Source: Sphaerospermopsis torques-reginae ITEP-024 (GTDB lineage Bacteria; Cyanobacteriota; Cyanobacteriia; Cyanobacteriales; Nostocaceae). Taken from it: a stretch of 64,000 nt of DNA. Position numbers and translations under genes: made by a program. The stretch lies in contig NZ_CP080598.1 of assembly GCF_019598945.1 (NCBI RefSeq), positions 4,960,001 to 5,024,000 of the forward strand, read 5' to 3'. This document shows, in pieces, positions 1 through 64,000 of this stretch; the first letter of the stretch is position 1; each line of letters starts with the position of its first letter. Under the pieces are notes generated by a model that did no database searches, had not been told where the DNA came from, and worked only from the letters and a program-made list of their open reading frames with translations.

Positions 1-101
1 GAGTTGATGATTCATATACCTCTATCCACTAAATTAAAACCATAACACCAATTATAACACCTCTCTTCCTCTGCGTCCTCTGCGCCTCTGCGTGAGAAAA
101 C

Positions 102-141
102 AAAAAAAGGACGAACCCCAAAAGATCCGCCCCAAAATGCC
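102..141. repeat. Direct repeat, left copy, flanking the DUF2442/DUF4160 pair
   Basis: A 40-bp A-rich/C-rich segment that reappears at 805-846 with about three differences, in the same orientation. The two copies bracket the small gene pair exactly. In both places the copy follows a run of short ctgcg- or cttcg-type repeats. Seen directly; origin by insertion or duplication is an inference. Confidence 0.7.
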
Positions 142-158
142 GAATAAAATCCAAAAAT

Positions 159-449
159 TTAAACTTTGACTGAATCAAATTTATTTCCATGATAGCTAGA
201 AATAGCTTCACCAGTAATTACGGAATAAAGAACATCAGGATCTAAATCTGCGCCATTATCCCAATAAATTGTTCCCCATTCAGGGTTAACTTTCACAGTT
301 TTAAAATATTCTATATCCCGTAAAGGTTGAAAAACACCAGTAAATTCAATTAATTGACTAACATCAATAATACCTTCTTTTCCATCTTCAAATTTCAGAT
401 AGAGTTGATAGTTATCTTGAGGAATGACTTCTATAATATCTTGCAGCAT
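159..449 (-). CDS. DUF2442 domain protein
   Basis: A 96-residue protein that matches my recollection of the DUF2442 family: an N-terminal stretch ending in an FEDGKEG turn, a central hydrophobic segment and the WDNGADLDPDVLY signature near residues 64-76. DUF2442 proteins commonly sit beside DUF4160 proteins in two-gene modules that resemble toxin-antitoxin pairs, and here the DUF4160 gene lies 3 bp upstream on the same strand. No biochemical role can be read from the sequence. The pair sits between direct repeats, which suggests it arrived as a unit. Confidence 0.8.
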   Translation of the reverse strand: MLQDIIEVIPQDNYQLYLKFEDGKEGIIDVSQLIEFTGVFQPLRDIEYFKTVKVNPEWGTIYWDNGADLDPDVLYSVITGEAISSYHGNKFDSVKV

Positions 450-452
450 AAT

Positions 453-713
453 TTATTCCAATGGTTCTATTTTTTCTAAAGAATTATTTTGTCTAGCCAA
501 GTTCCAGTTTTTTAAAAGTTCTGATTTGTGCATTGCTGCCCATTCAATTACTAAACCTAAAACTCTAGGACTCAGTTTACCTTCTAAAATTGATAATGTT
601 TCTATATCAATAATTGCCTTTTGTTGATTATAACGAACATGAAAATGTGGTAGAGGATGATCATTATAATACATAGTAATAATAATTCCTAAAAAACGGC
701 AGATTTCCGGCAT
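453..713 (-). CDS. DUF4160 domain protein
   Basis: An 86-residue protein with the family hallmarks near its start: MPEICRFLGI, then the IITMYYNDHPLPHFHV segment rich in His. It is the first gene of a two-gene operon with the DUF2442 gene, with a 3-bp gap, which indicates translational coupling. DUF4160/DUF2442 pairs are widespread in cyanobacteria and are suspected to be toxin-antitoxin-like; which partner would be toxic is not known to me. No promoter was resolved upstream. Confidence 0.8.
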   Translation of the reverse strand: MPEICRFLGIIITMYYNDHPLPHFHVRYNQQKAIIDIETLSILEGKLSPRVLGLVIEWAAMHKSELLKNWNLARQNNSLEKIEPLE

Positions 714-804
714 GACATCACCTGATCATGTATTTCTTGTAATTTGAATTATCACATTATAGCATATTCTCTTCTTTCGTCCCTTCGTCCCTTCGTGGTT
801 CAAT

Positions 805-846
805 AAAAAAAAGGACAAACCCCAAAAGATTCGCCCCAAAATTGCC
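805..846. repeat. Direct repeat, right copy, flanking the DUF2442/DUF4160 pair
   Basis: The second copy of the segment seen at 102-141, in the same orientation, ending 18 bp before the chlN stop codon region. It has one extra T near its end and two substitutions relative to the left copy. Confidence 0.7.
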
Positions 847-863
847 AAAGAACACGCAAAACT

Positions 864-2282
<1,419 letters not shown>

Positions 2283-2301
2283 TTAATTTTTAATGCTTAC
2301 A

Positions 2302-2438
2302 AGTCAGGAGTCAGGTGACAGGAGTTTTTTATTTTGGATTTTGGATTTTGGATTTTGGATTGTTTTTGTTATCTCCAATCTAAAATCTAAAATCTAAAAT
2401 TTTCTTCCCCAGTCCCCAGTCCCCAGTCCCCAGTCACC
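2302..2438. repeat. Block of several heptamer STRR families between the DUF5331 gene and chlN
   Basis: Four different 7-bp tandem repeats follow each other: a GTCAGGA type, TTTTGGA (2332-2361), CTAAAAT (about 2380-2401) and CCCCAGT (2407-2434). They fill almost the whole gap inside an otherwise co-directional operon. Such STRRs are typical of Nostocales genomes. Confidence 0.85.
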
Positions 2439-2449
2439 TATTCACTGAT

Positions 2450-3232
2450 TTAATTGTTGGGGAAGAGACGAGCCATTTCTGACTCATCAAAAACCTCAGA
2501 TGGTAATTCTTCACCTAAAAGGTTATTATTTTCTTCACCCTTTTCTAGAGATGAATCATCTCCCCAGACATCAGAAATCACATCACTAAATGCACTTTCA
2601 TTTTCTTGATTTAAATTATCAAATCCATTGTCATTAGATAGATTGAAATTATCTAAATCCTGATCTTCTTTATCCTCTGTCAAACTGATTGAATCAAAGG
2701 ACATTTCAGTAAATTCACTCACTCCTTCTACAATCGATGCTGGTTCAAACTCCGCTGATAAACTTTGAGCAGATACATAACCTGCATTAAACCCATCCTC
2801 AGTTTTTAGTGAATCTTTTTCTTCCCACTGATGATTATGTAAATCAATAACACTAAAATCAGCAATTGCTGATGGTTGGGGTTCAGAAATGTATTCTGTA
2901 GCTGTTTCGGAAGCACGAGAGTACATTTCTGGTTCTTTTGTAGGACTCAAACGATTACCAAGAACAATATCTGGGTCAAAATGTAACCCAAGCAGGTCAA
3001 TCAAAGTATCAGCATCGGGATTTAATTTGGCAAAAGGAAACATCAACTGGGCTAATCTAGGTTCCAGGGCATTGACTACCCCCAGAATCAGGTAAGAGGA
3101 AGGGCGCTTCCCACCATCGGGTGTATAAACCGATTCCACTGCCATTTGGAGAATAATCCAGTCACGGTTGACCTGAAAGAACTGTAACCACTTTTGTTTG
3201 ATTGAATCCGTCAAACTATCAAAGAAGGCCAT
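2450..3232 (-). CDS. DUF5331 protein in the chlL-chlN operon
   Basis: The N-terminal half (from MAFFDSLTDSIKQKW) is a conserved cyanobacterial domain that I recognise as DUF5331. The C-terminal half, from about residue 130, is acidic and rich in Ser, Asp, Glu and Asn, and is probably disordered. I place the start at the ATG at 3232 because it has a purine-rich GGGGGAG site just upstream and the conserved domain begins there; the longer reading to 3271 would overlap chlL. An ORF at this place between chlL and chlN is known from other cyanobacteria. A role in assembly or regulation of the reductase is plausible by context only. Confidence 0.85.
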   Translation of the reverse strand: MAFFDSLTDSIKQKWLQFFQVNRDWIILQMAVESVYTPDGGKRPSSYLILGVVNALEPRLAQLMFPFAKLNPDADTLIDLLGLHFDPDIVLGNRLSPTKEPEMYSRASETATEYISEPQPSAIADFSVIDLHNHQWEEKDSLKTEDGFNAGYVSAQSLSAEFEPASIVEGVSEFTEMSFDSISLTEDKEDQDLDNFNLSNDNGFDNLNQENESAFSDVISDVWGDDSSLEKGEENNNLLGEELPSEVFDESEMARLFPNN

Positions 3233-3263
3233 AGTCTCCCCCATCCTGAAGAGGTAAATTGTT

Positions 3264-4130
3264 TTATACAATCATCAAGTCTAATTCCTCTTCCGGATTT
3301 GTTACCTGTGGTTTACCCGGATTTAAATAAAAATCTGACAAAAGTGAAAAAAGTTCACGATCAGGGGCATCGTTAGGAACAACACCTTCAGGAAGCGCTA
3401 ATATCTGATCAGCTACACTAAGGTAATAGTCACAAACGTATCTCAGGGAAGGATCTGATTCTGCCATTTCAAAAAGTGTTTTTCCTTTAACACGGGAAAC
3501 ACGAATATCTTCTATTAAAGGTAATACTTCTAAAACTGGCATTGGTACGGCTTCTACGTACTTATCAATTAAGTCACGTTTAGCAGTACGATTACCGATT
3601 AACCCCGCTAGTCTCAGGGGGTGAGTTCTGGCTTTTTCACGGACGGAAGCAGCGATGCGGTTAGCAGCAAATAAGGCATCAAAACCGTTGTCTGTAACGA
3701 TCATACAGTAGTCGGCATAGTTCAAAGGTGCTGCAAAACCACCACAAACCACATCACCGAGAACGTCAAATAAAATTACGTCATATTCATCAAAAGCGTT
3801 AAGTTCTTTTAAGAGTTTGACTGTTTCACCTACCACATAACCGCCACATCCCGCACCTGCTGGCGGTCCACCGGCTTCCACGCAGTCAACTCCACCATAG
3901 CCTTTATAAATCACATCCTCTGGCCAAACATCTTCGTAGTGATAGTCTTTCTCTTGCAGGGTGTCGATGATGGTAGGAATCAAAAACCCGGTTAGGGTAA
4001 AGGTGCTGTCGTGTTTGGGGTCACAACCAATTTGCAGCACTTTTTTACCCCGTTTAGCTAGGGCTACGGATATATTACAGCTGGTTGTAGATTTACCGAT
4101 ACCGCCTTTTCCATACACTGCTAATTTCAT
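3264..4130 (-). CDS. chlL: Light-independent protochlorophyllide reductase ATP-binding protein L
   Basis: ChlL is the NifH-like ATPase that delivers electrons to the ChlN-ChlB component. The 288-residue protein has a P-loop (GKGGIGKST, residues 7-15) and the two cysteines that bridge a [4Fe-4S] cluster between the two subunits of the dimer (C95 and C129). The switch motif around D125 is present. It is the first gene of the operon, and the DUF5331 gene follows after 31 bp. The 590-bp upstream gap presumably carries the promoter. In cyanobacteria this enzyme supports chlorophyll synthesis in the dark and is oxygen sensitive. Confidence 0.98.
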
Positions 4131-4717
4131 TTTTCCTTACCTCTTATAGTTTCTTTTCTTAGCTCGTACCTTTACCCAGCACTCAACCAGTTAGATGTGT
4201 GAGGTCTGTGAGTGCCATTATTGTGCAAATTCCTAGAAAAGCAAAGGGTCTAAAAATCAGAAAATCAAAGATAATTGATTTCTTACAACGATATTTTTAT
4301 ATATAAAGCTTAAATAAACTTTAAAATCTCGAAAAAATCTTAAAAACCTCATTTATTCATATTTTTAAACTTTTTATATAAAAAAAGTTACAAAAGACAA
4401 ATTAGATAAAATACTATTTTATTAATGGTTTCCATAGAATTATTCAATCATGGCTCAAGTTTATTAAGCAGCAAATAAGATGTTATTGCTGATGAGCATA
4501 ACTATCGTCAGTGCATACCAGGAGAATAGACTTGAGATTTGAGAGAGGAGATAAAAGGATATAAATTTAGGGTTTTTGGGGCGGGAAGAAAACAAAAGTA
4601 ATCTGCATCTATCTTTGATCTCTGAGTATCTGCGATTATTGTTGTTAATTAATATTAAATATTCAAATATCTGAGAAAAGTTAATCAAATCATGACATAG
4701 TTAAATTTTATGTATAA
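4131..4717. other. Long AT-rich gap upstream of chlL
   Basis: About 590 bp without a convincing gene. It is strongly AT-rich, especially 4260-4440, and includes the region from which the chlL operon must be transcribed. An open frame at 4464-4688 lacks the look of a real protein. No clear -35/-10 pair or repeat family was resolved. Confidence 0.5.
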
Positions 4718-4978
4718 TCATGTGTAATTATTAATTTTTTCCAGATCATTAATTTCCTGTAAAGATTGCCAGCCTGCGTGCCATTGAGAGTTATCCTGTA
4801 ATAACTTGGCATTGATCCAAAAACGCACATTAGGATCACAAGCAGCTACCATTTCCGCATAGACCCATTTACCCTGATTTTTACGGTTAACAACCTGAAA
4901 ATGTCGCCAACCATCAACTTTTTGCTGTGCTGTCCACTTAGAACCCAGTAAATGAGGAAACTTTTGTTTTTTGGGCAT
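4718..4978 (-). CDS. TIGR02450-type Trp-rich small protein
   Basis: An 86-residue protein with tryptophans at regular spacing (SKWTA, GWRHF, KWVYAEM, FWINAKLL, WHAGWQSL). The pattern fits the TIGR02450 family of Trp-rich proteins found in cyanobacteria and some proteobacteria. The function is unknown. The start ATG at 4978 gives MPKKQKFPHLLGSKW, close to the usual family start. Directly upstream lies a short heptamer repeat (attggtg type). Confidence 0.85.
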   Translation of the reverse strand: MPKKQKFPHLLGSKWTAQQKVDGWRHFQVVNRKNQGKWVYAEMVAACDPNVRFWINAKLLQDNSQWHAGWQSLQEINDLEKINNYT

Positions 4979-5578
4979 TGGTAATTGGTGATTGGGGACT
5001 GGTGATTGGTAAAAATTAAAAAATTAATATAATTTATTGAACACCCAAACATCATACCAATAATATGGTAAACACATACTTGTATTTATAGACGCTCTTC
5101 TCTGCTACTCTGCGCCTCTGCGTGAAACAAAAAGCATTAAGCAAAATTAGACAAAAAAGAAAAACTTTCACCAAGGTTTTACTTATTTTTTAACTTATAA
5201 TTTACCCTTGGATTTTACACATATCATACCACAAAAATCTTGTGTGTCAATATCAATCCTGAAACGACGGAAACTCGTTAGTAATTGACATATATTCTCA
5301 AGATTATTGAGAATAAAGGGGGATTATTGTCAATAAACCACATCGCACACTTTTTTTCCAGATCAGAGATTTAAAAAACTTATATATTATTGAGGTGACA
5401 GGTGATAGGTGACAGGTGACAGTAAATAATTAATTAATTATCAATTACTCATGACCAGCTTAAACTAAATAACTGATGACTTGGGATAATACTACATAAT
5501 GAGGATGAGAAGACCGATCCAGAAAAAGGCTAGGGTATTTTTACAATGACGATATGAGAGTGAATTTTCAAAAAAACT
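4979..5578. other. Repeat-bearing gap between the Trp-rich protein and clpB
   Basis: This 600-bp stretch between two divergent genes holds a ctgcg-type repeat near 5095-5130, a 9-bp inverted repeat at 5293-5315, a heptamer STRR (GGTGACA type) at about 5393-5424, and the clpB leader. I see no gene in it. Confidence 0.6.
5293..5315. promoter_or_regulatory. Perfect 9-bp inverted repeat TATTCTCAA-N5-TTGAGAATA upstream of clpB
   Basis: The two 9-bp arms are exact complements around a 5-bp spacer. The motif resembles iron-box or Fur-family operators reported in Anabaena (TCTCA cores), but it is 264 bp from clpB and could equally be a small hairpin. A near copy occurs around 27016-27040 upstream of the methionine aminopeptidase gene. 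Confidence 0.35.
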
Positions 5579-8197
5579 ATGCAACCGACTGATCCGAACA
5601 AATTTACAGAAAAAGCCTGGGAAGCGATCGCGCAAACACCAGAGATTGCTAAACAATACCAGCAGCAGCAACTAGAAAGCGAACATTTAATGAAAGCACT
5701 GCTGGAGCAGGATGGACTTGCTAACGCTATTTTTACTAAAGCCGGTGCAAACATCCCCAAAATCAGAGATTACACAGAACAATTTATTTCCCGTCAACCC
5801 AAAGTATCAGGAAGTAGCACATCTGTATATTTGGGTAAAAGTTTAGATACATTATTAGACAGATCGGAAAAATATCGCCAAGAATTTAAAGATGAATATA
5901 TTTCCGTAGAACATATATTATTAGGATATGCTAAAGATGACAGACTTGGTAAAAGTCTACTGCAAGAAATTGGTTTAGACGAAGGCAAATTAAAGAATAC
6001 TATTAAACAAATTCGTGGGAGTCAGAAAGTGACAGATCAAAGTCCAGAAGGAAAATATCAATCTTTAGAAAAATACGGACGTGACTTAACAGAAGCAGCA
6101 CGTCAAGGAAAATTAGATCCGGTAATTGGTCGGGATGATGAAATTAGAAGAACCATTCAAATTCTTTCTCGGAGAACAAAAAATAATCCTGTATTAATTG
6201 GTGAACCTGGAGTTGGAAAAACCGCCATTGCGGAAGGTTTAGCACAGCGAATAGTTGCGGGTGACGTTCCCCAATCTTTGAAAGATAGAAAACTAATTGC
6301 TTTAGATATGGGGGCGTTAATTGCCGGGGCAAAATTTAGAGGTGAATTTGAAGAAAGACTGAAAGCAGTATTAAAAGAGGTTACCGAATCTGGTGGAAAT
6401 ATTGTATTATTTATAGATGAAATTCATACCGTTGTCGGTGCAGGTGCAACCCAAGGGGCGATGGATGCAGGTAACTTATTAAAACCCATGTTAGCACGGG
6501 GTGAACTGCGTTGTATTGGGGCGACAACTTTAGATGAATATCGTAAATATATAGAAAAAGATGCTGCTTTAGAAAGACGCTTCCAACAAGTTTATGTAGA
6601 TCAGCCAGATGTGGCAGATACGATTTCAATTTTACGGGGTTTAAAAGAACGGTATGAAGTGCATCACGGGGTAAAAATTTCCGATAGTTCCTTAGTTGCT
6701 GCTGCGACTTTATCGAGTAGATATATTAGCGATCGCTTCCTGCCAGATAAAGCTATTGACTTGGTAGATGAAGCTGCTGCTAGGTTGAAGATGGAAATTA
6801 CATCCAAACCAGAAGAACTAGACGAAATTGATCGGAAAATTCTCCAATTAGAAATGGAGAAATTGTCCTTACAAAAAGAAAGTGATTTAGCTTCCCGTGA
6901 ACGTTTGGAAAGACTAGAAAAAGAACTTGCCGACTTTAAAGAAGAACAACGCGCACTCAGCGCCCAATGGCAATCAGAAAAAGATATTATCACCAAAATT
7001 CAATCTATCAAAGAAGAAATTGATCGAGTTAACTTAGAAATTCAACAAGCAGAAAGAAACTATGATCTTAACCGTGCTGCTGAATTGAAATATGGTAAAC
7101 TCACAGAATTACACCGACAATTAGAAACCGTAGAAAGGGAACTAGCTAACGCCCAAGGAACAGGAAAATCATTATTAAGAGAAGAAGTCACCGAAGCGGA
7201 CATTGCCGAAATTATTTCTAAATGGACAGGTATTCCTATTAGTAAATTAGTGGAATCAGAAAAAGAAAAATTACTGCATTTAGAAGATGAATTACATCAG
7301 CGAGTAATTGGACAAAGTGAAGCTGTCACTGCTGTAGCTGACGCTATTCAACGTTCTCGCGCTGGACTTGCTGATCCTAACCGCCCCATTGCTAGTTTTA
7401 TTTTCCTTGGACCAACGGGAGTTGGTAAAACAGAATTAGCTAAAGCTTTAGCTGCTTATATGTTTGATACAGAAGAAGCTTTAGTCAGAATTGATATGTC
7501 AGAATACATGGAGAAACACGCCGTTTCTCGGTTAATTGGTGCGCCTCCAGGTTATGTTGGTTATGAAGAAGGTGGACAATTAACAGAAGCTATTCGTCGT
7601 CGTCCTTACGCAGTAATTTTATTCGACGAAATTGAAAAAGCGCACCCCGATGTATTTAACATTTTCCTGCAAATTTTAGATGATGGTCGCGTTACCGACT
7701 CCCAAGGAAGAACGGTAGACTTCAAAAATACCATTATCATCATGACTAGTAACATCGGTTCTCAATATATTCTGGATGTTGCTGGGGATGATTCACGGTA
7801 TGATGAAATGCGTCATCGAGTTATGGAAACAATGCGGAATAGTTTCCGTCCTGAGTTCTTGAACCGCATTGATGAAATTATCATCTTCCACGGTTTACAA
7901 AAATCAGAACTGCGGGAAATTGTGCAACTGCAAGTAGATAGACTCAGACAAAGATTAACTGATAAAAAAATGTCCCTGCGACTTGCTGGATCTGCACTAG
8001 ACTTTTTAGCAGAAGTTGGTTATGATCCTGTATTTGGTGCGAGACCATTAAAACGTGCCATTCAAAGAGAGTTAGAAACCCAAATTGCTAAAGCTATTTT
8101 GCGGGGTGAATTTAATGACGGTGATACAATTTTTGTTGATGTGCAAAATGAACGTCTAGCTTTTAGTCGTTTACCAGTGGAAGTGTTTAGCAGTTAG
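5579..8197 (+). CDS. clpB: ATP-dependent disaggregase ClpB
   Basis: A Hsp100 chaperone that extracts polypeptides from aggregates with DnaK. The 872-residue protein has the normal order: N-terminal Clp repeat domain (to about 145), first AAA+ module with Walker A GEPGVGKT at 208-215, a coiled-coil middle domain (about 410-535, which marks ClpB rather than ClpC or ClpA), second AAA+ module with GPTGVGKT at 611-618, and a C-terminal D2-small domain. There is no IGF/IGL loop evident for ClpP binding. The ATG at 5579 is chosen for the usual N-terminus. No CIRCE-like operator was found upstream. Cyanobacteria often have two clpB genes; which one this is cannot be decided here. Confidence 0.96.
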
Positions 8198-8422
8198 TTT
8201 AATGTTAGTATTTAGCTATCAGTATTCAGCAGTCCGTGATTTACAGGTTATGCGAAAATCACCAATTGATAAGATACGAAGTTATCAAATATTCTGACTC
8301 TTGTACGGGTTTAGCACTGCTAAAAACCTACTGACTTCTGAATACTAAATACTGATAATTAAACTGTGGAGAAAAATTGAAAAACCTAGTTTTTAAAAAC
8401 TTTTAAAGGCTAGAAATTAGTT

Positions 8423-8450
8423 CCCCGACTTTTCAAAAAGTTGGGGTTTT
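8423..8450 (+). terminator. Stem-loop with T-run upstream of the Nif11-like gene
   Basis: CCCCgACTTTT and AAAAGTtGGGG form an 11-bp stem with a 2-base loop, followed by TTTT. It can end transcripts from clpB. The same ccccgactt hairpin type is a common dispersed element in cyanobacteria, so it may be a repeat used as a terminator. Confidence 0.6.
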
Positions 8451-8495
8451 GAGTTATAAATCATCAAAATAAACCATATACTAGGAGTGTAATCT

Positions 8496-8714
8496 ATGTC
8501 TTTAGAACAGGTTGAAAGTTTTTATGAAATGTTGAATTTAGAACCTGGTGTATATGAATTATATTATAAAAATTGCCGTCAACCCGGAGTTTTTGATAAT
8601 TCTCACTGGGAAACAAAAAAAATAGTTAATTTCGCTGCTACTTTTGGCTATATTTTTACCGAAGAAGAATTAGAGGACTTTTGGTTTGCAACTGAACCTG
8701 TGAGCTTGTCCTAA
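8496..8714 (+). CDS. Nif11-like small protein
   Basis: A 72-residue protein beginning MSLEQVESFYEML and ending with a GYIFTEEELEDFW segment. This start and the late G(Y/F).FT.EE motif are the hallmarks of the Nif11 family, which includes leader peptides of ribosomally made natural products and stand-alone proteins of unknown role. It lacks a double-Gly cleavage site and core peptide, and no modifying enzyme is nearby, so it is more likely a solitary Nif11-type protein than a precursor. A ribosome site (AGGAG) lies 8 bp upstream of the ATG. Confidence 0.75.
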   Translation: MSLEQVESFYEMLNLEPGVYELYYKNCRQPGVFDNSHWETKKIVNFAATFGYIFTEEELEDFWFATEPVSLS

Positions 8715-9139
8715 GTTGACAATTTCATAGACAAAACCCTACTTATATTGACAAAAATCAATATATTTTCCGGAAAAAATCAACTACTTGATATATAATA
8801 CGGTGATATCAAGTATTGAATTGAGACTATTGCCGACGCGAAAACCAAGCAATGATGGTGGTAGTCTTTTTCAGAAACTTAATTGGAACACAATCGCGTT
8901 GGGCTACAGCGTGAAAGTCTACAGAGGGATAACCGCTCCCATGCTCCCGTTGAAGTAGAAAGTAAAGTCTAGCTTTGTCTAGGTTTTATATTGCAGAGTA
9001 AGTCGTAAATAGGTGATTGGTGATTGGTGATTGGGAAAATACAAATAATTTCCTCTGCTCCCCAGTTTCTTCCCCAGTCCCTAGTCACCAGTCCCCAACA
9101 ACCAAAATTCCAAAATAGCTTTTGCCTGTGACATTACTG
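8715..9139. other. Gap with structured, unassigned sequence
   Basis: About 425 bp with no clear gene. It holds a perfect 9-bp inverted repeat (8786-8814, ACTTGATAT/ATATCAAGT), a stem of AGACTA/TAGTCT (8824-8829 and 8862-8867) ending in TTTTT, a denser stretch at 8880-8990 whose forward frame reads like a short protein tail ending at about 8957, and STRRs at 9009-9098. It could be a small RNA, or the decayed right end of a TnpB-type insertion sequence with its RNA. I cannot decide. Confidence 0.4.
9009..9098. repeat. Heptamer STRRs (ATTGGTG and CCCCAGT types)
   Basis: Three to four units of ATTGGTG at 9009-9034 and an imperfect CCCCAGT-type run at about 9059-9098, both in the gap downstream of the SRPBCC gene. 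Confidence 0.75.
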
Positions 9140-9703
9140 TTATTGACTTAACATCAGCACTTGTCGCATTTTCCGCATATTTTCTGGTAATTCCAAGTTC
9201 ATTGCTTGTTGAATAAAAATTGAGGGGATGGGAATATTCGGCGTTGCTTGCACTGTATAGGCTAACAAAGTTCCATTTCCCATGTCTTTAAGTTCTAAGT
9301 TGGCATGGAAATCTTCAAATGTCCCTTTTTCCATGCGAAATTGTATTTGCTGTCCTAAGACTTCAACAACGCTGAGATAAATTTCTACTTGGGCATTGAA
9401 AAATAAAAATGCTTTTTGTGCTGTTTGATATAGGCGCTTGACATCACCTTTGGTTATGATCTCGCTTTTTGTGACATCAGGGAAATATTGCACCCAACGG
9501 GGATAATCTGTAATCTGCTGCCAAACGTCGGAGCGAACTAAGGGTAAGTACATCCAAGCTGTGACAGCACCACCCCAGAGAGTATGCGATCTTGTTTGTA
9601 GCAAAATTTCACCTTGGATCAGTGACTTTTGTTTGTCTTGACTCCACAACATATCTAACCCTTTAGAACTTTGAATAGTTGATGAGATATCAGATACAGA
9701 CAT
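9140..9703 (-). CDS. SRPBCC-fold (polyketide cyclase/dehydrase-like) protein
   Basis: A 187-residue soluble protein with the START-like/SRPBCC pattern: a segment with SDVWQQITDYPRWVQYFPDV around residues 58-77, then alternating beta strands (EIYLSVVEV, IQFRMEKGTF, ANLELKDM, LAYTVQATP) and a long C-terminal helix. Such proteins bind hydrophobic ligands in a cavity; the ligand here is unknown. Related proteins are common in cyanobacteria and plastids. It is monocistronic as far as can be seen. Confidence 0.75.
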   Translation of the reverse strand: MSVSDISSTIQSSKGLDMLWSQDKQKSLIQGEILLQTRSHTLWGGAVTAWMYLPLVRSDVWQQITDYPRWVQYFPDVTKSEIITKGDVKRLYQTAQKAFLFFNAQVEIYLSVVEVLGQQIQFRMEKGTFEDFHANLELKDMGNGTLLAYTVQATPNIPIPSIFIQQAMNLELPENMRKMRQVLMLSQ

Positions 9704-10068
9704 AGTGTTTTTCTCTACCCCTCAAACAATATTTATTAACCAAAAACTGAATCAAAAATTTAAATCTTCTAAAAAACCAGAGTTTGAAAGTTTCAACCAA
9801 GAAATTTCAGGATTTAAACCCACTCAATTTTAATTACAGTTCATTTTGTTGATTTTCTGGATATAATTTTATGGAAGTTGATTCTATCTACAAACTCTTA
9901 CACCCTGTATTTAAATCTACCTGTTTGGCAGAAATGACTGACAGTATCATTTTTTCCGTCTTTCCCATTTTCTATTTCCTGCCCAAATAGATATGAACCT
10001 GCAACAAGTGGACATGATATAATTTTAAGTTAAACTGTAAGTTTTGCTGAAATTGCAAGGAAAATCCA
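9704..10068. other. Gap between divergent SRPBCC and small membrane protein genes
   Basis: About 365 bp that must carry two divergent promoters. I see no gene, no repeat family and no convincing operator. Confidence 0.4.
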
Positions 10069-10263
10069 GTGAATCAATCTTCATTAAATCGCAAATTAAC
10101 TCAAATTTTAGGTATCCTTCTTGGTATGGGAATAGCCTTATGGATACTCAGAGGTTTGGGTATTCTCACTTTTATTCCTGGTGGTGTGATTTGGTTATTG
10201 TTGTTTGGGGCGTTGGGGTTAGGCATTTTCAGTTATTTTCAACGCAGATTATGGCGTTTTTAA
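10069..10263 (+). CDS. Small two-helix membrane protein
   Basis: A 64-residue protein that begins with GTG, preceded by AAGGAAAA, and is almost entirely two hydrophobic helices (about residues 11-31 and 33-52) joined by the turn FIPGG and ending in basic residues (FQRRLWRF). I do not recognise a named family. It lies 112 bp upstream of the rubredoxin gene on the same strand and may be co-transcribed with it. A longer overlapping frame from 10044 is judged a shadow. Confidence 0.55.
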   Translation: MNQSSLNRKLTQILGILLGMGIALWILRGLGILTFIPGGVIWLLLFGALGLGIFSYFQRRLWRF

Positions 10264-10375
10264 GATCCGTCCTCGGCAATAAGCAAGTACATATAGATTG
10301 ATATCAAAATATAAATATATGGAATACTATGGAATAGTGGAAAGCTGAACTAATTAGTTTTAGGGCGCAAAATCC

Positions 10376-10540
10376 ATGCAAAAATATATATGTACTGTCT
10401 GTGGCTATATCTATGATCCTGAAGTTGGTGATCCTGATGGTGGGATAGAACCAGGAACAGTTTTTGAAGATATCCCAGAAGACTGGTTTTGTCCTGTTTG
10501 CGGTGCTGCAAAAGAGGATTTTACACTTTTTGAAGAGTAA
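10376..10540 (+). CDS. Rubredoxin
   Basis: A 54-residue protein with the complete rubredoxin signature: C6-x2-C9 in the first knuckle ([12 protein letters not shown]) and C39-x2-C42 in the second (WFCPVCGA), which bind a single iron atom. The conserved aromatic residues Y4, Y11, Y13 and W37 are present. It is a soluble short form without the C-terminal membrane anchor found in the RubA protein that acts in photosystem assembly, so its partner is uncertain. A flavoprotein gene starts 27 bp downstream on the same strand, which could indicate a redox pair. Confidence 0.95.
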
Positions 10541-10567
10541 AGTAAGATTATTGAAAGATTTTTAAAG

Positions 10568-11830
10568 TTGTTACCCTTGCAAATTGTAGTTATTGGTGGT
10601 GGGGCGGCGGGTTTTTTTGGTGCGATCGCCTGTGCTGAAGCTAACCCCCAAGCCCAAGTTACTTTAATTGAAGCCAGTCGTAAACCCCTGGCTAAAGTTC
10701 TCATTTCTGGTGGGGGAAGGTGCAACGTCACTCACGCTTGTTTTTCTCCTGAAGAGTTGGTGCAAAATTACCCTAGAGGTGGTAAAGCTTTGCGGGGTGC
10801 TTTTACTCGTTTCCAACCTCTTGACACCGTAGCTTGGTTTGCGGCTCATGGTGTAAATTTGAAAACTGAAGCTGATGGACGGATGTTTCCCATTACAGAT
10901 CGTTCGGAAACCATTGTAGAATGTTTGATTAAAGCTGCTTTTAATGCTGGGCTAAAACTGAGTATTGGTAAGCCTGTAATTTCTGTAAAACGCCAAAATG
11001 AGGGTTTTGAAGTTATTTTCAAGTCGGGAGAAACGAAATATTGCGATAGCGAAGCGCTGCTGCAAGCAGATCGCCTAATTTTAGCTACAGGTAGCAGTTT
11101 AATAGGTTATAAAATCGCTAGAGAGTTAGGTCATCACATCGAAACCCCTGTTCCCTCTTTATTTACTTTTAACATTGCTGATCCAAAATTACGAGCATTG
11201 GCAGGAATTAGCGTTAATCCTGTAAGTTTGCGTTTATCAATTGCAGATCAAAAACCTTTACAACAAACAGGACCTTTATTAATCACTCATTGGGGTGTCA
11301 GTGGACCTGCGGTACTGAAACTTTCCGCTTGGGGTGCAAGAATACTCCATGAAAACCGCTATCAATGCAAATTATACATTAATTGGTTGCCCAACTTGCC
11401 ACAAGAGGAAGTGAGACAAAGGCTTTTAGCGGTAAAACAGGAATGGGGCAAAAAAGCGATCGCTCTCCATCGTGGTGTTGACTTACCCCATCGACTGTGG
11501 CAATATCTAATTAGCCGTATAAGTATTACTACTGAAGACCGCTGGGCAGAAATATCTAACAAAACCTTAAATCAGTTAGTTCAAGAAATATCTCAGGGAG
11601 AATACTTAATTAGTGGTAAAGGAGTTTTCAAAGAAGAATTTGTCACCTGTGGGGGTGTCAACATCAAGGAGGTTAACTTTAAAACAATGGAAAGTAAGCT
11701 AGTTCCGGGTTTATACTTTGCTGGGGAAATATTGGATATTGATGGTATAACTGGCGGTTTTAACTTCCAAAGTGCTTGGACAACTGCATATTTAGCTGGA
11801 CAGTCAATGACTCAAACGAGTAATTCCTAA
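10568..11830 (+). CDS. BaiN/RdsA-type NAD(P)/FAD-dependent oxidoreductase (HI0933 family)
   Basis: A 420-residue flavoprotein with an N-terminal FAD-binding GGGAAGFFGA motif (about residues 10-19), the family signature KVLISGGGRCNVTH (about 44-57), and a C-terminal GLYFAGEILDIDGITGGFNFQSAW segment that closes the FAD site. The family is named for BaiN of gut bacteria, but the physiological substrate in cyanobacteria is unknown. The start is TTG at 10568 or the in-frame TTG at 10577; no ATG fits. It follows rubredoxin closely. Confidence 0.88.
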   Translation: MLPLQIVVIGGGAAGFFGAIACAEANPQAQVTLIEASRKPLAKVLISGGGRCNVTHACFSPEELVQNYPRGGKALRGAFTRFQPLDTVAWFAAHGVNLKTEADGRMFPITDRSETIVECLIKAAFNAGLKLSIGKPVISVKRQNEGFEVIFKSGETKYCDSEALLQADRLILATGSSLIGYKIARELGHHIETPVPSLFTFNIADPKLRALAGISVNPVSLRLSIADQKPLQQTGPLLITHWGVSGPAVLKLSAWGARILHENRYQCKLYINWLPNLPQEEVRQRLLAVKQEWGKKAIALHRGVDLPHRLWQYLISRISITTEDRWAEISNKTLNQLVQEISQGEYLISGKGVFKEEFVTCGGVNIKEVNFKTMESKLVPGLYFAGEILDIDGITGGFNFQSAWTTAYLAGQSMTQTSNS

Positions 11831-11899
11831 CTGTCACCAAACAAGATCAGAATTAAGGCATGATGATGATCAGAAACCTCAGATACTCAAAATTAAATC

Positions 11900-12952
11900 A
11901 TGTTATTCAGCGAAATTGTTAGTAAATTAAACGACACTATTCAAGCTCACAGTCTCACCCCTAACCCGGAAGTAAACCCAGAAATTACCGGAGTTGCAGC
12001 TATAGATGAAGCGACAAACGGTACTATTACTTATGTGGAAGGGGCTAAATTTGCCTCTTTAGTTAATTCTACTGATGCTAGTGCCTTAATTTTACCCCTG
12101 GATGAAAAATTACACACTCAAGCTACAGAAAGGGGTATTGCTTGGTTAGCAACTCCCGAACCCCGGTTATTGTTTGCTCAAGCGATCGCTCTTTTTTATC
12201 AACCTTATCAACCTACCCCAGAAATTCATCCCAGTGCCGTTATTGACCCTACCGCCAAAATCGGTAATGATGTTTATATTGGCGCTCATGTTGTCATTTC
12301 TCCAGGTGCAGAAATTGGCAATGGTGTAATTATTCACCCCAACGTCGTGATTTATCCTGATGCCAAAATTGGCGATCGCACCACCTTACACGCTAACTGT
12401 ACCATCCATGAACGTACCCAAATCGGTGCAGAATGCGTAATTCATAGCGGTGCTGTCATCGGTGCAGAAGGTTTTGGTTTTGTTCCCACTCGCACAGGTT
12501 GGTTAAAAATGGAACAATCTGGTTATACAGTTTTAGAAGATGGGGTAGAAATAGGTTGTAACAGTGCAGTTGATCGTCCCGCAGTCGGTGAAACCCGCAT
12601 TGGCAAAAATACTAAAATTGACAACTTAGTACAAATCGGTCACGGTTGCCAAATCGGCTCAGGTTGTGCTATAGCTGGACAAGCGGGGATGGCCGGAGGT
12701 GTAAAAGTAGGAAACCGAGTCATTTTAGCCGGACAAAGCGGAATAGCAAACCAAGTAACAATTGGAGATGGGGCGATCGCCTCTGCTCAAACAGGTATTC
12801 ATAACAATGTTGCACCAGGAGAAATCGTCTCTGGTACTCCTGCCGTACCACACAAATTATACCTGAAAGTATCTGCTATTTATAACCGTCTTCCAGAGAT
12901 ATATCAAACTTTCAAACAATTGCAACGTCAAATAGGGAAAAAGTCAGATTAA
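11900..12952 (+). CDS. lpxD: UDP-3-O-acylglucosamine N-acyltransferase
   Basis: LpxD adds the second acyl chain during lipid A synthesis. The 350-residue protein has the N-terminal uridine-binding domain (to about 105), a long left-handed beta helix of hexapeptide repeats starting near residue 111, the predicted catalytic His in QIGHGCQIG (H248, equivalent to H239 in E. coli), and a C-terminal helix. Length is close to the usual 340-350. Nothing else of lipid A synthesis is nearby. It ends before a hairpin terminator. Confidence 0.95.
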   Translation: MLFSEIVSKLNDTIQAHSLTPNPEVNPEITGVAAIDEATNGTITYVEGAKFASLVNSTDASALILPLDEKLHTQATERGIAWLATPEPRLLFAQAIALFYQPYQPTPEIHPSAVIDPTAKIGNDVYIGAHVVISPGAEIGNGVIIHPNVVIYPDAKIGDRTTLHANCTIHERTQIGAECVIHSGAVIGAEGFGFVPTRTGWLKMEQSGYTVLEDGVEIGCNSAVDRPAVGETRIGKNTKIDNLVQIGHGCQIGSGCAIAGQAGMAGGVKVGNRVILAGQSGIANQVTIGDGAIASAQTGIHNNVAPGEIVSGTPAVPHKLYLKVSAIYNRLPEIYQTFKQLQRQIGKKSD

Positions 12953-12963
12953 TTTTTTTGTGG

Positions 12964-12984
12964 AACAGGCATCTTGCCTGTTTT
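12964..12984 (+). terminator. Hairpin AACAGGCA/TGCCTGTT after lpxD
   Basis: An 8-bp stem with a 3-base loop and a following T-run, 12 bp after the lpxD stop. The same gtggaacaggcat..tgcctgtt sequence reappears at about 46970-46994, so it is also a dispersed repeat. Confidence 0.7.
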
Positions 12985-13016
12985 GAATTGATAATATTTT
13001 ACTATTTTTGATAATT

Positions 13017-13529
13017 TTAGCTATTGAACCAATCTTCGCCCCCTGGTAACTGAGCAAAATAATCATCCACAACATCAGGTAATTCCCTATTGGTATACCT
13101 ATATGTCATTCCTAATAACTCAGTTGCATTTAATATCAACTGTGGTTTATTTAACATTTGGGAAATTTGTTTTCGTTTTAAAGTACCGTTCAAAACCTCT
13201 AAACTAGCATCCGCTATTGCTGGTGTCAGTTCATCTTCGAGGTAACTTTGCCATTCATCTTCATTGATATAATGAGATTTTTTATTATCTTTTAGATTGA
13301 TTTTTTTGATTTCTATCAATGAATTACGAATAGAAGCAGCCCAAGAATTTGTTAATCTCTGCTCAATTTGATTTTTAATTAAATGAATCAACAGAATTTT
13401 TAAAAAAGCCTGGATATTACGTATAATTGCTTGTTTACTCATTCCCTCTAATTCATCAACAATTGCCAGAGCATCTGTGTAACGTCCTGCTAAAATGCTA
13501 TTTCTGAGGTCAATTAATTCCTGTGTCAT
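13017..13529 (-). CDS. DUF29 family protein
   Basis: A 170-residue protein with the helical pattern of the DUF29 family, including the segment LKILLIHLIKNQIEQR..NSWAASIRNSL near residues 42-71. DUF29 proteins are multiplied in cyanobacterial genomes and have no known function. It stands alone between lpxD and the GTPase gene, with convergent transcription toward lpxD. The ATG at 13529 has a GGTG site upstream. Confidence 0.7.
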   Translation of the reverse strand: MTQELIDLRNSILAGRYTDALAIVDELEGMSKQAIIRNIQAFLKILLIHLIKNQIEQRLTNSWAASIRNSLIEIKKINLKDNKKSHYINEDEWQSYLEDELTPAIADASLEVLNGTLKRKQISQMLNKPQLILNATELLGMTYRYTNRELPDVVDDYFAQLPGGEDWFNS

Positions 13530-13649
13530 CTGTATTCACCTCAAACTATAAATAAGAGAATATTGATTCAGACAATCCTTAATTGTATTTTATAGTTAAA
13601 TTTGTTCATTTGTCTAACTTGAATCAGCAGGTTTTGATATATTCTGGAG

Positions 13650-15116
13650 ATGACACCATCAAAAGCGCGGAGAACCAGAATTGTGAAGTTACATAAACCA
13701 ATATTAGTGGGAGGACTAGGTTTGTCCTTTTCCCTGTGGATGTTAGACACCTGGCATGATTCAATAGTACAGGTAGGAGAGTTTGGCCTGTTGAGTGCTT
13801 TAGCAGTTGGTGGGGGTTTGTGGTTGTTGCAGAAAAACCGCCCTCAGATTGGTGAACAGCTAGATAATATGGTTATAGATAGGTCATCTGTAGAAAATGC
13901 AGTCAATAAAACCCAAGCTATCATCAACCAACTCGCACAAGAAGCAGTCAACCATCCCAGCTTAACAACTTTACGTGAACAACTGGAACAATTACTTTTA
14001 GAGTTGGATAGACGAGAAATTCAAATTGCTGTGACAGGTGGTAAGTCTGTAGGTAAAAGTACAATTATTCAAACTCTCAAAAATGTAGAAACTTTATCTA
14101 CAAACTCTCTACATTTTGTAGAAACAGCACCTTTATTTACAGGAATGAATGAAACTTCTGATGCAGTTACATTATCAGAACTGCAAAAATCTGATTTTGT
14201 TTTATTTCTTACCAATGGAGATTTAACAGATTCAGAATTTCAAGTTTTGCAACAATTAAAAGCTGTAAAACAATCAGTATTGCTGGTTTTTAATAAACAA
14301 GACCAGTATATAGTAGATGAACGCCCGACAATTTTGCAATCCTTGAAACAAAGAGTTTCTGGTAATGTAGTTGCAACTTCCGCTTCACCCTTACCTGTAA
14401 AAGTGAGAAAACATGAAACTGATGGTTCTGTGCAAGAATGGATGGAACAACCAACACCAAACATTCAAGAATTAACAGAAAAATTAGTTGAAGTTTTAAC
14501 ACAACAAAAACAGCAGTTAGTTTGTACAACAACAATGCGGAAAGTGCTGTTACTCAAAGCGGAAGCGAAAAATTGTTTAAATAGCATCAGACGCGATCGC
14601 TCAACACCCATCATAGAACAAAATCAGTGGATAGCTGCTGCTGCTGCTTTTGCTAACCCAGTTCCCGCATTAGACATATTAGCAACTGCGGCCATTAACG
14701 CGCAAATGGTAATGGACTTAGGTAATATTTATCAACAAAAAATTTCCTTAGAACAGGCGCAACAAGTAGCTGTCACTATGGGAAGCTTAATGTTGAAATT
14801 AGGATTAGTAGAATTATCTACTAGAGCAGTAACAGGTATTCTTAAAACTAATGCTGTCACCTTCGTTGCAGGGGGAGTAGTTGAAGGTGTGAGTGCTGCT
14901 TATTTAACCAAAGTTGCTGGTTTAAGTTTGGTTGAATATTTTGAACAGCAAGAAATAGCATTAGAAACAGGAACTGGTTTAAACCTGGAAAAATTACGCC
15001 AAGTTTTGCAAAATGTATTCCAGCAAAATCAAAAAATTGCTGTTTTGGAAGCATTTGTGAAACAAGGTGTGAAACGGTTATTACCAGAAACAAAACCAGT
15101 TGAAGTATTGGGATAA
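13650..15116 (+). CDS. Membrane-linked GTPase-like protein with a C-terminal DUF697-type region
   Basis: A 488-residue protein with a basic N-terminus, two hydrophobic segments (about 17-33 and 43-62), then a P-loop (GGKSVGKST, from residue 130) and a G4 motif NKQD with the preceding LLVF strand. The C-terminal part (about 310-420) is rich in Ala and Gly and hydrophobic, like the DUF697 membrane domain of YcjF-type GTPases. These features suggest a GTPase held at a membrane. A clear DxxG switch motif is not obvious, so nucleotide hydrolysis is not certain. It ends at a strong terminator. Confidence 0.75.
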   Translation: MTPSKARRTRIVKLHKPILVGGLGLSFSLWMLDTWHDSIVQVGEFGLLSALAVGGGLWLLQKNRPQIGEQLDNMVIDRSSVENAVNKTQAIINQLAQEAVNHPSLTTLREQLEQLLLELDRREIQIAVTGGKSVGKSTIIQTLKNVETLSTNSLHFVETAPLFTGMNETSDAVTLSELQKSDFVLFLTNGDLTDSEFQVLQQLKAVKQSVLLVFNKQDQYIVDERPTILQSLKQRVSGNVVATSASPLPVKVRKHETDGSVQEWMEQPTPNIQELTEKLVEVLTQQKQQLVCTTTMRKVLLLKAEAKNCLNSIRRDRSTPIIEQNQWIAAAAAFANPVPALDILATAAINAQMVMDLGNIYQQKISLEQAQQVAVTMGSLMLKLGLVELSTRAVTGILKTNAVTFVAGGVVEGVSAAYLTKVAGLSLVEYFEQQEIALETGTGLNLEKLRQVLQNVFQQNQKIAVLEAFVKQGVKRLLPETKPVEVLG

Positions 15117-15135
15117 TTTTGTACACAGAAATTAC

Positions 15136-15180
15136 AAACCCGCTTGCAGTGGAGTTATTCCCAAATAAAAAGCGGGTTTT
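15136..15180 (+). terminator. Rho-independent terminator after the GTPase gene
   Basis: AAACCCGCTT (15136-15145) pairs with AAGCGGGTTT (15170-15179), followed by TTTTATT. It lies 20 bp after the stop codon. Confidence 0.85.
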
Positions 15181-15327
15181 ATTGTCAGAATTTAGCAGTC
15201 AGAAGTCAGAAGTCAAAATATTTTTTAAAGCACTCAAATTTCATGCGATTTTGAACATATTTATTTTTTTTTACGGTTTATGATAATATCTGTGATTTTC
15301 TCAGATGTTGACACTATTAGTAAATTT

Positions 15328-15534
15328 ATGACACCTCAAGAATTTTTGGATAATTTAGCTACAGCAAAAACAGACTCAGAAAAACTCGTTGTTTTTGCAA
15401 GATACCTAGACACAACAGCATTAGATCATGCAACCACCCCCAGATGGAAAAGTTTAGCTTACAGTATGGAAATTCAATTTGCACTCAATAACCTTGCTTT
15501 TCATTTAGAAGCATTAGCTGAAAAAGCAAATTAA
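15328..15534 (+). CDS. Small hypothetical protein
   Basis: A 68-residue, helix-rich, soluble protein (MTPQEFLDNLATAKT...). I prefer the ATG at 15328; a longer reading from 15280 adds 16 hydrophobic residues that do not look like a signal peptide. I do not recognise the family. No operon partner: the next gene is convergent. Confidence 0.5.
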   Translation: MTPQEFLDNLATAKTDSEKLVVFARYLDTTALDHATTPRWKSLAYSMEIQFALNNLAFHLEALAEKAN

Positions 15535-15640
15535 TGATTGAAAATAATACTTAATAGGTATGATTTTTTTGTACCTATCAAGTAATTATATTTTTTGGTT
15601 AAACTCTCCTAAATACCTGATTTATCAATTCACAAATTCC

Positions 15641-16144
15641 TTAAAGCTGACGATAAACAGCAAATAAATAATCATTATATTTGTGTTCAACCTCAAGATT
15701 GGCAAACGCCCAAGCGACTGGATAAGGGTTTTGATATTCTCCTAAAATATTTATCTTGTGACAAACACCAGGAATTTTGGTTAAATATTTGTTGTTTAAA
15801 GGTGAATCACAAACAAATAAACCTCTAGCTGTGTATGTTGTACCTATGATATTTAAGCTATGATTAATTATGATTGCTACATAGTATTTATCATCAGCAG
15901 AATGCAGCACTTGAACTAAGTCATTATGAGTAATACCAAGTAAACGAGTAGGTAATTTAAAATCTGCGCTGGTATCTAAGGGGAGGTTTTGAGTCTTTAC
16001 CCAAGTGATAATTTCTTGATGTTTTTTTAATGTTTTACGTTTTTGGAAAAAATATTTGACTTCGGTGAATAATTTAGTGATTGGGTATATTAGTTGTAGT
16101 GCGATTAATATCAAAGTCATGAATATTCTTTGGATTTTCAGCAT
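15641..16144 (-). CDS. Hypothetical protein with an N-terminal membrane segment
   Basis: A 167-residue protein with one hydrophobic segment at about residues 8-25 followed by a basic stretch (FFQKRKTLKKHQ). The rest is a small alpha/beta domain with no motif I can name. The N-terminal segment may be an anchor rather than a cleaved signal, as no clear cleavage site follows. Monocistronic. Confidence 0.55.
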   Translation of the reverse strand: MLKIQRIFMTLILIALQLIYPITKLFTEVKYFFQKRKTLKKHQEIITWVKTQNLPLDTSADFKLPTRLLGITHNDLVQVLHSADDKYYVAIIINHSLNIIGTTYTARGLFVCDSPLNNKYLTKIPGVCHKINILGEYQNPYPVAWAFANLEVEHKYNDYLFAVYRQL

Positions 16145-16212
16145 TTTTTTACCCCTGGTTGTTATAATTGAGATTATAAAACATTTTAATTCAAGAATAC
16201 TTGTAATATCCT

Positions 16213-16709
16213 ATGCAACCTAAACATCCTTGGTTACAAAAATGTATACAAAAGTTGGAAGAATTACCTCAAATAGAGACAACAACAACTATAGAACCTT
16301 TCTTAGAAAACACTTTAGCGGATGGGTTGTTAACAATATATACGCCTCATAACCAAGTTAAATATTTAGTTGAAATTAAAGCATCCATCACTTTAGATAC
16401 AGTTGATGCAAATATTAATTAATGGTAATAAAAATCAACCTAAATATAACTCATCTGAACCTGTAGCAGATCCGTTACTTATTCATGCAGAATTGTCTTT
16501 AAATCCAGATACAAGACTCAAAGAAACAGCTAAACGTTTGTACGAAAAATATATTATTGTCAGACAAGAAATTGCAGAAATTTCAAGATAAATATATTTC
16601 TGAATGTATACCTAAAACTTTAGATGATCAAGAATGGGATGAAACTTTTGATAAAATAGTGAAACGTTTTGCAGCATTGCAATATGGGTTCACTAATTTT
16701 TCTGAATGA
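16213..16709 (+). pseudogene. Broken gene, three reading-frame fragments
   Basis: Three consecutive stretches on the plus strand look like protein but are in three different frames: 16213-16422 (69 codons, with YLVEIK near its end), 16403-16591 (62 codons, with ADPLLIHAELSL and RLKETAKRLYEKYI), and 16572-16709 (LQKFQDKYISECI to a TGA). Each has natural codon use and the joins overlap. The first two recall the type IV toxin-antitoxin AbiEi-like antitoxin family, but this is only a resemblance. The simplest reading is one or two ancestral genes damaged by frameshifts and deletions. Confidence 0.5.
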
Positions 16710-16749
16710 TTTATTGTTGTGAGTAAAACTTTTTTAAGGCGCTAATTAA

Positions 16750-17004
16750 TCAAAAACTAGGTAAATCCTGATCTGAATATCCAGCACTAACTAAAGCAGG
16801 AGGAGTAGTATTAGCTTGCTTTTTAATGAGTTCTAGCAAAGCTTCATTACAACGTTCCGCAATTTCTGGATATTTATTTGCTATCCATTCAAGTTCTGTC
16901 ACACCAGAAGGATCACTAATATCAATCCCCAGATTTACTAATTCTTCGGTATGTTGCAGTGCGAGATTGAAAATACCTTCAAAATCTATAAATTCTTCGT
17001 ACAT
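16750..17004 (-). CDS. Small acidic hypothetical protein
   Basis: An 84-residue, acidic, helical protein (MYEEFIDFEGIFNLAL...). No family is recognised. It is convergent with the broken gene and divergent from the methyltransferase gene. Codon use is like its neighbours, so it is probably a real gene. Confidence 0.5.
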   Translation of the reverse strand: MYEEFIDFEGIFNLALQHTEELVNLGIDISDPSGVTELEWIANKYPEIAERCNEALLELIKKQANTTPPALVSAGYSDQDLPSF

Positions 17005-17104
17005 GATTATATTTTAGTAATCCACCAATTTTAGTATAGTTGAATCATCTCACGCAAAGGCGCAAAGACGCAAAGAGTTAAATTTTGCATTTTCCAACTA
17101 ACCC

Positions 17105-17186
17105 GCCTACGATTGAAATCGTAGGCTAATAGCCAAAATCCACTAAAGTGGACTGAAAAGCAATCTGTAGTCTACTTTAGTAGACT
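17105..17186. repeat. Three perfect hairpins upstream of the C5 methyltransferase
   Basis: GCCTACGAT/ATCGTAGGC (17105-17126), TCCACT/AGTGGA (17139-17152) and AGTCTACT/AGTAGACT (17169-17186), separated by short spacers containing AAT-AGC or similar. A block of the same kind lies just after the gene at 18435-18520. These palindromes are of a type dispersed in Nostocales genomes. Confidence 0.8.
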
Positions 17187-17302
17187 TGATCTATGAGACT
17201 CTTAATTCATTCCCTGGCAGATTGTGGGATAATTAGAAGATGTGAATAAAAAACTATTTATGTTTTTATTTACGCTTATCAAAAAAACTTAGGGTTGTTT
17301 TC

Positions 17303-18424
17303 ATGAGTAAAATTCCCACTATCTTCTCCTTCTTCTCCGGTTCAGGTTTCCTCGATTTAGGATTTGAAAATACAGGTTATAAAATCGCCTATGTTAACGA
17401 AATCTTCCCCCCTTTCATGTCTGCTTATCGCTATTCAAGGGAAATGCTTAAACTCCCATCTCCTGAATATGGATATCATGAAGGTGAAACAGCAGACGTA
17501 AGTAAATTAACAGAAGGAACACAAGCACAAAAATTAAATGAATTAGTCAAAGATTCCCGTAAATCAAATCATATAATAGGCTTTATTGGTGGTCCACCTT
17601 GTCCTGATTTTTCTGTCGGTGGTAAAAATAAAGGACATTTGGGAGATAATGGGAAATTATCGGAATCTTATATTGAGTTGATTTGTCAAAACTTACCTGA
17701 TTTCTTTTTATTTGAAAATGTTAAGGGTTTATGGAGAACTAAAAAACATCGTTTATTTTATGAATCTTTGAAAATTAAATTACAAGAAGCAGGTTATATT
17801 TTAACAGAACGGTTAATTAATGCGATTGAATATGGTGTACCTCAAGATAGAGACAGAATTATTTTAATAGGTTTTAAAAATAATCTGCTCAATTATATGG
17901 AAATTGATAATTTTACCTTTCCTTGGGAAGAATATATTTTATATCCTCAAAATCAAGTGTTTGCATATCCTTGGATTAACAATGAACCCTTTAAAGAAAA
18001 TTCTATCACCTATTGTCCTGATAATATTCCTCAAGAATTAACTGTTGAATATTGGTTTTTAAAAAATAATGTGCTTAATCATCCTAATTCAAAACATTAT
18101 TTTCAACCACGAGCAGGTATCACTAAATTTTTAACTATTGCTGAAGGGGATGATTCAAAAAAGTCATTTAAACGTTTGCACCGATGGCGTTATTCTCCTA
18201 CAGCTTGTTATGGAAATAATGAAGTACATTTACATCCTTACAAAGTGCGACGTATTTCTGTAGCTGAAGCTTTAGCTATTCAATCTTTACCCGCTAATTT
18301 TTCACTTCCAGAAAATATGTCACTTACGAATATGTTTAAAACCGTGGGTAATGGTGTTCCTTATTTAGCAGCAAAAGCATTAGCTCAAAGTATACTTGAT
18401 TTTTTTTGTATTAAAAAGTATTAA
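17303..18424 (+). CDS. DNA (cytosine-5) methyltransferase, solitary
   Basis: A 373-residue C5 methyltransferase. Motif I FFSGSGFLDLGFE is at 10-22, motif IV GGPPCPDFSVGG with the catalytic Cys at C100, motif VI FENVKGL at 137-143 and motif VIII QDRDRIILIGF near 190. Motifs IX and X (VGNGVPYLAAKAL) are near the C-terminus. The target site cannot be read from sequence. No restriction endonuclease gene is adjacent, so it is an orphan enzyme or has lost its partner. It sits between two blocks of perfect hairpins. Confidence 0.93.
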   Translation: MSKIPTIFSFFSGSGFLDLGFENTGYKIAYVNEIFPPFMSAYRYSREMLKLPSPEYGYHEGETADVSKLTEGTQAQKLNELVKDSRKSNHIIGFIGGPPCPDFSVGGKNKGHLGDNGKLSESYIELICQNLPDFFLFENVKGLWRTKKHRLFYESLKIKLQEAGYILTERLINAIEYGVPQDRDRIILIGFKNNLLNYMEIDNFTFPWEEYILYPQNQVFAYPWINNEPFKENSITYCPDNIPQELTVEYWFLKNNVLNHPNSKHYFQPRAGITKFLTIAEGDDSKKSFKRLHRWRYSPTACYGNNEVHLHPYKVRRISVAEALAIQSLPANFSLPENMSLTNMFKTVGNGVPYLAAKALAQSILDFFCIKKY

Positions 18425-18726
18425 AACAAATATTCAGGGAATAAATTCCCTGTCTGATAGCAAAAAAATAGCCAGGGAATAAATTCCCTGTCTAATAGCA
18501 AAAGTCGGTTAAAACCGACTATCTTTTTGAAGATAAATAATCTGAGAAAACTATTCCCTGAAAATTATTCTTTTCTTCCTTTGCTTCCTTTGCATCTTTG
18601 CGCCTTTGCGTGAAACACAAAAATTCTTACTCTCCTGACTCCTGAATTCTCCAAATATGATTTAATAGAGAAGAAACATCTTAAATTTTCATAAAGATTA
18701 ATAATCCCTAACTGGCAGACTTAACA
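18425..18726. other. Gap between the methyltransferase gene and deoC
   Basis: About 300 bp: the hairpin block at 18435-18520, a run of ctttgc-type repeats at about 18575-18620, and the deoC leader. No gene seen. Confidence 0.5.
18435..18520. repeat. Three perfect hairpins downstream of the methyltransferase gene
   Basis: CAGGGAAT/ATTCCCTG occurs twice (18435-18452 and 18473-18490), each followed by a ctgtct.atagcaaaa spacer, and then AGTCGGTT/AACCGACT (18503-18520) runs into ATCTTTTTG, which can act as a terminator. Confidence 0.8.
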
Positions 18727-19416
18727 ATGGCAGCAGACTACCCCAACATTGATATTGCGCCATTTATCGATCACTCCCTGCTATTACCAACTACTACCCC
18801 AGAGCAGGTTGAAAAATGGTGTGAAGAAGCATATAGATTTAATTTTGCAGCGGTTTGTATCCATCCCTGTTATGTCAAACAAGCTGCCCAACTGCTGCAC
18901 AACAAAAACCCCCAAGTTTGTACTGTGATTGGTTTTCCTACTGGTAGCACGACTTCAGCCGTGAAGTTATATGAAGCGCAAGAAGCAGTGGAAAATGGTG
19001 CAACAGAGTTAGATTTGGTGATTAACTTAGGTTGGTTGAAAGCTGGTAAAAGCGAGGAAGTACACCGGGAAATTGCTACAATTTGTGAAGAAACTGGAAA
19101 ACCTGTAAAGGTAATTTTAGAAACCAGTTTACTCACGGATGCAGAAAAAAAACTTGCAGCCGATATAGCGATGGATGCGGGTGCAGCATTCTTAAAAACC
19201 AGTACAGGTTGGAATGGAGGAGCAACTGTAGCCGATGTACGCCTATTAAAAGAAATAGCACGGGACAGGGTGGGAATTAAAGCATCAGGAGGGATTCGCA
19301 CCCATAACGACGCTTTAGATTTAATTATGGCTGGTGCTACCAGATTAGGTACATCTCGCGGTATAGAGTTACTGCGTCAACGCGATCGCCAAGAAGAGGT
19401 GACAGATGAGAGGTGA
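18727..19416 (+). CDS. deoC: Deoxyribose-phosphate aldolase
   Basis: DeoC splits 2-deoxyribose 5-phosphate into glyceraldehyde 3-phosphate and acetaldehyde. The 229-residue protein has the aldolase TIM-barrel pattern: [11 protein letters not shown] at 13-23, [13 protein letters not shown] near 95-107, and the Schiff-base lysine in FLKTSTGW near 155-162, then [10 protein letters not shown]. Its last codons (EEVTDER and the TGA stop) lie in the start of a GGTGACA heptamer repeat, so the C-terminus seems to have been set by the repeat. recO follows 95 bp downstream. Confidence 0.95.
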
Positions 19417-19511
19417 CAGGTGACAGGTGACAGAAAGCAAGGGTGGTGAGGTGGTGATGGGTAGGTTAATAACCCAATTACCAATTACCAATTACCAATT
19501 ACCAATTACCA
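19396..19511. repeat. STRRs that join deoC and recO
   Basis: A GGTGACA run (about 19396-19432) begins inside deoC and includes its stop codon. An ACCAATT run (about 19475-19510) ends at the recO start, with the final unit reading ccaATGac. The gap is nearly all repeat. Confidence 0.85.
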
Positions 19512-20450
19512 ATGACTAAAACATATCAAGCAACTGGTATTAATCTGAAAACCCAGGCATTAGGAGAGTCAGATAAAATAGTGACAATTTTAACCAAGGA
19601 ATTTGGTTTGATTCGGGCGATCGCTCCTGGTTCCCGAAAACATAATTCCAGTCTGGGTGGGAGAAGTGGAATGTTTGTAGTTAATCAACTGCTCATTTCC
19701 CAAGGGCAATCATCACAACCAGCTACATCAACCCTCAATAGAATTACTCAAGCCGAAACTATCAAAACTTATCCAGGTCTAACCAAAGACTTGGGAAAAT
19801 TAGCTGCTAGTCAATATTTAGCGGAAATAGTTCTGTGTCAAGCTTTAAGCGAACATCCCCAAGAAGAACTTTATGAGGTACTTAACGAACATCTCCAGCG
19901 TTTAGAAGCTTTACCCAAAAGTCAAGGACTAGATGTAGTAGCACATTTGGCACAAGGAGTATTTCACCTCTTGGCTTTAGCAGGATTAACCCCACAAGTG
20001 CAATTTTGTTGTTTAACACAGCGTCCCCTAATTCCAGACCTGACCAACCCCAACTGGCAAGCAGGTTTTAGCATTGCTGCGGGGGGAACAGTTTGCTTAC
20101 AAGCGTGGGAACAGTTAAGAAAACAAAGGGAATGGCAAAAACAGGAAGAAAAAAAACAGGAACAAGAAATTTCTCCATCGGCCAATAATGCCCCCAAACC
20201 TGGTTATCAAACAGTTTTCCATCACCAAGACCTACCAAAAATTTCCCGTCGTCTGGGTGCAAAAGAATTGGGTATGCTCCAATATTTGTCCGAACCAGGG
20301 ATAATGCAAATAGATGCAGCCGCAGATGATGGCTGGTTATCTGTTGAGCAGATTTTGCGCCAATACACCCAGTATCACCTTGGTCGCCCTATTCGCTCTG
20401 CCACATTGATAGATTCTTATTTTGCCGCCAACCATGATGCAATCGTCTGA
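19512..20450 (+). CDS. recO: DNA repair protein RecO
   Basis: RecO helps load RecA on gaps during recombinational repair. The 312-residue protein starts with the OB-fold N-terminal domain ([24 protein letters not shown], 4-27) and the helical C-terminal domain follows from about 90. It is longer than E. coli RecO because of a charged Gln/Glu/Lys insert near 200-230. The start ATG overlaps the last unit of a heptamer repeat. The next gene, an MFS transporter, starts inside the recO end, so the two are probably co-transcribed. Confidence 0.92.
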
Positions 20451-22095
20451 TTTGGATCGAAAAATTCAGCCTTTATCACCTAGCCAAGCTAACAACAAGA
20501 ATAGGGTATCAGAATCTTCAAGACCTAATCATTTAAGTTCTGTTTCACCCCTAAATTCTGGCAAAATTCATAGCCCAGAAATGTCTCTCAAAGAAGTTGC
20601 TGATGAGAAAAATTTGACATCAGAACTTAATGTGAATATACCTCAACCATCAGATATAGATTCACCAATTTCAGTAACAAGTAATGGTGAAAATGGTAAG
20701 GTTAATACTAAGATTAATACTACGGAAAAAAGTTTACAAGTAACATCACCCCTAGAAACAGAAACATTACCATTAAACGGTTCTGGTTCAGGTGGAAATT
20801 CAGCATCAAGTGATGTGGAAGAAAAGGGATTTTTTCCTGTATTAAAAAACCCGAATTTCCTAGCACTGTGGGGAGGACAAGTTTTTTGTCAACTGGCTGA
20901 TAAAGTATATCTAGTATTGATGATTGCTTTGATTAACAGTGAGTTTCAACAAGGTGGTCAAAGTATCAGTGCTTGGGTGTCAGCGTTAATGATGATCTTT
21001 ACCATTCCCGCAGTTTTGTTTGGTTCAGTAGCTGGTGTGTTTGTGGATCGCTGGTCAAAAAAAGCTGTATTGGTAGCATCAAATATTTGGCGCGGTATCC
21101 TTGTTTTAGTAATTCCTTTTTTACTGTGGTTAACCCATGATTGGCAACCAGTGGGAGTTTTGCCAGTGGGTTTTTTAATGATCTTACTGGTGACTTTTTT
21201 GGTTTCCACATTAACACAGTTTTTCGCACCAGCAGAACAAGCAGCTATTCCTTTAGTGGTGGAAGAACAACATTTACTTTCTGCTAATTCCCTGTACACA
21301 ACAACGATGATGGCATCGGTAATTGTTGGTTTTGCTGTGGGCGAACCAGTGTTAGTTTTAGCTGATAGTATTTGGGCAAAATTTGGCGGTAGTGGGGGAC
21401 TAGGTAAAGAAATTTTAGTTGGTGGTAGTTATGCGATCGCTGGCATGATTTTATTACTCCTGAAAACTCACGAAAAACCTCACCCCCCAGAAACAGAATT
21501 TCCTCACGTTTTTGAAGACCTGCGCGACGGTTTACGTTACCTCAAAGAAAATCACCGTGTCCGCAATGCTCTTTTGCAATTAACTATCCTATTTTCTGTG
21601 TTTGCAGCTTTAACCGTTCTCGCTGTTCGCATGGCAGAAATTATCCCTAATTTAAAAGCTTCCCAATTCGGTTTTTTACTTGCAGCGGGTGGTGTTGGTA
21701 TTGCAGGAGGCGCGACAATTCTCGGCCAATTTGGTCAACGTTTTTCCTATCGACAACTTAGCCTCTGGGGTTGTCTGGGTATGGCTGTATCTTTAGTTGG
21801 TCTTTCACTCTTCACAACCCAGCTATGGCTAGTGCTGCTTTTCATAACTTTATTAGGTGTGTTTGGCGCTTTGGTCGGTATTCCCATGCAAACCGCTATC
21901 CAAACCGAAACACCCCCAGAAATGCGCGGTAAAGTGTTTGGACTGCAAAATAATGTGGTTAATATTGCCCTGACTCTACCTTTAGCCTTAGCAGGTGTAG
22001 CGGAAACTTTCATTGGCTTAAAAGCAGTCTTTTTGTCCTTGGCTGTGATCGTCTTTTTCGGAGGTATCTTCACCTGGTATAATTCCCGTACCTAG
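20422..22095 (+). CDS. MFS transporter with a long N-terminal extension
   Basis: A 557-residue protein. From about residue 140 it is a normal major facilitator with around 12 membrane segments, including [15 protein letters not shown] between helices 2 and 3, the typical MFS loop A region. It resembles the DHA3/enterobactin-exporter-like group (MFS_3). The first 130 residues are hydrophilic, rich in Ser, Asn and Thr, and probably a disordered cytoplasmic tail. The start overlaps recO by up to 29 bp; ATGs at 20422, 20434 and 20437 are all possible. Substrate unknown. Confidence 0.85.
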
Positions 22096-22436
22096 TTATC
22101 AGTTAGTCAATCATCAAAAAGTTAATAAAATCACTGGTTTTCGTGCTAAACTTAATCCAGCGAAAATTCAGGACATACTTGCTGAGGATTAATGAAACCT
22201 GATCCTAATTAATTGGTGATCAATTTGATTAATTCCCACCTTAAAAACACCACAAATAAAGCCATACAAATAAAGCCATAAATTTGCTATTTGACTTGGC
22301 TGATAGCTGGGATATTTAATAAATATATGGCATTAATGTATTGATGCACAAAAAGCAGCAAGTATCACGGGATAAAAACAGCTAAGTATAAAACCCCAAT
22401 TATTTCAAACCGATTTTATCAACAGCTAATTAAAGA
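22096..22436. other. Gap upstream of the GT4 gene
   Basis: About 340 bp between co-directional genes. It holds short imperfect repeats (aaataaagccata twice near 22250-22280) and the promoter region of the glycosyltransferase gene. No gene seen. Confidence 0.4.
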
Positions 22437-23585
22437 ATGCGTATAGCCTGGATTGGAAAAAAATCACCCTTTTGCGGTAATGTCACCTACAGTCGGGAAA
22501 TTACAAATGGATTATTAGATAGGGGACATGAAGTAAGTTTTCTTCACTTTGCTCAAGAAGACTCTGAACCAGATAACTGGCCAAATTTTAAAGAAGTTCC
22601 CCTACCTTTTATTTATAGATCCCAGGTTTACACCCTTCCCGCTTTTAATGCCACTAAGGTCTTAAAAGACGCATTGCGGGAAATAAAACCAGAAATAGTT
22701 CATGCTTCCTTAACTTTATCCACTCTGGACTTTGTTTTACCAGAAATTTGCAAAGAATTAAATTTACCCCTGATTGCTACTTTTCACACTCCCTTTGCTG
22801 GTAAAGGAGCAAAATTAATTTCTGGTACGCAACTTTTAGCTTATCAGCTATACGCACCTTTTTTAGATAATTATGATCGGGTAATTGTATTTTCCCAAAT
22901 TCAAAGAGAATTATTAGCGAAAATGGGAGTCAGGGAAGAAAAAATTGCTGTTATTCCTAACGGTGTTGATACTGTTAAATATTCTCCTGGGGTTTCCCAT
23001 ATCAAACAAGAATTTAATGCTGAACGTTTGTTTGTTTATCAAGGCCGTCTTGCACCGGAAAAAAATGTAGAATCCTTATTACGAGCTTGGAAACAGTCAG
23101 ATATGGCTGCTGGTAGCAAGCTTTTAATAGTGGGTGATGGTCCATTGAAATCATCTTTAGAACCATTTTATGGCTCAGAATATGGCATTATCTGGTTAGG
23201 TTTTGTCGCTAATGAAGAACGCCGTATAGAAATTTTACGGGGATCAGATGTATTTATTTTACCTTCTTTGGTAGAGGGTTTATCCCTGTCTTTATTAGAA
23301 GCAATGTCTTGTGGTTTAGCTTGTTTAGCTACTGATGTCGGTGCAGATGGGGAGGTATTGGAAAAAGGTGCTGGGGTAGTAATTAATTCCAAAACTGTGC
23401 GATCGCAACTCAAAACCCTTTTACCACTATTCCAAGATCATCCAGAGTTAACAACCATGTTGGGGCAAAAAGCAAGGAAGCGAGTTTTAGAACGCTATAC
23501 CCTGAGTGATAATATCAGTTCCTTAGCAGAACTTTATAAACAAGTTTTAGCAAAGCGTCCTGTAACATCAGGTTGGGGAGTTTAA
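22437..23585 (+). CDS. GT4-family glycosyltransferase
   Basis: A 382-residue GT-B fold enzyme. The N-terminal domain begins MRIAWIGKKSPFCGNVTYSREI, with the glycine-free version of the usual loop. The C-terminal domain has VYQGRLAPEKN (about 200-210), the donor-binding region GLVANEER-like, and EGLSLSLLEAMSCG with the family E-x7-E motif near 282-290. Such enzymes transfer sugars from nucleotide donors; the acceptor cannot be told. It stands alone. Confidence 0.85.
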   Translation: MRIAWIGKKSPFCGNVTYSREITNGLLDRGHEVSFLHFAQEDSEPDNWPNFKEVPLPFIYRSQVYTLPAFNATKVLKDALREIKPEIVHASLTLSTLDFVLPEICKELNLPLIATFHTPFAGKGAKLISGTQLLAYQLYAPFLDNYDRVIVFSQIQRELLAKMGVREEKIAVIPNGVDTVKYSPGVSHIKQEFNAERLFVYQGRLAPEKNVESLLRAWKQSDMAAGSKLLIVGDGPLKSSLEPFYGSEYGIIWLGFVANEERRIEILRGSDVFILPSLVEGLSLSLLEAMSCGLACLATDVGADGEVLEKGAGVVINSKTVRSQLKTLLPLFQDHPELTTMLGQKARKRVLERYTLSDNISSLAELYKQVLAKRPVTSGWGV

Positions 23586-23588
23586 GTT

Positions 23589-23651
23589 ATCAATTGATAA
23601 TTGATAATTGACAATTGACAATTGACAATTGATAATTGACACTTGATAATT
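23589..23651. repeat. Heptamer STRR (TTGATAA/TTGACAA)
   Basis: About nine units of TTGAYAA immediately after the glycosyltransferase stop codon. The same family recurs at about 46855-46887 and 63003-63036. Confidence 0.85.
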
Positions 23652-23778
23652 GTTTCATTCAGGGTTTAAAACCTCCCCCTTCAAGGGGAAAAAAGCAGAA
23701 AATTCTGCTTTTTCAATCCTCTGATTTTAAGGGAGAGGTAATTGTTAATTGTCTATTATTAATAAACTTTAAATAGTC

Positions 23779-24459
23779 TTAAATAGTCTCAGGATCAATA
23801 TTTAATTCTCGCAACTTGGCCGCTAAACGCGCTGCTCTTTTAGCTTCTGCTTCCGCGCTTTCTTCAGGTGTAGGAACTAAAATTCCTGCGGGTGTAAAAT
23901 ACCGCAATAAACCCTCATGAATACCCAAATATAAACCTAACTGTTGACTCCACAAATGTCCTTTCTCATTTGCTATTAAAGGTTGATATTCTCCATCTAC
24001 TAAATGAAAACCTGTAAATTCTAAGGTATAAGGATCAAACCAAAAATAATCCGGTGTGCGGAATGTATTTTGATAAAGTTCTTTTTTAAATTCTCTATCT
24101 GTATTAGCTGTAGTTGGTGAAAGAATTTCTAAAATGAAATTGGGATATTTACCATCTTCATCCCACACTACCCAACTTTTACGAGTTTTACGTTCAGTTC
24201 CCAATACCACAAAGAAATCTGGACCCCGGAAATATTCTGATTTTGTGGGAGGATATTTATAATAAATACTAAGGTTTCCAGTAGCATAAAAATCATTTCT
24301 TACTCTCCATAACCATTGGAGAGAACTAATCAATAAAATTATTTGTCTTAGATGTAATTCAGATTCTAAAGAAGGTTCATCACTATATAAATCACCAGGG
24401 GGAAAAATTACATCTTGGGAGATGTTTTCTTGTACTTCTAATTCTTGTGCAATGATCAT
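23779..24459 (-). CDS. Uma2 family protein (PD-(D/E)XK nuclease fold)
   Basis: A 226-residue Uma2 protein: FRGPDFFVVLG (the PD part, near 78-88), then FILEILSPTT (the ExK-type strand, here with E-I-L, near 107-116) and YQNTFRTPDYFWFDP. The C-terminus is Ala/Arg rich (AEAEAKRAARLAAKLRELN). Uma2 genes are strongly expanded in cyanobacteria; they have a restriction-endonuclease-like fold, but their role is not established. It lies 150 bp downstream of the rubisco activase gene on the same strand. Confidence 0.85.
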   Translation of the reverse strand: MIIAQELEVQENISQDVIFPPGDLYSDEPSLESELHLRQIILLISSLQWLWRVRNDFYATGNLSIYYKYPPTKSEYFRGPDFFVVLGTERKTRKSWVVWDEDGKYPNFILEILSPTTANTDREFKKELYQNTFRTPDYFWFDPYTLEFTGFHLVDGEYQPLIANEKGHLWSQQLGLYLGIHEGLLRYFTPAGILVPTPEESAEAEAKRAARLAAKLRELNIDPETI

Positions 24460-24524
24460 AAATTTGATATAGCATCAAGTTGTAATTCTATAATTATAAC
24501 ATTTAACAATTAAATGCTAAAAAA

Positions 24525-24608
24525 TATCCTGTAAATCCTTAAATCCTGGATATCCTGATTCTGACAATAAAAAAATTGTTGGGTTGTGCTGTCGCTTAAC
24601 CCAACCTA
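24525..24608. repeat. Copy of the AATCCTGGATATCCTGATT repeat and a TTGGGTT/AACCCAA hairpin
   Basis: The segment 24525-24567 carries the inverted-orientation core of the 80-bp repeat found as arrays near 59.4-60.9 kb. It is followed by GTTGGGTT...AACCCAACCTAC (24579-24608), a hairpin repeat with relatives at about 47045-47077 and 47795-47826. Confidence 0.7.
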
Positions 24609-24612
24609 CTTT

Positions 24613-25860
24613 CTATCTCCCGTTTGGACGTTGAATAATTGTTTCCATCACCCGACGTTTTACTTTCGGATCAACACCTACCAACCGCACATATTCACCA
24701 CTATATTCAGCTAAACAAGATTCTAAAGTTGAAATTGCATCAGATTCACCATCTATCTGTAAAGTACCACAACTTTGCCATGAACCTGTGCGAAAACGTC
24801 TTTCATCAATGTGTTCAACACCAATTTTATAACCTTGGGATAAAATTTGTCGGACTTGTTCCTGTGTTTCTAAACTTAAATGACTTTGATTTTTACTGCT
24901 ATTATTTCCATTTCCATTAGTTACAGGTTGACTAATAGGTGTTTCTTTCACACCAACTTGAGATTTATAAAGTCTACCCCGATTTAGTCTATTATATTCA
25001 TCAACCAAATGGGAAGTTTCCACCCATTTTTGTTCACCTACCATTAAATTACCAGATTCAATTAAATGGGATAAACTAAAATCAGGTTTCTTAAATTCTG
25101 GTGGTGGTTCTACACTATTAACCACTCGCATCGAGATTTTTTCATAACCTATCTGATGAATAAAATCACGAATTTGTTCATCATAAATGCGAGAACGCAA
25201 CGCACTAAAAAAGTCAATAGACTGATGAGAGAAAGTATCTACTAACTGTTCAATTTCTCTTTGTGAAAGTCCATCTTCCCCAAAAATTCCCCCCACAATT
25301 CCTACCTTATCATCACGGTTGGGTTCCCAGTAAAACTTCTCCATTCTTCCATCTCTAATTAATGGTGCATAGAGGGTTGAAAAATCATTTCCTGTGACAA
25401 TAATGGGAACACGACGAATAGGGTTAGCATCATAACTTCCTGGTAATTGTACATCAGTGGGATTATCTGCAATATTCATTAATGTTGCATTTACCAACTG
25501 AGTATTAACTGTGTATTGCGTTCCTTCGTCAAATCTTCCTGCACCAGCATCTAAATCATTAATCATCAAAACGCACATTTTACCGCGAACTTTAACTAAT
25601 TCTGCGGTTTCTCGATAACGCAAACGAATTAACCGTGCTGGATCTCCTGCATCTGGACTTTCTAATTCTCCTCCAGAAATGAGGGTGACTTCTATGCCCA
25701 TTTTTTCAAATGCTAATTCACATTGAAAAGATTTACCTTCACCTTTTTTCCCATGAATACCTAAAATTAAGGGAACTCGTACACCGGGAATATTTAAAAA
25801 GTTTTTGGTGATGTGAACAGCAATTTTATCCAGAAACCGAGAGGAGATGTAGTAACCCAT
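24613..25860 (-). CDS. rca: Rubisco activase with a small-subunit-like domain
   Basis: An AAA+ ATPase of the rubisco activase family, 415 residues. Walker A is HGKKGEGKS (36-44), Walker [12 protein letters not shown] (96-106), and the AAA+ module extends to about 295. A Gln/Asn/Ser linker (about 300-330) leads to a C-terminal domain (about 331-412) that matches the rubisco small-subunit-like domains of Ccm[10 protein letters not shown], then [19 protein letters not shown]. Two cysteines at 364 and 382 lie where a redox disulfide forms in CcmM. Such activases are found in heterocystous cyanobacteria and are thought to be recruited to carboxysomes through this tail. rbcL and rbcS are not nearby. 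Confidence 0.93.
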
Positions 25861-25933
25861 AATTTTGTTATAAAAGTTATTATCAAAGTTTTGACTTTTG
25901 ACTGAAAACCAAAATTAAAATCTACAAACTATT

Positions 25934-25951
25934 TGGGGGATTTTTCCCCCA
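25934..25951 (-). terminator. Hairpin between map and rca
   Basis: TGGGGGA and TCCCCCA form a perfect 7-bp stem with a TTTT (minus strand AAAA) loop in the gap after map. There is only a weak T-run on the minus strand, so it may attenuate rather than end transcription into rca. Confidence 0.5.
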
Positions 25952-25965
25952 GTAATTTTAACTTA

Positions 25966-26799
25966 TTAAACCAATGATCTATCAGTTAAAATCTCATAAC
26001 CATCTTCTGTCACTAACACAGTATGTTCAAACTGAGCAGATAAAGCATTATCAACTGTAACCGCAGTCCATCTATCAGCTAAAATTCTGGTATTTTTTGA
26101 ACCTGCATTTAAAATCGGTTCAATGGCTAAAGTCATACCAGCACGTAATTTCACATTGGGAATCTCACGAGTTCTATAGTTAAAAACCGCAGGTTCTTCG
26201 TGTAAATTTCTACCAACTCCATGACCTGTAAATTGTTCCACTACACTAAATTTATTCGTTTTTACATGGTCTTCAATCGCACCAGCGATATCCGCAAGGT
26301 GAGCGCCGGCTTTAACTTGTTCAATTCCTTTATATAAAGCTTCTTCCGCTATTTTTATTAATCTAGCTGCTTCTGGGGTGACATTTCCTACAGCAATTGT
26401 TATACAAGAATCACCATGAAATCCCTGATAATAAGCACCTGTATCAACTTTTAATACATCACCGGAGCGAATAACCTTTTTCGGACTAGGAATACCATGT
26501 ACAACTTCATTATTTATACTAGAACAAATCGAAGCCGGAAAACCGTGATATCCTTTAAAACTGGGAGTTGCACCCATTTCCCGGATACGTTTTTCTGCGT
26601 GTGCATCTAAGTCAGCAGTTGTCATTCCTGGTTCTACTAACTCAGAAATTTCTTTGAGAACCGTGGCTACAATCTTAGCCGATTGTCGCATGATTTCGAT
26701 TTCGCGGGGAGATTTAATTTCTATACCCCTGCGTTGTCTGGGTGCTGCGGGTTTGGTTTTAACTGGTTCAGAAATTAGGTGGCTGAGAATGTTCATCAT
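25966..26799 (-). CDS. map: Methionine aminopeptidase type I
   Basis: This enzyme removes the initiator methionine from nascent proteins. The 277-residue protein has the metal-binding pattern of the pita-bread fold: D in [11 protein letters not shown] in [12 protein letters not shown] in [13 protein letters not shown] in AIEPILNAG and E in AQFEHTVLV. It has a basic N-terminal extension of about 25 residues before the catalytic domain starts at [15 protein letters not shown]. The ATG at 26799 or the next codon (ATG) can be the start. Cyanobacteria usually carry more than one map gene. Confidence 0.93.
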
Positions 26800-27308
26800 G
26801 TAATTTAGTAATTTCCGCGATTTTACGGCTTAGATTTGAGGTTGTTGAGATTTATTGCAAAAAATATCTATCCTTACTTACGTTAACTTATTTTGCGTTA
26901 TTTAGAAAATTGGTAACGGGTAATTGGTAATGGGTAATTTTGCGTCTATGTTTCATAAGTTTTTTCAATCTCAATTTTGCCAAATTTGTTCAACTTACTT
27001 TTTTTCGCAATAACTACCCTCTATTCTCAAGATTATTGCGAATATTATCAATAATTTTACGAGTTTTGGTTTTTTCAGCGATTGATATTTACTTACTCAC
27101 TTTTTTCTGGTACTATATAGTAAAATACAGGGTATTAATAGATAATTCTATAATTATTACAAAATAGTTCTTCCTCATCAAAATCTATTATATCAGGTTC
27201 TATCGTCGTTGTCAACAGTCTAACCCCTCTATTTGGCAAATTTTTCTGGTAAAAATTCACAACCAAAAATCCTGTACATCCTTAAATCCTGATTTTGACA
27301 AAGATAGA
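26800..27308. other. Gap between map and the cupredoxin gene
   Basis: About 510 bp. It contains an STRR (about 26912-26938), an imperfect copy of the TATTCTCAAgattattg motif (27016-27040), and at about 27265-27303 a partial copy of the CCTGTACATCCTTAAATCCTGAT repeat. An open frame at 26940-27167 is dominated by Phe, Leu and Ile and is not supported as a gene. Confidence 0.5.
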
Positions 27309-27809
27309 TTAGGATTGAATTACTATTTCTCCTTTCATACCTGCTTCAGAATGTCCGGGGATGGTACAACGTAAATTATATTTTCCTGTTTTGAGAGGAA
27401 CAAACACCCATTCTGCTTCTGCACCGGGTTTGAGTTCTAATTCGTGAATCATTCCTTTAATTTCCACATTTCCCGCTTCTACCTTTTGGGTCCAAATAGC
27501 ATCAGCGAAATCTTTACTGGTAAAATAATGCTTTACAGGACTGGGATTAGTTAAAACTAGCTTGTACCGTTTCCCTGATTGAAATTCTAAAAAATTAGGT
27601 TCAAATTTCAATTCACCCGCAGCAGTTCCCAAAATGACGGTAATTTCTGTTGGTGGTTGTTTGATTATATCACCAGAGGAATTGTTTAAGTTTTCTGCGA
27701 TCGCACAAGTTCCATCTATGAAACCAAGACAAACCAGAAATATCAGCAGAAACAGACATTTATGACATTTATATAGATATTGGGAAATGTTGATTAGATG
27801 ACTGTACAT
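27309..27809 (-). CDS. Exported cupredoxin-domain protein
   Basis: A blue-copper-type protein with an N-terminal signal sequence (hydrophobic LFLLIFLVCLGF, then CAIAEN as a possible cleavage region). The type 1 copper ligands are present: H in VKHYFTS, and C, H and M in RCTIPGHSEAGM. This makes it a plastocyanin-like electron carrier or copper-binding protein in the periplasm or lumen, though the sequence is not plastocyanin itself. I place the start at the ATG at 27809. The upstream ATG at 27824 lies inside the terminal inverted repeat of a MITE-like element, so that reading may be an accident of insertion. Confidence 0.85.
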   Translation of the reverse strand: MYSHLINISQYLYKCHKCLFLLIFLVCLGFIDGTCAIAENLNNSSGDIIKQPPTEITVILGTAAGELKFEPNFLEFQSGKRYKLVLTNPSPVKHYFTSKDFADAIWTQKVEAGNVEIKGMIHELELKPGAEAEWVFVPLKTGKYNLRCTIPGHSEAGMKGEIVIQS

Positions 27810-27816
27810 TTTTATC

Positions 27817-27969
27817 GGGAGCATCCCAAATGTGTAAGTTTATTTTTATCAGAAAATTATCCCAGGGATTGATATGATTGAACCGCAAAGGACGCAAAGG
27901 ACACAAAGGGAAGAGAGTTTCAGAGAGTTTTTGGAGTGGCTATGTTGCTTTTGTTCATTGGGATGTTCC
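27817..27969. mobile_element. MITE-like element, copy 1 (GGGAGCATCC ends)
   Basis: A 153-bp noncoding element. Left end GGGAGCATCCCAAATG, right end CATTGGGATGTTCC, imperfect inverted repeats. The interior carries a gaaccgcaaagg/acgcaaagg run. It matches the element at 43212-43373 in ends and interior. It lies just upstream of the cupredoxin gene and one of its ends would overlap a longer reading of that gene. Confidence 0.75.
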
Positions 27970-28035
27970 ATTTTTATCTGAGTCCTCAAACCATTATCTA
28001 TGATCTGAGTCTATTTTTGATCACCTTTTCCCCAA

Positions 28036-30846
28036 TCACCTAGATTCTGCCATGATAGCAGGTCCAGCGGTAACTACTACCAATTTATCAGGATCGAGTT
28101 GCTGACGTGCAAGTTGATTAACTTCGTTTTTCGTGACTTTCTCGATTTTTTCAGCAAAACCTTGCAATTCTAGTTCATAAACTCCAAAAACTTCGTTCAT
28201 TAAAATTCTAGCTGTTAATTCCTCTGGTTTAGACAAAGAAATATTATAGTTACTAATTAAAGTGCGTTTTGCGGTTTCTACTTCCTCTGGGGTGACACCT
28301 TGTTGATGTATTTGTTGTAAGATTTTGCGGGTAGTTGCGATCGCCTTATTTGCATCTTCAGGACTGGTTTGCATTTCAATTAAAAATGTGCCAGCATTCT
28401 TTCCACCTTGGAAGTTGCTATAAATTCCATAAGTCAAACCTAAGCGATCGCGCACTTCTGAACCAAGTCTACCAGATACGCTGTCTCCTGCCAAAATTTC
28501 ATTCAAAACCAAAGCTGAATAAAATCTCGGATCTTGACGTTTGACACCCAGATCACCCATATAGGTGATAGTTTGCGACTTTCCGGGTAACACCGAATTA
28601 ATCTGTAAACCACGTTCCGTTTTTACCACCTGGGGATATTCTACCATCGCTGGTTTTCCCTGAACTCGCCAATTACCAAATTGAGTTTCTAAGAGCGATC
28701 GCACTTTTTCAATTTCAAAATCACCCACCAATACTAAAATCATCGTATCTGGGCGATAATGTTTTTGTCGAAACGCAATCACATCTTTCCGGGAAATTTT
28801 CTGTATACTTCCTAAAGTTGGAAAAATGTGTAATGGATGATTTTGCGGATATAACGCTTGCATAAATTTCCGGTTTGCTACTTCATCAGCATCATCCAGT
28901 TCTAACTTTAAGTCATTTACAGCTTGTTGACGACTAATTTCTAACTCTTTCTCAGGAAAAGTGCTATTTTTAACGACATCAGCTAAAGTTTCCAGCAAAA
29001 CTGGTAAGTCTTCCTGTAAACTTTTACCCTGAATCCGCACACCTTCCCGCAATGCGGTAAAATCTAAACTCGCTCCCCTACGATCTAAAGTATCTGCAAT
29101 AGTTAATGTATCTTTGGTTTTCGTCCCATTTAACAAATTATCCGCTACCAAAGACGCTAAACCAGCTTGATCAGCTTTGTCAAATTCCTTCCCTGCTTTA
29201 ATATATCCACCTAACGTCACCGTCGGACTACTCTTGTCTGGTAATAACAACACCCGCAACCCATTGACAAAAGTTAAGCGTTGTGGTATTTGTGGAGTTG
29301 AATAATTAAAATCATCAATCTTGTCATCTGTAGCTGGTAAATACTTCATCACCTCAGATGCAGTCATTTTCACACCAGCAGTTAAATTTTCTGCGGTGGA
29401 AAATTCAGAAGTTTGATAATTTTCATCTTGGGCATTTTGCACAGGTGCAAAAAAACCAACCGCTGCTGCTTCTGGTTTGAGATACTTATTAATTACAGCT
29501 ATCACATCCGCTGGTTTGACTTTGCGGACATTTTCTAAATATCGTTCTGTATATCTATCATCATTAGCAACTAGCTGATCATTAGCCAGTTGCATTCCTT
29601 GACTGGTAATATCACGCCTGTTTAAAATTACATTAGCTATGAGTTGATTTTTAGAGCGTTCAACTTCCTTTAATGTAACACCAGTTTTGACAAGTTTCGT
29701 TATTGCGTTCTTAGCAACTACATCTATTCTCTGTAAATCTTGATTAGGTGCAGCAGTAACAGATAAATCATACCAGCCAATTGCTCGCAAACTGGCAACA
29801 TGAGCAGAAACATTAGTTGCTAAACCAGATTTTACCAAAGCCTGATACAAATAGGAATTTTTTCCCCCTGTCAAAATATAATCCGTCACTCCCAAAACTG
29901 GAATATCGGGATGATTTAAACTGGGAAGTGGATAAATTAACTGTAAAAACTTTCCCGCACCAGGTTCTTGTAAAACTATAGGTGAAGTTGGTATTTGGGT
30001 GGTTGGGGAGTTGGGAACTTTGGGAAGTTGTTGACTTTTGGGAATTTTTCCAAATACTTCCTTGACTGTTTCCAAAACCGTCGCAGTTGGGAAATCACCC
30101 ACAATCACCAAGATAGCATTATTTGGATGATAGTATTTATTATAATAATCCCTAACCTGCTCAACTGTCAACTTTTCCACATCAGCCACAGTACCCGCAG
30201 GAGGTAAACCATAACCATGTTCAGGAAACACCGACTGCATCACAGCACGCTTGAGGCGGTACTTTGGACTATTTCCATAACCTTGTAACTCAGAAATAAC
30301 AACCCGCTTTTCACTTTCCAGGTGTTGGTTATCAATGAGTAAATTTTGCATTCTGTCTGCTTCCAGTTCCAGCAGTGCTTTGAGCTTATCTCGTTCCGCA
30401 GTATGGTAATATGCGGTTTGCTCAAAACTGGTAAAAGCATTAGAGTCACTACCCAAAGCACCAAACAACTGTGCAAACTGCACCGGACGGTTTTTTGTGC
30501 CTTTAAACATTATATGTTCTAACTGGTGAGCAATACCATTAATGCCTGGAGTTTCCTGAGCCGAACCAATATTATACCACATTTGCACCGTTATAACTGG
30601 TGCATTATGAACTTCTTTAGTTAAGACAGTTAAACCATTATCCAGAACAGTCTTTTGAACATTGTTTGTCACTGTAAGATTATTTTTGTTTGCGTCTACG
30701 GATATTTGCTGATCATGTTCCCAGTTGAGTTGAAGAAAATTGAGATGTCCAGAAAATAAGTATCTTAGGAAAAAGGCTGATATCAACGATAAAAGGAATA
30801 ATAGTAGAGGTACACGATAACGATGGAAGCTAGAAATTACAAACAT
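28036..30846 (-). CDS. M16 family zinc peptidase, active and inactive domains fused
   Basis: A 936-residue protein with an N-terminal membrane segment or signal (about 12-30). The first M16 half has the inverted zinc motif H107-QL-E110-H111 and the third ligand E187, spaced exactly as in pitrilysins. The second half (from about 520) has the same fold but no HxxEH motif, so it is the non-catalytic partner. Many bacteria encode the two halves as separate genes; here they are one polypeptide. A Pro/Thr/Ser-rich stretch near residues 275-292 looks inserted. It is likely a periplasmic or membrane-bound processing or degradative peptidase. Confidence 0.92.
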   Translation of the reverse strand: MFVISSFHRYRVPLLLFLLSLISAFFLRYLFSGHLNFLQLNWEHDQQISVDANKNNLTVTNNVQKTVLDNGLTVLTKEVHNAPVITVQMWYNIGSAQETPGINGIAHQLEHIMFKGTKNRPVQFAQLFGALGSDSNAFTSFEQTAYYHTAERDKLKALLELEADRMQNLLIDNQHLESEKRVVISELQGYGNSPKYRLKRAVMQSVFPEHGYGLPPAGTVADVEKLTVEQVRDYYNKYYHPNNAILVIVGDFPTATVLETVKEVFGKIPKSQQLPKVPNSPTTQIPTSPIVLQEPGAGKFLQLIYPLPSLNHPDIPVLGVTDYILTGGKNSYLYQALVKSGLATNVSAHVASLRAIGWYDLSVTAAPNQDLQRIDVVAKNAITKLVKTGVTLKEVERSKNQLIANVILNRRDITSQGMQLANDQLVANDDRYTERYLENVRKVKPADVIAVINKYLKPEAAAVGFFAPVQNAQDENYQTSEFSTAENLTAGVKMTASEVMKYLPATDDKIDDFNYSTPQIPQRLTFVNGLRVLLLPDKSSPTVTLGGYIKAGKEFDKADQAGLASLVADNLLNGTKTKDTLTIADTLDRRGASLDFTALREGVRIQGKSLQEDLPVLLETLADVVKNSTFPEKELEISRQQAVNDLKLELDDADEVANRKFMQALYPQNHPLHIFPTLGSIQKISRKDVIAFRQKHYRPDTMILVLVGDFEIEKVRSLLETQFGNWRVQGKPAMVEYPQVVKTERGLQINSVLPGKSQTITYMGDLGVKRQDPRFYSALVLNEILAGDSVSGRLGSEVRDRLGLTYGIYSNFQGGKNAGTFLIEMQTSPEDANKAIATTRKILQQIHQQGVTPEEVETAKRTLISNYNISLSKPEELTARILMNEVFGVYELELQGFAEKIEKVTKNEVNQLARQQLDPDKLVVVTAGPAIMAESR

Positions 30847-30929
30847 AAATTTCTTGAATATAAGTAAATAAGACTACATCTTTTTACCTATACATCTGTA
30901 GTTTTACTTTTCTGGAAAATTTTGGGAAG

Positions 30930-31052
30930 GAGTCAGGAGTCAGGAGTCAGGAGTTCAGGAGTTACAGGAGTTCAGGAGTTACAGGAGTTCAGGAGTCAGG
31001 ATAATAAGAATAAATTTCTTGCCTATTCCCTATTCCCTATTCCCTATTCCCT
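30930..31052. repeat. STRRs between the VOC and M16 genes
   Basis: GGAGTCA units with longer GGAGTTCA/GGAGTTACA variants (30930-31000), then TATTCCC units (31023-31052). Confidence 0.85.
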
Positions 31053-31470
31053 ACACTAAAAAACGAATAAACTCCAAGGGTAAACCGTCAGCGTCTGCGA
31101 TGAAAGTGACTTCTAAAATGCGATCGCCTATTTGCTGCTGAGTTGGTTCTAAAAGAACTTGGAGAGGTGACAACTCAGATACACCAGAGATTTTCGCTTT
31201 TAAGTCTGACAACCAAATATATAAATCTGGTACGGTTTGGGTTAAATCAAAAGAAAGATGATAATAACCCACATAATGCTCATCTGCAAAAGCATCAGGT
31301 GCGGGTTTCGGCTGAGGGATCTGGATTAGTTCGATGCGGCTATCTAATCCTTCCATCCAGCAAGCTAAAGTATAACCGGTAGTAAAGCGATCGACAACCG
31401 TAAATCCTAACTTTTCATAAAATGCGATCGCCCGGTGAATATTCGCAGTTCTAATAGAAGCATGGTGCAT
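31051..31470 (-). CDS. VOC (glyoxalase/dioxygenase fold) protein
   Basis: A 139-residue protein with the beta-alpha-beta-beta-beta vicinal-oxygen-chelate pattern: MHHASIRTANIHRAIAFYEKLGF at the start and a second half ending ILEVTFIADADGLPLEFI, with H3 and E134-like metal-ligand positions. The family includes glyoxalase I and many enzymes of unknown substrate; it is not glyoxalase I by its pattern. The start ATG lies beside an ATTTTAG heptamer repeat. Confidence 0.85.
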   Translation of the reverse strand: MHHASIRTANIHRAIAFYEKLGFTVVDRFTTGYTLACWMEGLDSRIELIQIPQPKPAPDAFADEHYVGYYHLSFDLTQTVPDLYIWLSDLKAKISGVSELSPLQVLLEPTQQQIGDRILEVTFIADADGLPLEFIRFLV

Positions 31471-31641
31471 AGAATTTTAGATTTTAGATTTTAGATTTTA
31501 GATTTTATATAAAAATAAATAAATCTGCTGGTAACAGCTTAGTAGCAAAGCAAAGGGCAAAAGGCAAAAGGCAAGAGATAATAAGAAGATAAATATGCTT
31601 ACCAATTACCAATTACCAATTACCAATTACCAATTACCACT
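31471..31641. repeat. STRRs around 31.5 kb (ATTTTAG and ACCAATT)
   Basis: An ATTTTAG run at 31473-31507 directly upstream of the VOC start, aaggcaa repeats near 31555-31575 and an ACCAATT run at about 31601-31638 just after the TIGR02652 gene's stop. Confidence 0.85.
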
Positions 31642-31646
31642 AATAT

Positions 31647-32159
31647 CTACTCAAACAACCGGAAATAAGGATAGCGCACAGGTACACCAGGTTCTTTATC
31701 CAGATCAAAATTAATCACATCCCAAGATGGATCTTCAGCGGGATCAGGTCCAAACTCCACTGGTAAACCATATAAACGAGCAGCACCAGCTTCCGGTTGT
31801 CCAGAACGCCAAGGACTACTGCGTTCTAAATAACCGCTCATTAACTCTTGATAGCGACGGGCAATAATTACCCTTGTAGCCCGATAACCTTGAGTATACA
31901 ACTTATCCAGAGCTTCGTGAATTTCAAAGCGAATGCCATCAGGATGAGTATGTTGACGATACCATTCATTATTCCACCTCCGCCAATGACGACCCGACTG
32001 GAGATGTACCAACTCTTCCGTTTTCGGGTTCGCTTCAAAAGCGCCATGTCGCGTACATAAATAAGTATCAGTCAACGTAAGCGCCGGAATAGTCTGGCGA
32101 CAGTGTGGACACTGTATTTCAGGTCCAAATATTGGGTACTGTAAGCCTGGATTCATCAT
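31647..32159 (-). CDS. TIGR02652 family protein
   Basis: A 170-residue cyanobacterial protein with a zinc-ribbon-like start (QCPHCRQTIPAL..TYLCTRHGAF, cysteines near 17, 20 and 34) and a conserved GRHWRRWNNEWYRQH stretch near 56-70. It matches my recollection of the TIGR02652 family, which is restricted to cyanobacteria and of unknown function. It is divergent from the gamma-carbonic-anhydrase-like gene. Confidence 0.85.
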   Translation of the reverse strand: MMNPGLQYPIFGPEIQCPHCRQTIPALTLTDTYLCTRHGAFEANPKTEELVHLQSGRHWRRWNNEWYRQHTHPDGIRFEIHEALDKLYTQGYRATRVIIARRYQELMSGYLERSSPWRSGQPEAGAARLYGLPVEFGPDPAEDPSWDVINFDLDKEPGVPVRYPYFRLFE

Positions 32160-32373
32160 GAAGTGTGTACAAGCATAGTTTTCTTTTTACCAGCACCAAT
32201 AGGTTGGATTTAACACTTCGGCTCTACTACTTTGAGTGAGTTGCCGCAAAAGCAAATCTCAGCAGTTTTTTCCTTAGCGTACAGACCAAACGGCTGTGGT
32301 ATCCTGGTTGTGCAACCAGCCTCAAAGGTTGGAGTTTTTCCAGTGTTCCTGGGTACCATATCAATATTCTATC

Positions 32374-32895
32374 GTGTCTACTGTTTCCTATTGGACATCT
32401 CCCGATTTTTCTCAAGCTGCCTTTATCGCAACCAACGCCGTTGTTGTCGGATCAGTCAAGATCGCAGCAGGGGCAAGCATCTGGTATAGTGCAGTAGTGA
32501 GGGGGGATGTAGAACGCATTGAAATCGGCGAATGCACAAACATACAGGATGGAGCCATTTTACATGGTGATCCTGGTCTGCCCACCATCTTAGAAGATCA
32601 TGTTACTATAGGACATCGTGCCGTGGTACATTCTGCTCATATTGAACGGGGGAGTTTAATAGGCATCGGCGCAATAATTTTAAATGGAGTCCGAATAGGT
32701 CATAGTAGCATCATTGGCGCAGGTGCAGTTGTTACCAAAGACATACCCCCATTTTCCCTAGTAGTTGGCATCCCCGCCAAAGTTGTCCGTCAACTCGCAG
32801 AAACCGAAGCCACCGAACTTATTGAACACGCTCAAAAATACCACAAATTAGCCCTCGTCCACGCCGGCAAGGGGACAGATATTGGTTTTAGGTAA
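32374..32895 (+). CDS. Gamma-carbonic-anhydrase family protein
   Basis: A left-handed beta-helix protein of about 173 residues. It has IWYSAVVRGDVERIEIG, NIQDGAILHGD, HVTIGHRAVVHSAHIERGSLIG and the hexapeptide repeats that follow, with the His set expected of gamma-class proteins. I choose the GTG at 32374 (VSTVSYWTSPDFSQAAFIA), as homologs start there; 26 more codons upstream are open but unlike the family. True carbonic anhydrase activity cannot be claimed; stand-alone relatives such as YrdA are often of unknown role. The stop codon abuts an STRR. Confidence 0.85.
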   Translation: MSTVSYWTSPDFSQAAFIATNAVVVGSVKIAAGASIWYSAVVRGDVERIEIGECTNIQDGAILHGDPGLPTILEDHVTIGHRAVVHSAHIERGSLIGIGAIILNGVRIGHSSIIGAGAVVTKDIPPFSLVVGIPAKVVRQLAETEATELIEHAQKYHKLALVHAGKGTDIGFR

Positions 32896-32991
32896 TGGGT
32901 AATGGGTAATGGGTAATGGGTAATGGGTGATGGGTAATGGGTAATTAGTTATTTTTCCCAATCACCAATCACCAATCACCAATCACCAACT
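32893..32991. repeat. STRRs after the gamma-carbonic-anhydrase-like gene
   Basis: TAATGGG units (32893-32945), starting right at the stop codon, and CACCAAT units (about 32958-32990). Confidence 0.9.
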
Positions 32992-33099
32992 TCATTATTC
33001 TTTACACTACCCCTTGGAAAAATACCCGACTTCAGATAAAAATAAAAATTGATATCTGTTGACAAAACTTTAATTTCTAGATAACAGAGGTTTCTAAAT

Positions 33100-33225
33100 A
33101 TGGACATTGATACCCGTGTAGTCATCGTTTTAGCACCATTAGCCATTGCAGCAGGTTGGGCTGCTTTTAATATCGGTGCTGCTGCAATCAGACAAGTGCA
33201 AAACTTTTTAAATAAAGAAGCATAA
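33100..33225 (+). CDS. psbY: Photosystem II protein Y
   Basis: A 41-residue single-helix protein: [20 protein letters not shown], then AAFNIG and a basic-to-polar C-terminus ([11 protein letters not shown]). This matches PsbY, a peripheral subunit of photosystem II beside cytochrome b559. The start at the ATG following TTTCTAAAT is the only sensible one. It stands alone between two STRR blocks and is too short for most gene finders. Confidence 0.92.
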
Positions 33226-33227
33226 TT

Positions 33228-33325
33228 TAGGTAATGGGTAATGGGTAATAGGTAATGGGTAATATTTTTATCCAATTACCAATCACCAATTACCAATTAC
33301 CAATCACCAATTACCAATACCCATG
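33228..33325. repeat. STRRs between psbY and folC
   Basis: TAATGGG units (33230-33262) and an ACCAATY run (33271-33320) that reads directly into the folC start codon (ccaatacccATG). Confidence 0.9.
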
Positions 33326-34681
33326 AACATCGACTCCTTACTGCAACCCTTTCAACACTTTGGCGTTAACCTGGAACTCTCCCGCATTGTCAAATTATTG
33401 GCAAATCTTGACAATCCCCATCAAAAAGTACCAGTGATTCATGTTGCTGGAACTAATGGTAAAGGTTCTGTATGCGCTTACCTATCATCTGTTCTCACTG
33501 AAGCTGGTTATCGTACAGGAAGATATACATCACCTCATTTAATAGATTGGCATGAGCGCATTTGTGTGAATGAACAGCCGATAAATTCAGAAAACCTGTC
33601 TCAATTAATACATAAAGTTAAAGCAGCAATAGACGAAAACGAAGAATCACCGACCCAATTTGAAGTAATTACCGCATCTGCTTGGTTATATTTTGCACAG
33701 CAAAAAGTTGATATAGCCGTGGTTGAGGTGGGTTTAGGTGGTCGTTTAGATGCGACTAATGTTTGCGAAAAGCCTTTAGTAACAGTAATAACTTCTATTA
33801 GTAGAGAACATTGGCAACAATTAGGACCCACAATCAGCGATATTGCCAAAGAGAAAGCGGGTATAATTAAAGCTGGATGTCCTGTAATTATGGGACCATT
33901 ACCAGAAGATGCCGAAAAAGTAATAATATTCAAAAGTTTAGAATTACAAAGTCCGCTTTTTACCCCCCAACCTGCGAAAGAAATTAGTCCTGAATGGGCG
34001 GAATATCAAACAATTAAAAATGAAAAATTAGAAATTAAAAATGATATTCAAAATTCACCAAAAATTAATTCAGAAACAATAAAATATCCATTACCATTAA
34101 AAGGGCAAATTCAATTAACAAATTCTGCCTTAGCATTAGCCACTTTAGAAATCTTACAACAACAAGGATGGGAGATTTCTGAACAAGCGATTATTAAAGG
34201 AATAGAAAAAACCAAATGGCCGGGAAGAATGCAATGGTTTAACTGGAAGAATAAACAAAATAATCACGATTATCAATTATTAATAGATGGCGCACATAAC
34301 CCAGCATCAGCAGCAGTTTTGAGAAATTATATAGATAGTCTTACCCCTCCCCGAAAGCAGGGAGGGGAGTATAATTCTATAACTTGGGTAATGGGAATGT
34401 TAGCCACTAAAGATCACGGTGATATTTTTCAAGAACTGTTAAAAACAGGAGATAAATTATATTTAGTACCTGTGCCTGATAGTAATTATGCAAATTTGGC
34501 AGATTTAAAAAAATTGGCTTTTGAAATTTGTCCAGATTTAGGTTTTTGCAGCATCTATGAAGATGTATTTCCTGCTTTAGATGCTGCTTTCACTATTTCT
34601 GAAAATGCAGAAAATAAAGATAACCTAGTAGTTTTATGCGGTTCTCTTTATCTCATCGGCTATTTTCTAGGTAATTCATAA
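33323..34681 (+). CDS. folC: Bifunctional folylpolyglutamate synthase/dihydrofolate synthase
   Basis: FolC adds glutamate to dihydropteroate and to folates. The 452-residue protein has the Mur-ligase P-loop GTNGKGS at 43-49, the SPHLIDWHERICVN segment and DGAHNPASA near 328-336. The stretch after IDSLT (about residues 341-350) corresponds to a GC-rich palindrome (34344-34367, CCCCTCCC/GGGAGGGG) and looks like an in-frame insertion in a surface loop. The start codon immediately follows a heptamer repeat. Confidence 0.93.
   Translation: MNIDSLLQPFQHFGVNLELSRIVKLLANLDNPHQKVPVIHVAGTNGKGSVCAYLSSVLTEAGYRTGRYTSPHLIDWHERICVNEQPINSENLSQLIHKVKAAIDENEESPTQFEVITASAWLYFAQQKVDIAVVEVGLGGRLDATNVCEKPLVTVITSISREHWQQLGPTISDIAKEKAGIIKAGCPVIMGPLPEDAEKVIIFKSLELQSPLFTPQPAKEISPEWAEYQTIKNEKLEIKNDIQNSPKINSETIKYPLPLKGQIQLTNSALALATLEILQQQGWEISEQAIIKGIEKTKWPGRMQWFNWKNKQNNHDYQLLIDGAHNPASAAVLRNYIDSLTPPRKQGGEYNSITWVMGMLATKDHGDIFQELLKTGDKLYLVPVPDSNYANLADLKKLAFEICPDLGFCSIYEDVFPALDAAFTISENAENKDNLVVLCGSLYLIGYFLGNS
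34344..34367. repeat. GC-rich palindrome inside folC
   Basis: CCCCTCCC and GGGAGGGG flank an 8-base loop, within the coding sequence and in frame. The base composition differs sharply from the surrounding gene. Similar CCCCTCCCC hairpins are dispersed in cyanobacterial intergenic DNA. Confidence 0.75.
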
Positions 34682-34702
34682 TTGTCAATTGTCAATTGTC
34701 AA

Positions 34703-36001
34703 TTACCTGTTATCCCATTGTTGTGCTGCATCATTTACAGCTTGATCTACTGTTTTTTGTTTTAACATTGCCGCTTGCAGATTTTCATAAATTGCCCTTT
34801 GCAACAATTTAAAATCCTTCATTTTGGGAGTTAAAACTTCTGCTTTTTGCATTTGTTCAGCACTGATAATTCTGCCTTTTTCCACAGTAGAAGCATTAGC
34901 AGGAACTTCTTTAAAATAACTATCTGATAAAGCTTTCACTGTTGATGGTAAAACATTTGCAGCTTTAGCAAAAGCTAATTGATTTTCGTCATTGGTGACA
35001 AATAAAGCAAACTTAACAGCAGCATCAGGATTTTTAGTAGCACGGGGGATGACAATATTCATTACAGCCACATTTTTCTTACCCGTATCACCGGTTATTT
35101 GGGGTGCGATCGCTGAAACTTTAGCAATTTCTGGGGCATTATTAGAAATAGTCTTCAAAAACTCAGGACCAGAAGCCAAAAACGCTGTTTCTCCAGATTG
35201 GTATAAATCAATAGCATGACGATGGCCTTGAGTCAAGGATTCTTTAGGTAGTAATCCTTTCTGATATAAATCTACCCAATACTGAAAAGCTGCTTTTCCT
35301 TGTGGAGTGTTAAAAGCCGCCTTACCCTCAGCATTTACCAAAGTAACACCCATTTGCACAAAAGATTCCAGAACCTCACCAGAATCTTGAGGTACAAAAG
35401 TAGCAAAAAAGGCGTATTTACCAGTTTTATCTTTAATTTGTTGCGCCGCTTGTGCTAATTCTGTATAAGTTGCAGGTGGTTTTGTGATACCTGCTTGTTT
35501 GAGCAAATCAGTGTTATAAATAGTTAGCCTCGTAGTAAGATACCAGGGAATCCCAAAACTCTTACCATTGAGGGTACTAGCTTGCCAAATATTGGGCAAA
35601 TAGGAAGAACGGACTTCACTAGGGACCTTTGCATCCAAATCTAACCAGGCATTTCTTCCTGCTAGTTGGGAAGCAAAATCTGGGTTAAGGTTAACAACAT
35701 CTGGGGGCGTTTTTGCGGAGACAGATGTTAAAATCTTATTCTCCATAGCTGCCCAAGGCACATCCACCCATTTGACTTTGATACTGGGGTTTTGAGATTC
35801 AAAAGTCGAAATCAGACTTTGGAAGTAGTTGGTAAATAGGGGTTGGAGTTGCATAGTCCAAAACTCAATGGTGGTGACTCCTGAAGCAGTAGGTTGTGTA
35901 TTTGTACTCACATTACCCGTGCTGCAACTGACCACCCAACTGGCCAATAAGCCAAACAAAACCCAAACAGTTAGTTTTTGTAATTTTTGCAATCTGATCA
36001 T
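34703..36001 (-). CDS. ABC transporter sugar-type substrate-binding lipoprotein
   Basis: A 432-residue family 1 extracellular solute-binding protein. It has a hydrophobic signal with a lipobox-like SWVVSC, C26 being the likely lipidated residue. IEFWTMQLQPLF, the VDVPWAAMENKILTSV stretch and the ETAFLASGPEFL segment fit binding proteins of carbohydrate importers (MalE/UgpB group). No permease or ATPase gene lies beside it, so it must work with components encoded elsewhere. It ends 22 bp from folC's stop, in convergent orientation, with an AATTGTC STRR between. Confidence 0.9.
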   Translation of the reverse strand: MIRLQKLQKLTVWVLFGLLASWVVSCSTGNVSTNTQPTASGVTTIEFWTMQLQPLFTNYFQSLISTFESQNPSIKVKWVDVPWAAMENKILTSVSAKTPPDVVNLNPDFASQLAGRNAWLDLDAKVPSEVRSSYLPNIWQASTLNGKSFGIPWYLTTRLTIYNTDLLKQAGITKPPATYTELAQAAQQIKDKTGKYAFFATFVPQDSGEVLESFVQMGVTLVNAEGKAAFNTPQGKAAFQYWVDLYQKGLLPKESLTQGHRHAIDLYQSGETAFLASGPEFLKTISNNAPEIAKVSAIAPQITGDTGKKNVAVMNIVIPRATKNPDAAVKFALFVTNDENQLAFAKAANVLPSTVKALSDSYFKEVPANASTVEKGRIISAEQMQKAEVLTPKMKDFKLLQRAIYENLQAAMLKQKTVDQAVNDAAQQWDNR

Positions 36002-36028
36002 CGTGGTAATATTTTTACGATTAACGGG

Positions 36029-36200
36029 GGTGATTGGTGATTGGGGATTGGGGATTGGGGAAGAAAATTTTAGATTTTAGATTTTAGATTGTAGATTGGA
36101 GTTGACAAAAACAATCCAAAATCCAAAATCCAAAATCCAAAATAAATAACTCCTGACTCCTGACTCCTTGAAATCCTGACTCCTTGAACTCCTTCTTATA
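36029..36200. repeat. Four STRR families upstream of pilM
   Basis: ATTGGGG (36029-36060), ATTTTAG (36065-36093), AATCCAA (36114-36143) and a GACTCCT-type run (36150-36196) in the gap between the divergent binding-protein and pilM genes. Confidence 0.85.
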
Positions 36201-36233
36201 AATTTTCCATCTAGCAATCTAGCAGGTAAAACT

Positions 36234-37349
36234 GTGGTTAGCATCTTGAGTAATCTTGGTAATCTCCTTGGTAAATCCAACAAAGGTGTTGGTATTGAAC
36301 TAGCACCAAATCGAATGAACATAGTTCAACTGCGTAAGCAGCGCCAAGGTTTAAAAATAGAATCTTTGACAACATTCCCAGTGCCAGAGGGAATAATTAT
36401 AGATGGTAAGATTAACGATTCTCCCCGGATGGCAGAAATTATCCAACAGGCAATAGCTGAAAGCAAGATTAAAGCTTCCCGTGTTGCCACTTGTATTCCC
36501 GGAAGAGATGCTATTGTCCGTGTGATTCCTGTACCAGCCGAGTTGGATGATAGAGAATTGCGGGACATGGTGCTAAACCATGAAGCCGCATTGTATTTAC
36601 CCTATGCACGAGAAGAAGCTGATGTAGATTATCAAAAATTGGGGTATTTTGTAGATGAGGATGGCATTGAAAAAGTACAATTGCTTTTAGTTGCCACTCG
36701 TAAGGAAGTGACAGATACCTATATTAATACTTTTGCTGAAGCTGGATTAGCAGTTGATATTTTAGAAATCAACAGTTTTGCTCTGATTAGAACTATTCGT
36801 GATCAGTTGCGACTATTCGGACCACAAGAAGCAGCAGTTTTGGTTGATATTGAATTTGATAGTACGGAAATTGCCATCATTATCAATGGAGTGCCACAAT
36901 TTTCTCGTACTGTGCCTATAGGTACATATCAACTGCAAGCAGCTTTATCTAAGGCCATGAATTTGCCCATCTCACGAGAGATGGATATGTTGATGGATAT
37001 GACTATTCCAGCAAATACTTTGTATGCAGCTAGAACCGGGCTGACTGGTGCTAATCCTGGTATGGGTCCAATGTTGAAAGTATTAGAAGAATTGTCGGAT
37101 GAACTGCGGCGTTCTATAGATTTTTATATCAATCAGAGTGAGGGTTTAGAAGTTGCACAGATTTTACTAGCTGGTATGGGAGGAGGATTGCAACAGTTGG
37201 ATGAGTTTTTTACTCAAAGATTAGGTTTTCCTACTACTCAAATAGATCCGATCAGAGATTTGTCTTTGCAAGTAGAAGAAGATAAATATCCCCCAGTGCA
37301 ACGCCCTGGTTTGGGGATAGTTCTTGGTTTAGGAATGCGGGAGGCATAA
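36234..37349 (+). CDS. pilM: Type IV pilus assembly protein PilM
   Basis: An actin/FtsA-like cytoplasmic ATPase of the pilus alignment complex. The 371-residue protein starts near VGIELAPNRMNIVQLRK (phosphate-1 region), and has VLVDIEFDSTEIAIIINGVP (about 203-222) and a late GGLQQLDEF loop. PilM binds the N-terminus of PilN at the inner membrane. The start ATG could be GTG at 36234 (the sequence is gtggttagc, in frame) with the next Met uncertain; the length is normal. It leads a pilM-pilN-pilO-pilQ set for motility and natural competence. Confidence 0.95.
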   Translation: MVSILSNLGNLLGKSNKGVGIELAPNRMNIVQLRKQRQGLKIESLTTFPVPEGIIIDGKINDSPRMAEIIQQAIAESKIKASRVATCIPGRDAIVRVIPVPAELDDRELRDMVLNHEAALYLPYAREEADVDYQKLGYFVDEDGIEKVQLLLVATRKEVTDTYINTFAEAGLAVDILEINSFALIRTIRDQLRLFGPQEAAVLVDIEFDSTEIAIIINGVPQFSRTVPIGTYQLQAALSKAMNLPISREMDMLMDMTIPANTLYAARTGLTGANPGMGPMLKVLEELSDELRRSIDFYINQSEGLEVAQILLAGMGGGLQQLDEFFTQRLGFPTTQIDPIRDLSLQVEEDKYPPVQRPGLGIVLGLGMREA

Positions 37350-37353
37350 CAAA

Positions 37354-38133
37354 ATGTACAGTCTAGATATTAATTTTCTCAAAGATCGATCACCTGCTGA
37401 GTTGAATGAGAATAAACCTGTTAGACCAAAAGCTGATATCACCGAATATACACCAGCTTTATTGGGAGTCGGTGTGGGTTTGTCTATTCCAGCTTTGGTG
37501 TTTGGTGTTTTGTTGTTTTTACAAGCCCAAAATGCAGGATTAGGACAACAAATTGCCAAACTAGAGGAGGAAAACAAAAACCTAGATGTCAAATTAGCCG
37601 ATATTAAGAAAATTAAGGATGAAACCACCGGCATTAAAGAGCAAACACAAGCTTTAGTCACAGTGTTTGATCAAATTCGTCCTTGGTCAGCAATGTTACA
37701 GGATTTGCGCGATCGCATTCCCGTAAATGTACAGGTGGAAACCATTAAACAAATGCCTCCTGTCATCCAGACCGCCAACACAGACAAAAAACCTACCAAT
37801 GCCGGACAATTAGAAATTACTGGTTATGCCCGTTCTTTTGCTGATGTCAATGACTTTGTGTTGAGCATGGGCAAATCCAAGTTATTTAACCCCGCAGAAA
37901 GCAGAATTATTACAGCAGAATTAGTTGATGCACCTCCCATCACTGGTGCAGTTCCACCTGAGACCAAAACAGAAATGAAATTTAAACCTCCTCAAGTGGT
38001 TAAATATACTATTAAAGCTAGTTTAAGTGCTGTACCTGCATCACAATTAATCCGTGATTTAGAACAAAAAGGTACAGTTGGATTAGTAGCAAGAATCCGT
38101 AACTTGCAAGAAACAGGAGCTATTGCCAAATGA
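37354..38133 (+). CDS. pilN: Type IV pilus assembly protein PilN
   Basis: A 259-residue bitopic inner membrane protein. The N-terminus YSLDINFLKDR is the PilM-binding motif (canonical form I-N-L-L); one transmembrane helix lies at about 33-55, followed by a coiled coil (about 60-95) and a periplasmic ferredoxin-like domain. It starts 4 bp after pilM and overlaps pilO by 4 bp, as expected for one operon. Confidence 0.92.
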   Translation: MYSLDINFLKDRSPAELNENKPVRPKADITEYTPALLGVGVGLSIPALVFGVLLFLQAQNAGLGQQIAKLEEENKNLDVKLADIKKIKDETTGIKEQTQALVTVFDQIRPWSAMLQDLRDRIPVNVQVETIKQMPPVIQTANTDKKPTNAGQLEITGYARSFADVNDFVLSMGKSKLFNPAESRIITAELVDAPPITGAVPPETKTEMKFKPPQVVKYTIKASLSAVPASQLIRDLEQKGTVGLVARIRNLQETGAIAK

Positions 38134-38903
38134 CAGTCAGTGATGATTTAAATTTTTCTCAAAACACCAATTTTGATGAGGGTACATCTTCCTATCCTGT
38201 AGCCTTTGGTATAACTTTTACACCTAAAGTAATTGGTTTGGTGGTTGGTGGTTTAGGTGTTCTGGGTGCTGTTTATATGATACTAAACATTGTCATGCCA
38301 GAGTTTACTAAGTTCCAGGACTTGCAAACCAAAAGTAAGGATTTACAAGGAAAAATTGAGCAAACAAATCTCCAAGCTAAACAAGCAGATAAATTACTAG
38401 CAGAATTAGCTCAATCTCAGCAACAACAAAGCCAAGTTTTAGCTTTACTTGCTAATGAAAAGAGTTTGGAAACATTACTGATTGATACCAGTCGTTTGGT
38501 ATCATACAGTAATGCTACAGCTATGGGCAGTAATGCCATTAGAGCCAAACTCAAAAAGTTTGCACCAGCAGGAGAAAAACCAGAAATAATTATTGATAAC
38601 AGTTTGGGAGAAAAAGTTAACAACAAACTCAAACGCCAAGTTATCAAAGTAGAAATAGAAGGCAATTTTGAACAAACTCAGGCAATTATGCGTAATATTG
38701 AGCGATTGCAGCCTTTATTACTTGTGCAAAATTATGATTCAAAATTAATGCCACCAGAAAAAGAAGATACAGATGATAAGCAAAAAGGAGCGCGTACAGG
38801 AGTGGGCAAAATTTCTACTTCCTTTGACTTAGTAGCATTAATGCCATTAACTGCTGAAGAACAGGCAGAAGCAGCAGCAAAAGCTGCACCACCGCCGAAA
38901 TAA
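38130..38903 (+). CDS. pilO: Type IV pilus assembly protein PilO
   Basis: A 257-residue partner of PilN with the same layout: a short cytoplasmic start, a membrane helix (about 29-54), a coiled coil and a periplasmic domain. The C-terminus is Ala/Pro rich. The start ATG overlaps the pilN stop (ATGA). PilP, the lipoprotein that links PilNO to the secretin in proteobacteria, is absent, as is usual in cyanobacteria. Confidence 0.88.
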   Translation: MTVSDDLNFSQNTNFDEGTSSYPVAFGITFTPKVIGLVVGGLGVLGAVYMILNIVMPEFTKFQDLQTKSKDLQGKIEQTNLQAKQADKLLAELAQSQQQQSQVLALLANEKSLETLLIDTSRLVSYSNATAMGSNAIRAKLKKFAPAGEKPEIIIDNSLGEKVNNKLKRQVIKVEIEGNFEQTQAIMRNIERLQPLLLVQNYDSKLMPPEKEDTDDKQKGARTGVGKISTSFDLVALMPLTAEEQAEAAAKAAPPPK

Positions 38904-39029
38904 CCTGCAAAAATCCTGAGTGCTGATTTGTCACTTCCATGGCAATTCCATGTACAATGGATGACTATTAGATTTTGGCTTAATAAGTAGATATACAGAC
39001 TGGTTTCTATTGAATGTGAGGAATGAACT

Positions 39030-41360
39030 GTGAAACAAGTTCATAGTAATGTTTTAGTTTCTAGTGCGGCAGCTTGTGTACTTTTAGCAGCACAGCCCGT
39101 TTTGGCACAGACAACTCAAATTACAGAAGTGAAACTAAATCCCGTTGATGGGGGAATTAGTGTAATTTTAAAGACATCTTCTGGAAATAAACCCCAGATT
39201 TTCACGACAAAAAGAGATAAAGCCTTAGTTGCAGATATTATTAATACTCAATTGCGTTTACCCCAAGGTAAGAGTTTCCGTCAAGAAAAACCCGCACCGG
39301 GTATAGCATTTGTAGAAGTTAATCAGTTAGAAGCTAACAGTGTGCGTGTTACCGTGATGGGTATTGATAACGCTCCTGCTGGTAAACCTGTAATCCGTGA
39401 AAATAACAATCTGACTCTTGGTTTTACTACGACAGGAGAAACAACAGCAGCAGCACCCACGACAACAAACACACCAAAAACAACAAACACAACAAACACA
39501 ACCCCAACCACACCGAATACAGATACCATAGCATCAACACCCCCAACTCCCTCTGGAACTCCGTCCGAACCTGGTAAACAACCAGATGTGTTAGTACCCA
39601 ACCCAGAAATAACAATAGATGGTAAAAAGGCACAACCAGCAGGACCAAATCAACCTTATAACCTAGAGCCTCCTTTTTTACCTAGAGCAGTTGCCCCACC
39701 AGTAGGAGATATTACAGTATCTAATATTGATACATCTCCTACTGTGATTGATTTAGGAACTCAGGAACGAGTACCGCGTTTGGTGTTGCGAGATGCACCT
39801 GTGAGGGAAGTTTTATCACTATTGGCTCGTGCTGCTGGACTTAACCTGGCTTATGTGGGAGCAGAAGGAGCAGCACCCACCGAAGGACAAACCATTAGTC
39901 AAAAAATTTCTTTAGATATTGAAAATGAACCGGTGCAGGATGTATTTAACTACGTTTTGCGCTTGAGTGGTTTAGAAGCTAACCGCAGTGGTAGGACAAT
40001 TTTTGTTGGGGCTAAACTGCCTAATTCTACCCGTGATACAGTGATGCGGAGTTTACGACTCAATCAGGTAACGGTGGGTGTGGCTTTAAACTTTTTGGTA
40101 GGTTTAGGTGCGGAAAGTGCAGTGAGTCGTGAAAGACAAGTTACAAGTGTCAATGCTGTACCTGTGGGAGAGGGAGTTGCTCCCATTACCCAAACTCAAA
40201 CAACTACTGAAACACAAATTGAGACGCAAAGAGTTGATTATAAAGACTCAACTCCTATGCTCAGAGGTTTACAGGCTTTGGGAGACGAGCGCACAAATTC
40301 TGTGACTTTGATTGGTTCTCCCAAAACAGTTGATATGGCAATATCTCAACTGACTCAGCTTGATATCCTTCGTCGTCAAGTGGTAGTTAATGTCAAAATT
40401 ATTGATGTTAACCTCACAGGAGATCAGCTTTATAATACTAGCTTTGCCTTTGGAATTGGTAATAATTACTTTTCAGTCGATGGTGGTGCTGCCAGCCTAA
40501 ACTTTGGCGGATCTAGACCTCCTACTAGTGCTGAAGCTAGAAATAGTGTACTGAGTACACCTACCACTACCAATCCACTGTCTTCGGCAAATGTGTTCAT
40601 AGATCAAATAGATCCAGCTACAGGTAATCCAATTCCTGGTGTAAGTTCTAACCCACTAGCAACAGGGTTAACGGACTCTGGCGGATTTAGTTTACCTACA
40701 TTTTTCCAATTTCCCAGACGACTTCTAGCAAGCTTGCAAGCACAAGTTACAAGTGGCAATGCTAAAATTTTGACTGACCCCACTTTAATTGTGCAGGAAG
40801 GTCAAACAGCTAATGTTAAACTAACTCAAGAAGTAATAGGAAACATCAAAAACGTAATCACTCGTGGTGAAGGTTCTACTACACAAACTATAACAGCAGA
40901 AAAAACCGATGTGGGTTTGACTCTGGCTGTGAAAGTAGATCGCATTGATGATAATGGCTTTGTTTCCCTGTCTGTTGCCCCTATAGTTAAAGCGCCTCAA
41001 TCACCCGCAGACATTAACTTTGGCACAGGTTCTCAAAGAATCTTTTTGGTTTCTGAACGCTCCCTAAATTCTGGAACAATTCGTTTGCGAGATGGTCAAA
41101 CCCTGATTTTATCGGGTATTATTCAGGACCAAGATCGTGCAACTGTCACCAAAGTTCCTATTTTGGGTGATATTCCCCTGCTGGGTTCACTGTTTAGAAG
41201 AACAAATAGAGAGAATGAACGCAGAGAAGTAGTTGTATTACTCACGCCACAGGTAATGGATGACTCTGAACGTTCTAGTTATGGTTATAACTACAATCCT
41301 AGTCCACAGGTGCGGGAGATGCTTGAGCGTCGGGGGTTGAGAGTTCCTGGTAGTCGGTAG
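39030..41360 (+). CDS. pilQ: Type IV pilus secretin PilQ
   Basis: The outer membrane pore for the pilus. The 776-residue protein has a signal peptide (SAAACVLLAAQPVLAQ), an AMIN domain that binds peptidoglycan (about 30-130), a Thr/Asn/Pro-rich linker (about 135-180), secretin and TonB short N-terminal-like domains (about 240-470) and the secretin core with GQTLILSGIIQDQ and the VPILGDIPLLGSLF signature near the end. It begins with GTG. It follows pilO after 126 bp. Confidence 0.95.
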   Translation: MKQVHSNVLVSSAAACVLLAAQPVLAQTTQITEVKLNPVDGGISVILKTSSGNKPQIFTTKRDKALVADIINTQLRLPQGKSFRQEKPAPGIAFVEVNQLEANSVRVTVMGIDNAPAGKPVIRENNNLTLGFTTTGETTAAAPTTTNTPKTTNTTNTTPTTPNTDTIASTPPTPSGTPSEPGKQPDVLVPNPEITIDGKKAQPAGPNQPYNLEPPFLPRAVAPPVGDITVSNIDTSPTVIDLGTQERVPRLVLRDAPVREVLSLLARAAGLNLAYVGAEGAAPTEGQTISQKISLDIENEPVQDVFNYVLRLSGLEANRSGRTIFVGAKLPNSTRDTVMRSLRLNQVTVGVALNFLVGLGAESAVSRERQVTSVNAVPVGEGVAPITQTQTTTETQIETQRVDYKDSTPMLRGLQALGDERTNSVTLIGSPKTVDMAISQLTQLDILRRQVVVNVKIIDVNLTGDQLYNTSFAFGIGNNYFSVDGGAASLNFGGSRPPTSAEARNSVLSTPTTTNPLSSANVFIDQIDPATGNPIPGVSSNPLATGLTDSGGFSLPTFFQFPRRLLASLQAQVTSGNAKILTDPTLIVQEGQTANVKLTQEVIGNIKNVITRGEGSTTQTITAEKTDVGLTLAVKVDRIDDNGFVSLSVAPIVKAPQSPADINFGTGSQRIFLVSERSLNSGTIRLRDGQTLILSGIIQDQDRATVTKVPILGDIPLLGSLFRRTNRENERREVVVLLTPQVMDDSERSSYGYNYNPSPQVREMLERRGLRVPGSR

Positions 41361-41403
41361 ACTGAGCAAATACCCGAATCATTAGACCTCTGGTGAAAAA
41401 GAT

Positions 41404-41431
41404 GTAGGGACAATTCATGAATTGTCCCTAC
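41404..41431. terminator. Perfect 28-bp palindrome after pilQ
   Basis: GTAGGGACAATTCA and its exact complement TGAATTGTCCCTAC. It lies 44 bp after the pilQ stop and between convergent genes. It may act as a terminator in both directions, and is also a common dispersed palindrome in cyanobacteria. Confidence 0.7.
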
Positions 41432-41471
41432 CAAAAGTTTCAGGTTACGCTTATGTAATTTTCGGCGATGT

Positions 41472-41804
41472 CTAATGGGTAGCAAATTCTGTAAATTCGC
41501 GCATTTCAGGAGAATGAAAAGCTAATACTATATCGTCTTTTGGTACGCCTTTTTCGAGTAGAAGTGTAGCAATTCCGACTTCAGTTCCATCATGTTGTAT
41601 CCAAATTTTGCCGTTTTTAATGTCAATATGGATACTACAACCATGAGTGCGATTATTCCCACGCCAACCAGTGTGTAAGAGAAGATAGTGGTCGTTCTGG
41701 GTATCTATAACCGCTTGTGCTTCGATTTCTTCCGGTGTAAATCTTCTTTGAGCTTTTTCTAAAATTAGATTCTTAACTATTTCACGATACTCTTCTACTG
41801 CCAT
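41472..41804 (-). CDS. xisI: XisI-family protein
   Basis: A 110-residue protein with the family layout: a helical start (MAVEEYREIVKNLILEKA), DTQNDHYLLLHTGWRG, IHIDIKNGKIWIQHDGTE and a C-terminal GVPKDDIVLAFHSPEMR. XisI together with XisH was first described as needed for excision of the fdxN element in Anabaena heterocysts. Most cyanobacteria carry many xisH/xisI pairs that have nothing to do with that element. The start overlaps the end of xisH by 10 bp, so translation is coupled. Confidence 0.9.
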   Translation of the reverse strand: MAVEEYREIVKNLILEKAQRRFTPEEIEAQAVIDTQNDHYLLLHTGWRGNNRTHGCSIHIDIKNGKIWIQHDGTEVGIATLLLEKGVPKDDIVLAFHSPEMREFTEFATH

Positions 41805-42202
41805 TTGACAATTATCTCCTGTTTTGGCTCATAAATGAGTAAGTTGATTTGGTTTCTAGCAATTACAGAACGGGTAAAACGTCGCTGAAAAAATGATTTG
41901 TAAATTGAATCGGGTATTGCCAGATATAGTTTTCTTTGTGGATCAAATTCTTCAAGAGCAAACTGGTAGTTAAGAAACTGCCCAAGGGCGGTATGAAATT
42001 CAGAAACGTTTGATCCGCTTATAAAGCTTTTGATTTCAACGGCAATCTTTTCTTCTGCTCGTTCAGCTGCTAACATCTGTGCAGCTAGGTCAATTTCAAA
42101 GTCCACATCTCCCACGCTTACCTCATAAGGATCAGCAGTTATTATCCATCCATCCTTCTCTAAAGCATTTCTCACTGCATAGTGAAAACGATCCTTTGCC
42201 AT
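41795..42202 (-). CDS. xisH: XisH-family protein (PD-(D/E)XK-like fold)
   Basis: A 135-residue protein with MAKDRFHYAVRNALEKDGWIITADPY at its start. D38 and the strand with E56 and K58 (AVEIKS) fit the catalytic pattern of PD-(D/E)XK nucleases, the fold to which XisH has been assigned. Its natural substrate is unknown. It precedes xisI in a two-gene operon. No recombinase gene or fdxN-type element is nearby, so this pair is not the excision factor in its original context. Confidence 0.9.
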   Translation of the reverse strand: MAKDRFHYAVRNALEKDGWIITADPYEVSVGDVDFEIDLAAQMLAAERAEEKIAVEIKSFISGSNVSEFHTALGQFLNYQFALEEFDPQRKLYLAIPDSIYKSFFQRRFTRSVIARNQINLLIYEPKQEIIVKWQ

Positions 42203-42342
42203 GTAACATTATCCTGATTTGTAACCTCAAAACATTAGTACCATTTTAATGTAACTTAGTACCCACACAACAATGTATTGACATTGTGTACACGAGTATT
42301 TATAGTAGGAGTAATGGAGTAATTAGAATTCAGGAAACTAAA

Positions 42343-42633
42343 ATGGTAGCTTCCTTTGAAATGGATAATCCTGGACGCAATCAGGTTATTAATATTAGAG
42401 TTCAAGAAAAACAGCGTAATTTAATTGATTATGCTGCATCAATTCTGGGTAAAACTCGTTCTGATTTCATGCTAGATGTCGCTTGTAGAGAAGCAGAAAA
42501 AGTAATTTGTGATCAAACTTTTTTTGCTTTAGATGAAAAAAAATATCAAGAATTTATTGATATTTTAGATGCACCACCTAAAGCAGATGAGGAACTACGT
42601 AAGTTTTTAGCTGCTAAATCACCTTGGGATTAA
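42343..42633 (+). CDS. DUF1778 antitoxin (TacA-type)
   Basis: A 96-residue ribbon-helix-helix antitoxin. INIRVQEKQRNLIDYAASILGKTRSDFMLDVACREAE is the DNA-binding domain and the C-terminal part (DEKKYQEFIDILDAPPK) wraps the toxin. I use the ATG at 42343; an upstream in-frame ATG at 42286 lacks support. The GNAT toxin gene follows after 2 bp, the standard order for these pairs. Confidence 0.88.
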   Translation: MVASFEMDNPGRNQVINIRVQEKQRNLIDYAASILGKTRSDFMLDVACREAEKVICDQTFFALDEKKYQEFIDILDAPPKADEELRKFLAAKSPWD

Positions 42634-42635
42634 GA

Positions 42636-43136
42636 ATGGTGCAAAGGAAAATCATAGAAGCTCCTCAACCAATTAATTCTAGCCATGATATATCACAATT
42701 CAATTCAAGGTCAGAAACTTTAAATAATTGGTTGAGGGAAAAAGCATTTAAAAATGAGGGTGATACTGCTAGAACTTATGTAGTAATTTGTGAAAACAAA
42801 GTAATCGGTTATTACTGTTTGGCCAGTTCTGGTGTATATCACTCAGTGGCTATTAGAAAAGTCAAGCAAAATGCACCAGATCCAGTGCCTTGTATGATCA
42901 TTGGTAGGTTAGCTGTTGATGAACAATGGGAAGGGCAAGGTATCGGATCTGGTTTATTAAGAGATGCAATTTTTCGGGTTTTACAAGCATCAAAAATTGT
43001 CGGAATACGATGTATTTTAGTTCATGCTAAAGATGAAGAAGCTAAACAATTTTATCTAAAACATAAGTTTAAGCCCTCACCGATAGAACCTTTAACATTA
43101 ATGTTGCCTTTAAAAGATATTGTGGCGAACCTTTAA
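42636..43136 (+). CDS. GNAT-type toxin (TacT-like acetyltransferase)
   Basis: A 166-residue N-acetyltransferase. The acetyl-CoA-binding motif is EGQGIGSGLL, preceded by RLAVDEQW, and the late FYLKHKF carries the conserved Tyr. Toxins of this kind acetylate the amino group of charged tRNAs and stop translation, and the DUF1778 partner neutralises them. I choose the ATG at 42636, 2 bp after the antitoxin stop, rather than an overlapping start 12 bp upstream. Activity is inferred from family and pairing. Confidence 0.88.
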   Translation: MVQRKIIEAPQPINSSHDISQFNSRSETLNNWLREKAFKNEGDTARTYVVICENKVIGYYCLASSGVYHSVAIRKVKQNAPDPVPCMIIGRLAVDEQWEGQGIGSGLLRDAIFRVLQASKIVGIRCILVHAKDEEAKQFYLKHKFKPSPIEPLTLMLPLKDIVANL

Positions 43137-43728
43137 AAAGTATAAACGTTTCATTCAACGTCTCTAAAAGGCTTTTAAACTTTGTTTTGTGGTTCATTTA
43201 CCTGACAATTGGGGAGCATCCCAAATGTGTAATTTGATTTTTTGGGAATCTTTGAATTGCTACAAAGTCCTAATATGAATGAACCGCAAAGAACGCAAAG
43301 GACACAAAGTTAAGAGGGTTTAAGAGGGTTTTTGGTATTGCTGAGTTGATTTTTTCAAAATTTGGATGCTCCCGAAAATTGCTGTACCCAATCACCAATC
43401 ACCAATCACCTCTTCCCCAGTCCCCAATCCCCAGTCCCCAATCCCCAGTAAGCATTTATTCCTAAAAATAACCTGTTTCCAGGGCAACTATGCAGCAAAA
43501 AACACAATAAATTCTGAAATCTATATAAATTAATGCTTTCACCTATGCACTTCTGGCTACAACACCTTAGAATGATTCATTGAAAAGTCGAGCCAATCTG
43601 ATTTACAGGGGTTTTGAGTGTAAATACTCTCAAAGGACGATTTTTGTAATGCGGCCAACAGAGATTTCCGTAAAGATCCGACAAAGTACATCTTGACTAA
43701 ATCTCAAGTAAACCTCAAGGAGTTTGAT
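43137..43728. other. Repeat-laden gap upstream of the HU gene
   Basis: About 590 bp: a MITE-like element (43212-43373), STRRs of CACCAAT and CCCCAGT types (43387-43448), and from about 43480 the HU leader, which includes an inverted TTTTGAG/CTCAAA near 43613-43635. No gene seen. Confidence 0.6.
43212..43373. mobile_element. MITE-like element, copy 2 (GGGAGCATCC ends)
   Basis: A 162-bp noncoding element with exact 10-bp terminal inverted repeats GGGAGCATCC/GGATGCTCCC. The interior shares with the 27817-27969 copy the AAATGTGTAA start and the gaaccgcaaag..acgcaaaggacacaaag run. No transposase is inside. Confidence 0.8.
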
Positions 43729-44013
43729 ATGAACAAAGGCGAATTAGTTGATGCAGTGGCAGAAAAAGCCAGTGTGACAAAGAAACAAGCGGATGCGGTG
43801 TTAACTGCTGCTATTGAGACAATTATTGAGGCTGTGGCTTCTGGCGATAAAGTCACCCTGGTAGGATTTGGTTCTTTTGAATCACGGGAACGCAAAGCCC
43901 GCGAAGGCCGCAACCCCAAAACCAATGAAAAAATGGAAATCCCAGCTACCAAAGTTCCTGCTTTCTCTGCTGGGAAGCTCTTTAGAGAAAGAGTAGCACC
44001 CCCAAAAGAGTAG
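43729..44013 (+). CDS. hup: HU-family DNA-binding protein
   Basis: A 94-residue histone-like nucleoid protein. MNKGELVDAVAEKASVTKKQADAVL is the helical dimer body and GFGSFESRERKAREGRNPKTNE is the DNA-binding beta arm with the Arg-x-x-x-Asn-Pro tip that bends DNA. I choose the ATG at 43729, which has a strong AAGGAG site 5 bp upstream, over a 12-codon longer reading. In Anabaena HU is the main nucleoid protein and affects heterocyst formation. Confidence 0.95.
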   Translation: MNKGELVDAVAEKASVTKKQADAVLTAAIETIIEAVASGDKVTLVGFGSFESRERKAREGRNPKTNEKMEIPATKVPAFSAGKLFRERVAPPKE

Positions 44014-44039
44014 GTTCTGTTCTAGGAAGTCTATTTTTG

Positions 44040-45116
44040 ATGCGACAACAGGCACACGGGGGAAATTTAGCTTGGGCAGCGGCGTTAGCCGGCTGTTCCC
44101 CGGATGCTATTGTCGATTTTTCTGCCAGCATCAGCCCGTTGGGACCACCAGACAGCGTTATTGCTGCGATCGCCTCCCAATTTGGTAATCTAAGACACTA
44201 CCCAGACCCAGATTACAGCGAACTCAAACACGCTCTGGGTCATTTCCATCAACTACCACCGGAGTGGATTTTGCCAGGCAATGGTTCGGCAGAATTACTG
44301 ACTTTGTTAGGTAGGGAATTAGGACAATTAGCGGCTACAATATTAATAACTCCAGCCTTTGGCGATTATTACCGCACCCTAGCGGCTGATAATGCTAAAG
44401 TGCTAGAGTTTCCTATTTTGGGGACTGGGGATTGGGGACTGGGAAAGATTTATTCCGCATTTTCCTCAGATACCCCGTCTAAAAATTGTGGTTTATTGCT
44501 AAATAATCCCCACAACCCAACGGGTAAGCTATTTTTACGGGATGAGATTTTGCCCTACTTGAAAGATTTTGCTTTGGTGGTGGTGGATGAGGCGTTTATG
44601 GATTTTCTGCCTCCTGATCAGGAACAAAGTTTGATTGGATGGGTACAGGAATATGAGAATTTGGTAATATTGCGATCGCTCACCAAGTTTTACAGTCTAC
44701 CTGGGTTAAGGTTAGGATATGCGATCGCTCACCCGGACTTGCTGAAAAAATGGCAATCATGGCGAGATCCCTGGCCTGTGAATACCCTAGCTGCTGCTGC
44801 TGCGATCGCTGCACTCCAAGATACAGACTTTCAACAACAGACCTGGAAATGGCTGCCACAGGCACGAAATCAACTTTTTCAGGGTTTATCGGCAATTAAC
44901 GGATTAACACCCCTAGAAGGCACTGTTAACTACCTCTTGGTAGAGTCTCAATATTCCACCTCTGAGTTACAAGAAAAATTACTGCGACAGCACCAAATTT
45001 TAATTCGTGACTGTCGGAGTTTTAAAGAGTTGGGCGATCGCTTTTTCCGTGTCGCTGTCCGTTTCCAATCTGATAACCAACGCTTATTAACAGCCCTTAA
45101 ATCAGTTATCAGGTGA
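44040..45116 (+). CDS. CobD/HisC-type PLP aminotransferase (likely threonine-phosphate decarboxylase)
   Basis: A 358-residue class I/II PLP enzyme. HGGNLAWAAALAGCSPDAIVDFSASISPLGPP fits L-threonine-O-3-phosphate decarboxylase (CobD) of cobalamin synthesis. The PLP lysine lies in LRSLTKFYSLPGLRLGY and NNPHNPTG binds the cofactor. The start is one of the two ATGs at 44037-44043. Residues GTGDWGLGK near 130-138 are encoded by a GGGGACT-type heptamer repeat (44424-44450) that lies inside the gene and keeps the frame. Histidinol-phosphate aminotransferase is the alternative assignment. Confidence 0.85.
   Translation: MRQQAHGGNLAWAAALAGCSPDAIVDFSASISPLGPPDSVIAAIASQFGNLRHYPDPDYSELKHALGHFHQLPPEWILPGNGSAELLTLLGRELGQLAATILITPAFGDYYRTLAADNAKVLEFPILGTGDWGLGKIYSAFSSDTPSKNCGLLLNNPHNPTGKLFLRDEILPYLKDFALVVVDEAFMDFLPPDQEQSLIGWVQEYENLVILRSLTKFYSLPGLRLGYAIAHPDLLKKWQSWRDPWPVNTLAAAAAIAALQDTDFQQQTWKWLPQARNQLFQGLSAINGLTPLEGTVNYLLVESQYSTSELQEKLLRQHQILIRDCRSFKELGDRFFRVAVRFQSDNQRLLTALKSVIR
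44424..44450. repeat. Heptamer STRR inside the cobD-like coding sequence
   Basis: Just over three units of GGGGACT/GGGGATT, totalling a multiple of three when complete (3 x 7 = 21), lie in frame within the coding region. The same heptamer fills intergenic gaps at 45115-45135 and 51003-51040. Confidence 0.85.
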
Positions 45117-45210
45117 CTGGGGACTGGAGACTGGAGACTCGGTTATTTATTGCCCCTGTTCCCCGTTCCCTGTTCCCTGTTCCCCGTTCCCTGTTCCCTG
45201 TTCCCTATGA
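45112..45210. repeat. STRRs between the cobD-like gene and the flavoprotein gene
   Basis: GGAGACT/GGGGACT units (45113-45140) starting at the stop codon, and TTCCCYG units (about 45153-45205). The whole gap is repeat. Confidence 0.9.
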
Positions 45211-45213
45211 CTA

Positions 45214-46734
45214 ATGAAAATTGACTACGATATTGTAATTATTGGTGGTAGTATTACCGGATACCAAGCTGCCTTAACTGCAACCCAACTACAAGCGAAA
45301 GTTGCCTTGGTACAGCCTCAAGTCCACTATGAATTAAATTATCATTACCCACTCAGCGAACTAAGTAAAATCTCTCAGCAGTGCGTTGATATGGCAACTC
45401 TTGGCATTATTACCGAGAGTAAAAACATCAAATCAGATTTTCACCTGAACAAACCAATTAGCAATACTGGAGTATCAGAAAAATCGCAAATTTCCATCTT
45501 GCAACCGACTTGCAGCTATTCTTACCAGCAAGCGATGTTGTATCATCAAAGTATTGCAGCACATATAAACCAAATTAATTCTCTTGCTAATTTGTCTGCC
45601 CAAGGTGTTGATGTAATTATTGGTAATGGGAAATTTCAAACTTCTCCCAAGCTGAGTTTTGCAGTGAATGACAGAATTTTAAGCGCCCGTACCTATTTAC
45701 TCGCTTGCGGTTCACATCCAAAAATTCCCGATATTGAAGGTTTAAACACTACAGATTATCTCACCTTAGCGAATATTTGGCAATATTTAGAAACACCAAA
45801 CCCTCCAAAAAATTGGGTAATTATTGGTGGTTTACCCCAAAGTATTGAAATTGCCCAAACTTTAGCTAATTGGGGTTGCAACATCAATTTAATATTAAAT
45901 CACTCCAGTGTTTTTTCCTATCTTGAACCAGAAATAAGACAATTATTGATAGCACAATTAGAAGCTGATGGTGTGCGTATTTTTAACCAAACAAGAGTCA
46001 CCCAAATACGAAAAATTGAAGATAAAAAATGGGTGCAAGCTGGAGATCAAGCCATTGAAACTGATGAAATTTTAATTGCAACCGGACAACAACCAAACAT
46101 AGAAAATTTAAATTTAGCAGCAGCAGGAGTCAAATGGCATCCAAGGCGTTTAGTTGTGAACAAAAAACTCCAAACTACAAATCATCGCATTTACGCTTGT
46201 GGTGATATTCTGGGTGGTTATGATATTGCCAACATTGCCAATTATGAAGCTAAAATTGCTGTGAAAAATGCTCTATTTTTTCCCAGACTTGAAGTTAATT
46301 ATCGTTGTATTCCTTGGATAATATCTTCTCAACCAATGGTAGCGCAAATAGGGTTAACAGAATTACAAGCCAAAAGAAGATATGGTAAAAATCAAGTTTT
46401 AGTTTTTAAAAACTATTTCAAAACCTTAACAGCAGCACAAATTAAAAATGAAATTACAGGTATTTGTAAACTAATTGTTTTAGAAAATGGTCAAATATTA
46501 GGATGTTCTATATTTGGTGCAGAAGCGGAAGAATTAATAAACTTAGTAGCTTTAGCAATGTCAAAAAATCTGAAAATTGAGAACTTAGAAAATTTAGCTG
46601 TTGTTGATCCTAGCTTTTCAGAAATATTACAACAAACCGCAAGAGAATGGAATAAACAAAAGTTAAATAAGAACCATATTTTGCAAGAGTTTTTGCAAAG
46701 TTTCTTGCATTTTCGCAGAGATTGGAATTTATAA
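45214..46734 (+). CDS. Pyridine nucleotide-disulfide oxidoreductase-like flavoprotein lacking the redox disulfide
   Basis: A 506-residue protein with the fold of dihydrolipoamide dehydrogenase or mercuric reductase: FAD motif IIGGSITGYQAA (about 9-20), NAD motif VIIGGLPQSIEIAQTL (about 207-222), a second FAD contact IYACGDILGGYDIANIANYEA and a dimerization domain. The place where the family has CxxxxC (about residues 42-50) reads YHYPLSELSK, with no cysteine. The terminal His-Glu pair is also not obvious. It is therefore not a disulfide reductase; it may be a decayed or re-purposed enzyme. Start at 45214 follows an STRR and GTAATT-type leader. Confidence 0.82.
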   Translation: MKIDYDIVIIGGSITGYQAALTATQLQAKVALVQPQVHYELNYHYPLSELSKISQQCVDMATLGIITESKNIKSDFHLNKPISNTGVSEKSQISILQPTCSYSYQQAMLYHQSIAAHINQINSLANLSAQGVDVIIGNGKFQTSPKLSFAVNDRILSARTYLLACGSHPKIPDIEGLNTTDYLTLANIWQYLETPNPPKNWVIIGGLPQSIEIAQTLANWGCNINLILNHSSVFSYLEPEIRQLLIAQLEADGVRIFNQTRVTQIRKIEDKKWVQAGDQAIETDEILIATGQQPNIENLNLAAAGVKWHPRRLVVNKKLQTTNHRIYACGDILGGYDIANIANYEAKIAVKNALFFPRLEVNYRCIPWIISSQPMVAQIGLTELQAKRRYGKNQVLVFKNYFKTLTAAQIKNEITGICKLIVLENGQILGCSIFGAEAEELINLVALAMSKNLKIENLENLAVVDPSFSEILQQTAREWNKQKLNKNHILQEFLQSFLHFRRDWNL

Positions 46735-47111
46735 TATTCAACAAAATATTCAACAATAGAAAATTCAAAATTCCCTTTCAAAAGGTTTTATTTGAGATTT
46801 AATACCCATTTTGCAAACGCAGATAAACGCAAATAAACGCGGATGATTTTATCAATTGATAATTGATAATTGATAATTGATAATTGTTTTATACAAAAAT
46901 TAAACCCAGAAGCAAACAGATACAGCATATTTCATACCAGTGAGGTATAAACTCAAATCATAAAATCCTTGTGGAACAGGCATCCTGCCTGTTAACCTTG
47001 TACCTCATTTACCTCGAAACTGCTGTAAATGCAGATGATCTGATTGTTGGGTTTCCTTTCGTCAAGCCAACCTACTGAGATATAATATCTAATATTCAAC
47101 AGGTAAGAATC
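46735..47111. other. Repeat-rich gap after the flavoprotein gene
   Basis: About 375 bp holding an aacgcagataaacgcaaataaacgc run (46813-46840), a TTGATAA STRR (46855-46887), a TACAGCA-ended element (46921-47027) with a CAGGCAT/TGCCTG hairpin inside, and a GTTGGGTTT..CCAACCTAC repeat (47045-47077). No gene seen. Confidence 0.6.
46921..47027. mobile_element. MITE-like element, copy 1 (TACAGCA ends)
   Basis: A 107-bp noncoding element with ends TACAGCATATTTC and GAAACTGCTGTA, and inner arms GAGGTATAA/TTGTACCTC. In its middle is the dispersed gtggaacaggcat..tgcctgtt hairpin also found after lpxD. It shares ends and inner arms with the 63836-63940 copy. Confidence 0.7.
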
Positions 47112-47687
47112 ATGACTTCTGTAACCTTACAAATCCCAAAATCATTAAAATTCACAGATGATGAATTTGTAGAAATAGTTGCAGCTAACAAAGATATACG
47201 CTTAGAATTATCTCATCAAGGGGAATTAATTGTTATGTCACCAACCGGAGGAGAAACAGGAGAAAGAAACTTAGAATTAAGCGGACAAGTTTGGTTTTGG
47301 AACAGAAAAAATAAATTAGGAAAAGCTTTTGATTCTTCCACTGGGTTTAAATTACCTCTTGGTGGTACTCGTTCCCCAGATGTCTCTTGGATAAAAATAG
47401 AAAGATGGAATGAACTGACACCAGAACAAAGAAAAAAGTTTTTACCTTTATCTCCTGATTTTGTAATAGAATTAGTTTCCGAAAGTGATGATTTAGCAGA
47501 TACCCAAGCCAAAATGCGCGAATATATTGATAATGGTTTGCGTTTAGGTTGGTTATTAAATCCCAAAGATCAACAAGTAGAAATATATCGTCAAAATCAA
47601 GAAGTAGAAATATTAGAAAATCCGCAAAGTTTATCAGGAGAAGATGTTTTACCAGGTTTTATTTTAGATTTAACACCTATTTTTTAA
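47112..47687 (+). CDS. Uma2 family protein (PD-(D/E)XK nuclease fold)
   Basis: A 191-residue Uma2 protein with the complete core: G(T)RSPDVSWI (near 92-100), FVIELVSESD (near 117-126) and KMREYIDNGLRLGWLLNPK. It differs in length and sequence from the Uma2 gene at 23779, so the two are not a recent duplication. The function of Uma2 proteins is unsettled. A GTTGGGTTT hairpin repeat stands before and after this gene (47045 and 47795). Confidence 0.88.
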   Translation: MTSVTLQIPKSLKFTDDEFVEIVAANKDIRLELSHQGELIVMSPTGGETGERNLELSGQVWFWNRKNKLGKAFDSSTGFKLPLGGTRSPDVSWIKIERWNELTPEQRKKFLPLSPDFVIELVSESDDLADTQAKMREYIDNGLRLGWLLNPKDQQVEIYRQNQEVEILENPQSLSGEDVLPGFILDLTPIF

Positions 47688-47841
47688 ACGCAAGGTTCGT
47701 AGTCAGGAATTTATTCCTTACTTAAGGACTGAAGTCCTCACTACGGAACTTCATCTACCTTTGCGTCTTTGCGTCTTTGCGTGAGATAAAAAAGATGTTG
47801 GGTTTCCTTTTGTCAACCCAACCTACTCCTTGATCTCCTTT

Positions 47842-50061
47842 CTATGGTACTTCAATGGGAATCAAAGAATTTTCCGGTAAATAACTGTGATAACAACCAT
47901 CATCAGCTAAAACCAAAACCAACCTTACAGGATAGTCAGGAGGAACTTGCAAATCTGCCCAAGGTACTGCTATTTCTAAACAATTATTTAACGCCACTTG
48001 GGCGCGAGTTGCGCGGGGATGCCATTGATAATGTTCTCCTGCTTCTCGAAAATTAATTGTTTGGGAAAGTAGGTTAATTTCTAAGTGATGGTGAAAGAAA
48101 TAATTAACGGGTGCAAGATCAGGAACTTCTGCTAAAGGTGCAGGACTATTGATCATTGGTCTATCGGGATAATACCACAATAAATTTAATTCTTTGGGTA
48201 GTTCTTTTCCTGGTGTGACACCGCTTTTAAAGTCTACTCGCACATAGAAATTTAGGTGATCTACTCCGTAAAAAATACGCTGGACTAAACTACTTTGGTG
48301 CATTGTTCCCCGTGAACCACCTACTTCTATTCTGCCGGCTTTATCCCAGTCTTGTTCATCTCCTTTACCGTCAAGTATGGGATGAATAAAACTTTCTGGA
48401 CGATGATCTAATTTTGCTTCATGCACTTCTAAAGGTTGGGTTAAATAGGCTGGTATGGGTTCATTTAATGCTTTATAAATGCCATATAAATGTTCTCTAA
48501 ATAGTTGATCAAATATGGCATCTTGATTTGATGAATGTCCTTCTCCAAACCACCAAAACCAATCAGAACCTTCAGCAGCATATAATGCTTCCCACGCAGC
48601 AGGGTTATTTTCTTCGGTTGCTTCGGGATGTTTTGCTAAGGTTTCTCTAGCATGGGTTAAATAGTCCCAAGCGCGGTTTTTTACAGGATCACCGATCCAA
48701 GTTGTAAAACTGCCATCTACCCATGAACCGCTATGTAATTTTTCACCATTTATAGTTGCTGTAGCGGGGTATTTTTCTAGAAATTCGGAAACAGTAACCA
48801 GTTTGATATTTTCTTGATTACTCAGGTTTTCATACAATGTTTCTAGGAAAATTTTACCGTCTTGGGGATAAAATTCCCAGCAATTTTCCCCGTCTAAAGC
48901 AATGGTAACTAACCAAGGTTGTGAAGTTGGGTTTTCTCTTTGTTTTCTGGCGATCGCCTGTAAATGTCCTACTAAGTCTGCGACCGCTTGTTTTGGCTGC
49001 ATTGCACCATAAGTAAAACCAACTAAATCTGATAATCTATGATCCCGGAATACAATGGAAACCTCACCTGCGGGAGTTTGCAAACGATAGGGACGGTATA
49101 ATAATTCTGATTGTTGTACATTTCCCGCCCCATCCCGATGAAAGAAATGTTGCAATGTCCAACCTAAAACCGCTTCATCTGAGCAAATCCATTTAAACCC
49201 TTGTTTGATAATATACGGTAAAATTTCTGGACTGACAGATTGTTCCGAAGGCCATAAACCCCTGGGAACTTGTCCAAACCTATCTTTATATAAATCCCAG
49301 GCTTTTTGTAAATGGCGGGGAATATCTTCCGCCCAGTGGAAACGCTGGTTAGGCAATGTCATTTGTGGCACTGCCACCCGTCCAGAGTTGGTATCAGCTA
49401 ACAGGGGTAAAATGGGGTGAGTGTAGGGGGTGGTGGTAACTTCTAGCTGTCCAGTTTCCTGCATTTTCCGGTGTTGGGGAATAATGCGACTGAGGATTTG
49501 TTTTTGTTTAGAATAGATACGTTGGCGATCGCCTAAAGTAAAATTACGTCCTTGTTTTAACCAAGCTGCAATTTCTGGATCATCCCAAAATAAAGGATCA
49601 ATCCACGCTAAATTATGCCAAGCTAATAAATCACTATAATCTACAGCTTGCCAATTTGCTAAACACCAAGATTGACCCTTTTCCTGTCTTTGATAATACA
49701 ACTCGGCATAACGGGGATGGGGATCGATTAAAGTATGATGGTTAGCATCAAAAAAATGTTGAACTATAAACTCTTTTTGTTCTGTGGTTAACTGTTCCAC
49801 AGGTGTTAAACTGGCAGTTAAATAAGGGTCAAAAGCATTTCCCGCAATATAATCTTCCAGTTGTAAAATTAAAGACGGTACTAAATTTACCGTTTGGTGT
49901 AATTTCGGATATTTTTCCAGCAATAATATTAAATCTAGATAATCCTTAGTACCATGCAACCTCACCCAAGGTAAGCGATACTGCTGACTCACAGGAGACT
50001 TGTACAGCGGTTGATGTTGGTGCCAAATAAACGCGACGTAAAGGGGATGAGACATGATCAA
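47842..50061 (-). CDS. GH57 glycoside hydrolase
   Basis: A 739-residue family 57 enzyme acting on alpha-glucans. The opening YVAFIWHQHQPLYK is typical. The predicted nucleophile is E273 in GLWPSEQSV and the general acid D390 in ALDGENCWEFY. A second domain from about 540 on is beta-rich and lacks catalytic motifs, as in amylopullulanase-like members. The start could also be the second Met (two residues later). Possible roles are amylase or branching enzyme in glycogen metabolism; the activity cannot be fixed from sequence. It stands alone. Confidence 0.9.
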   Translation of the reverse strand: MIMSHPLYVAFIWHQHQPLYKSPVSQQYRLPWVRLHGTKDYLDLILLLEKYPKLHQTVNLVPSLILQLEDYIAGNAFDPYLTASLTPVEQLTTEQKEFIVQHFFDANHHTLIDPHPRYAELYYQRQEKGQSWCLANWQAVDYSDLLAWHNLAWIDPLFWDDPEIAAWLKQGRNFTLGDRQRIYSKQKQILSRIIPQHRKMQETGQLEVTTTPYTHPILPLLADTNSGRVAVPQMTLPNQRFHWAEDIPRHLQKAWDLYKDRFGQVPRGLWPSEQSVSPEILPYIIKQGFKWICSDEAVLGWTLQHFFHRDGAGNVQQSELLYRPYRLQTPAGEVSIVFRDHRLSDLVGFTYGAMQPKQAVADLVGHLQAIARKQRENPTSQPWLVTIALDGENCWEFYPQDGKIFLETLYENLSNQENIKLVTVSEFLEKYPATATINGEKLHSGSWVDGSFTTWIGDPVKNRAWDYLTHARETLAKHPEATEENNPAAWEALYAAEGSDWFWWFGEGHSSNQDAIFDQLFREHLYGIYKALNEPIPAYLTQPLEVHEAKLDHRPESFIHPILDGKGDEQDWDKAGRIEVGGSRGTMHQSSLVQRIFYGVDHLNFYVRVDFKSGVTPGKELPKELNLLWYYPDRPMINSPAPLAEVPDLAPVNYFFHHHLEINLLSQTINFREAGEHYQWHPRATRAQVALNNCLEIAVPWADLQVPPDYPVRLVLVLADDGCYHSYLPENSLIPIEVP

Positions 50062-50095
50062 TAATATGCTTTTCAGGATTTACTAATAATTTTCA

Positions 50096-50225
50096 ATTAT
50101 CAATAATGGTAATGGGTAATTGGTGATAGTTGATAGTTGATAGTTGATAGTTGATAGGGAAACATAAAATTGATTACCCAGTCACCAATCACCAATCACC
50201 AATCACCAGTCACCAATCACCTATC
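50096..50225. repeat. STRRs between the GH57 and NifU-type genes
   Basis: TGATAGT units (50124-50157) and CAATCAC/CCAGTCA units (50172-50222), which end at the stop codon of the NifU-type gene. Confidence 0.85.
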
Positions 50226-50226
50226 C

Positions 50227-50457
50227 CTAGATAACTTGTTCAATTTCTGCAATTTCGGGAATCATTTCTTTGAGACGGCGTTCAATACCCATTCTCAAAG
50301 TCATTTGTGAACTAGGACAAGAACCGCAAGCACCTTGTAACCGTAGTCTCACCACTGGTCCATCGAGTTCTACCAGTTCCACATTACCCCCATCAGACAT
50401 CAGATAAGGGCGCATTTCATCTAATACAGTTTCAACGTTTTCAAGTGTCAATTCCAT
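50227..50457 (-). CDS. nfuA: NifU C-terminal-domain protein (iron-sulfur scaffold)
   Basis: A 76-residue protein of the NifU-like scaffold type: [55 protein letters not shown]. The two cysteines of CGSCPSS bind and pass on an iron-sulfur cluster. In cyanobacteria this is the essential single-domain Nfu protein, which supplies clusters to photosystem I. A cysteine desulfurase gene is elsewhere at 56040. The symbol is used for the family and may differ between annotations. Confidence 0.93.
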
Positions 50458-50526
50458 AGTTTTAGACCTGTTCAGTTAAGGACGGCTTTGAAAATGGGAT
50501 TTGAAGATTATCCACCCATTTCCCAA

Positions 50527-50660
<134 letters not shown>

Positions 50661-50666
50661 CAAATT

Positions 50667-50903
50667 TCAATCATTCCATTCTCCTCTAGGGGGAATAGGT
50701 GTGCGTATTGGTGTGCGAGTTAGTTCATCATCTCTAGGTATGTCGCCGCGTAACCATTGGCGGATGGCGACTTCTATCACCTTACTGGGATCATTGGTAA
50801 GATGCTGAATTTGAGCTATTAATTCAGAGTCTAGGCGTACCGCTATTTCTACCTTATCAGCGTGTATATTTTCCGCATCGTTAGGTTTATCTTGCATATT
50901 CAT
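50667..50903 (-). CDS. Small ribbon-helix-helix-like protein
   Basis: A 78-residue protein with a central KVEIAVRLDSELIAQIQHLTND and a following helix (SKVIEVAIRQWLRG) that fits a ribbon-helix-helix DNA-binding fold. The N-terminus is acidic and the C-terminus has a repeated RTPI motif. It could be a lone antitoxin-like regulator; no toxin gene is beside it. Confidence 0.6.
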   Translation of the reverse strand: MNMQDKPNDAENIHADKVEIAVRLDSELIAQIQHLTNDPSKVIEVAIRQWLRGDIPRDDELTRTPIRTPIPPRGEWND

Positions 50904-51002
50904 AGGTTTATACTTTCCAAAAAAATTACCAAACTCAGATGGCCAGTTTGTCAGTGGCAGTTTTAATATACAGTGTCATCATATCCTGAAAAATAATTCA
51001 CC

Positions 51003-51130
51003 TGTCTGGGGACTGGGGACTGGGGACTGGGGACTGGGGATAAAATTCTTTACCTGTTACCTGTTACCTGTTACCTGTTCCCTGTTCCCTTCTTCCCCAA
51101 TTACCCATTACCCATTACCCATTACCCAAT
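51003..51130. repeat. STRRs upstream of lepA
   Basis: GGGGACT units (51005-51040), GTTACCT/GTTCCCT units (51053-51090) and CCATTAC units (51101-51128). Confidence 0.9.
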
Positions 51131-51195
51131 AAAGCATTAAAATACATGAAGTAAATAGATTTAACTTTTGATTGCTGCTAAAGCAAAGATGGTAT

Positions 51196-53007
51196 ATGAC
51201 TGACGTTCCCGCAGTTCGCATTCGCAATTTCTGTATTATTGCTCATATTGATCACGGTAAATCTACTTTAGCCGATCGCTTACTCCAAGCAACTGGCACT
51301 GTAGAAGACCGACAAATGAAGGAGCAGTTCCTCGATAACATGGATCTGGAACGGGAGCGCGGCATTACAATTAAGCTGCAAGCTGCCCGGATGAATTACA
51401 CAGCTAAGGATGGTCAGCAGTACGTTTTAAACTTAATTGATACTCCTGGTCACGTTGACTTTTCCTATGAGGTTTCCCGTTCTCTGGCTGCTTGTGAGGG
51501 TGCTTTATTGGTTGTGGATGCCTCCCAAGGGGTAGAAGCGCAAACTTTAGCAAATGTGTATTTAGCACTGGAGCATAATTTAGAAATTATCCCGGTTTTA
51601 AATAAAATTGATTTACCAGGAGCAGAACCAGATCGGGTAATCAGCGAAATTGAAGAAATTATCGGTTTAGATTGTAGTGGGGCAATTTTAGCTTCTGCTA
51701 AGGAGGGAATCGGTATTCCTGAGATTTTAGAGGCGATTGTGGAGCGTGTACCCCCAGCAGCTAATACGGTTGATGAGCCTTTAAGGGCGCTGATTTTTGA
51801 TAGTTACTACGATAGCTACCGGGGTGTAATTGTTTATTTCCGGGTGATGGATGGGACGGTGAAAAAGGGCGATCGCATCTATTTGATGGCATCGGGTAAG
51901 GAATATGAAATTGATGAGTTAGGTGTCCTTTCTCCCACCCAAAAACAAGTTGAAGAACTCCATGCAGGAGAAGTAGGTTATTTAGCCGCCTCTATTAAAG
52001 CTGTGGCTGATGCACGGGTAGGTGACACTATCACCTTGTCTAAGGCTAAAGCCACAGAACCTTTACCCGGTTACACTGAAGCTAACCCAATGGTATTTTG
52101 TGGGATGTTTCCCATAGATGCAGATCAATTTGAAGATTTGCGGGAAGCTTTGGAAAAACTGAGATTGAATGATGCAGCTTTGCAATATGAACCGGAAACT
52201 TCTAGCGCAATGGGGTTTGGTTTCCGTTGTGGGTTCTTGGGTTTGCTACACATGGAAATTGTCCAAGAACGGTTAGAGCGAGAGTATAACCTGGATTTAA
52301 TTATTACAGCCCCATCTGTGGTTTATAAGGTGATAACGATCAAGGGTGAGGAACTGTATATTGATAATCCTAGCCATTTACCTGCACCTAATGACCGGGA
52401 AAGAATTGAAGAACCTTATGTACAGGTAGAAATGATTACTCCTGAAACTTATGTTGGTACTTTAATGGAGTTATCACAAAACCGTCGGGGTATTTTCAAA
52501 GATATGAAATATCTGACCCAAGGACGGACTACACTGACTTATGAGTTACCTTTGGCAGAAGTTGTGACAGACTTTTTTGACCAAATGAAATCGCGATCGC
52601 GTGGTTATGCCAGTATGGAATATCATATGATTGGCTACCGTGAGAATCATTTGGTGAAGTTGGATATCATGATTAATGGTGATCCGGTAGATTCTTTAGC
52701 GATGATTGTGCATAGAGATAAAGCCTACAATGTTGGCAGAGCAATGGCTGAAAAGCTCAAAGAACTGATCCCACGTCATCAATTTAAAGTTCCCATTCAG
52801 GCAGCTATTGGTAGTAAAGTTATTGCCAGTGAACATATCCCGGCTATGCGGAAAGACGTTTTAGCTAAGTGCTACGGTGGTGACATCAGCCGGAAGAAGA
52901 AACTTTTGCAGAAACAAGCCAAGGGTAAAAAACGGATGAAAGCTGTGGGTACGGTGGATGTACCCCAGGAAGCGTTTATGGCGGTGTTGAAGTTAGACCA
53001 AAGTTAA
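51196..53007 (+). CDS. lepA: Elongation factor 4 (LepA)
   Basis: A translational GTPase that acts on ribosomes stalled or mis-translocated under stress. The 603-residue protein has HIDHGKST (G1), DTPGHVDF (G3) and NKID (G4), then the EF-G-like domains and the LepA-specific C-terminal domain ending [22 protein letters not shown] choose the ATG at 51196 ([12 protein letters not shown]), as the family starts there; an upstream TTG at 51172 is unlikely. It ends before an STRR and a terminator. Confidence 0.97.
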
Positions 53008-53012
53008 TGTTA

Positions 53013-53121
53013 TGAGGTGACAGGTGACAGGTGACAGGTGACAGGTGACAGCAGAGATGGGGAGAAATTTCTTTACCTACTCCCTGTTCCCTGTTCCCTG
53101 TTCCCTGTTCCCTGTTCCCTC
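53013..53121. repeat. STRRs after lepA
   Basis: GGTGACA units (53014-53050) starting right after the stop codon, and GTTCCCT units (53085-53120). Confidence 0.9.
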
Positions 53122-53155
53122 TCACCCAGATATTTGCAAATTTAAAAGCTTTATC

Positions 53156-53189
53156 AACCTGGTTTTCTGATGAAATCGGGTTTTTTTTG
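53156..53189 (+). terminator. Terminator after the lepA STRRs
   Basis: AACCTGGTTTTC pairs with GAAATCGGGTT across a 4-base loop with one or two mismatches, followed by eight T. It is 150 bp after the lepA stop, separated by the repeats. Confidence 0.7.
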
Positions 53190-53437
53190 TATTTATAAAT
53201 CGCAAATTTATGTGATAAGCTTTATCAAAAAACTATTTATTAAAAAAAAACGAAAAATTTTACTGGTCTAGGATGGCGAAAATCAGTATCTAGTCAAAAA
53301 AAGTTTAAAAAGCTGGTAAAACTTTCTGCTTCCTTGCACTGGTAATAGTCGCAGCTATTGTCACACTTTGTATTTTGACATAAATGTAGTTTTTTTTAGT
53401 TTTTTAAATTTTTGTAAATGTTCGGGGAGTAGAATCA
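53190..53437. other. AT-rich leader of the GT4 gene
   Basis: About 250 bp, very A+T rich, with several A and T runs. A GGGGAG ribosome site lies 8 bp before the ATG at 53438. No gene and no repeat family seen. Confidence 0.5.
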
Positions 53438-54625
53438 ATGAAGATACTGGTACTAAGTTGGGAATTTCCACCAAGGTTAGTGGGAGGAATTGCCCGTCAT
53501 GTAGCAGAATTATACCCGGAATTGGTCAAGTTAGGGCATGAGATTCACCTGATTACGCCAGAAGTAAAACAAGCATCACTGTATGAAGTAGTTGAGGGTA
53601 TTTATGTACATCGAGTACCAGTAGCCCATAGTCATGATTTTTTTCACTGGGTAGTAAATTTAAATGAGAGTATGGGACATCACGGTGGTAAATTGATGTT
53701 AGAGGAAGGACCATTTGATATTATTCATGCCCATGATTGGTTAGTTGGAGATGCAGCGATCGCTCTCAAGCATACCTTTAAAGTTCCTCTCATTGCTACC
53801 ATTCACGCCACAGAATATGGACGATGTAACGGGATTCATAATGATATCCAAAGCTACATTTGTAATAAAGAAAATTCGTTGGCTTATAACGCTTGGCGCA
53901 TCATTGTTTGTACTGAATATATGCGAGGAGAAGTAGTCAGAGCATTAAATAGTCATGGTGATAAAATCGACGTGATTTTTAATGGGATTCGTCCTGAAAA
54001 AAAGCAGCATCACCGAGATTTTCATGCTCAAGATTTTCGTCGTCAATTTGCCGCAGATCATGAAAAAATTGTTTATTACTTGGGCAGGATGACTTATGAA
54101 AAAGGTATACCTGTATTGCTGAATGCTGCTCCCAAGGTACTTTGGGAAATGGGCGGTTACGTTAAATTTGTGATAGTTGGTGGTGGTAATACTGACCATT
54201 TAAAAAGGCAAGCTTGGGATTTAGGAATTTGGGATAAATGTTATTTTACTGGTTTTCTTTCTGATGACTACTTGGATAAATTTCAAACCTTAGCTGACTG
54301 TGCAGTTTTTCCTAGTCTTTATGAACCTTTTGGTATTGTAGCTTTAGAAAGTTTTGCTTCTAGAGTTCCGGTTGTGGTTTCAGATACGGGTGGTTTTCCG
54401 GAAGTAGTACAACATACGAAAACTGGAATTGTAACTAAAGTAAATAATCCAGATTCTTTAGCATGGGGAATTTTAGAAGTTTTGAAAAATCCAGGTTATC
54501 GACAATGGTTGATAGATAACGCTTATGAAGATTTAGAACGAAGATTTCGCTGGCCACAATTAGCAAAAGAAACGGAAGCTGTATATGAGAAAGTGGTGAA
54601 AGAGCGATCGCAAGTTGATTGGTAA
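53438..54625 (+). CDS. GT4-family glycosyltransferase
   Basis: A 395-residue glycosyltransferase close to glycogen-synthase-like GT4 enzymes. The N-terminal domain starts LVLSWEFPPRLVGGIARHVAEL with the donor-loop GG, and has HAHDWLVGDAAIALK. The C-terminal domain has YYLGRMTYEKGIPVLL and EPFGIVALES with the E-x7-E motif. It may act in exopolysaccharide or glycogen synthesis; the acceptor is unknown. A hairpin terminator follows at 54653. Confidence 0.88.
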   Translation: MKILVLSWEFPPRLVGGIARHVAELYPELVKLGHEIHLITPEVKQASLYEVVEGIYVHRVPVAHSHDFFHWVVNLNESMGHHGGKLMLEEGPFDIIHAHDWLVGDAAIALKHTFKVPLIATIHATEYGRCNGIHNDIQSYICNKENSLAYNAWRIIVCTEYMRGEVVRALNSHGDKIDVIFNGIRPEKKQHHRDFHAQDFRRQFAADHEKIVYYLGRMTYEKGIPVLLNAAPKVLWEMGGYVKFVIVGGGNTDHLKRQAWDLGIWDKCYFTGFLSDDYLDKFQTLADCAVFPSLYEPFGIVALESFASRVPVVVSDTGGFPEVVQHTKTGIVTKVNNPDSLAWGILEVLKNPGYRQWLIDNAYEDLERRFRWPQLAKETEAVYEKVVKERSQVDW

Positions 54626-54652
54626 TTAAACACAAAGTAAAACTGAGGTTTT

Positions 54653-54693
54653 CGCAGGGTAGTGGAGATAATATTAATTACTCTGCGTTTTTT
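54653..54693 (+). terminator. Rho-independent terminator after the GT4 gene
   Basis: CGCAGGGTAGT (54653-54663) pairs with ATTACTCTGCG (54677-54687) with two mismatches, and TTTTTT follows. It implies that the next gene is not transcribed from the GT4 promoter and that a start at 54619 for that gene is unlikely. Confidence 0.75.
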
Positions 54694-54905
54694 GGCGTGA
54701 AAAAACAGTACAAAGGTTGTACGCTGGGAATTTACCCCTTGGGAGTGCGAGAGTTAGAAATGATGGCTGTTTGCTTCACATTTCTGAATATGACCAAGGC
54801 ATTCCCAAATATAGCCAAGTGCTTGAGAAAAGCAAAAACTATGTTGTTGAAGATGGGAACCTTCCTCATATCCCACTTTACAGCAAACCTAAACCGCTAC
54901 TTTGA
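54678..54905 (+). pseudogene. Out-of-frame coding-like remnant before the cyanophycinase-like gene
   Basis: This frame is open to a TGA at 54903-54905 and reads like real protein with natural codon use (LPLGSARVRNDGCLLHISEY, then KYSQVLEKSKNYVVEDGNLP). The frame used by the next gene reads poorly over the same bases. It is either the tail of a lost gene or the frameshifted N-terminal part of the cyanophycinase-like gene. The protein family is not recognised. Confidence 0.45.
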
Positions 54906-55848
54906 AAAAATTAGCCGTGATGTTAGTCCACCGTTACCAAACCCCAATTATAGACCCAATTATAAAGTTCCTTTATTAGCTGGACCTGTACATAATTTGG
55001 GTGGGGGTGGTCCTGATATTGATGATGCAATTCAATGGATGATAAATGAAGTTAGGGGAGGTGCTAATTCAGACAAAAAAGTTAATGTTGTTGTCATTCG
55101 TGCTGCTGGTAACGATGATTATAATCAGCTAATTTATAACATGAGAGGGGTGAATTATGTAGAAACTTTGATCATCAGAAACAGACAAGAAGCAAATAAA
55201 ACGGATATTTTTGATAAAGTCAGAAATGCTGGTGTAATTTTCTTTGCTGGTGGTGATCAATGTGAATATATCCGCAACTGGAAAAACACGAAATTAGAAG
55301 CTGCCATCAAATCAGTTTATGATAAGGGTGGGGCGATTGGTGGCACGAGTGCAGGGGCAATGATTCAAAGTGAATTTGTTTATGATTCTTGCGCTTGTGA
55401 AGATAGTATTGAAACTAACGAAGCACTGGAAGACCCCTATAGGAATATTACCTTTACCTATAACTTTTTCCAGTGGAAGTATTTGCGAAAAACGATTATT
55501 GACACCCATTTTGATGAACGCAAAAGAATGGGGAGAATTATGGTATTTATTGCCCGACAAATTCAAGATGGTGTGTCTGATACTGCATTAGGAATAGCTA
55601 TTAGTGAAGAAACATCTTTACTTGTAGATAAATATGGAATTGCCAAAGTTATGGGGAGGGGTTCAGTTTATTTTATTCTTGGAGATCATCCCCCAGAAGT
55701 TTGTGAACCAGGAAAACCTCTGACATATTATGATTATAAAATTTGGCGATTTCCTAGAGGTGAAACTGTTGATTTGAATAACCTACCATCTAGAGGATAT
55801 TATTTTAGAAGTGTGAAGCGGGGAAGATTTGATTCCGATCCTTATTGA
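54853..55848 (+). CDS. Cyanophycinase-like protein (peptidase S51 family)
   Basis: From about 54920 this is a clear S51 peptidase: KVPLLAGPVHNLGGGGPDIDDAIQWM, FFAGGDQCEYIRNW, the nucleophile Ser in GGTSAGAM and the His in DTHFDERKRMGR. The family includes cyanophycinase, which cuts cyanophycin to beta-Asp-Arg dipeptides, but this branch is divergent. The start is uncertain: the frame is open to 54619, yet the part before about 54910 does not resemble protein. I give the last usable ATG, 54853. Homologs I recall have an export signal here, so the gene may be truncated or shifted at its 5' end. Confidence 0.7.
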   Translation: MGTFLISHFTANLNRYFEKISRDVSPPLPNPNYRPNYKVPLLAGPVHNLGGGGPDIDDAIQWMINEVRGGANSDKKVNVVVIRAAGNDDYNQLIYNMRGVNYVETLIIRNRQEANKTDIFDKVRNAGVIFFAGGDQCEYIRNWKNTKLEAAIKSVYDKGGAIGGTSAGAMIQSEFVYDSCACEDSIETNEALEDPYRNITFTYNFFQWKYLRKTIIDTHFDERKRMGRIMVFIARQIQDGVSDTALGIAISEETSLLVDKYGIAKVMGRGSVYFILGDHPPEVCEPGKPLTYYDYKIWRFPRGETVDLNNLPSRGYYFRSVKRGRFDSDPY

Positions 55849-55857
55849 GTCATGGGA

Positions 55858-55882
55858 TTTTGGATTTTGGATTTTGGATTTC
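55858..55882. repeat. STRR (TTTTGGA) after the cyanophycinase-like gene
   Basis: Three units of TTTTGGA directly after the stop codon; further on at about 55994-56035 is a gaaccgcaaag/tacgcaaag run of the kind inside the GGGAGCATCC elements. Confidence 0.8.
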
Positions 55883-56039
55883 TCGTTTCCATGCTCTGTA
55901 TGGAAATGAATAAAGGAAGACTCTGGCTTCTGTTTTATTGGAGTCAGAGACTCTATTCATGCATTCCCAGTCAGAGACTGGGAACGAGACAAAATGAATG
56001 AACCGCAAAGTACGCAAAGTACGCAAAGGAAGAGAAGGT

Positions 56040-57212
56040 TTAGCGGGAAGGAAGTAATGAGGAATTTCTTAAACTTTTCACGGTAGTAATTAAATGTTCG
56101 GCAACTTGATCAATTTCCTCAACAGTATTAAATCGCCCAATACCAAATCTTACAGAAGCATAAGCTAATTTTTCCGAATGTCCTAACGCTGTTAAAACAT
56201 AGGAAGGTGCAACATTATTGGAAGAACAAGCAGAACCGGAAGATACTGCTACTATTGGTTGCAAACCTAAAGAAAGTGCAGCACCGTCCACACCTTCCAC
56301 ACTAATATTTAAATTTCCCGCTAACCTTCTTTCTGGATGTCCATTAAGATAAATTCCCTCTAAAGTTGATAACTGTTTCCACAGTCTTTCTCTTAATTCT
56401 TTTAACCTCAAATTTTCCGTTTCTTGTTCTGTTAAAGCAATTTCCACCGCTTTACCAAAACCTACAATTTGCGGTGTGTATAAAGTTCCAGAACGCATCC
56501 CTCTTTCATGGCCTCCCCCGTGTTGTTGTGCTGCTAATTTCACTCTGGGGTTACGTCTGCGAACATATAAAGCACCAATACCTTTGGGTCCATAAACTTT
56601 ATGGGCAGTTAAAGACATTAAATCAATGTTTAATGCTTGCACATCTAAGGGGATTTTACCAATAGCTTGGGCTGCATCTGTATGAAATATAATTTCTTTT
56701 TCCCGGCAAATTTTACCGATTTCTGCTAAAGGTTGTAAAACACCAATTTCATTATTTGCAGCCATGACAGATACTAAAATTGTATCATCACGCAAGGCTT
56801 TTTCTAATTGTTCTAAATCAATTAATCCATCTTTTTGGACTGGGAGAATTGTAATTTCAAAACCCATGTTTTGTAAATATTCACAAGGGTCTAAAACTGC
56901 TTTATGTTCCGTTGCTAAAGTAACAATATGTTGACCTTTGGAAAAATAAGCTTCTGCGACACCTTTGATAGCTAAATTATTCGCTTCCGTTGCACCACTG
57001 GTAAAAACAATTTCTTCTGGGTTAGCGTTAATCGCATTTGCTAAAATCTCCCTGGTTTGTTTAACAGCAGCTTCACCTTCCCAACCGTAAACATGACTAA
57101 TACTAGCAGGATTTCCAAACTTTTCTGTAAAGTAAGGTATCATGGCATTTAGTACCCTTTTATCTACGGGGGTGGTAGCGTGATTATCGAGGTAGATGGG
57201 ACGATTAGACAT
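56040..57212 (-). CDS. Cysteine desulfurase (NifS/IscS family)
   Basis: A PLP enzyme that takes sulfur from cysteine for iron-sulfur clusters and other uses. From the ATG at 57212 it has 390 residues: IYLDNHATTPVDKRV at the start, EIVFTSGATEANNLAIKG, the PLP lysine in LTAHKVYGPKG and the active Cys in SSGSACSSN. The upstream ATG at 57227 (five residues more) is also possible. The short Cys loop marks a group I NifS/IscS enzyme. It sits right after the nuclease-like gene at 57228, whose stop overlaps the spacer before this start. Confidence 0.95.
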   Translation of the reverse strand: MSNRPIYLDNHATTPVDKRVLNAMIPYFTEKFGNPASISHVYGWEGEAAVKQTREILANAINANPEEIVFTSGATEANNLAIKGVAEAYFSKGQHIVTLATEHKAVLDPCEYLQNMGFEITILPVQKDGLIDLEQLEKALRDDTILVSVMAANNEIGVLQPLAEIGKICREKEIIFHTDAAQAIGKIPLDVQALNIDLMSLTAHKVYGPKGIGALYVRRRNPRVKLAAQQHGGGHERGMRSGTLYTPQIVGFGKAVEIALTEQETENLRLKELRERLWKQLSTLEGIYLNGHPERRLAGNLNISVEGVDGAALSLGLQPIVAVSSGSACSSNNVAPSYVLTALGHSEKLAYASVRFGIGRFNTVEEIDQVAEHLITTVKSLRNSSLLPSR

Positions 57213-57227
57213 AACTAAACTCAACAA

Positions 57228-57884
57228 TTAAGTTAATATTTTACCGATTTTTTTGAGGATTTTGAGAACTTGATATAGTTCGTTTTCACGTCTATATAAA
57301 GTGAATCTATCAGACAAAGCATAACAAAGTTTATCAGTTTGAGTGAGTTTGAGAAATTGAAAGTCTTCACCATTAATTACTAATGAATATAGCGGATAAT
57401 TCGGGTGAGGATTAGCCAACATATAGGTAAGTGCTTGGGGTATGGCTTTAGCTAAGGAAAAATTAGTTCTTTTGGCTTCAATTACTAATAGCCATAACTT
57501 ATCTTGCAGAACTAAAACATCTATTTTACCTTTAATAATCTCTGTAATTTCTTCTTTGGTTTCTTCATCATCTGTAAAGATTGTTTCACTAATTTCTATA
57601 GGTTCTTCTGTGGCAATATAAAAAGGAGATTCATAGAAACCAGCTAAATCTAGTAAGGGAGATAATACCACTAATTTAACGGCATCTTCTAAAGGACTAG
57701 ATTTTTCTACCAAGTTCAGATAATTCTTTTTTACTCGGTCTAAATATTGCTGTTCTAATTCTGAGATGTTAGGTAAATCTGTTTGCCATTCTGTAAAAAA
57801 AAGTTCGTCTTTAGATTTGTGCAGGGCAAATTTTTGTTTTAATTCCGCAAGGGTAATATTCTGTGCTTGGATAATCTGAACCAT
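57228..57884 (-). CDS. Restriction-endonuclease-like protein of type I R N-terminal kind
   Basis: A 218-residue protein with KIDVLVLQDKLWLLVIEAKRT, where D, E and K (E-x-K in IEAKR) fit a PD-(D/E)XK nuclease core, followed by a Q-rich helix (IPQALTYMLANPHPNYPLYSLVING) as in HsdR N-terminal domains. Proteins like this are common in cyanobacteria without any restriction-modification partner. I choose the ATG at 57884 (MVQIIQAQNITLAELKQ); the reading to 57929 adds a less likely 15 residues. It ends 15 bp before the cysteine desulfurase start. Confidence 0.7.
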   Translation of the reverse strand: MVQIIQAQNITLAELKQKFALHKSKDELFFTEWQTDLPNISELEQQYLDRVKKNYLNLVEKSSPLEDAVKLVVLSPLLDLAGFYESPFYIATEEPIEISETIFTDDEETKEEITEIIKGKIDVLVLQDKLWLLVIEAKRTNFSLAKAIPQALTYMLANPHPNYPLYSLVINGEDFQFLKLTQTDKLCYALSDRFTLYRRENELYQVLKILKKIGKILT

Positions 57885-57976
57885 ATTTATCAAAAAATAA
57901 GATACAGGTCTATTCCTATTATAAAGCATGGATGATTATTTTCAGGAGGGAGCGATAAATCGCTCACTACAAACTG

Positions 57977-58453
57977 TTATTTGGTGGTTAATTCTTGTAA
58001 TTTTTTCAAGACTGCTTGTGCATGACCTTTTGTTTTGACGTTTGGCCAAGAATGGGCAATGATTTTATCAGGTGAAATCAAAAATGTAGACCGGGCAACA
58101 CCCATATATTCTTTACCCATAAATTTCTTTAAACGCCATCCACCATAAGCTTCAATTAATTGATGTTCGGGGTCACTTAATAGGGTAATTTCTAAGTTAT
58201 GTTTGGCGATAAATTTGCAATGGGATTTACTTGAATCTGGACTTACACCGATGATTTTAGCACCTAAAGCGGTAAATTCTGCGGCTAAATCTGTAAAATC
58301 TTTGGCTTCTGTGGTACATCCGGGGGTGTCATCTTTGGGGTAGAAATAAAGGACTATCCACTGATTTAATTCAGATAGTTTAACAAGGTTATCGTTTTGA
58401 TCTGGTGTGGAAAAATCTGGTGCAGGTTGTCCAATTTCGGGAATGTTGGTCAT
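57977..58453 (-). CDS. bcp: Thioredoxin-dependent peroxiredoxin (Bcp/PrxQ type)
   Basis: A 158-residue peroxiredoxin that reduces hydroperoxides. The active site DDTPGCTTEAKDF carries the peroxidatic Cys C46. The resolving Cys five residues on, found in many PrxQ proteins, is absent (T/A at that place); C79 in SKSHCKF is the only other cysteine and may play that role. Start and length are normal. Confidence 0.93.
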   Translation of the reverse strand: MTNIPEIGQPAPDFSTPDQNDNLVKLSELNQWIVLYFYPKDDTPGCTTEAKDFTDLAAEFTALGAKIIGVSPDSSKSHCKFIAKHNLEITLLSDPEHQLIEAYGGWRLKKFMGKEYMGVARSTFLISPDKIIAHSWPNVKTKGHAQAVLKKLQELTTK

Positions 58454-58561
58454 AATGAAATGATGAAAGATAAATTGATATAATTTAGAGGATAATACAG
58501 TTATATTTAAATTGCTACTGTTGGCAATTTTGATGACATTTAAGTCTAAACCAAGAACACT

Positions 58562-59401
58562 ATGTTACGTGATTTCACTAACCGAGATGAGTTAATAGCT
58601 TACCTGCGCGAACAATTTCCCCAGTCCGCAGAACGAGATGATCATATCAGCGAAACTGTTGGTGGAAGGAAAGCAGCAAAAGCAAAGCTAAAACAAGTAG
58701 ATCCTGTTGCATACGCAAAAACACGCAATTCTTTAAATGGTGCTGTTACTAGGTTATCACCTTATATTCGTCATGGCGTTTTAAGTTTGCGAGAAATTAG
58801 AGATGATATTTTAGATCGTGTGCAAAATCCAGAGGATGCGAGTAAATTAATTAATGAATTAGGATGGCGTGATTATTGGCAAAGGTTATATATTAAACTG
58901 GGAAAAGGTATTTGGGAAAATCAAGAAGAATACAAAACCGGTTATCAAGTAGCAGACTACGCTGCAAAATTACCATCAGATATTATTGAAGGTAAAACCG
59001 GACTGGTTTGTATTGATAGTTTTAGTCAAGAATTACGAGAAACTGGCTATTTACACAACCATATTAGAATGTGGTTAGCGGCTTATATTATCCATTGGCG
59101 ACGTATTCAATGGCAAGCCGGCGCAAAATGGTTTTTACAACATTTGTTAGATGGTGATCCTGCGAGTAATAATATGTCATGGCAATGGGTAGCGAGTACC
59201 TTTAGTCATAAACCTTATTTTTTCAATCGGGAAAATTTGGAACGTTACACAAAAGGGGTTTATTGTCGTCAATGTCCGCTTTATGGTAAGTGTGATTTTG
59301 AAGGTAGTTATGAGGAGTTGGAAGCGCGACTTTTTCCCAAGGGTGAGTTTAGTAAAAAACCCAATAGTCAAAGTTGGCAGAAGGGGAAAAAAGGAAGGTA
59401 A
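58562..59401 (+). CDS. Stand-alone FAD-binding domain of the photolyase/cryptochrome family
   Basis: A 279-residue protein that holds only the C-terminal FAD-binding half of class I photolyases. The landmarks are RLSPYIRHGVLSLREI (about 64-79), ELGWRDYWQRLY (99-110), LHNHIRMWLAAYII (164-177) and LLDGDPASNNMSWQWVAST (195-213), which match the FAD contacts of E. coli PhrB. The N-terminal alpha/beta antenna domain is missing and the reading starts at MLRDFTNRDELIAYL. Near the end a Cys cluster (C235, C238, C244) lies in YCRQCPLYGKC. A protein matching the missing N-terminal domain is encoded 1.6 kb downstream (61025). Confidence 0.85.
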   Translation: MLRDFTNRDELIAYLREQFPQSAERDDHISETVGGRKAAKAKLKQVDPVAYAKTRNSLNGAVTRLSPYIRHGVLSLREIRDDILDRVQNPEDASKLINELGWRDYWQRLYIKLGKGIWENQEEYKTGYQVADYAAKLPSDIIEGKTGLVCIDSFSQELRETGYLHNHIRMWLAAYIIHWRRIQWQAGAKWFLQHLLDGDPASNNMSWQWVASTFSHKPYFFNRENLERYTKGVYCRQCPLYGKCDFEGSYEELEARLFPKGEFSKKPNSQSWQKGKKGR

Positions 59402-59420
59402 AATTTTCTGAATTTTACAT

Positions 59421-59676
59421 TTGTCAGAATCAGGATAACCAGGATTAAAGGATTTACAGGATGTAATTTTTAGATGGTTTGTTGGTGATGAAAGTTGCAT
59501 TTGTTTGAATCAGGATAACCAGGATTAAAGGATTTACAGGATGTAATTTTTAGATGGTTTGTTGGTGATGAAAGTTGCATTTGTCTGAATCAGGATAACC
59601 AGGATTAAAGGATTTACAGGATGTAATTTTTAGATGGTTTGTTGGTGATGAAAGTTGCATTTGTCTGAATCAGACA
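59421..59676. repeat. Three 80-bp tandem repeats plus a partial fourth
   Basis: Exact 80-bp period: 59421-59500, 59501-59580 and 59581-59660, followed by a truncated unit to about 59676. Each starts ttgtctgaatcaggataacc and ends gatgaaagttgca; differences are single bases. The core CAGGATAACCAGGATTAAAGG is a dispersed repeat that recurs after the YgiT gene and, inverted, at 60731-60886 and 59826-59865. Confidence 0.95.
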
Positions 59677-59685
59677 AATTTAGGC

Positions 59686-59714
59686 TTGACAAGTCGAAAT
59701 AATTATTGTACACT
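59686..59714 (+). promoter_or_regulatory. Near-consensus sigma-70 promoter
   Basis: TTGACA (59686-59691), a 17-bp spacer and TACACT (59709-59714). It points toward the DUF4258 gene but is 217 bp away from it, leaving a long leader or a small RNA. Confidence 0.55.
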
Positions 59715-59930
59715 TATGTTATGAGTGGAAATCTGTGGGCGCAATATATATAGGGTTTTAAACTTCCAACATCGTTATTTTCACCCACGTCAAAAAATCC
59801 CCACCACCAATTTATCAAACCCATCATGAAAATCCTTAAATCCTGGATATCCTGATTCTGACAAAAATATTTACAGGATTGTGATAGTATCATTACCGAA
59901 CCAATCCTGAAAACCAACAAAAATCATGTT

Positions 59931-60212
59931 ATGTTCGACGAAATCTTACAAAAAATCAAGGAGAAAATTACATCACTTCAATATGTAATGACACTCCATG
60001 CAGAAGAAGAAATGAACGACGATAATTTAACCATATATGACATCGAACGAAGTATCCTCAATGGTGAAATTATAGAACGTCAAAAAGATAGAATTACCGC
60101 AGAATCAAAATACCGCATTAGAGGAGTAACCACCGACGGAGTAGAAATAGAAATTATCACCAAACTCAGTTTAAGTGGAAAATTAGTTATCATTACAGTA
60201 TACACTGTTTAA
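59931..60212 (+). CDS. DUF4258 protein, likely toxin of a toxin-antitoxin pair
   Basis: A 93-residue protein of the DUF4258 family: YVMTLHAEEEMNDDNLTIYDIERSILNGEII, then the RYRI-like strand (KYRIRGV) and EIEIITKLSLSGKLVIITVYTV. DUF4258 proteins resemble RelE/MqsR-type mRNA interferases and typically pair with a YgiT-type zinc-finger antitoxin, as here, 17 bp downstream. Toxicity is inferred. The alternative ATG is two codons upstream in another frame and is not used. Confidence 0.82.
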   Translation: MFDEILQKIKEKITSLQYVMTLHAEEEMNDDNLTIYDIERSILNGEIIERQKDRITAESKYRIRGVTTDGVEIEIITKLSLSGKLVIITVYTV

Positions 60213-60229
60213 AATTAGGTAACAGAAAT

Positions 60230-60481
60230 ATGAAATGCGATATTTGTAATAGTGAAGGTGTACATATCCGCAACGTTACCAGAACCTATGGAAAAGGGGA
60301 AGAACTGCTAGTAATTGAAAATGTACCTGTTATTAGCTGTCCTCATTGCGGTGAAAGTTACATGACAGCAGAAACATTACATAAAATTGAACAAATTAAA
60401 CTCAACCGTAAAAATCTTGCAGTTGCACGTTTTGTAGATGTTGTCAGTTTAAATACAGATAATTCACCTATTTTTGTCTGA
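60230..60481 (+). CDS. YgiT/MqsA-type zinc-finger antitoxin
   Basis: An 83-residue protein with CDICNSEGVHIRNVTRTYGKG and VISCPHCGESYMTAETL; the four cysteines (positions 3, 6, 37 and 40) form the zinc knuckle of MqsA-type antitoxins. No C-terminal helix-turn-helix domain is present, so it is the short YgiT form. Its last two codons and stop (TTT GTC TGA) coincide with the first bases of an 80-bp repeat, so the C-terminus may have been set by repeat insertion. Confidence 0.85.
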   Translation: MKCDICNSEGVHIRNVTRTYGKGEELLVIENVPVISCPHCGESYMTAETLHKIEQIKLNRKNLAVARFVDVVSLNTDNSPIFV

Positions 60482-60700
60482 ATCAGGATAACCAGGATTA
60501 TAGGATTTACAGGATGTAATTTTTAGATGGTTTGTTGATGAAAATTGTATTTGTCTGAACCAGGATAACCAGGATTAAAGGATTAACAGGATGGTAATTT
60601 TTAGATGGTTTGTTGGTGATGAAATTTGCATTTGTCTGAATCAGGATAACCAGGATTAAAGGATTAACAGGATGGTAATTTTGAGATAGTTTAAATAATT
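60474..60700. repeat. Three imperfect units of the 80-bp repeat after the YgiT gene
   Basis: Units at 60474-60550 (77 bp), 60551-60631 (81 bp) and 60632-60700 (partial), more diverged than the upstream array and in the same orientation. The DUF4258/YgiT pair thus lies between two arrays of one repeat. Confidence 0.9.
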
Positions 60701-60730
60701 CAGAAAACAATCATTCAACAACATCCTCAA

Positions 60731-60886
60731 AAATCCTATTCATCCCACCAAAAATCATTCAAAAACATCCTGTACATCCTCAAATCCTGGACATCCTGAT
60801 TCAGACAAAAAAATCCTATTCATCCCACCAAAAATCATTCAAAAACATCCTGTACATCCTCAAATCCTGGACATCCTGATTCTGAC
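60731..60886. repeat. Two inverted-orientation units of the related repeat
   Basis: Two near-identical units, 60731-60810 and 60811-60886, period 80 bp. Each contains CATCCTGTACATCCTCAAAT and CCTGGACATCCTGATTC, the reverse complement of the core in the direct arrays, but with another flank (tattcatcccaccaaaaatc). Confidence 0.9.
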
Positions 60887-60887
60887 T

Positions 60888-61022
60888 GTACCCATTCGTC
60901 AACGGGATAATAGCATTCCTGAAAAATTAGCGGAGGTGATAGATTTAGCTTTAACCGAAAAACCGCAAATTTATTTTCAAAGTGCGCTAGAATTTAAGGA
61001 AGCTTTGTTAAAATCTATCTGA
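60888..61022 (+). pseudogene. C-terminal remnant of a serine/threonine protein kinase
   Basis: About 44 codons reading VPIRQRDNSIPEKLAEVIDL, LALTEKPQIYFQSALEFKEALL and a TGA at 61020-61022. This matches the C-terminal end of the cyanobacterial Hanks-type kinase catalytic domain as I recall it. The rest of the kinase is missing; the repeat unit ends right before it. It probably was truncated when the repeats arrived. The next gene starts 2 bp after its stop. Confidence 0.65.
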
Positions 61023-61024
61023 AT

Positions 61025-61438
61025 ATGAATAAACCAATTATTTGGATAAATGGAGATTGTTTAAGTCCTCAAAACCCAACTTTACAAGAATATCCTAACA
61101 CCCCAGCAATTTGGGTTTGGGATGATGCTTTAATAGAAGAGTGGCAATTAAGTTTAAAAAGGATAACTTTTATATATGAGTGTTTGCTAGAATTACCTGT
61201 AGAAATTCGTCGGGGAAATGTAGCCGAGGAAATTATTAAATTTGCTCAAGAAAATGATGCTAAATTGGTGGTAACTACGGATAGTCCCAGTCCCAGATTT
61301 GATGATATTTGTGATCAGATTGAAAAGAAATTGAAATTAGAAATATTTGAAGTTGAACCGTTTTTTGATTATGATGGTTTTATTGATTTAAAACGGTTTT
61401 CCCGTTATTGGAAAGTAGCTGAAAAATATGTTTTTTGA
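61025..61438 (+). CDS. Stand-alone photolyase/cryptochrome-type N-terminal domain
   Basis: A 137-residue protein with the Rossmann-like pattern of the photolyase antenna domain: PIIWINGDCLSPQNPTL (compare the family's WFRxDLRLxDNxAL), AIWVWDDALIEEW, FIYECLLELPVEIRRGNVAEEI (compare the RRGD/xxxL segment) and KLVVTTDSPSPRFDDI. The end FIDLKRFSRYW fits the linker into the FAD domain. No FAD domain follows in this reading frame, so it is a free-standing half. The FAD domain is encoded at 58562-59401. The fit is by pattern, not by a search. Confidence 0.6.
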   Translation: MNKPIIWINGDCLSPQNPTLQEYPNTPAIWVWDDALIEEWQLSLKRITFIYECLLELPVEIRRGNVAEEIIKFAQENDAKLVVTTDSPSPRFDDICDQIEKKLKLEIFEVEPFFDYDGFIDLKRFSRYWKVAEKYVF

Positions 61439-61604
61439 TGAACAAAATACATGATACAAACTTGATTATAAAACTGTAAATCATCTGCGTTCATCTGCGT
61501 TCATCTGCGTTTAATTATTATATTCCCATATATTGTGCCATTAATAGTAAAATTGGAATAAATAGTTAGGAACTAAGTATATTTTATAATCCTCACTAAC
61601 CAGA

Positions 61605-62999
61605 ATGCCTAAACTCCTTGCTGACATCCAAAATTTACTCTCTGATTTAATCACTCGCTATTCCTCCCGTGTCGATTATCTCATGATTCGCTTAGAAGAA
61701 GCTGAAGGAACAGATATTTTATTGCGTGGTGAAAAGGTAGAAACCCTCAGCGAAGGTATTTCTATCGGTGGCCATGTTCGCGCTTGTCATAAAGGTGGCT
61801 GGGGTTTCAGTAGTTTCAACCAGTTAGCTACTATCGAAGAACGAATAGAAGAAGCGATCGCTGCTGCTAGGATAGTGGGAGATGAAGAAACCATCCTCGC
61901 ACCCATTGATCCCATCCAAGCATTATGTAATTTACCCCTCACAGGTATTGATCCCCGTACAGTTTCCCTGAAACAAAAAAAAGAACTGTGCGATCGCTAC
62001 ACCGAATTATTAAAAAGCATTGATTCTCGCATCACCACTACCTCAGTCCACTATGGTGACAGTTCCCAAAGAGTAATTATTGCTACTTCAGAAGGAACAT
62101 TAATAGAGCAATCTTGGGTAGATATGGAAATGCGTTTTGCAGCGACAGCAAGAAATGGTGACACTGTACAAACAGGGAGAGAAACTACAGGATCACGCAA
62201 AGCTTTTGAAGATTTAGTCAATTTAGATACTCAAGTTAAAAGCGCAGCCGAAAGAGCAGTAACAGCTTTATCCTTACCATCAGTTAAAGGTAACACTTAT
62301 ACCGTCGTCATTGACCCCATACTTACAGGTTTATTTGTTCATGAAGCTTTTGGACATCTTTCCGAAGCAGATATGGCCTATGAAAACCCTGATTTATTAG
62401 AGGTTATGACCCTGGGAAGGCGTTTTGGTTCAGAAGAACTACAAATTTTTGATGGTGCTGCACCCCAAGGTCATAGAGGTAGTTATTTTTACGATGATGA
62501 AGGCACACCTGCCACAACTACGCAATTAATCAAAGATGGTGTGTTAGTGGGACGTTTGCATTCTCGTGAAACTGCGGGTAAATTAGGCGAAGCACCCACA
62601 GGTAACGCCCGTTGTCTCGATTATCACTACTCCCCCATTGTACGGATGACAAATACCTGGATAGAAAGAGGCAAAACCCCAGTAGCAGATTTATTCACAG
62701 ATATCAAAGAAGGAGTATATGCACGTAACTGGTTAGGGGGGATGACAAACGGGGAAATGTTCACCTTTAGCGCAGGTGAAGCGTGGATGATTAGAAATGG
62801 CGAAATAGCTGAACCTGTAAAAGATGTTACCCTTTCCGGTAATGTTTTTCAAACCCTTGCAGATATCGAAGCCATAGGTGATGATTTTTACTGGGATGAG
62901 TCCGGTGGATGTGGTAAAGGTGGACAAAACGGTTTACCTGTAGGTTGCGGTGGTCCTTCTTTGCGTATTCGAGATGTGGTTGTGGGGGGAGAAAGCTAA
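61605..62999 (+). CDS. tldD: TldD-type metalloprotease subunit
   Basis: TldD with TldE (PmbA) forms a metalloprotease that degrades unfolded peptides and, in some bacteria, processes modified peptides. The 464-residue protein has the metal motif HEAFGH (H246, E247, H251) in LFVHEAFGHLSEADM, and the TldD-type end RNWLGGMTNGEMFTFSAGEAWMIRNGEI. A PmbA gene is not seen in the window. Start ATG at 61605 is normal for the family. Confidence 0.93.
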   Translation: MPKLLADIQNLLSDLITRYSSRVDYLMIRLEEAEGTDILLRGEKVETLSEGISIGGHVRACHKGGWGFSSFNQLATIEERIEEAIAAARIVGDEETILAPIDPIQALCNLPLTGIDPRTVSLKQKKELCDRYTELLKSIDSRITTTSVHYGDSSQRVIIATSEGTLIEQSWVDMEMRFAATARNGDTVQTGRETTGSRKAFEDLVNLDTQVKSAAERAVTALSLPSVKGNTYTVVIDPILTGLFVHEAFGHLSEADMAYENPDLLEVMTLGRRFGSEELQIFDGAAPQGHRGSYFYDDEGTPATTTQLIKDGVLVGRLHSRETAGKLGEAPTGNARCLDYHYSPIVRMTNTWIERGKTPVADLFTDIKEGVYARNWLGGMTNGEMFTFSAGEAWMIRNGEIAEPVKDVTLSGNVFQTLADIEAIGDDFYWDESGGCGKGGQNGLPVGCGGPSLRIRDVVVGGES

Positions 63000-63002
63000 C
63001 TA

Positions 63003-63036
63003 ATTGATAATTGACAATTGACAATTGATAATTGTT
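63003..63036. repeat. STRR (TTGAYAA) after tldD
   Basis: Four to five units directly after the stop codon; same family as at 23589 and 46855. It is followed by CTCCCCTTTCCAGGGGAG, a palindrome near 63053-63072. Confidence 0.8.
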
Positions 63037-63152
63037 TAATTCCATGTTTAAAATCTCCCCTTTCCAGGGGAGAAAAGCCAAAAATTCCGCTTTTTCAAGA
63101 CTCTGACTTTCAAAGAGAGGTAATTGTCCATTATTGAATCATATTCATGATA

Positions 63153-63740
63153 TTATTTTTTCATCACTTTATCTATCTGTTGTAAAAGTGATTCTAAACT
63201 ATAAGAATTATCTAAAACGAAATCCGCACGGGCAATTTTTTCTGATAATGGTAATTGACTGTTAATTCTCGCTACTGCTTGTTCATTTGTTAAATTATTC
63301 CTTTGAATTAATCTTTGCTTTTGCTGTTCTTCTGAACAAGAAACCACCCAAATTTCACTCACTAAATTTTCTAAACCAGCTTCAAATAATAGAGGAATAA
63401 CTAATACTAAAGTAGTTGCAGATGATTCATCAATAGTTTTTAAAAACCAATTTCTCACATAGGGATGAATAACATTTTCTACCCAAACCCTTTCCGCTGG
63501 TTGATTGAAAATAATTTCTCCCAATTTAGCACGATTTAAGTTACCATCTGCTAATAAAATCTCTTCTTTATTGTAACGTTGGGCAATTTGTGAGAGTATG
63601 GGAGAACCTACAGATACAGCATTTCTAGCATAAACATCTGCATCTAAAATCGGTAAATTATAAGTATTAGCTAAATAATTAGCCACTGTACTTTTACCTG
63701 TAGCAATACCACCTGTTAAACCAATTAGTCTTTTATTCAT
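63153..63740 (-). CDS. coaE: Dephospho-CoA kinase
   Basis: CoaE carries out the last step of coenzyme A synthesis. The 195-residue protein has the P-loop LTGGIATGKST (8-18), the CoA-binding ILDADVYAR (about 32-40) and LVLVIPLLFEAGL with the lid region QRLIQRNNLTNEQAVARINSQ. Length and start are normal. The start codon lies next to an ATTAGT-type repeat. Confidence 0.95.
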   Translation of the reverse strand: MNKRLIGLTGGIATGKSTVANYLANTYNLPILDADVYARNAVSVGSPILSQIAQRYNKEEILLADGNLNRAKLGEIIFNQPAERVWVENVIHPYVRNWFLKTIDESSATTLVLVIPLLFEAGLENLVSEIWVVSCSEEQQKQRLIQRNNLTNEQAVARINSQLPLSEKIARADFVLDNSYSLESLLQQIDKVMKK

Positions 63741-64000
63741 TAGATATTAGTCATTAGATATTAGTTATTAGTCATTAGTTATTAGTTATTAGTTATTAGA
63801 TGTTAGATGTTAGTTATTAGATGTTAGATGTTAGTTACAGCACTTTGCGTAACGATTAGGTACAAGAATTTAGGGCATATCATTACATCAAATTGAAAAT
63901 GAGATATAACCTGTACCAGATAGACGCGCAAAATGCTGTATTAGATGTTAGTTATTAGATGTTAGTTATTAGATGTTAGTTATTAGATGTTAGTTATTAG
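63739..64000. repeat. Long STRR block at the window end (TTAGTTA/TTAGATG)
   Basis: Heptamer units TTAGTTA, TTAGATG and ATTAGTC fill 63741-63835 and 63941-64000. The run is split by a TACAGCA-ended element at 63836-63940 and extends past the window end. Confidence 0.9.
63836..63940. mobile_element. MITE-like element, copy 2 (TACAGCA ends)
   Basis: A 105-bp noncoding element with ends TACAGCACTTTGCG and CGCAAAATGCTGTA and inner arms AGGTACAAG and CTGTACC. It sits inside a heptamer repeat. If TA is counted as target duplication, CAGCA...TGCTG is the element, which would fit IS630/mariner-type ends. Ends and inner arms match the element at 46921-47027. Confidence 0.75.

Follow-up and report, generated by a model that had tools for sequence, protein, structure and literature searches.

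Two closely spaced genes of the cyanobacterium Sphaerospermopsis torques-reginae ITEP-024 each encode what appears to be one half of a photolyase, which raises the question of whether their products work as one enzyme and, if so, as which one. Both lie in a 64,000-nucleotide stretch of DNA (positions 4,960,001 to 5,024,000 of NZ_CP080598.1), referred to here as the window. The original prediction held that a class I photolyase had been split into two genes that may still function as a pair. As it had described, both open reading frames are intact and lie on the positive strand. The features of the locus, by position in the window, are as follows.

57977 to 58453, negative strand: peroxiredoxin (AhpC/TSA), a conserved neighbor of phr4, outside the enzyme
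58562 to 59401, positive strand: phr4, the proposed FAD/catalytic subunit (279 amino acids), from its PF03441 match and conserved residues
59409 to 59673, positive strand: three tandem copies of a dispersed repeat of about 80 bp, directly 3' of phr4
59931 to 60212, positive strand: DUF4258 protein, the toxin-like partner of a toxin-antitoxin-type pair, between phr4 and phr5
60230 to 60481, positive strand: YgiT-type zinc-finger protein (MqsA-like N-terminal part), the antitoxin-like partner
60462 to 60886, no strand assigned: more repeat copies, direct and inverted
60888 to 61019, positive strand: open stretch of 44 amino acids, initially called a kinase remnant
61025 to 61438, positive strand: phr5, the proposed antenna-type alpha/beta subunit (137 amino acids), with a five-strand Rossmann-like model, from its predicted fold
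61605 to 62999, positive strand: TldD/PmbA-type protein, a conserved neighbor of phr5, outside the enzyme

A gene for a stand-alone HSDR_N protein of 233 amino acids, similar to the N terminus of a type I restriction R subunit, is found at 57228 to 57929 on the negative strand. No Rfam families were found in the window.

The product of the gene at 58562 to 59401 proved to be a photolyase FAD domain alone, as foretold. It matched PF03441 with 87 bits against a cutoff of 27, the Pfam profile search gave no match to an antenna-domain model, and its PDB matches were photolyases and cryptochromes. The predicted structure was of moderate quality (pLDDT 69.6, pTM 0.57), and its best PDB matches were photolyases with low TM-scores. 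The second protein had been expected to fall into PF00875. Its score against that family was 19 bits (E 0.0015), below the curated cutoff of 26.6 bits, so that sequence alone leaves the domain identity unsettled; a weak Usp match was also returned by the Pfam search. Structure prediction of this protein alone, however, gave a photolyase antenna fold: the AlphaFold model (pLDDT 79, pTM 0.76) was a five-stranded alpha/beta fold, and all of the top 50 PDB matches listed were photolyase or cryptochrome chains. Furthermore, 12 of 15 diverse homologues matched PF00875, the best with an E value of 2.5e-5. The expected antenna-only fold was thus borne out by the model, the PDB matches, and the homologues, whereas the curated cutoff was missed, and the modeled fold supports homology of the protein to the PF00875 antenna domain despite the low score. 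No relatives of the protein were found in viral contigs.

Genes of this kind have been described in marine Synechococcus and Cyanobium as phr4 and phr5, along with a fused gene of reversed domain order (phr6), the cysteines discussed below, and UV phenotypes (mBio 2022, PMC9426592). The same gene set is reported there for Nostoc punctiforme. In marine Synechococcus and N. punctiforme, as in the window, a FAD-only gene precedes an antenna-only gene and the four Fe-S cysteines have identical spacing, but in marine Synechococcus the two genes are only seven base pairs apart, as opposed to 1.6 kb of island DNA here. The pair, its Fe-S cysteines, and the heterodimer idea are therefore already known from that study, which left undecided whether the genes yield a frameshifted single protein or a heterodimer. 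What is new is evidence that the pair acts as separate polypeptides, from strains in which the genes lie far apart.

Four cysteines of Phr4, C150, C235, C238, and C244, were invariant in 30 orthologues, and 153 rows of a wider set had all four. Their spacing, C-x84-C-x2-C-x5-C, equals that of C169, C254, C257, and C263 in Phr4 of strain RS9916, published as Fe-S ligands (PMC9426592). The original prediction had pointed to C235, C238, and C244 as an unusual cluster, perhaps structural or metal binding; the cluster is real, but its fourth member, C150, had been missed, and with the published spacing at hand the four residues are best read as the proposed ligands of a [4Fe-4S] cluster. Genome G043 carries a divergent phr4/phr5 pair (L179, 1666 to 2919) in which these cysteines are gone and the antenna gene still adjoins. 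The loss from this pair suggests that the four cysteines act together.

At the positions equivalent to E283, W286, N349, M353, and W392 of class I enzymes, which are the established CPD contacts, the alignment placed identical residues in Phr4 (E99, W102, N166, M170, and W209). Aligned PhrB-type (6-4) proteins have Q and a His-His motif where Phr4 keeps this set. The tryptophan chain of Phr4 comprises W118, W184, and W207.

Natural fusions of the two domains were found outside the window genome. Three Deinococcus plasmid proteins (L164, L184, and L185) and one cyanobacterial protein (in G307) unite the FAD and antenna domains, in that order, in a single chain; on a fourth Deinococcus plasmid the domains are encoded by two genes that overlap by 4 nt. 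Identity of the window proteins to the Deinococcus fusions was 54% for Phr4 and 42 to 44% for Phr5. These plasmid proteins and Phr6 of Cyanobium thus have the same two domains as the window pair in the same order, but in one polypeptide rather than two. A Persicobacter plasmid (L165, 4848 to 7515) encodes a FAD protein of the short-photolyase type that is extended at its C terminus; the gene for it overlaps a second, larger co-directional gene of the cryptochrome/photolyase type.

Two other families share features with the pair. NewPHL/Phr7, which has a C-terminal Z-domain, resembles it in inverted topology and a closely related FAD domain, but consists of one chain and lacks the Fe-S cysteines, as cited in PMC9426592, as opposed to the separate antenna gene and four cysteines in the window. 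A link between Phr5 and the Z-domain was considered and rejected, as similarity of Phr5 to the C-terminal regions of NewPHL/Phr7 taken as Z-domains was unconvincing (hhalign probability 12). The prokaryotic (6-4) photolyase family PhrB/FeS-BCP (PF04244) has four Fe-S cysteines in its FAD domain, as published, but it is a single chain of conventional domain order with a His-His lesion motif, whereas Phr4 has N166 and M170. No member of PF04244 was found in the window genome.

The DNA between the two genes had been interpreted as repeats, a toxin-antitoxin pair, and a kinase remnant, all inserted later. The 1.6-kb spacer indeed holds imperfect repeats of about 80 bp and the DUF4258/YgiT-type zinc-finger gene pair, for which PADLOC gave no match at 59931 to 60481. 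The repeat, TCAGGATNNCCAGGATTNNAGGATTNACAGGATG, occurs in 331 copies in the window genome, 191 in G001, and 42 in G034, about equally on both strands; a reversed control pattern gave 0 copies in the same search. In the near relative G034 the island is absent and phr4 and phr5 are 136 bp apart. The repeated, mobile-looking DNA in the spacer and the lack of an island in G034 support late insertion. The kinase remnant, in contrast, is unproven: the stretch at 60888 to 61019 had no match to a protein kinase or any other Pfam family, and parts of it are also present upstream of phr5 in relatives (L002 and L149). The usual gene order is peroxiredoxin-phr4-phr5-tldD, and in G014 it is parted into peroxiredoxin-phr4 and phr5-tldD.

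We evaluated how consistently the two genes occur together in a spread of 291 Cyanobacteriota genomes, plus 60 relatives. Both were present in 57 of the 291 genomes and neither was detected at a strong score in 233; Phr5 alone was found at a strong score in none. The one remaining genome (G081) encodes a distant relative of Phr4 but no Phr5; this protein, from an open reading frame of 451 amino acids, lacks the cysteine cluster. The C-terminal region of this protein (L199, 819 to 2171) is unlike Phr5, yet it ends in a similar FSQFW motif. Fisher's test gave a p value of about 3e-60 for the co-occurrence, a figure that ignores the shared ancestry of these genomes. Among the 60 relatives, nearly every genome with one gene has the other; in one draft assembly (G032) Phr5 was detected and Phr4 was not.

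Linkage was counted in 83 genomes with both genes. In 49 of these, phr4 and phr5 lie within 600 bp on the same strand, FAD gene first, as the original prediction had expected for relatives that lack the island. Several of the tight junctions are 4-nt ATGA overlaps, an arrangement typical of translational coupling. The genes are 0.8 to 6 kb apart in 8 genomes, including that of the window, and on different contigs in 12; in the other 14, they share a contig at a distance of 36 kb to 4.9 Mb. On the phr5 tree, the far-apart state requires about 10 changes, at least 6 of them by well supported branches.

For both genes, dN/dS was 0.04 to 0.11 when the window genome was compared with its two nearest relatives, and 0.03 to 0.12 among five genomes in which the genes are separated. 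Thus, phr4 and phr5 remain under purifying selection in the window genome despite the island. The genes also decay jointly: in G015 (L180), the reading frame of phr5 is split in two, and phr4 survives only as a C-terminal remnant. A second, partial pair was seen in G321 (L200), where the C-terminal 109 residues of phr4 are followed directly by a tail-less phr5, with an intact pair elsewhere in the genome. Near-perfect co-occurrence, adjacency in relatives without the insert, and natural fusions support the proposed functional pairing of the two genes. Overall, the locus is very probably phr4/phr5, encoding a single photolyase whose two subunits are translated separately.

The pair could be explained otherwise. 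Both domains, a common strand, and insert DNA between them would fit a class I photolyase cut into N- and C-terminal halves by insertions. Class I enzymes, however, are one chain with an N-terminal PF00875 domain and a C-terminal FAD domain, whereas the window has two genes with the FAD domain first, as in every natural fusion seen. This order runs opposite to that of class I, so a broken class I enzyme does not account for the pair; moreover, the two-gene layout without insert occurs across the Cyanobacteriota as well as in Deinococcus QL22, and a full-length PF03441 photolyase is encoded separately, at another place in the window genome. The halves interpretation is thus scarcely credible. 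Programmed ribosomal frameshifting, hypothesized in the mBio 2022 study to fuse the phr4 and phr5 products, agrees with the short, conserved gene spacing in marine Synechococcus and with the natural fusions. It could operate where the genes touch, but 1.6 kb of DNA with two further open reading frames separates the window genes, and a joint product is impossible in the 14 genomes with distances of 36 kb to 4.9 Mb. As both genes are kept there, a two-subunit enzyme is favored and frameshifting is very improbable as the general explanation. It is also improbable that Phr4, as a short photolyase (SPL), is sufficient by itself and has in Phr5 no more than an unrelated Usp/HUP-like neighbor. The weak Usp match would agree with this, as would SPLs being reported in PMC9649867 as CPD repair enzymes without an N-terminal alpha/beta domain; against it stand the co-occurrence in 57 of 57 genomes even when the genes are unlinked, the fusions, the joint decay in G015, and the photolyase antenna fold.

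The lesion repaired by a two-subunit Phr4/Phr5 enzyme is less certain. A (6-4) photolyase was predicted from the Fe-S cysteines (mBio 2022, PMC9426592). In that study, loss of phr4/phr5 lowered UV-C survival and the genes shielded Escherichia coli from UV-C, the UV protection being known only for RS9916, and the (6-4) view is consistent with its results for UV-B and UV-C. The four PhrB-like cysteines, a UV-C phenotype stronger than that with UV-B, and the lack of a PF04244 (PhrB-type) photolyase in the window genome all favor it. Conversely, Phr4 retains the CPD residue set where PhrB-type proteins have Q and His-His, and PMC9649867 describes SPL proteins as enzymes of CPD repair. The residue set argues for CPD repair and against the (6-4) prediction, which we regard as unlikely. 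A blue-light sensor of the cryptochrome kind would be compatible with the sequence, but all CPD-binding residues are retained and the RS9916 deletion and E. coli expression phenotypes concern UV survival (PMC9426592), making a sensory role most doubtful.

For the preferred two-subunit photolyase, we envision that Phr4 binds FAD and DNA, carries the [4Fe-4S] cluster, and performs the chemistry. FAD would be photoreduced through the W118-W184-W207 chain, and an electron would then pass from the excited reduced FAD to a UV lesion, which is most likely a cyclobutane pyrimidine dimer. We infer that the two proteins form a complex with a bound chromophore, in which Phr5 is most likely bound to Phr4 and serves as a subunit for light harvesting or stabilization. 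For the strains with far-apart yet retained genes, the choice between frameshifting and a heterodimer is settled in favor of a pair of polypeptides that act in trans. The pair lends itself to testing, in a natural system, whether energy transfer to FAD requires covalent linkage of the antenna domain.

These results also bear on SPLs, which are described as lacking an antenna domain (cited in PMC9649867 and PMC9178010) and have been proposed in the literature as antenna-less ancestors of the whole photolyase/cryptochrome family. Like Phr4, SPLs consist of the FAD half only and are similar to classes I and III, and the proposed ancestor has an Fe-S cluster. The FAD polypeptide of the window has no antenna domain either, but a separate partner gene encodes one, and each of the 57 sampled Cyanobacteriota that have the FAD gene also has such a partner. 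An SPL gene of Synechococcus elongatus is listed in PMC9178010. In G087, a genome whose class I photolyase gave a full-length match of 1049 bits to the S. elongatus structure 1owl, a phr5 reading frame begins a few bases 3' of the FAD-only ("short photolyase") gene, so an antenna gene does accompany this SPL at least. Fe-S SPLs in general may, tentatively and with somewhat less than even likelihood, supply the catalytic subunit of photolyases that require a second, antenna subunit, the separate gene for which has been overlooked. If so, the shortness of SPLs would be no primitive trait; the partner gene weakens the argument that antenna-less short photolyases root the family tree.
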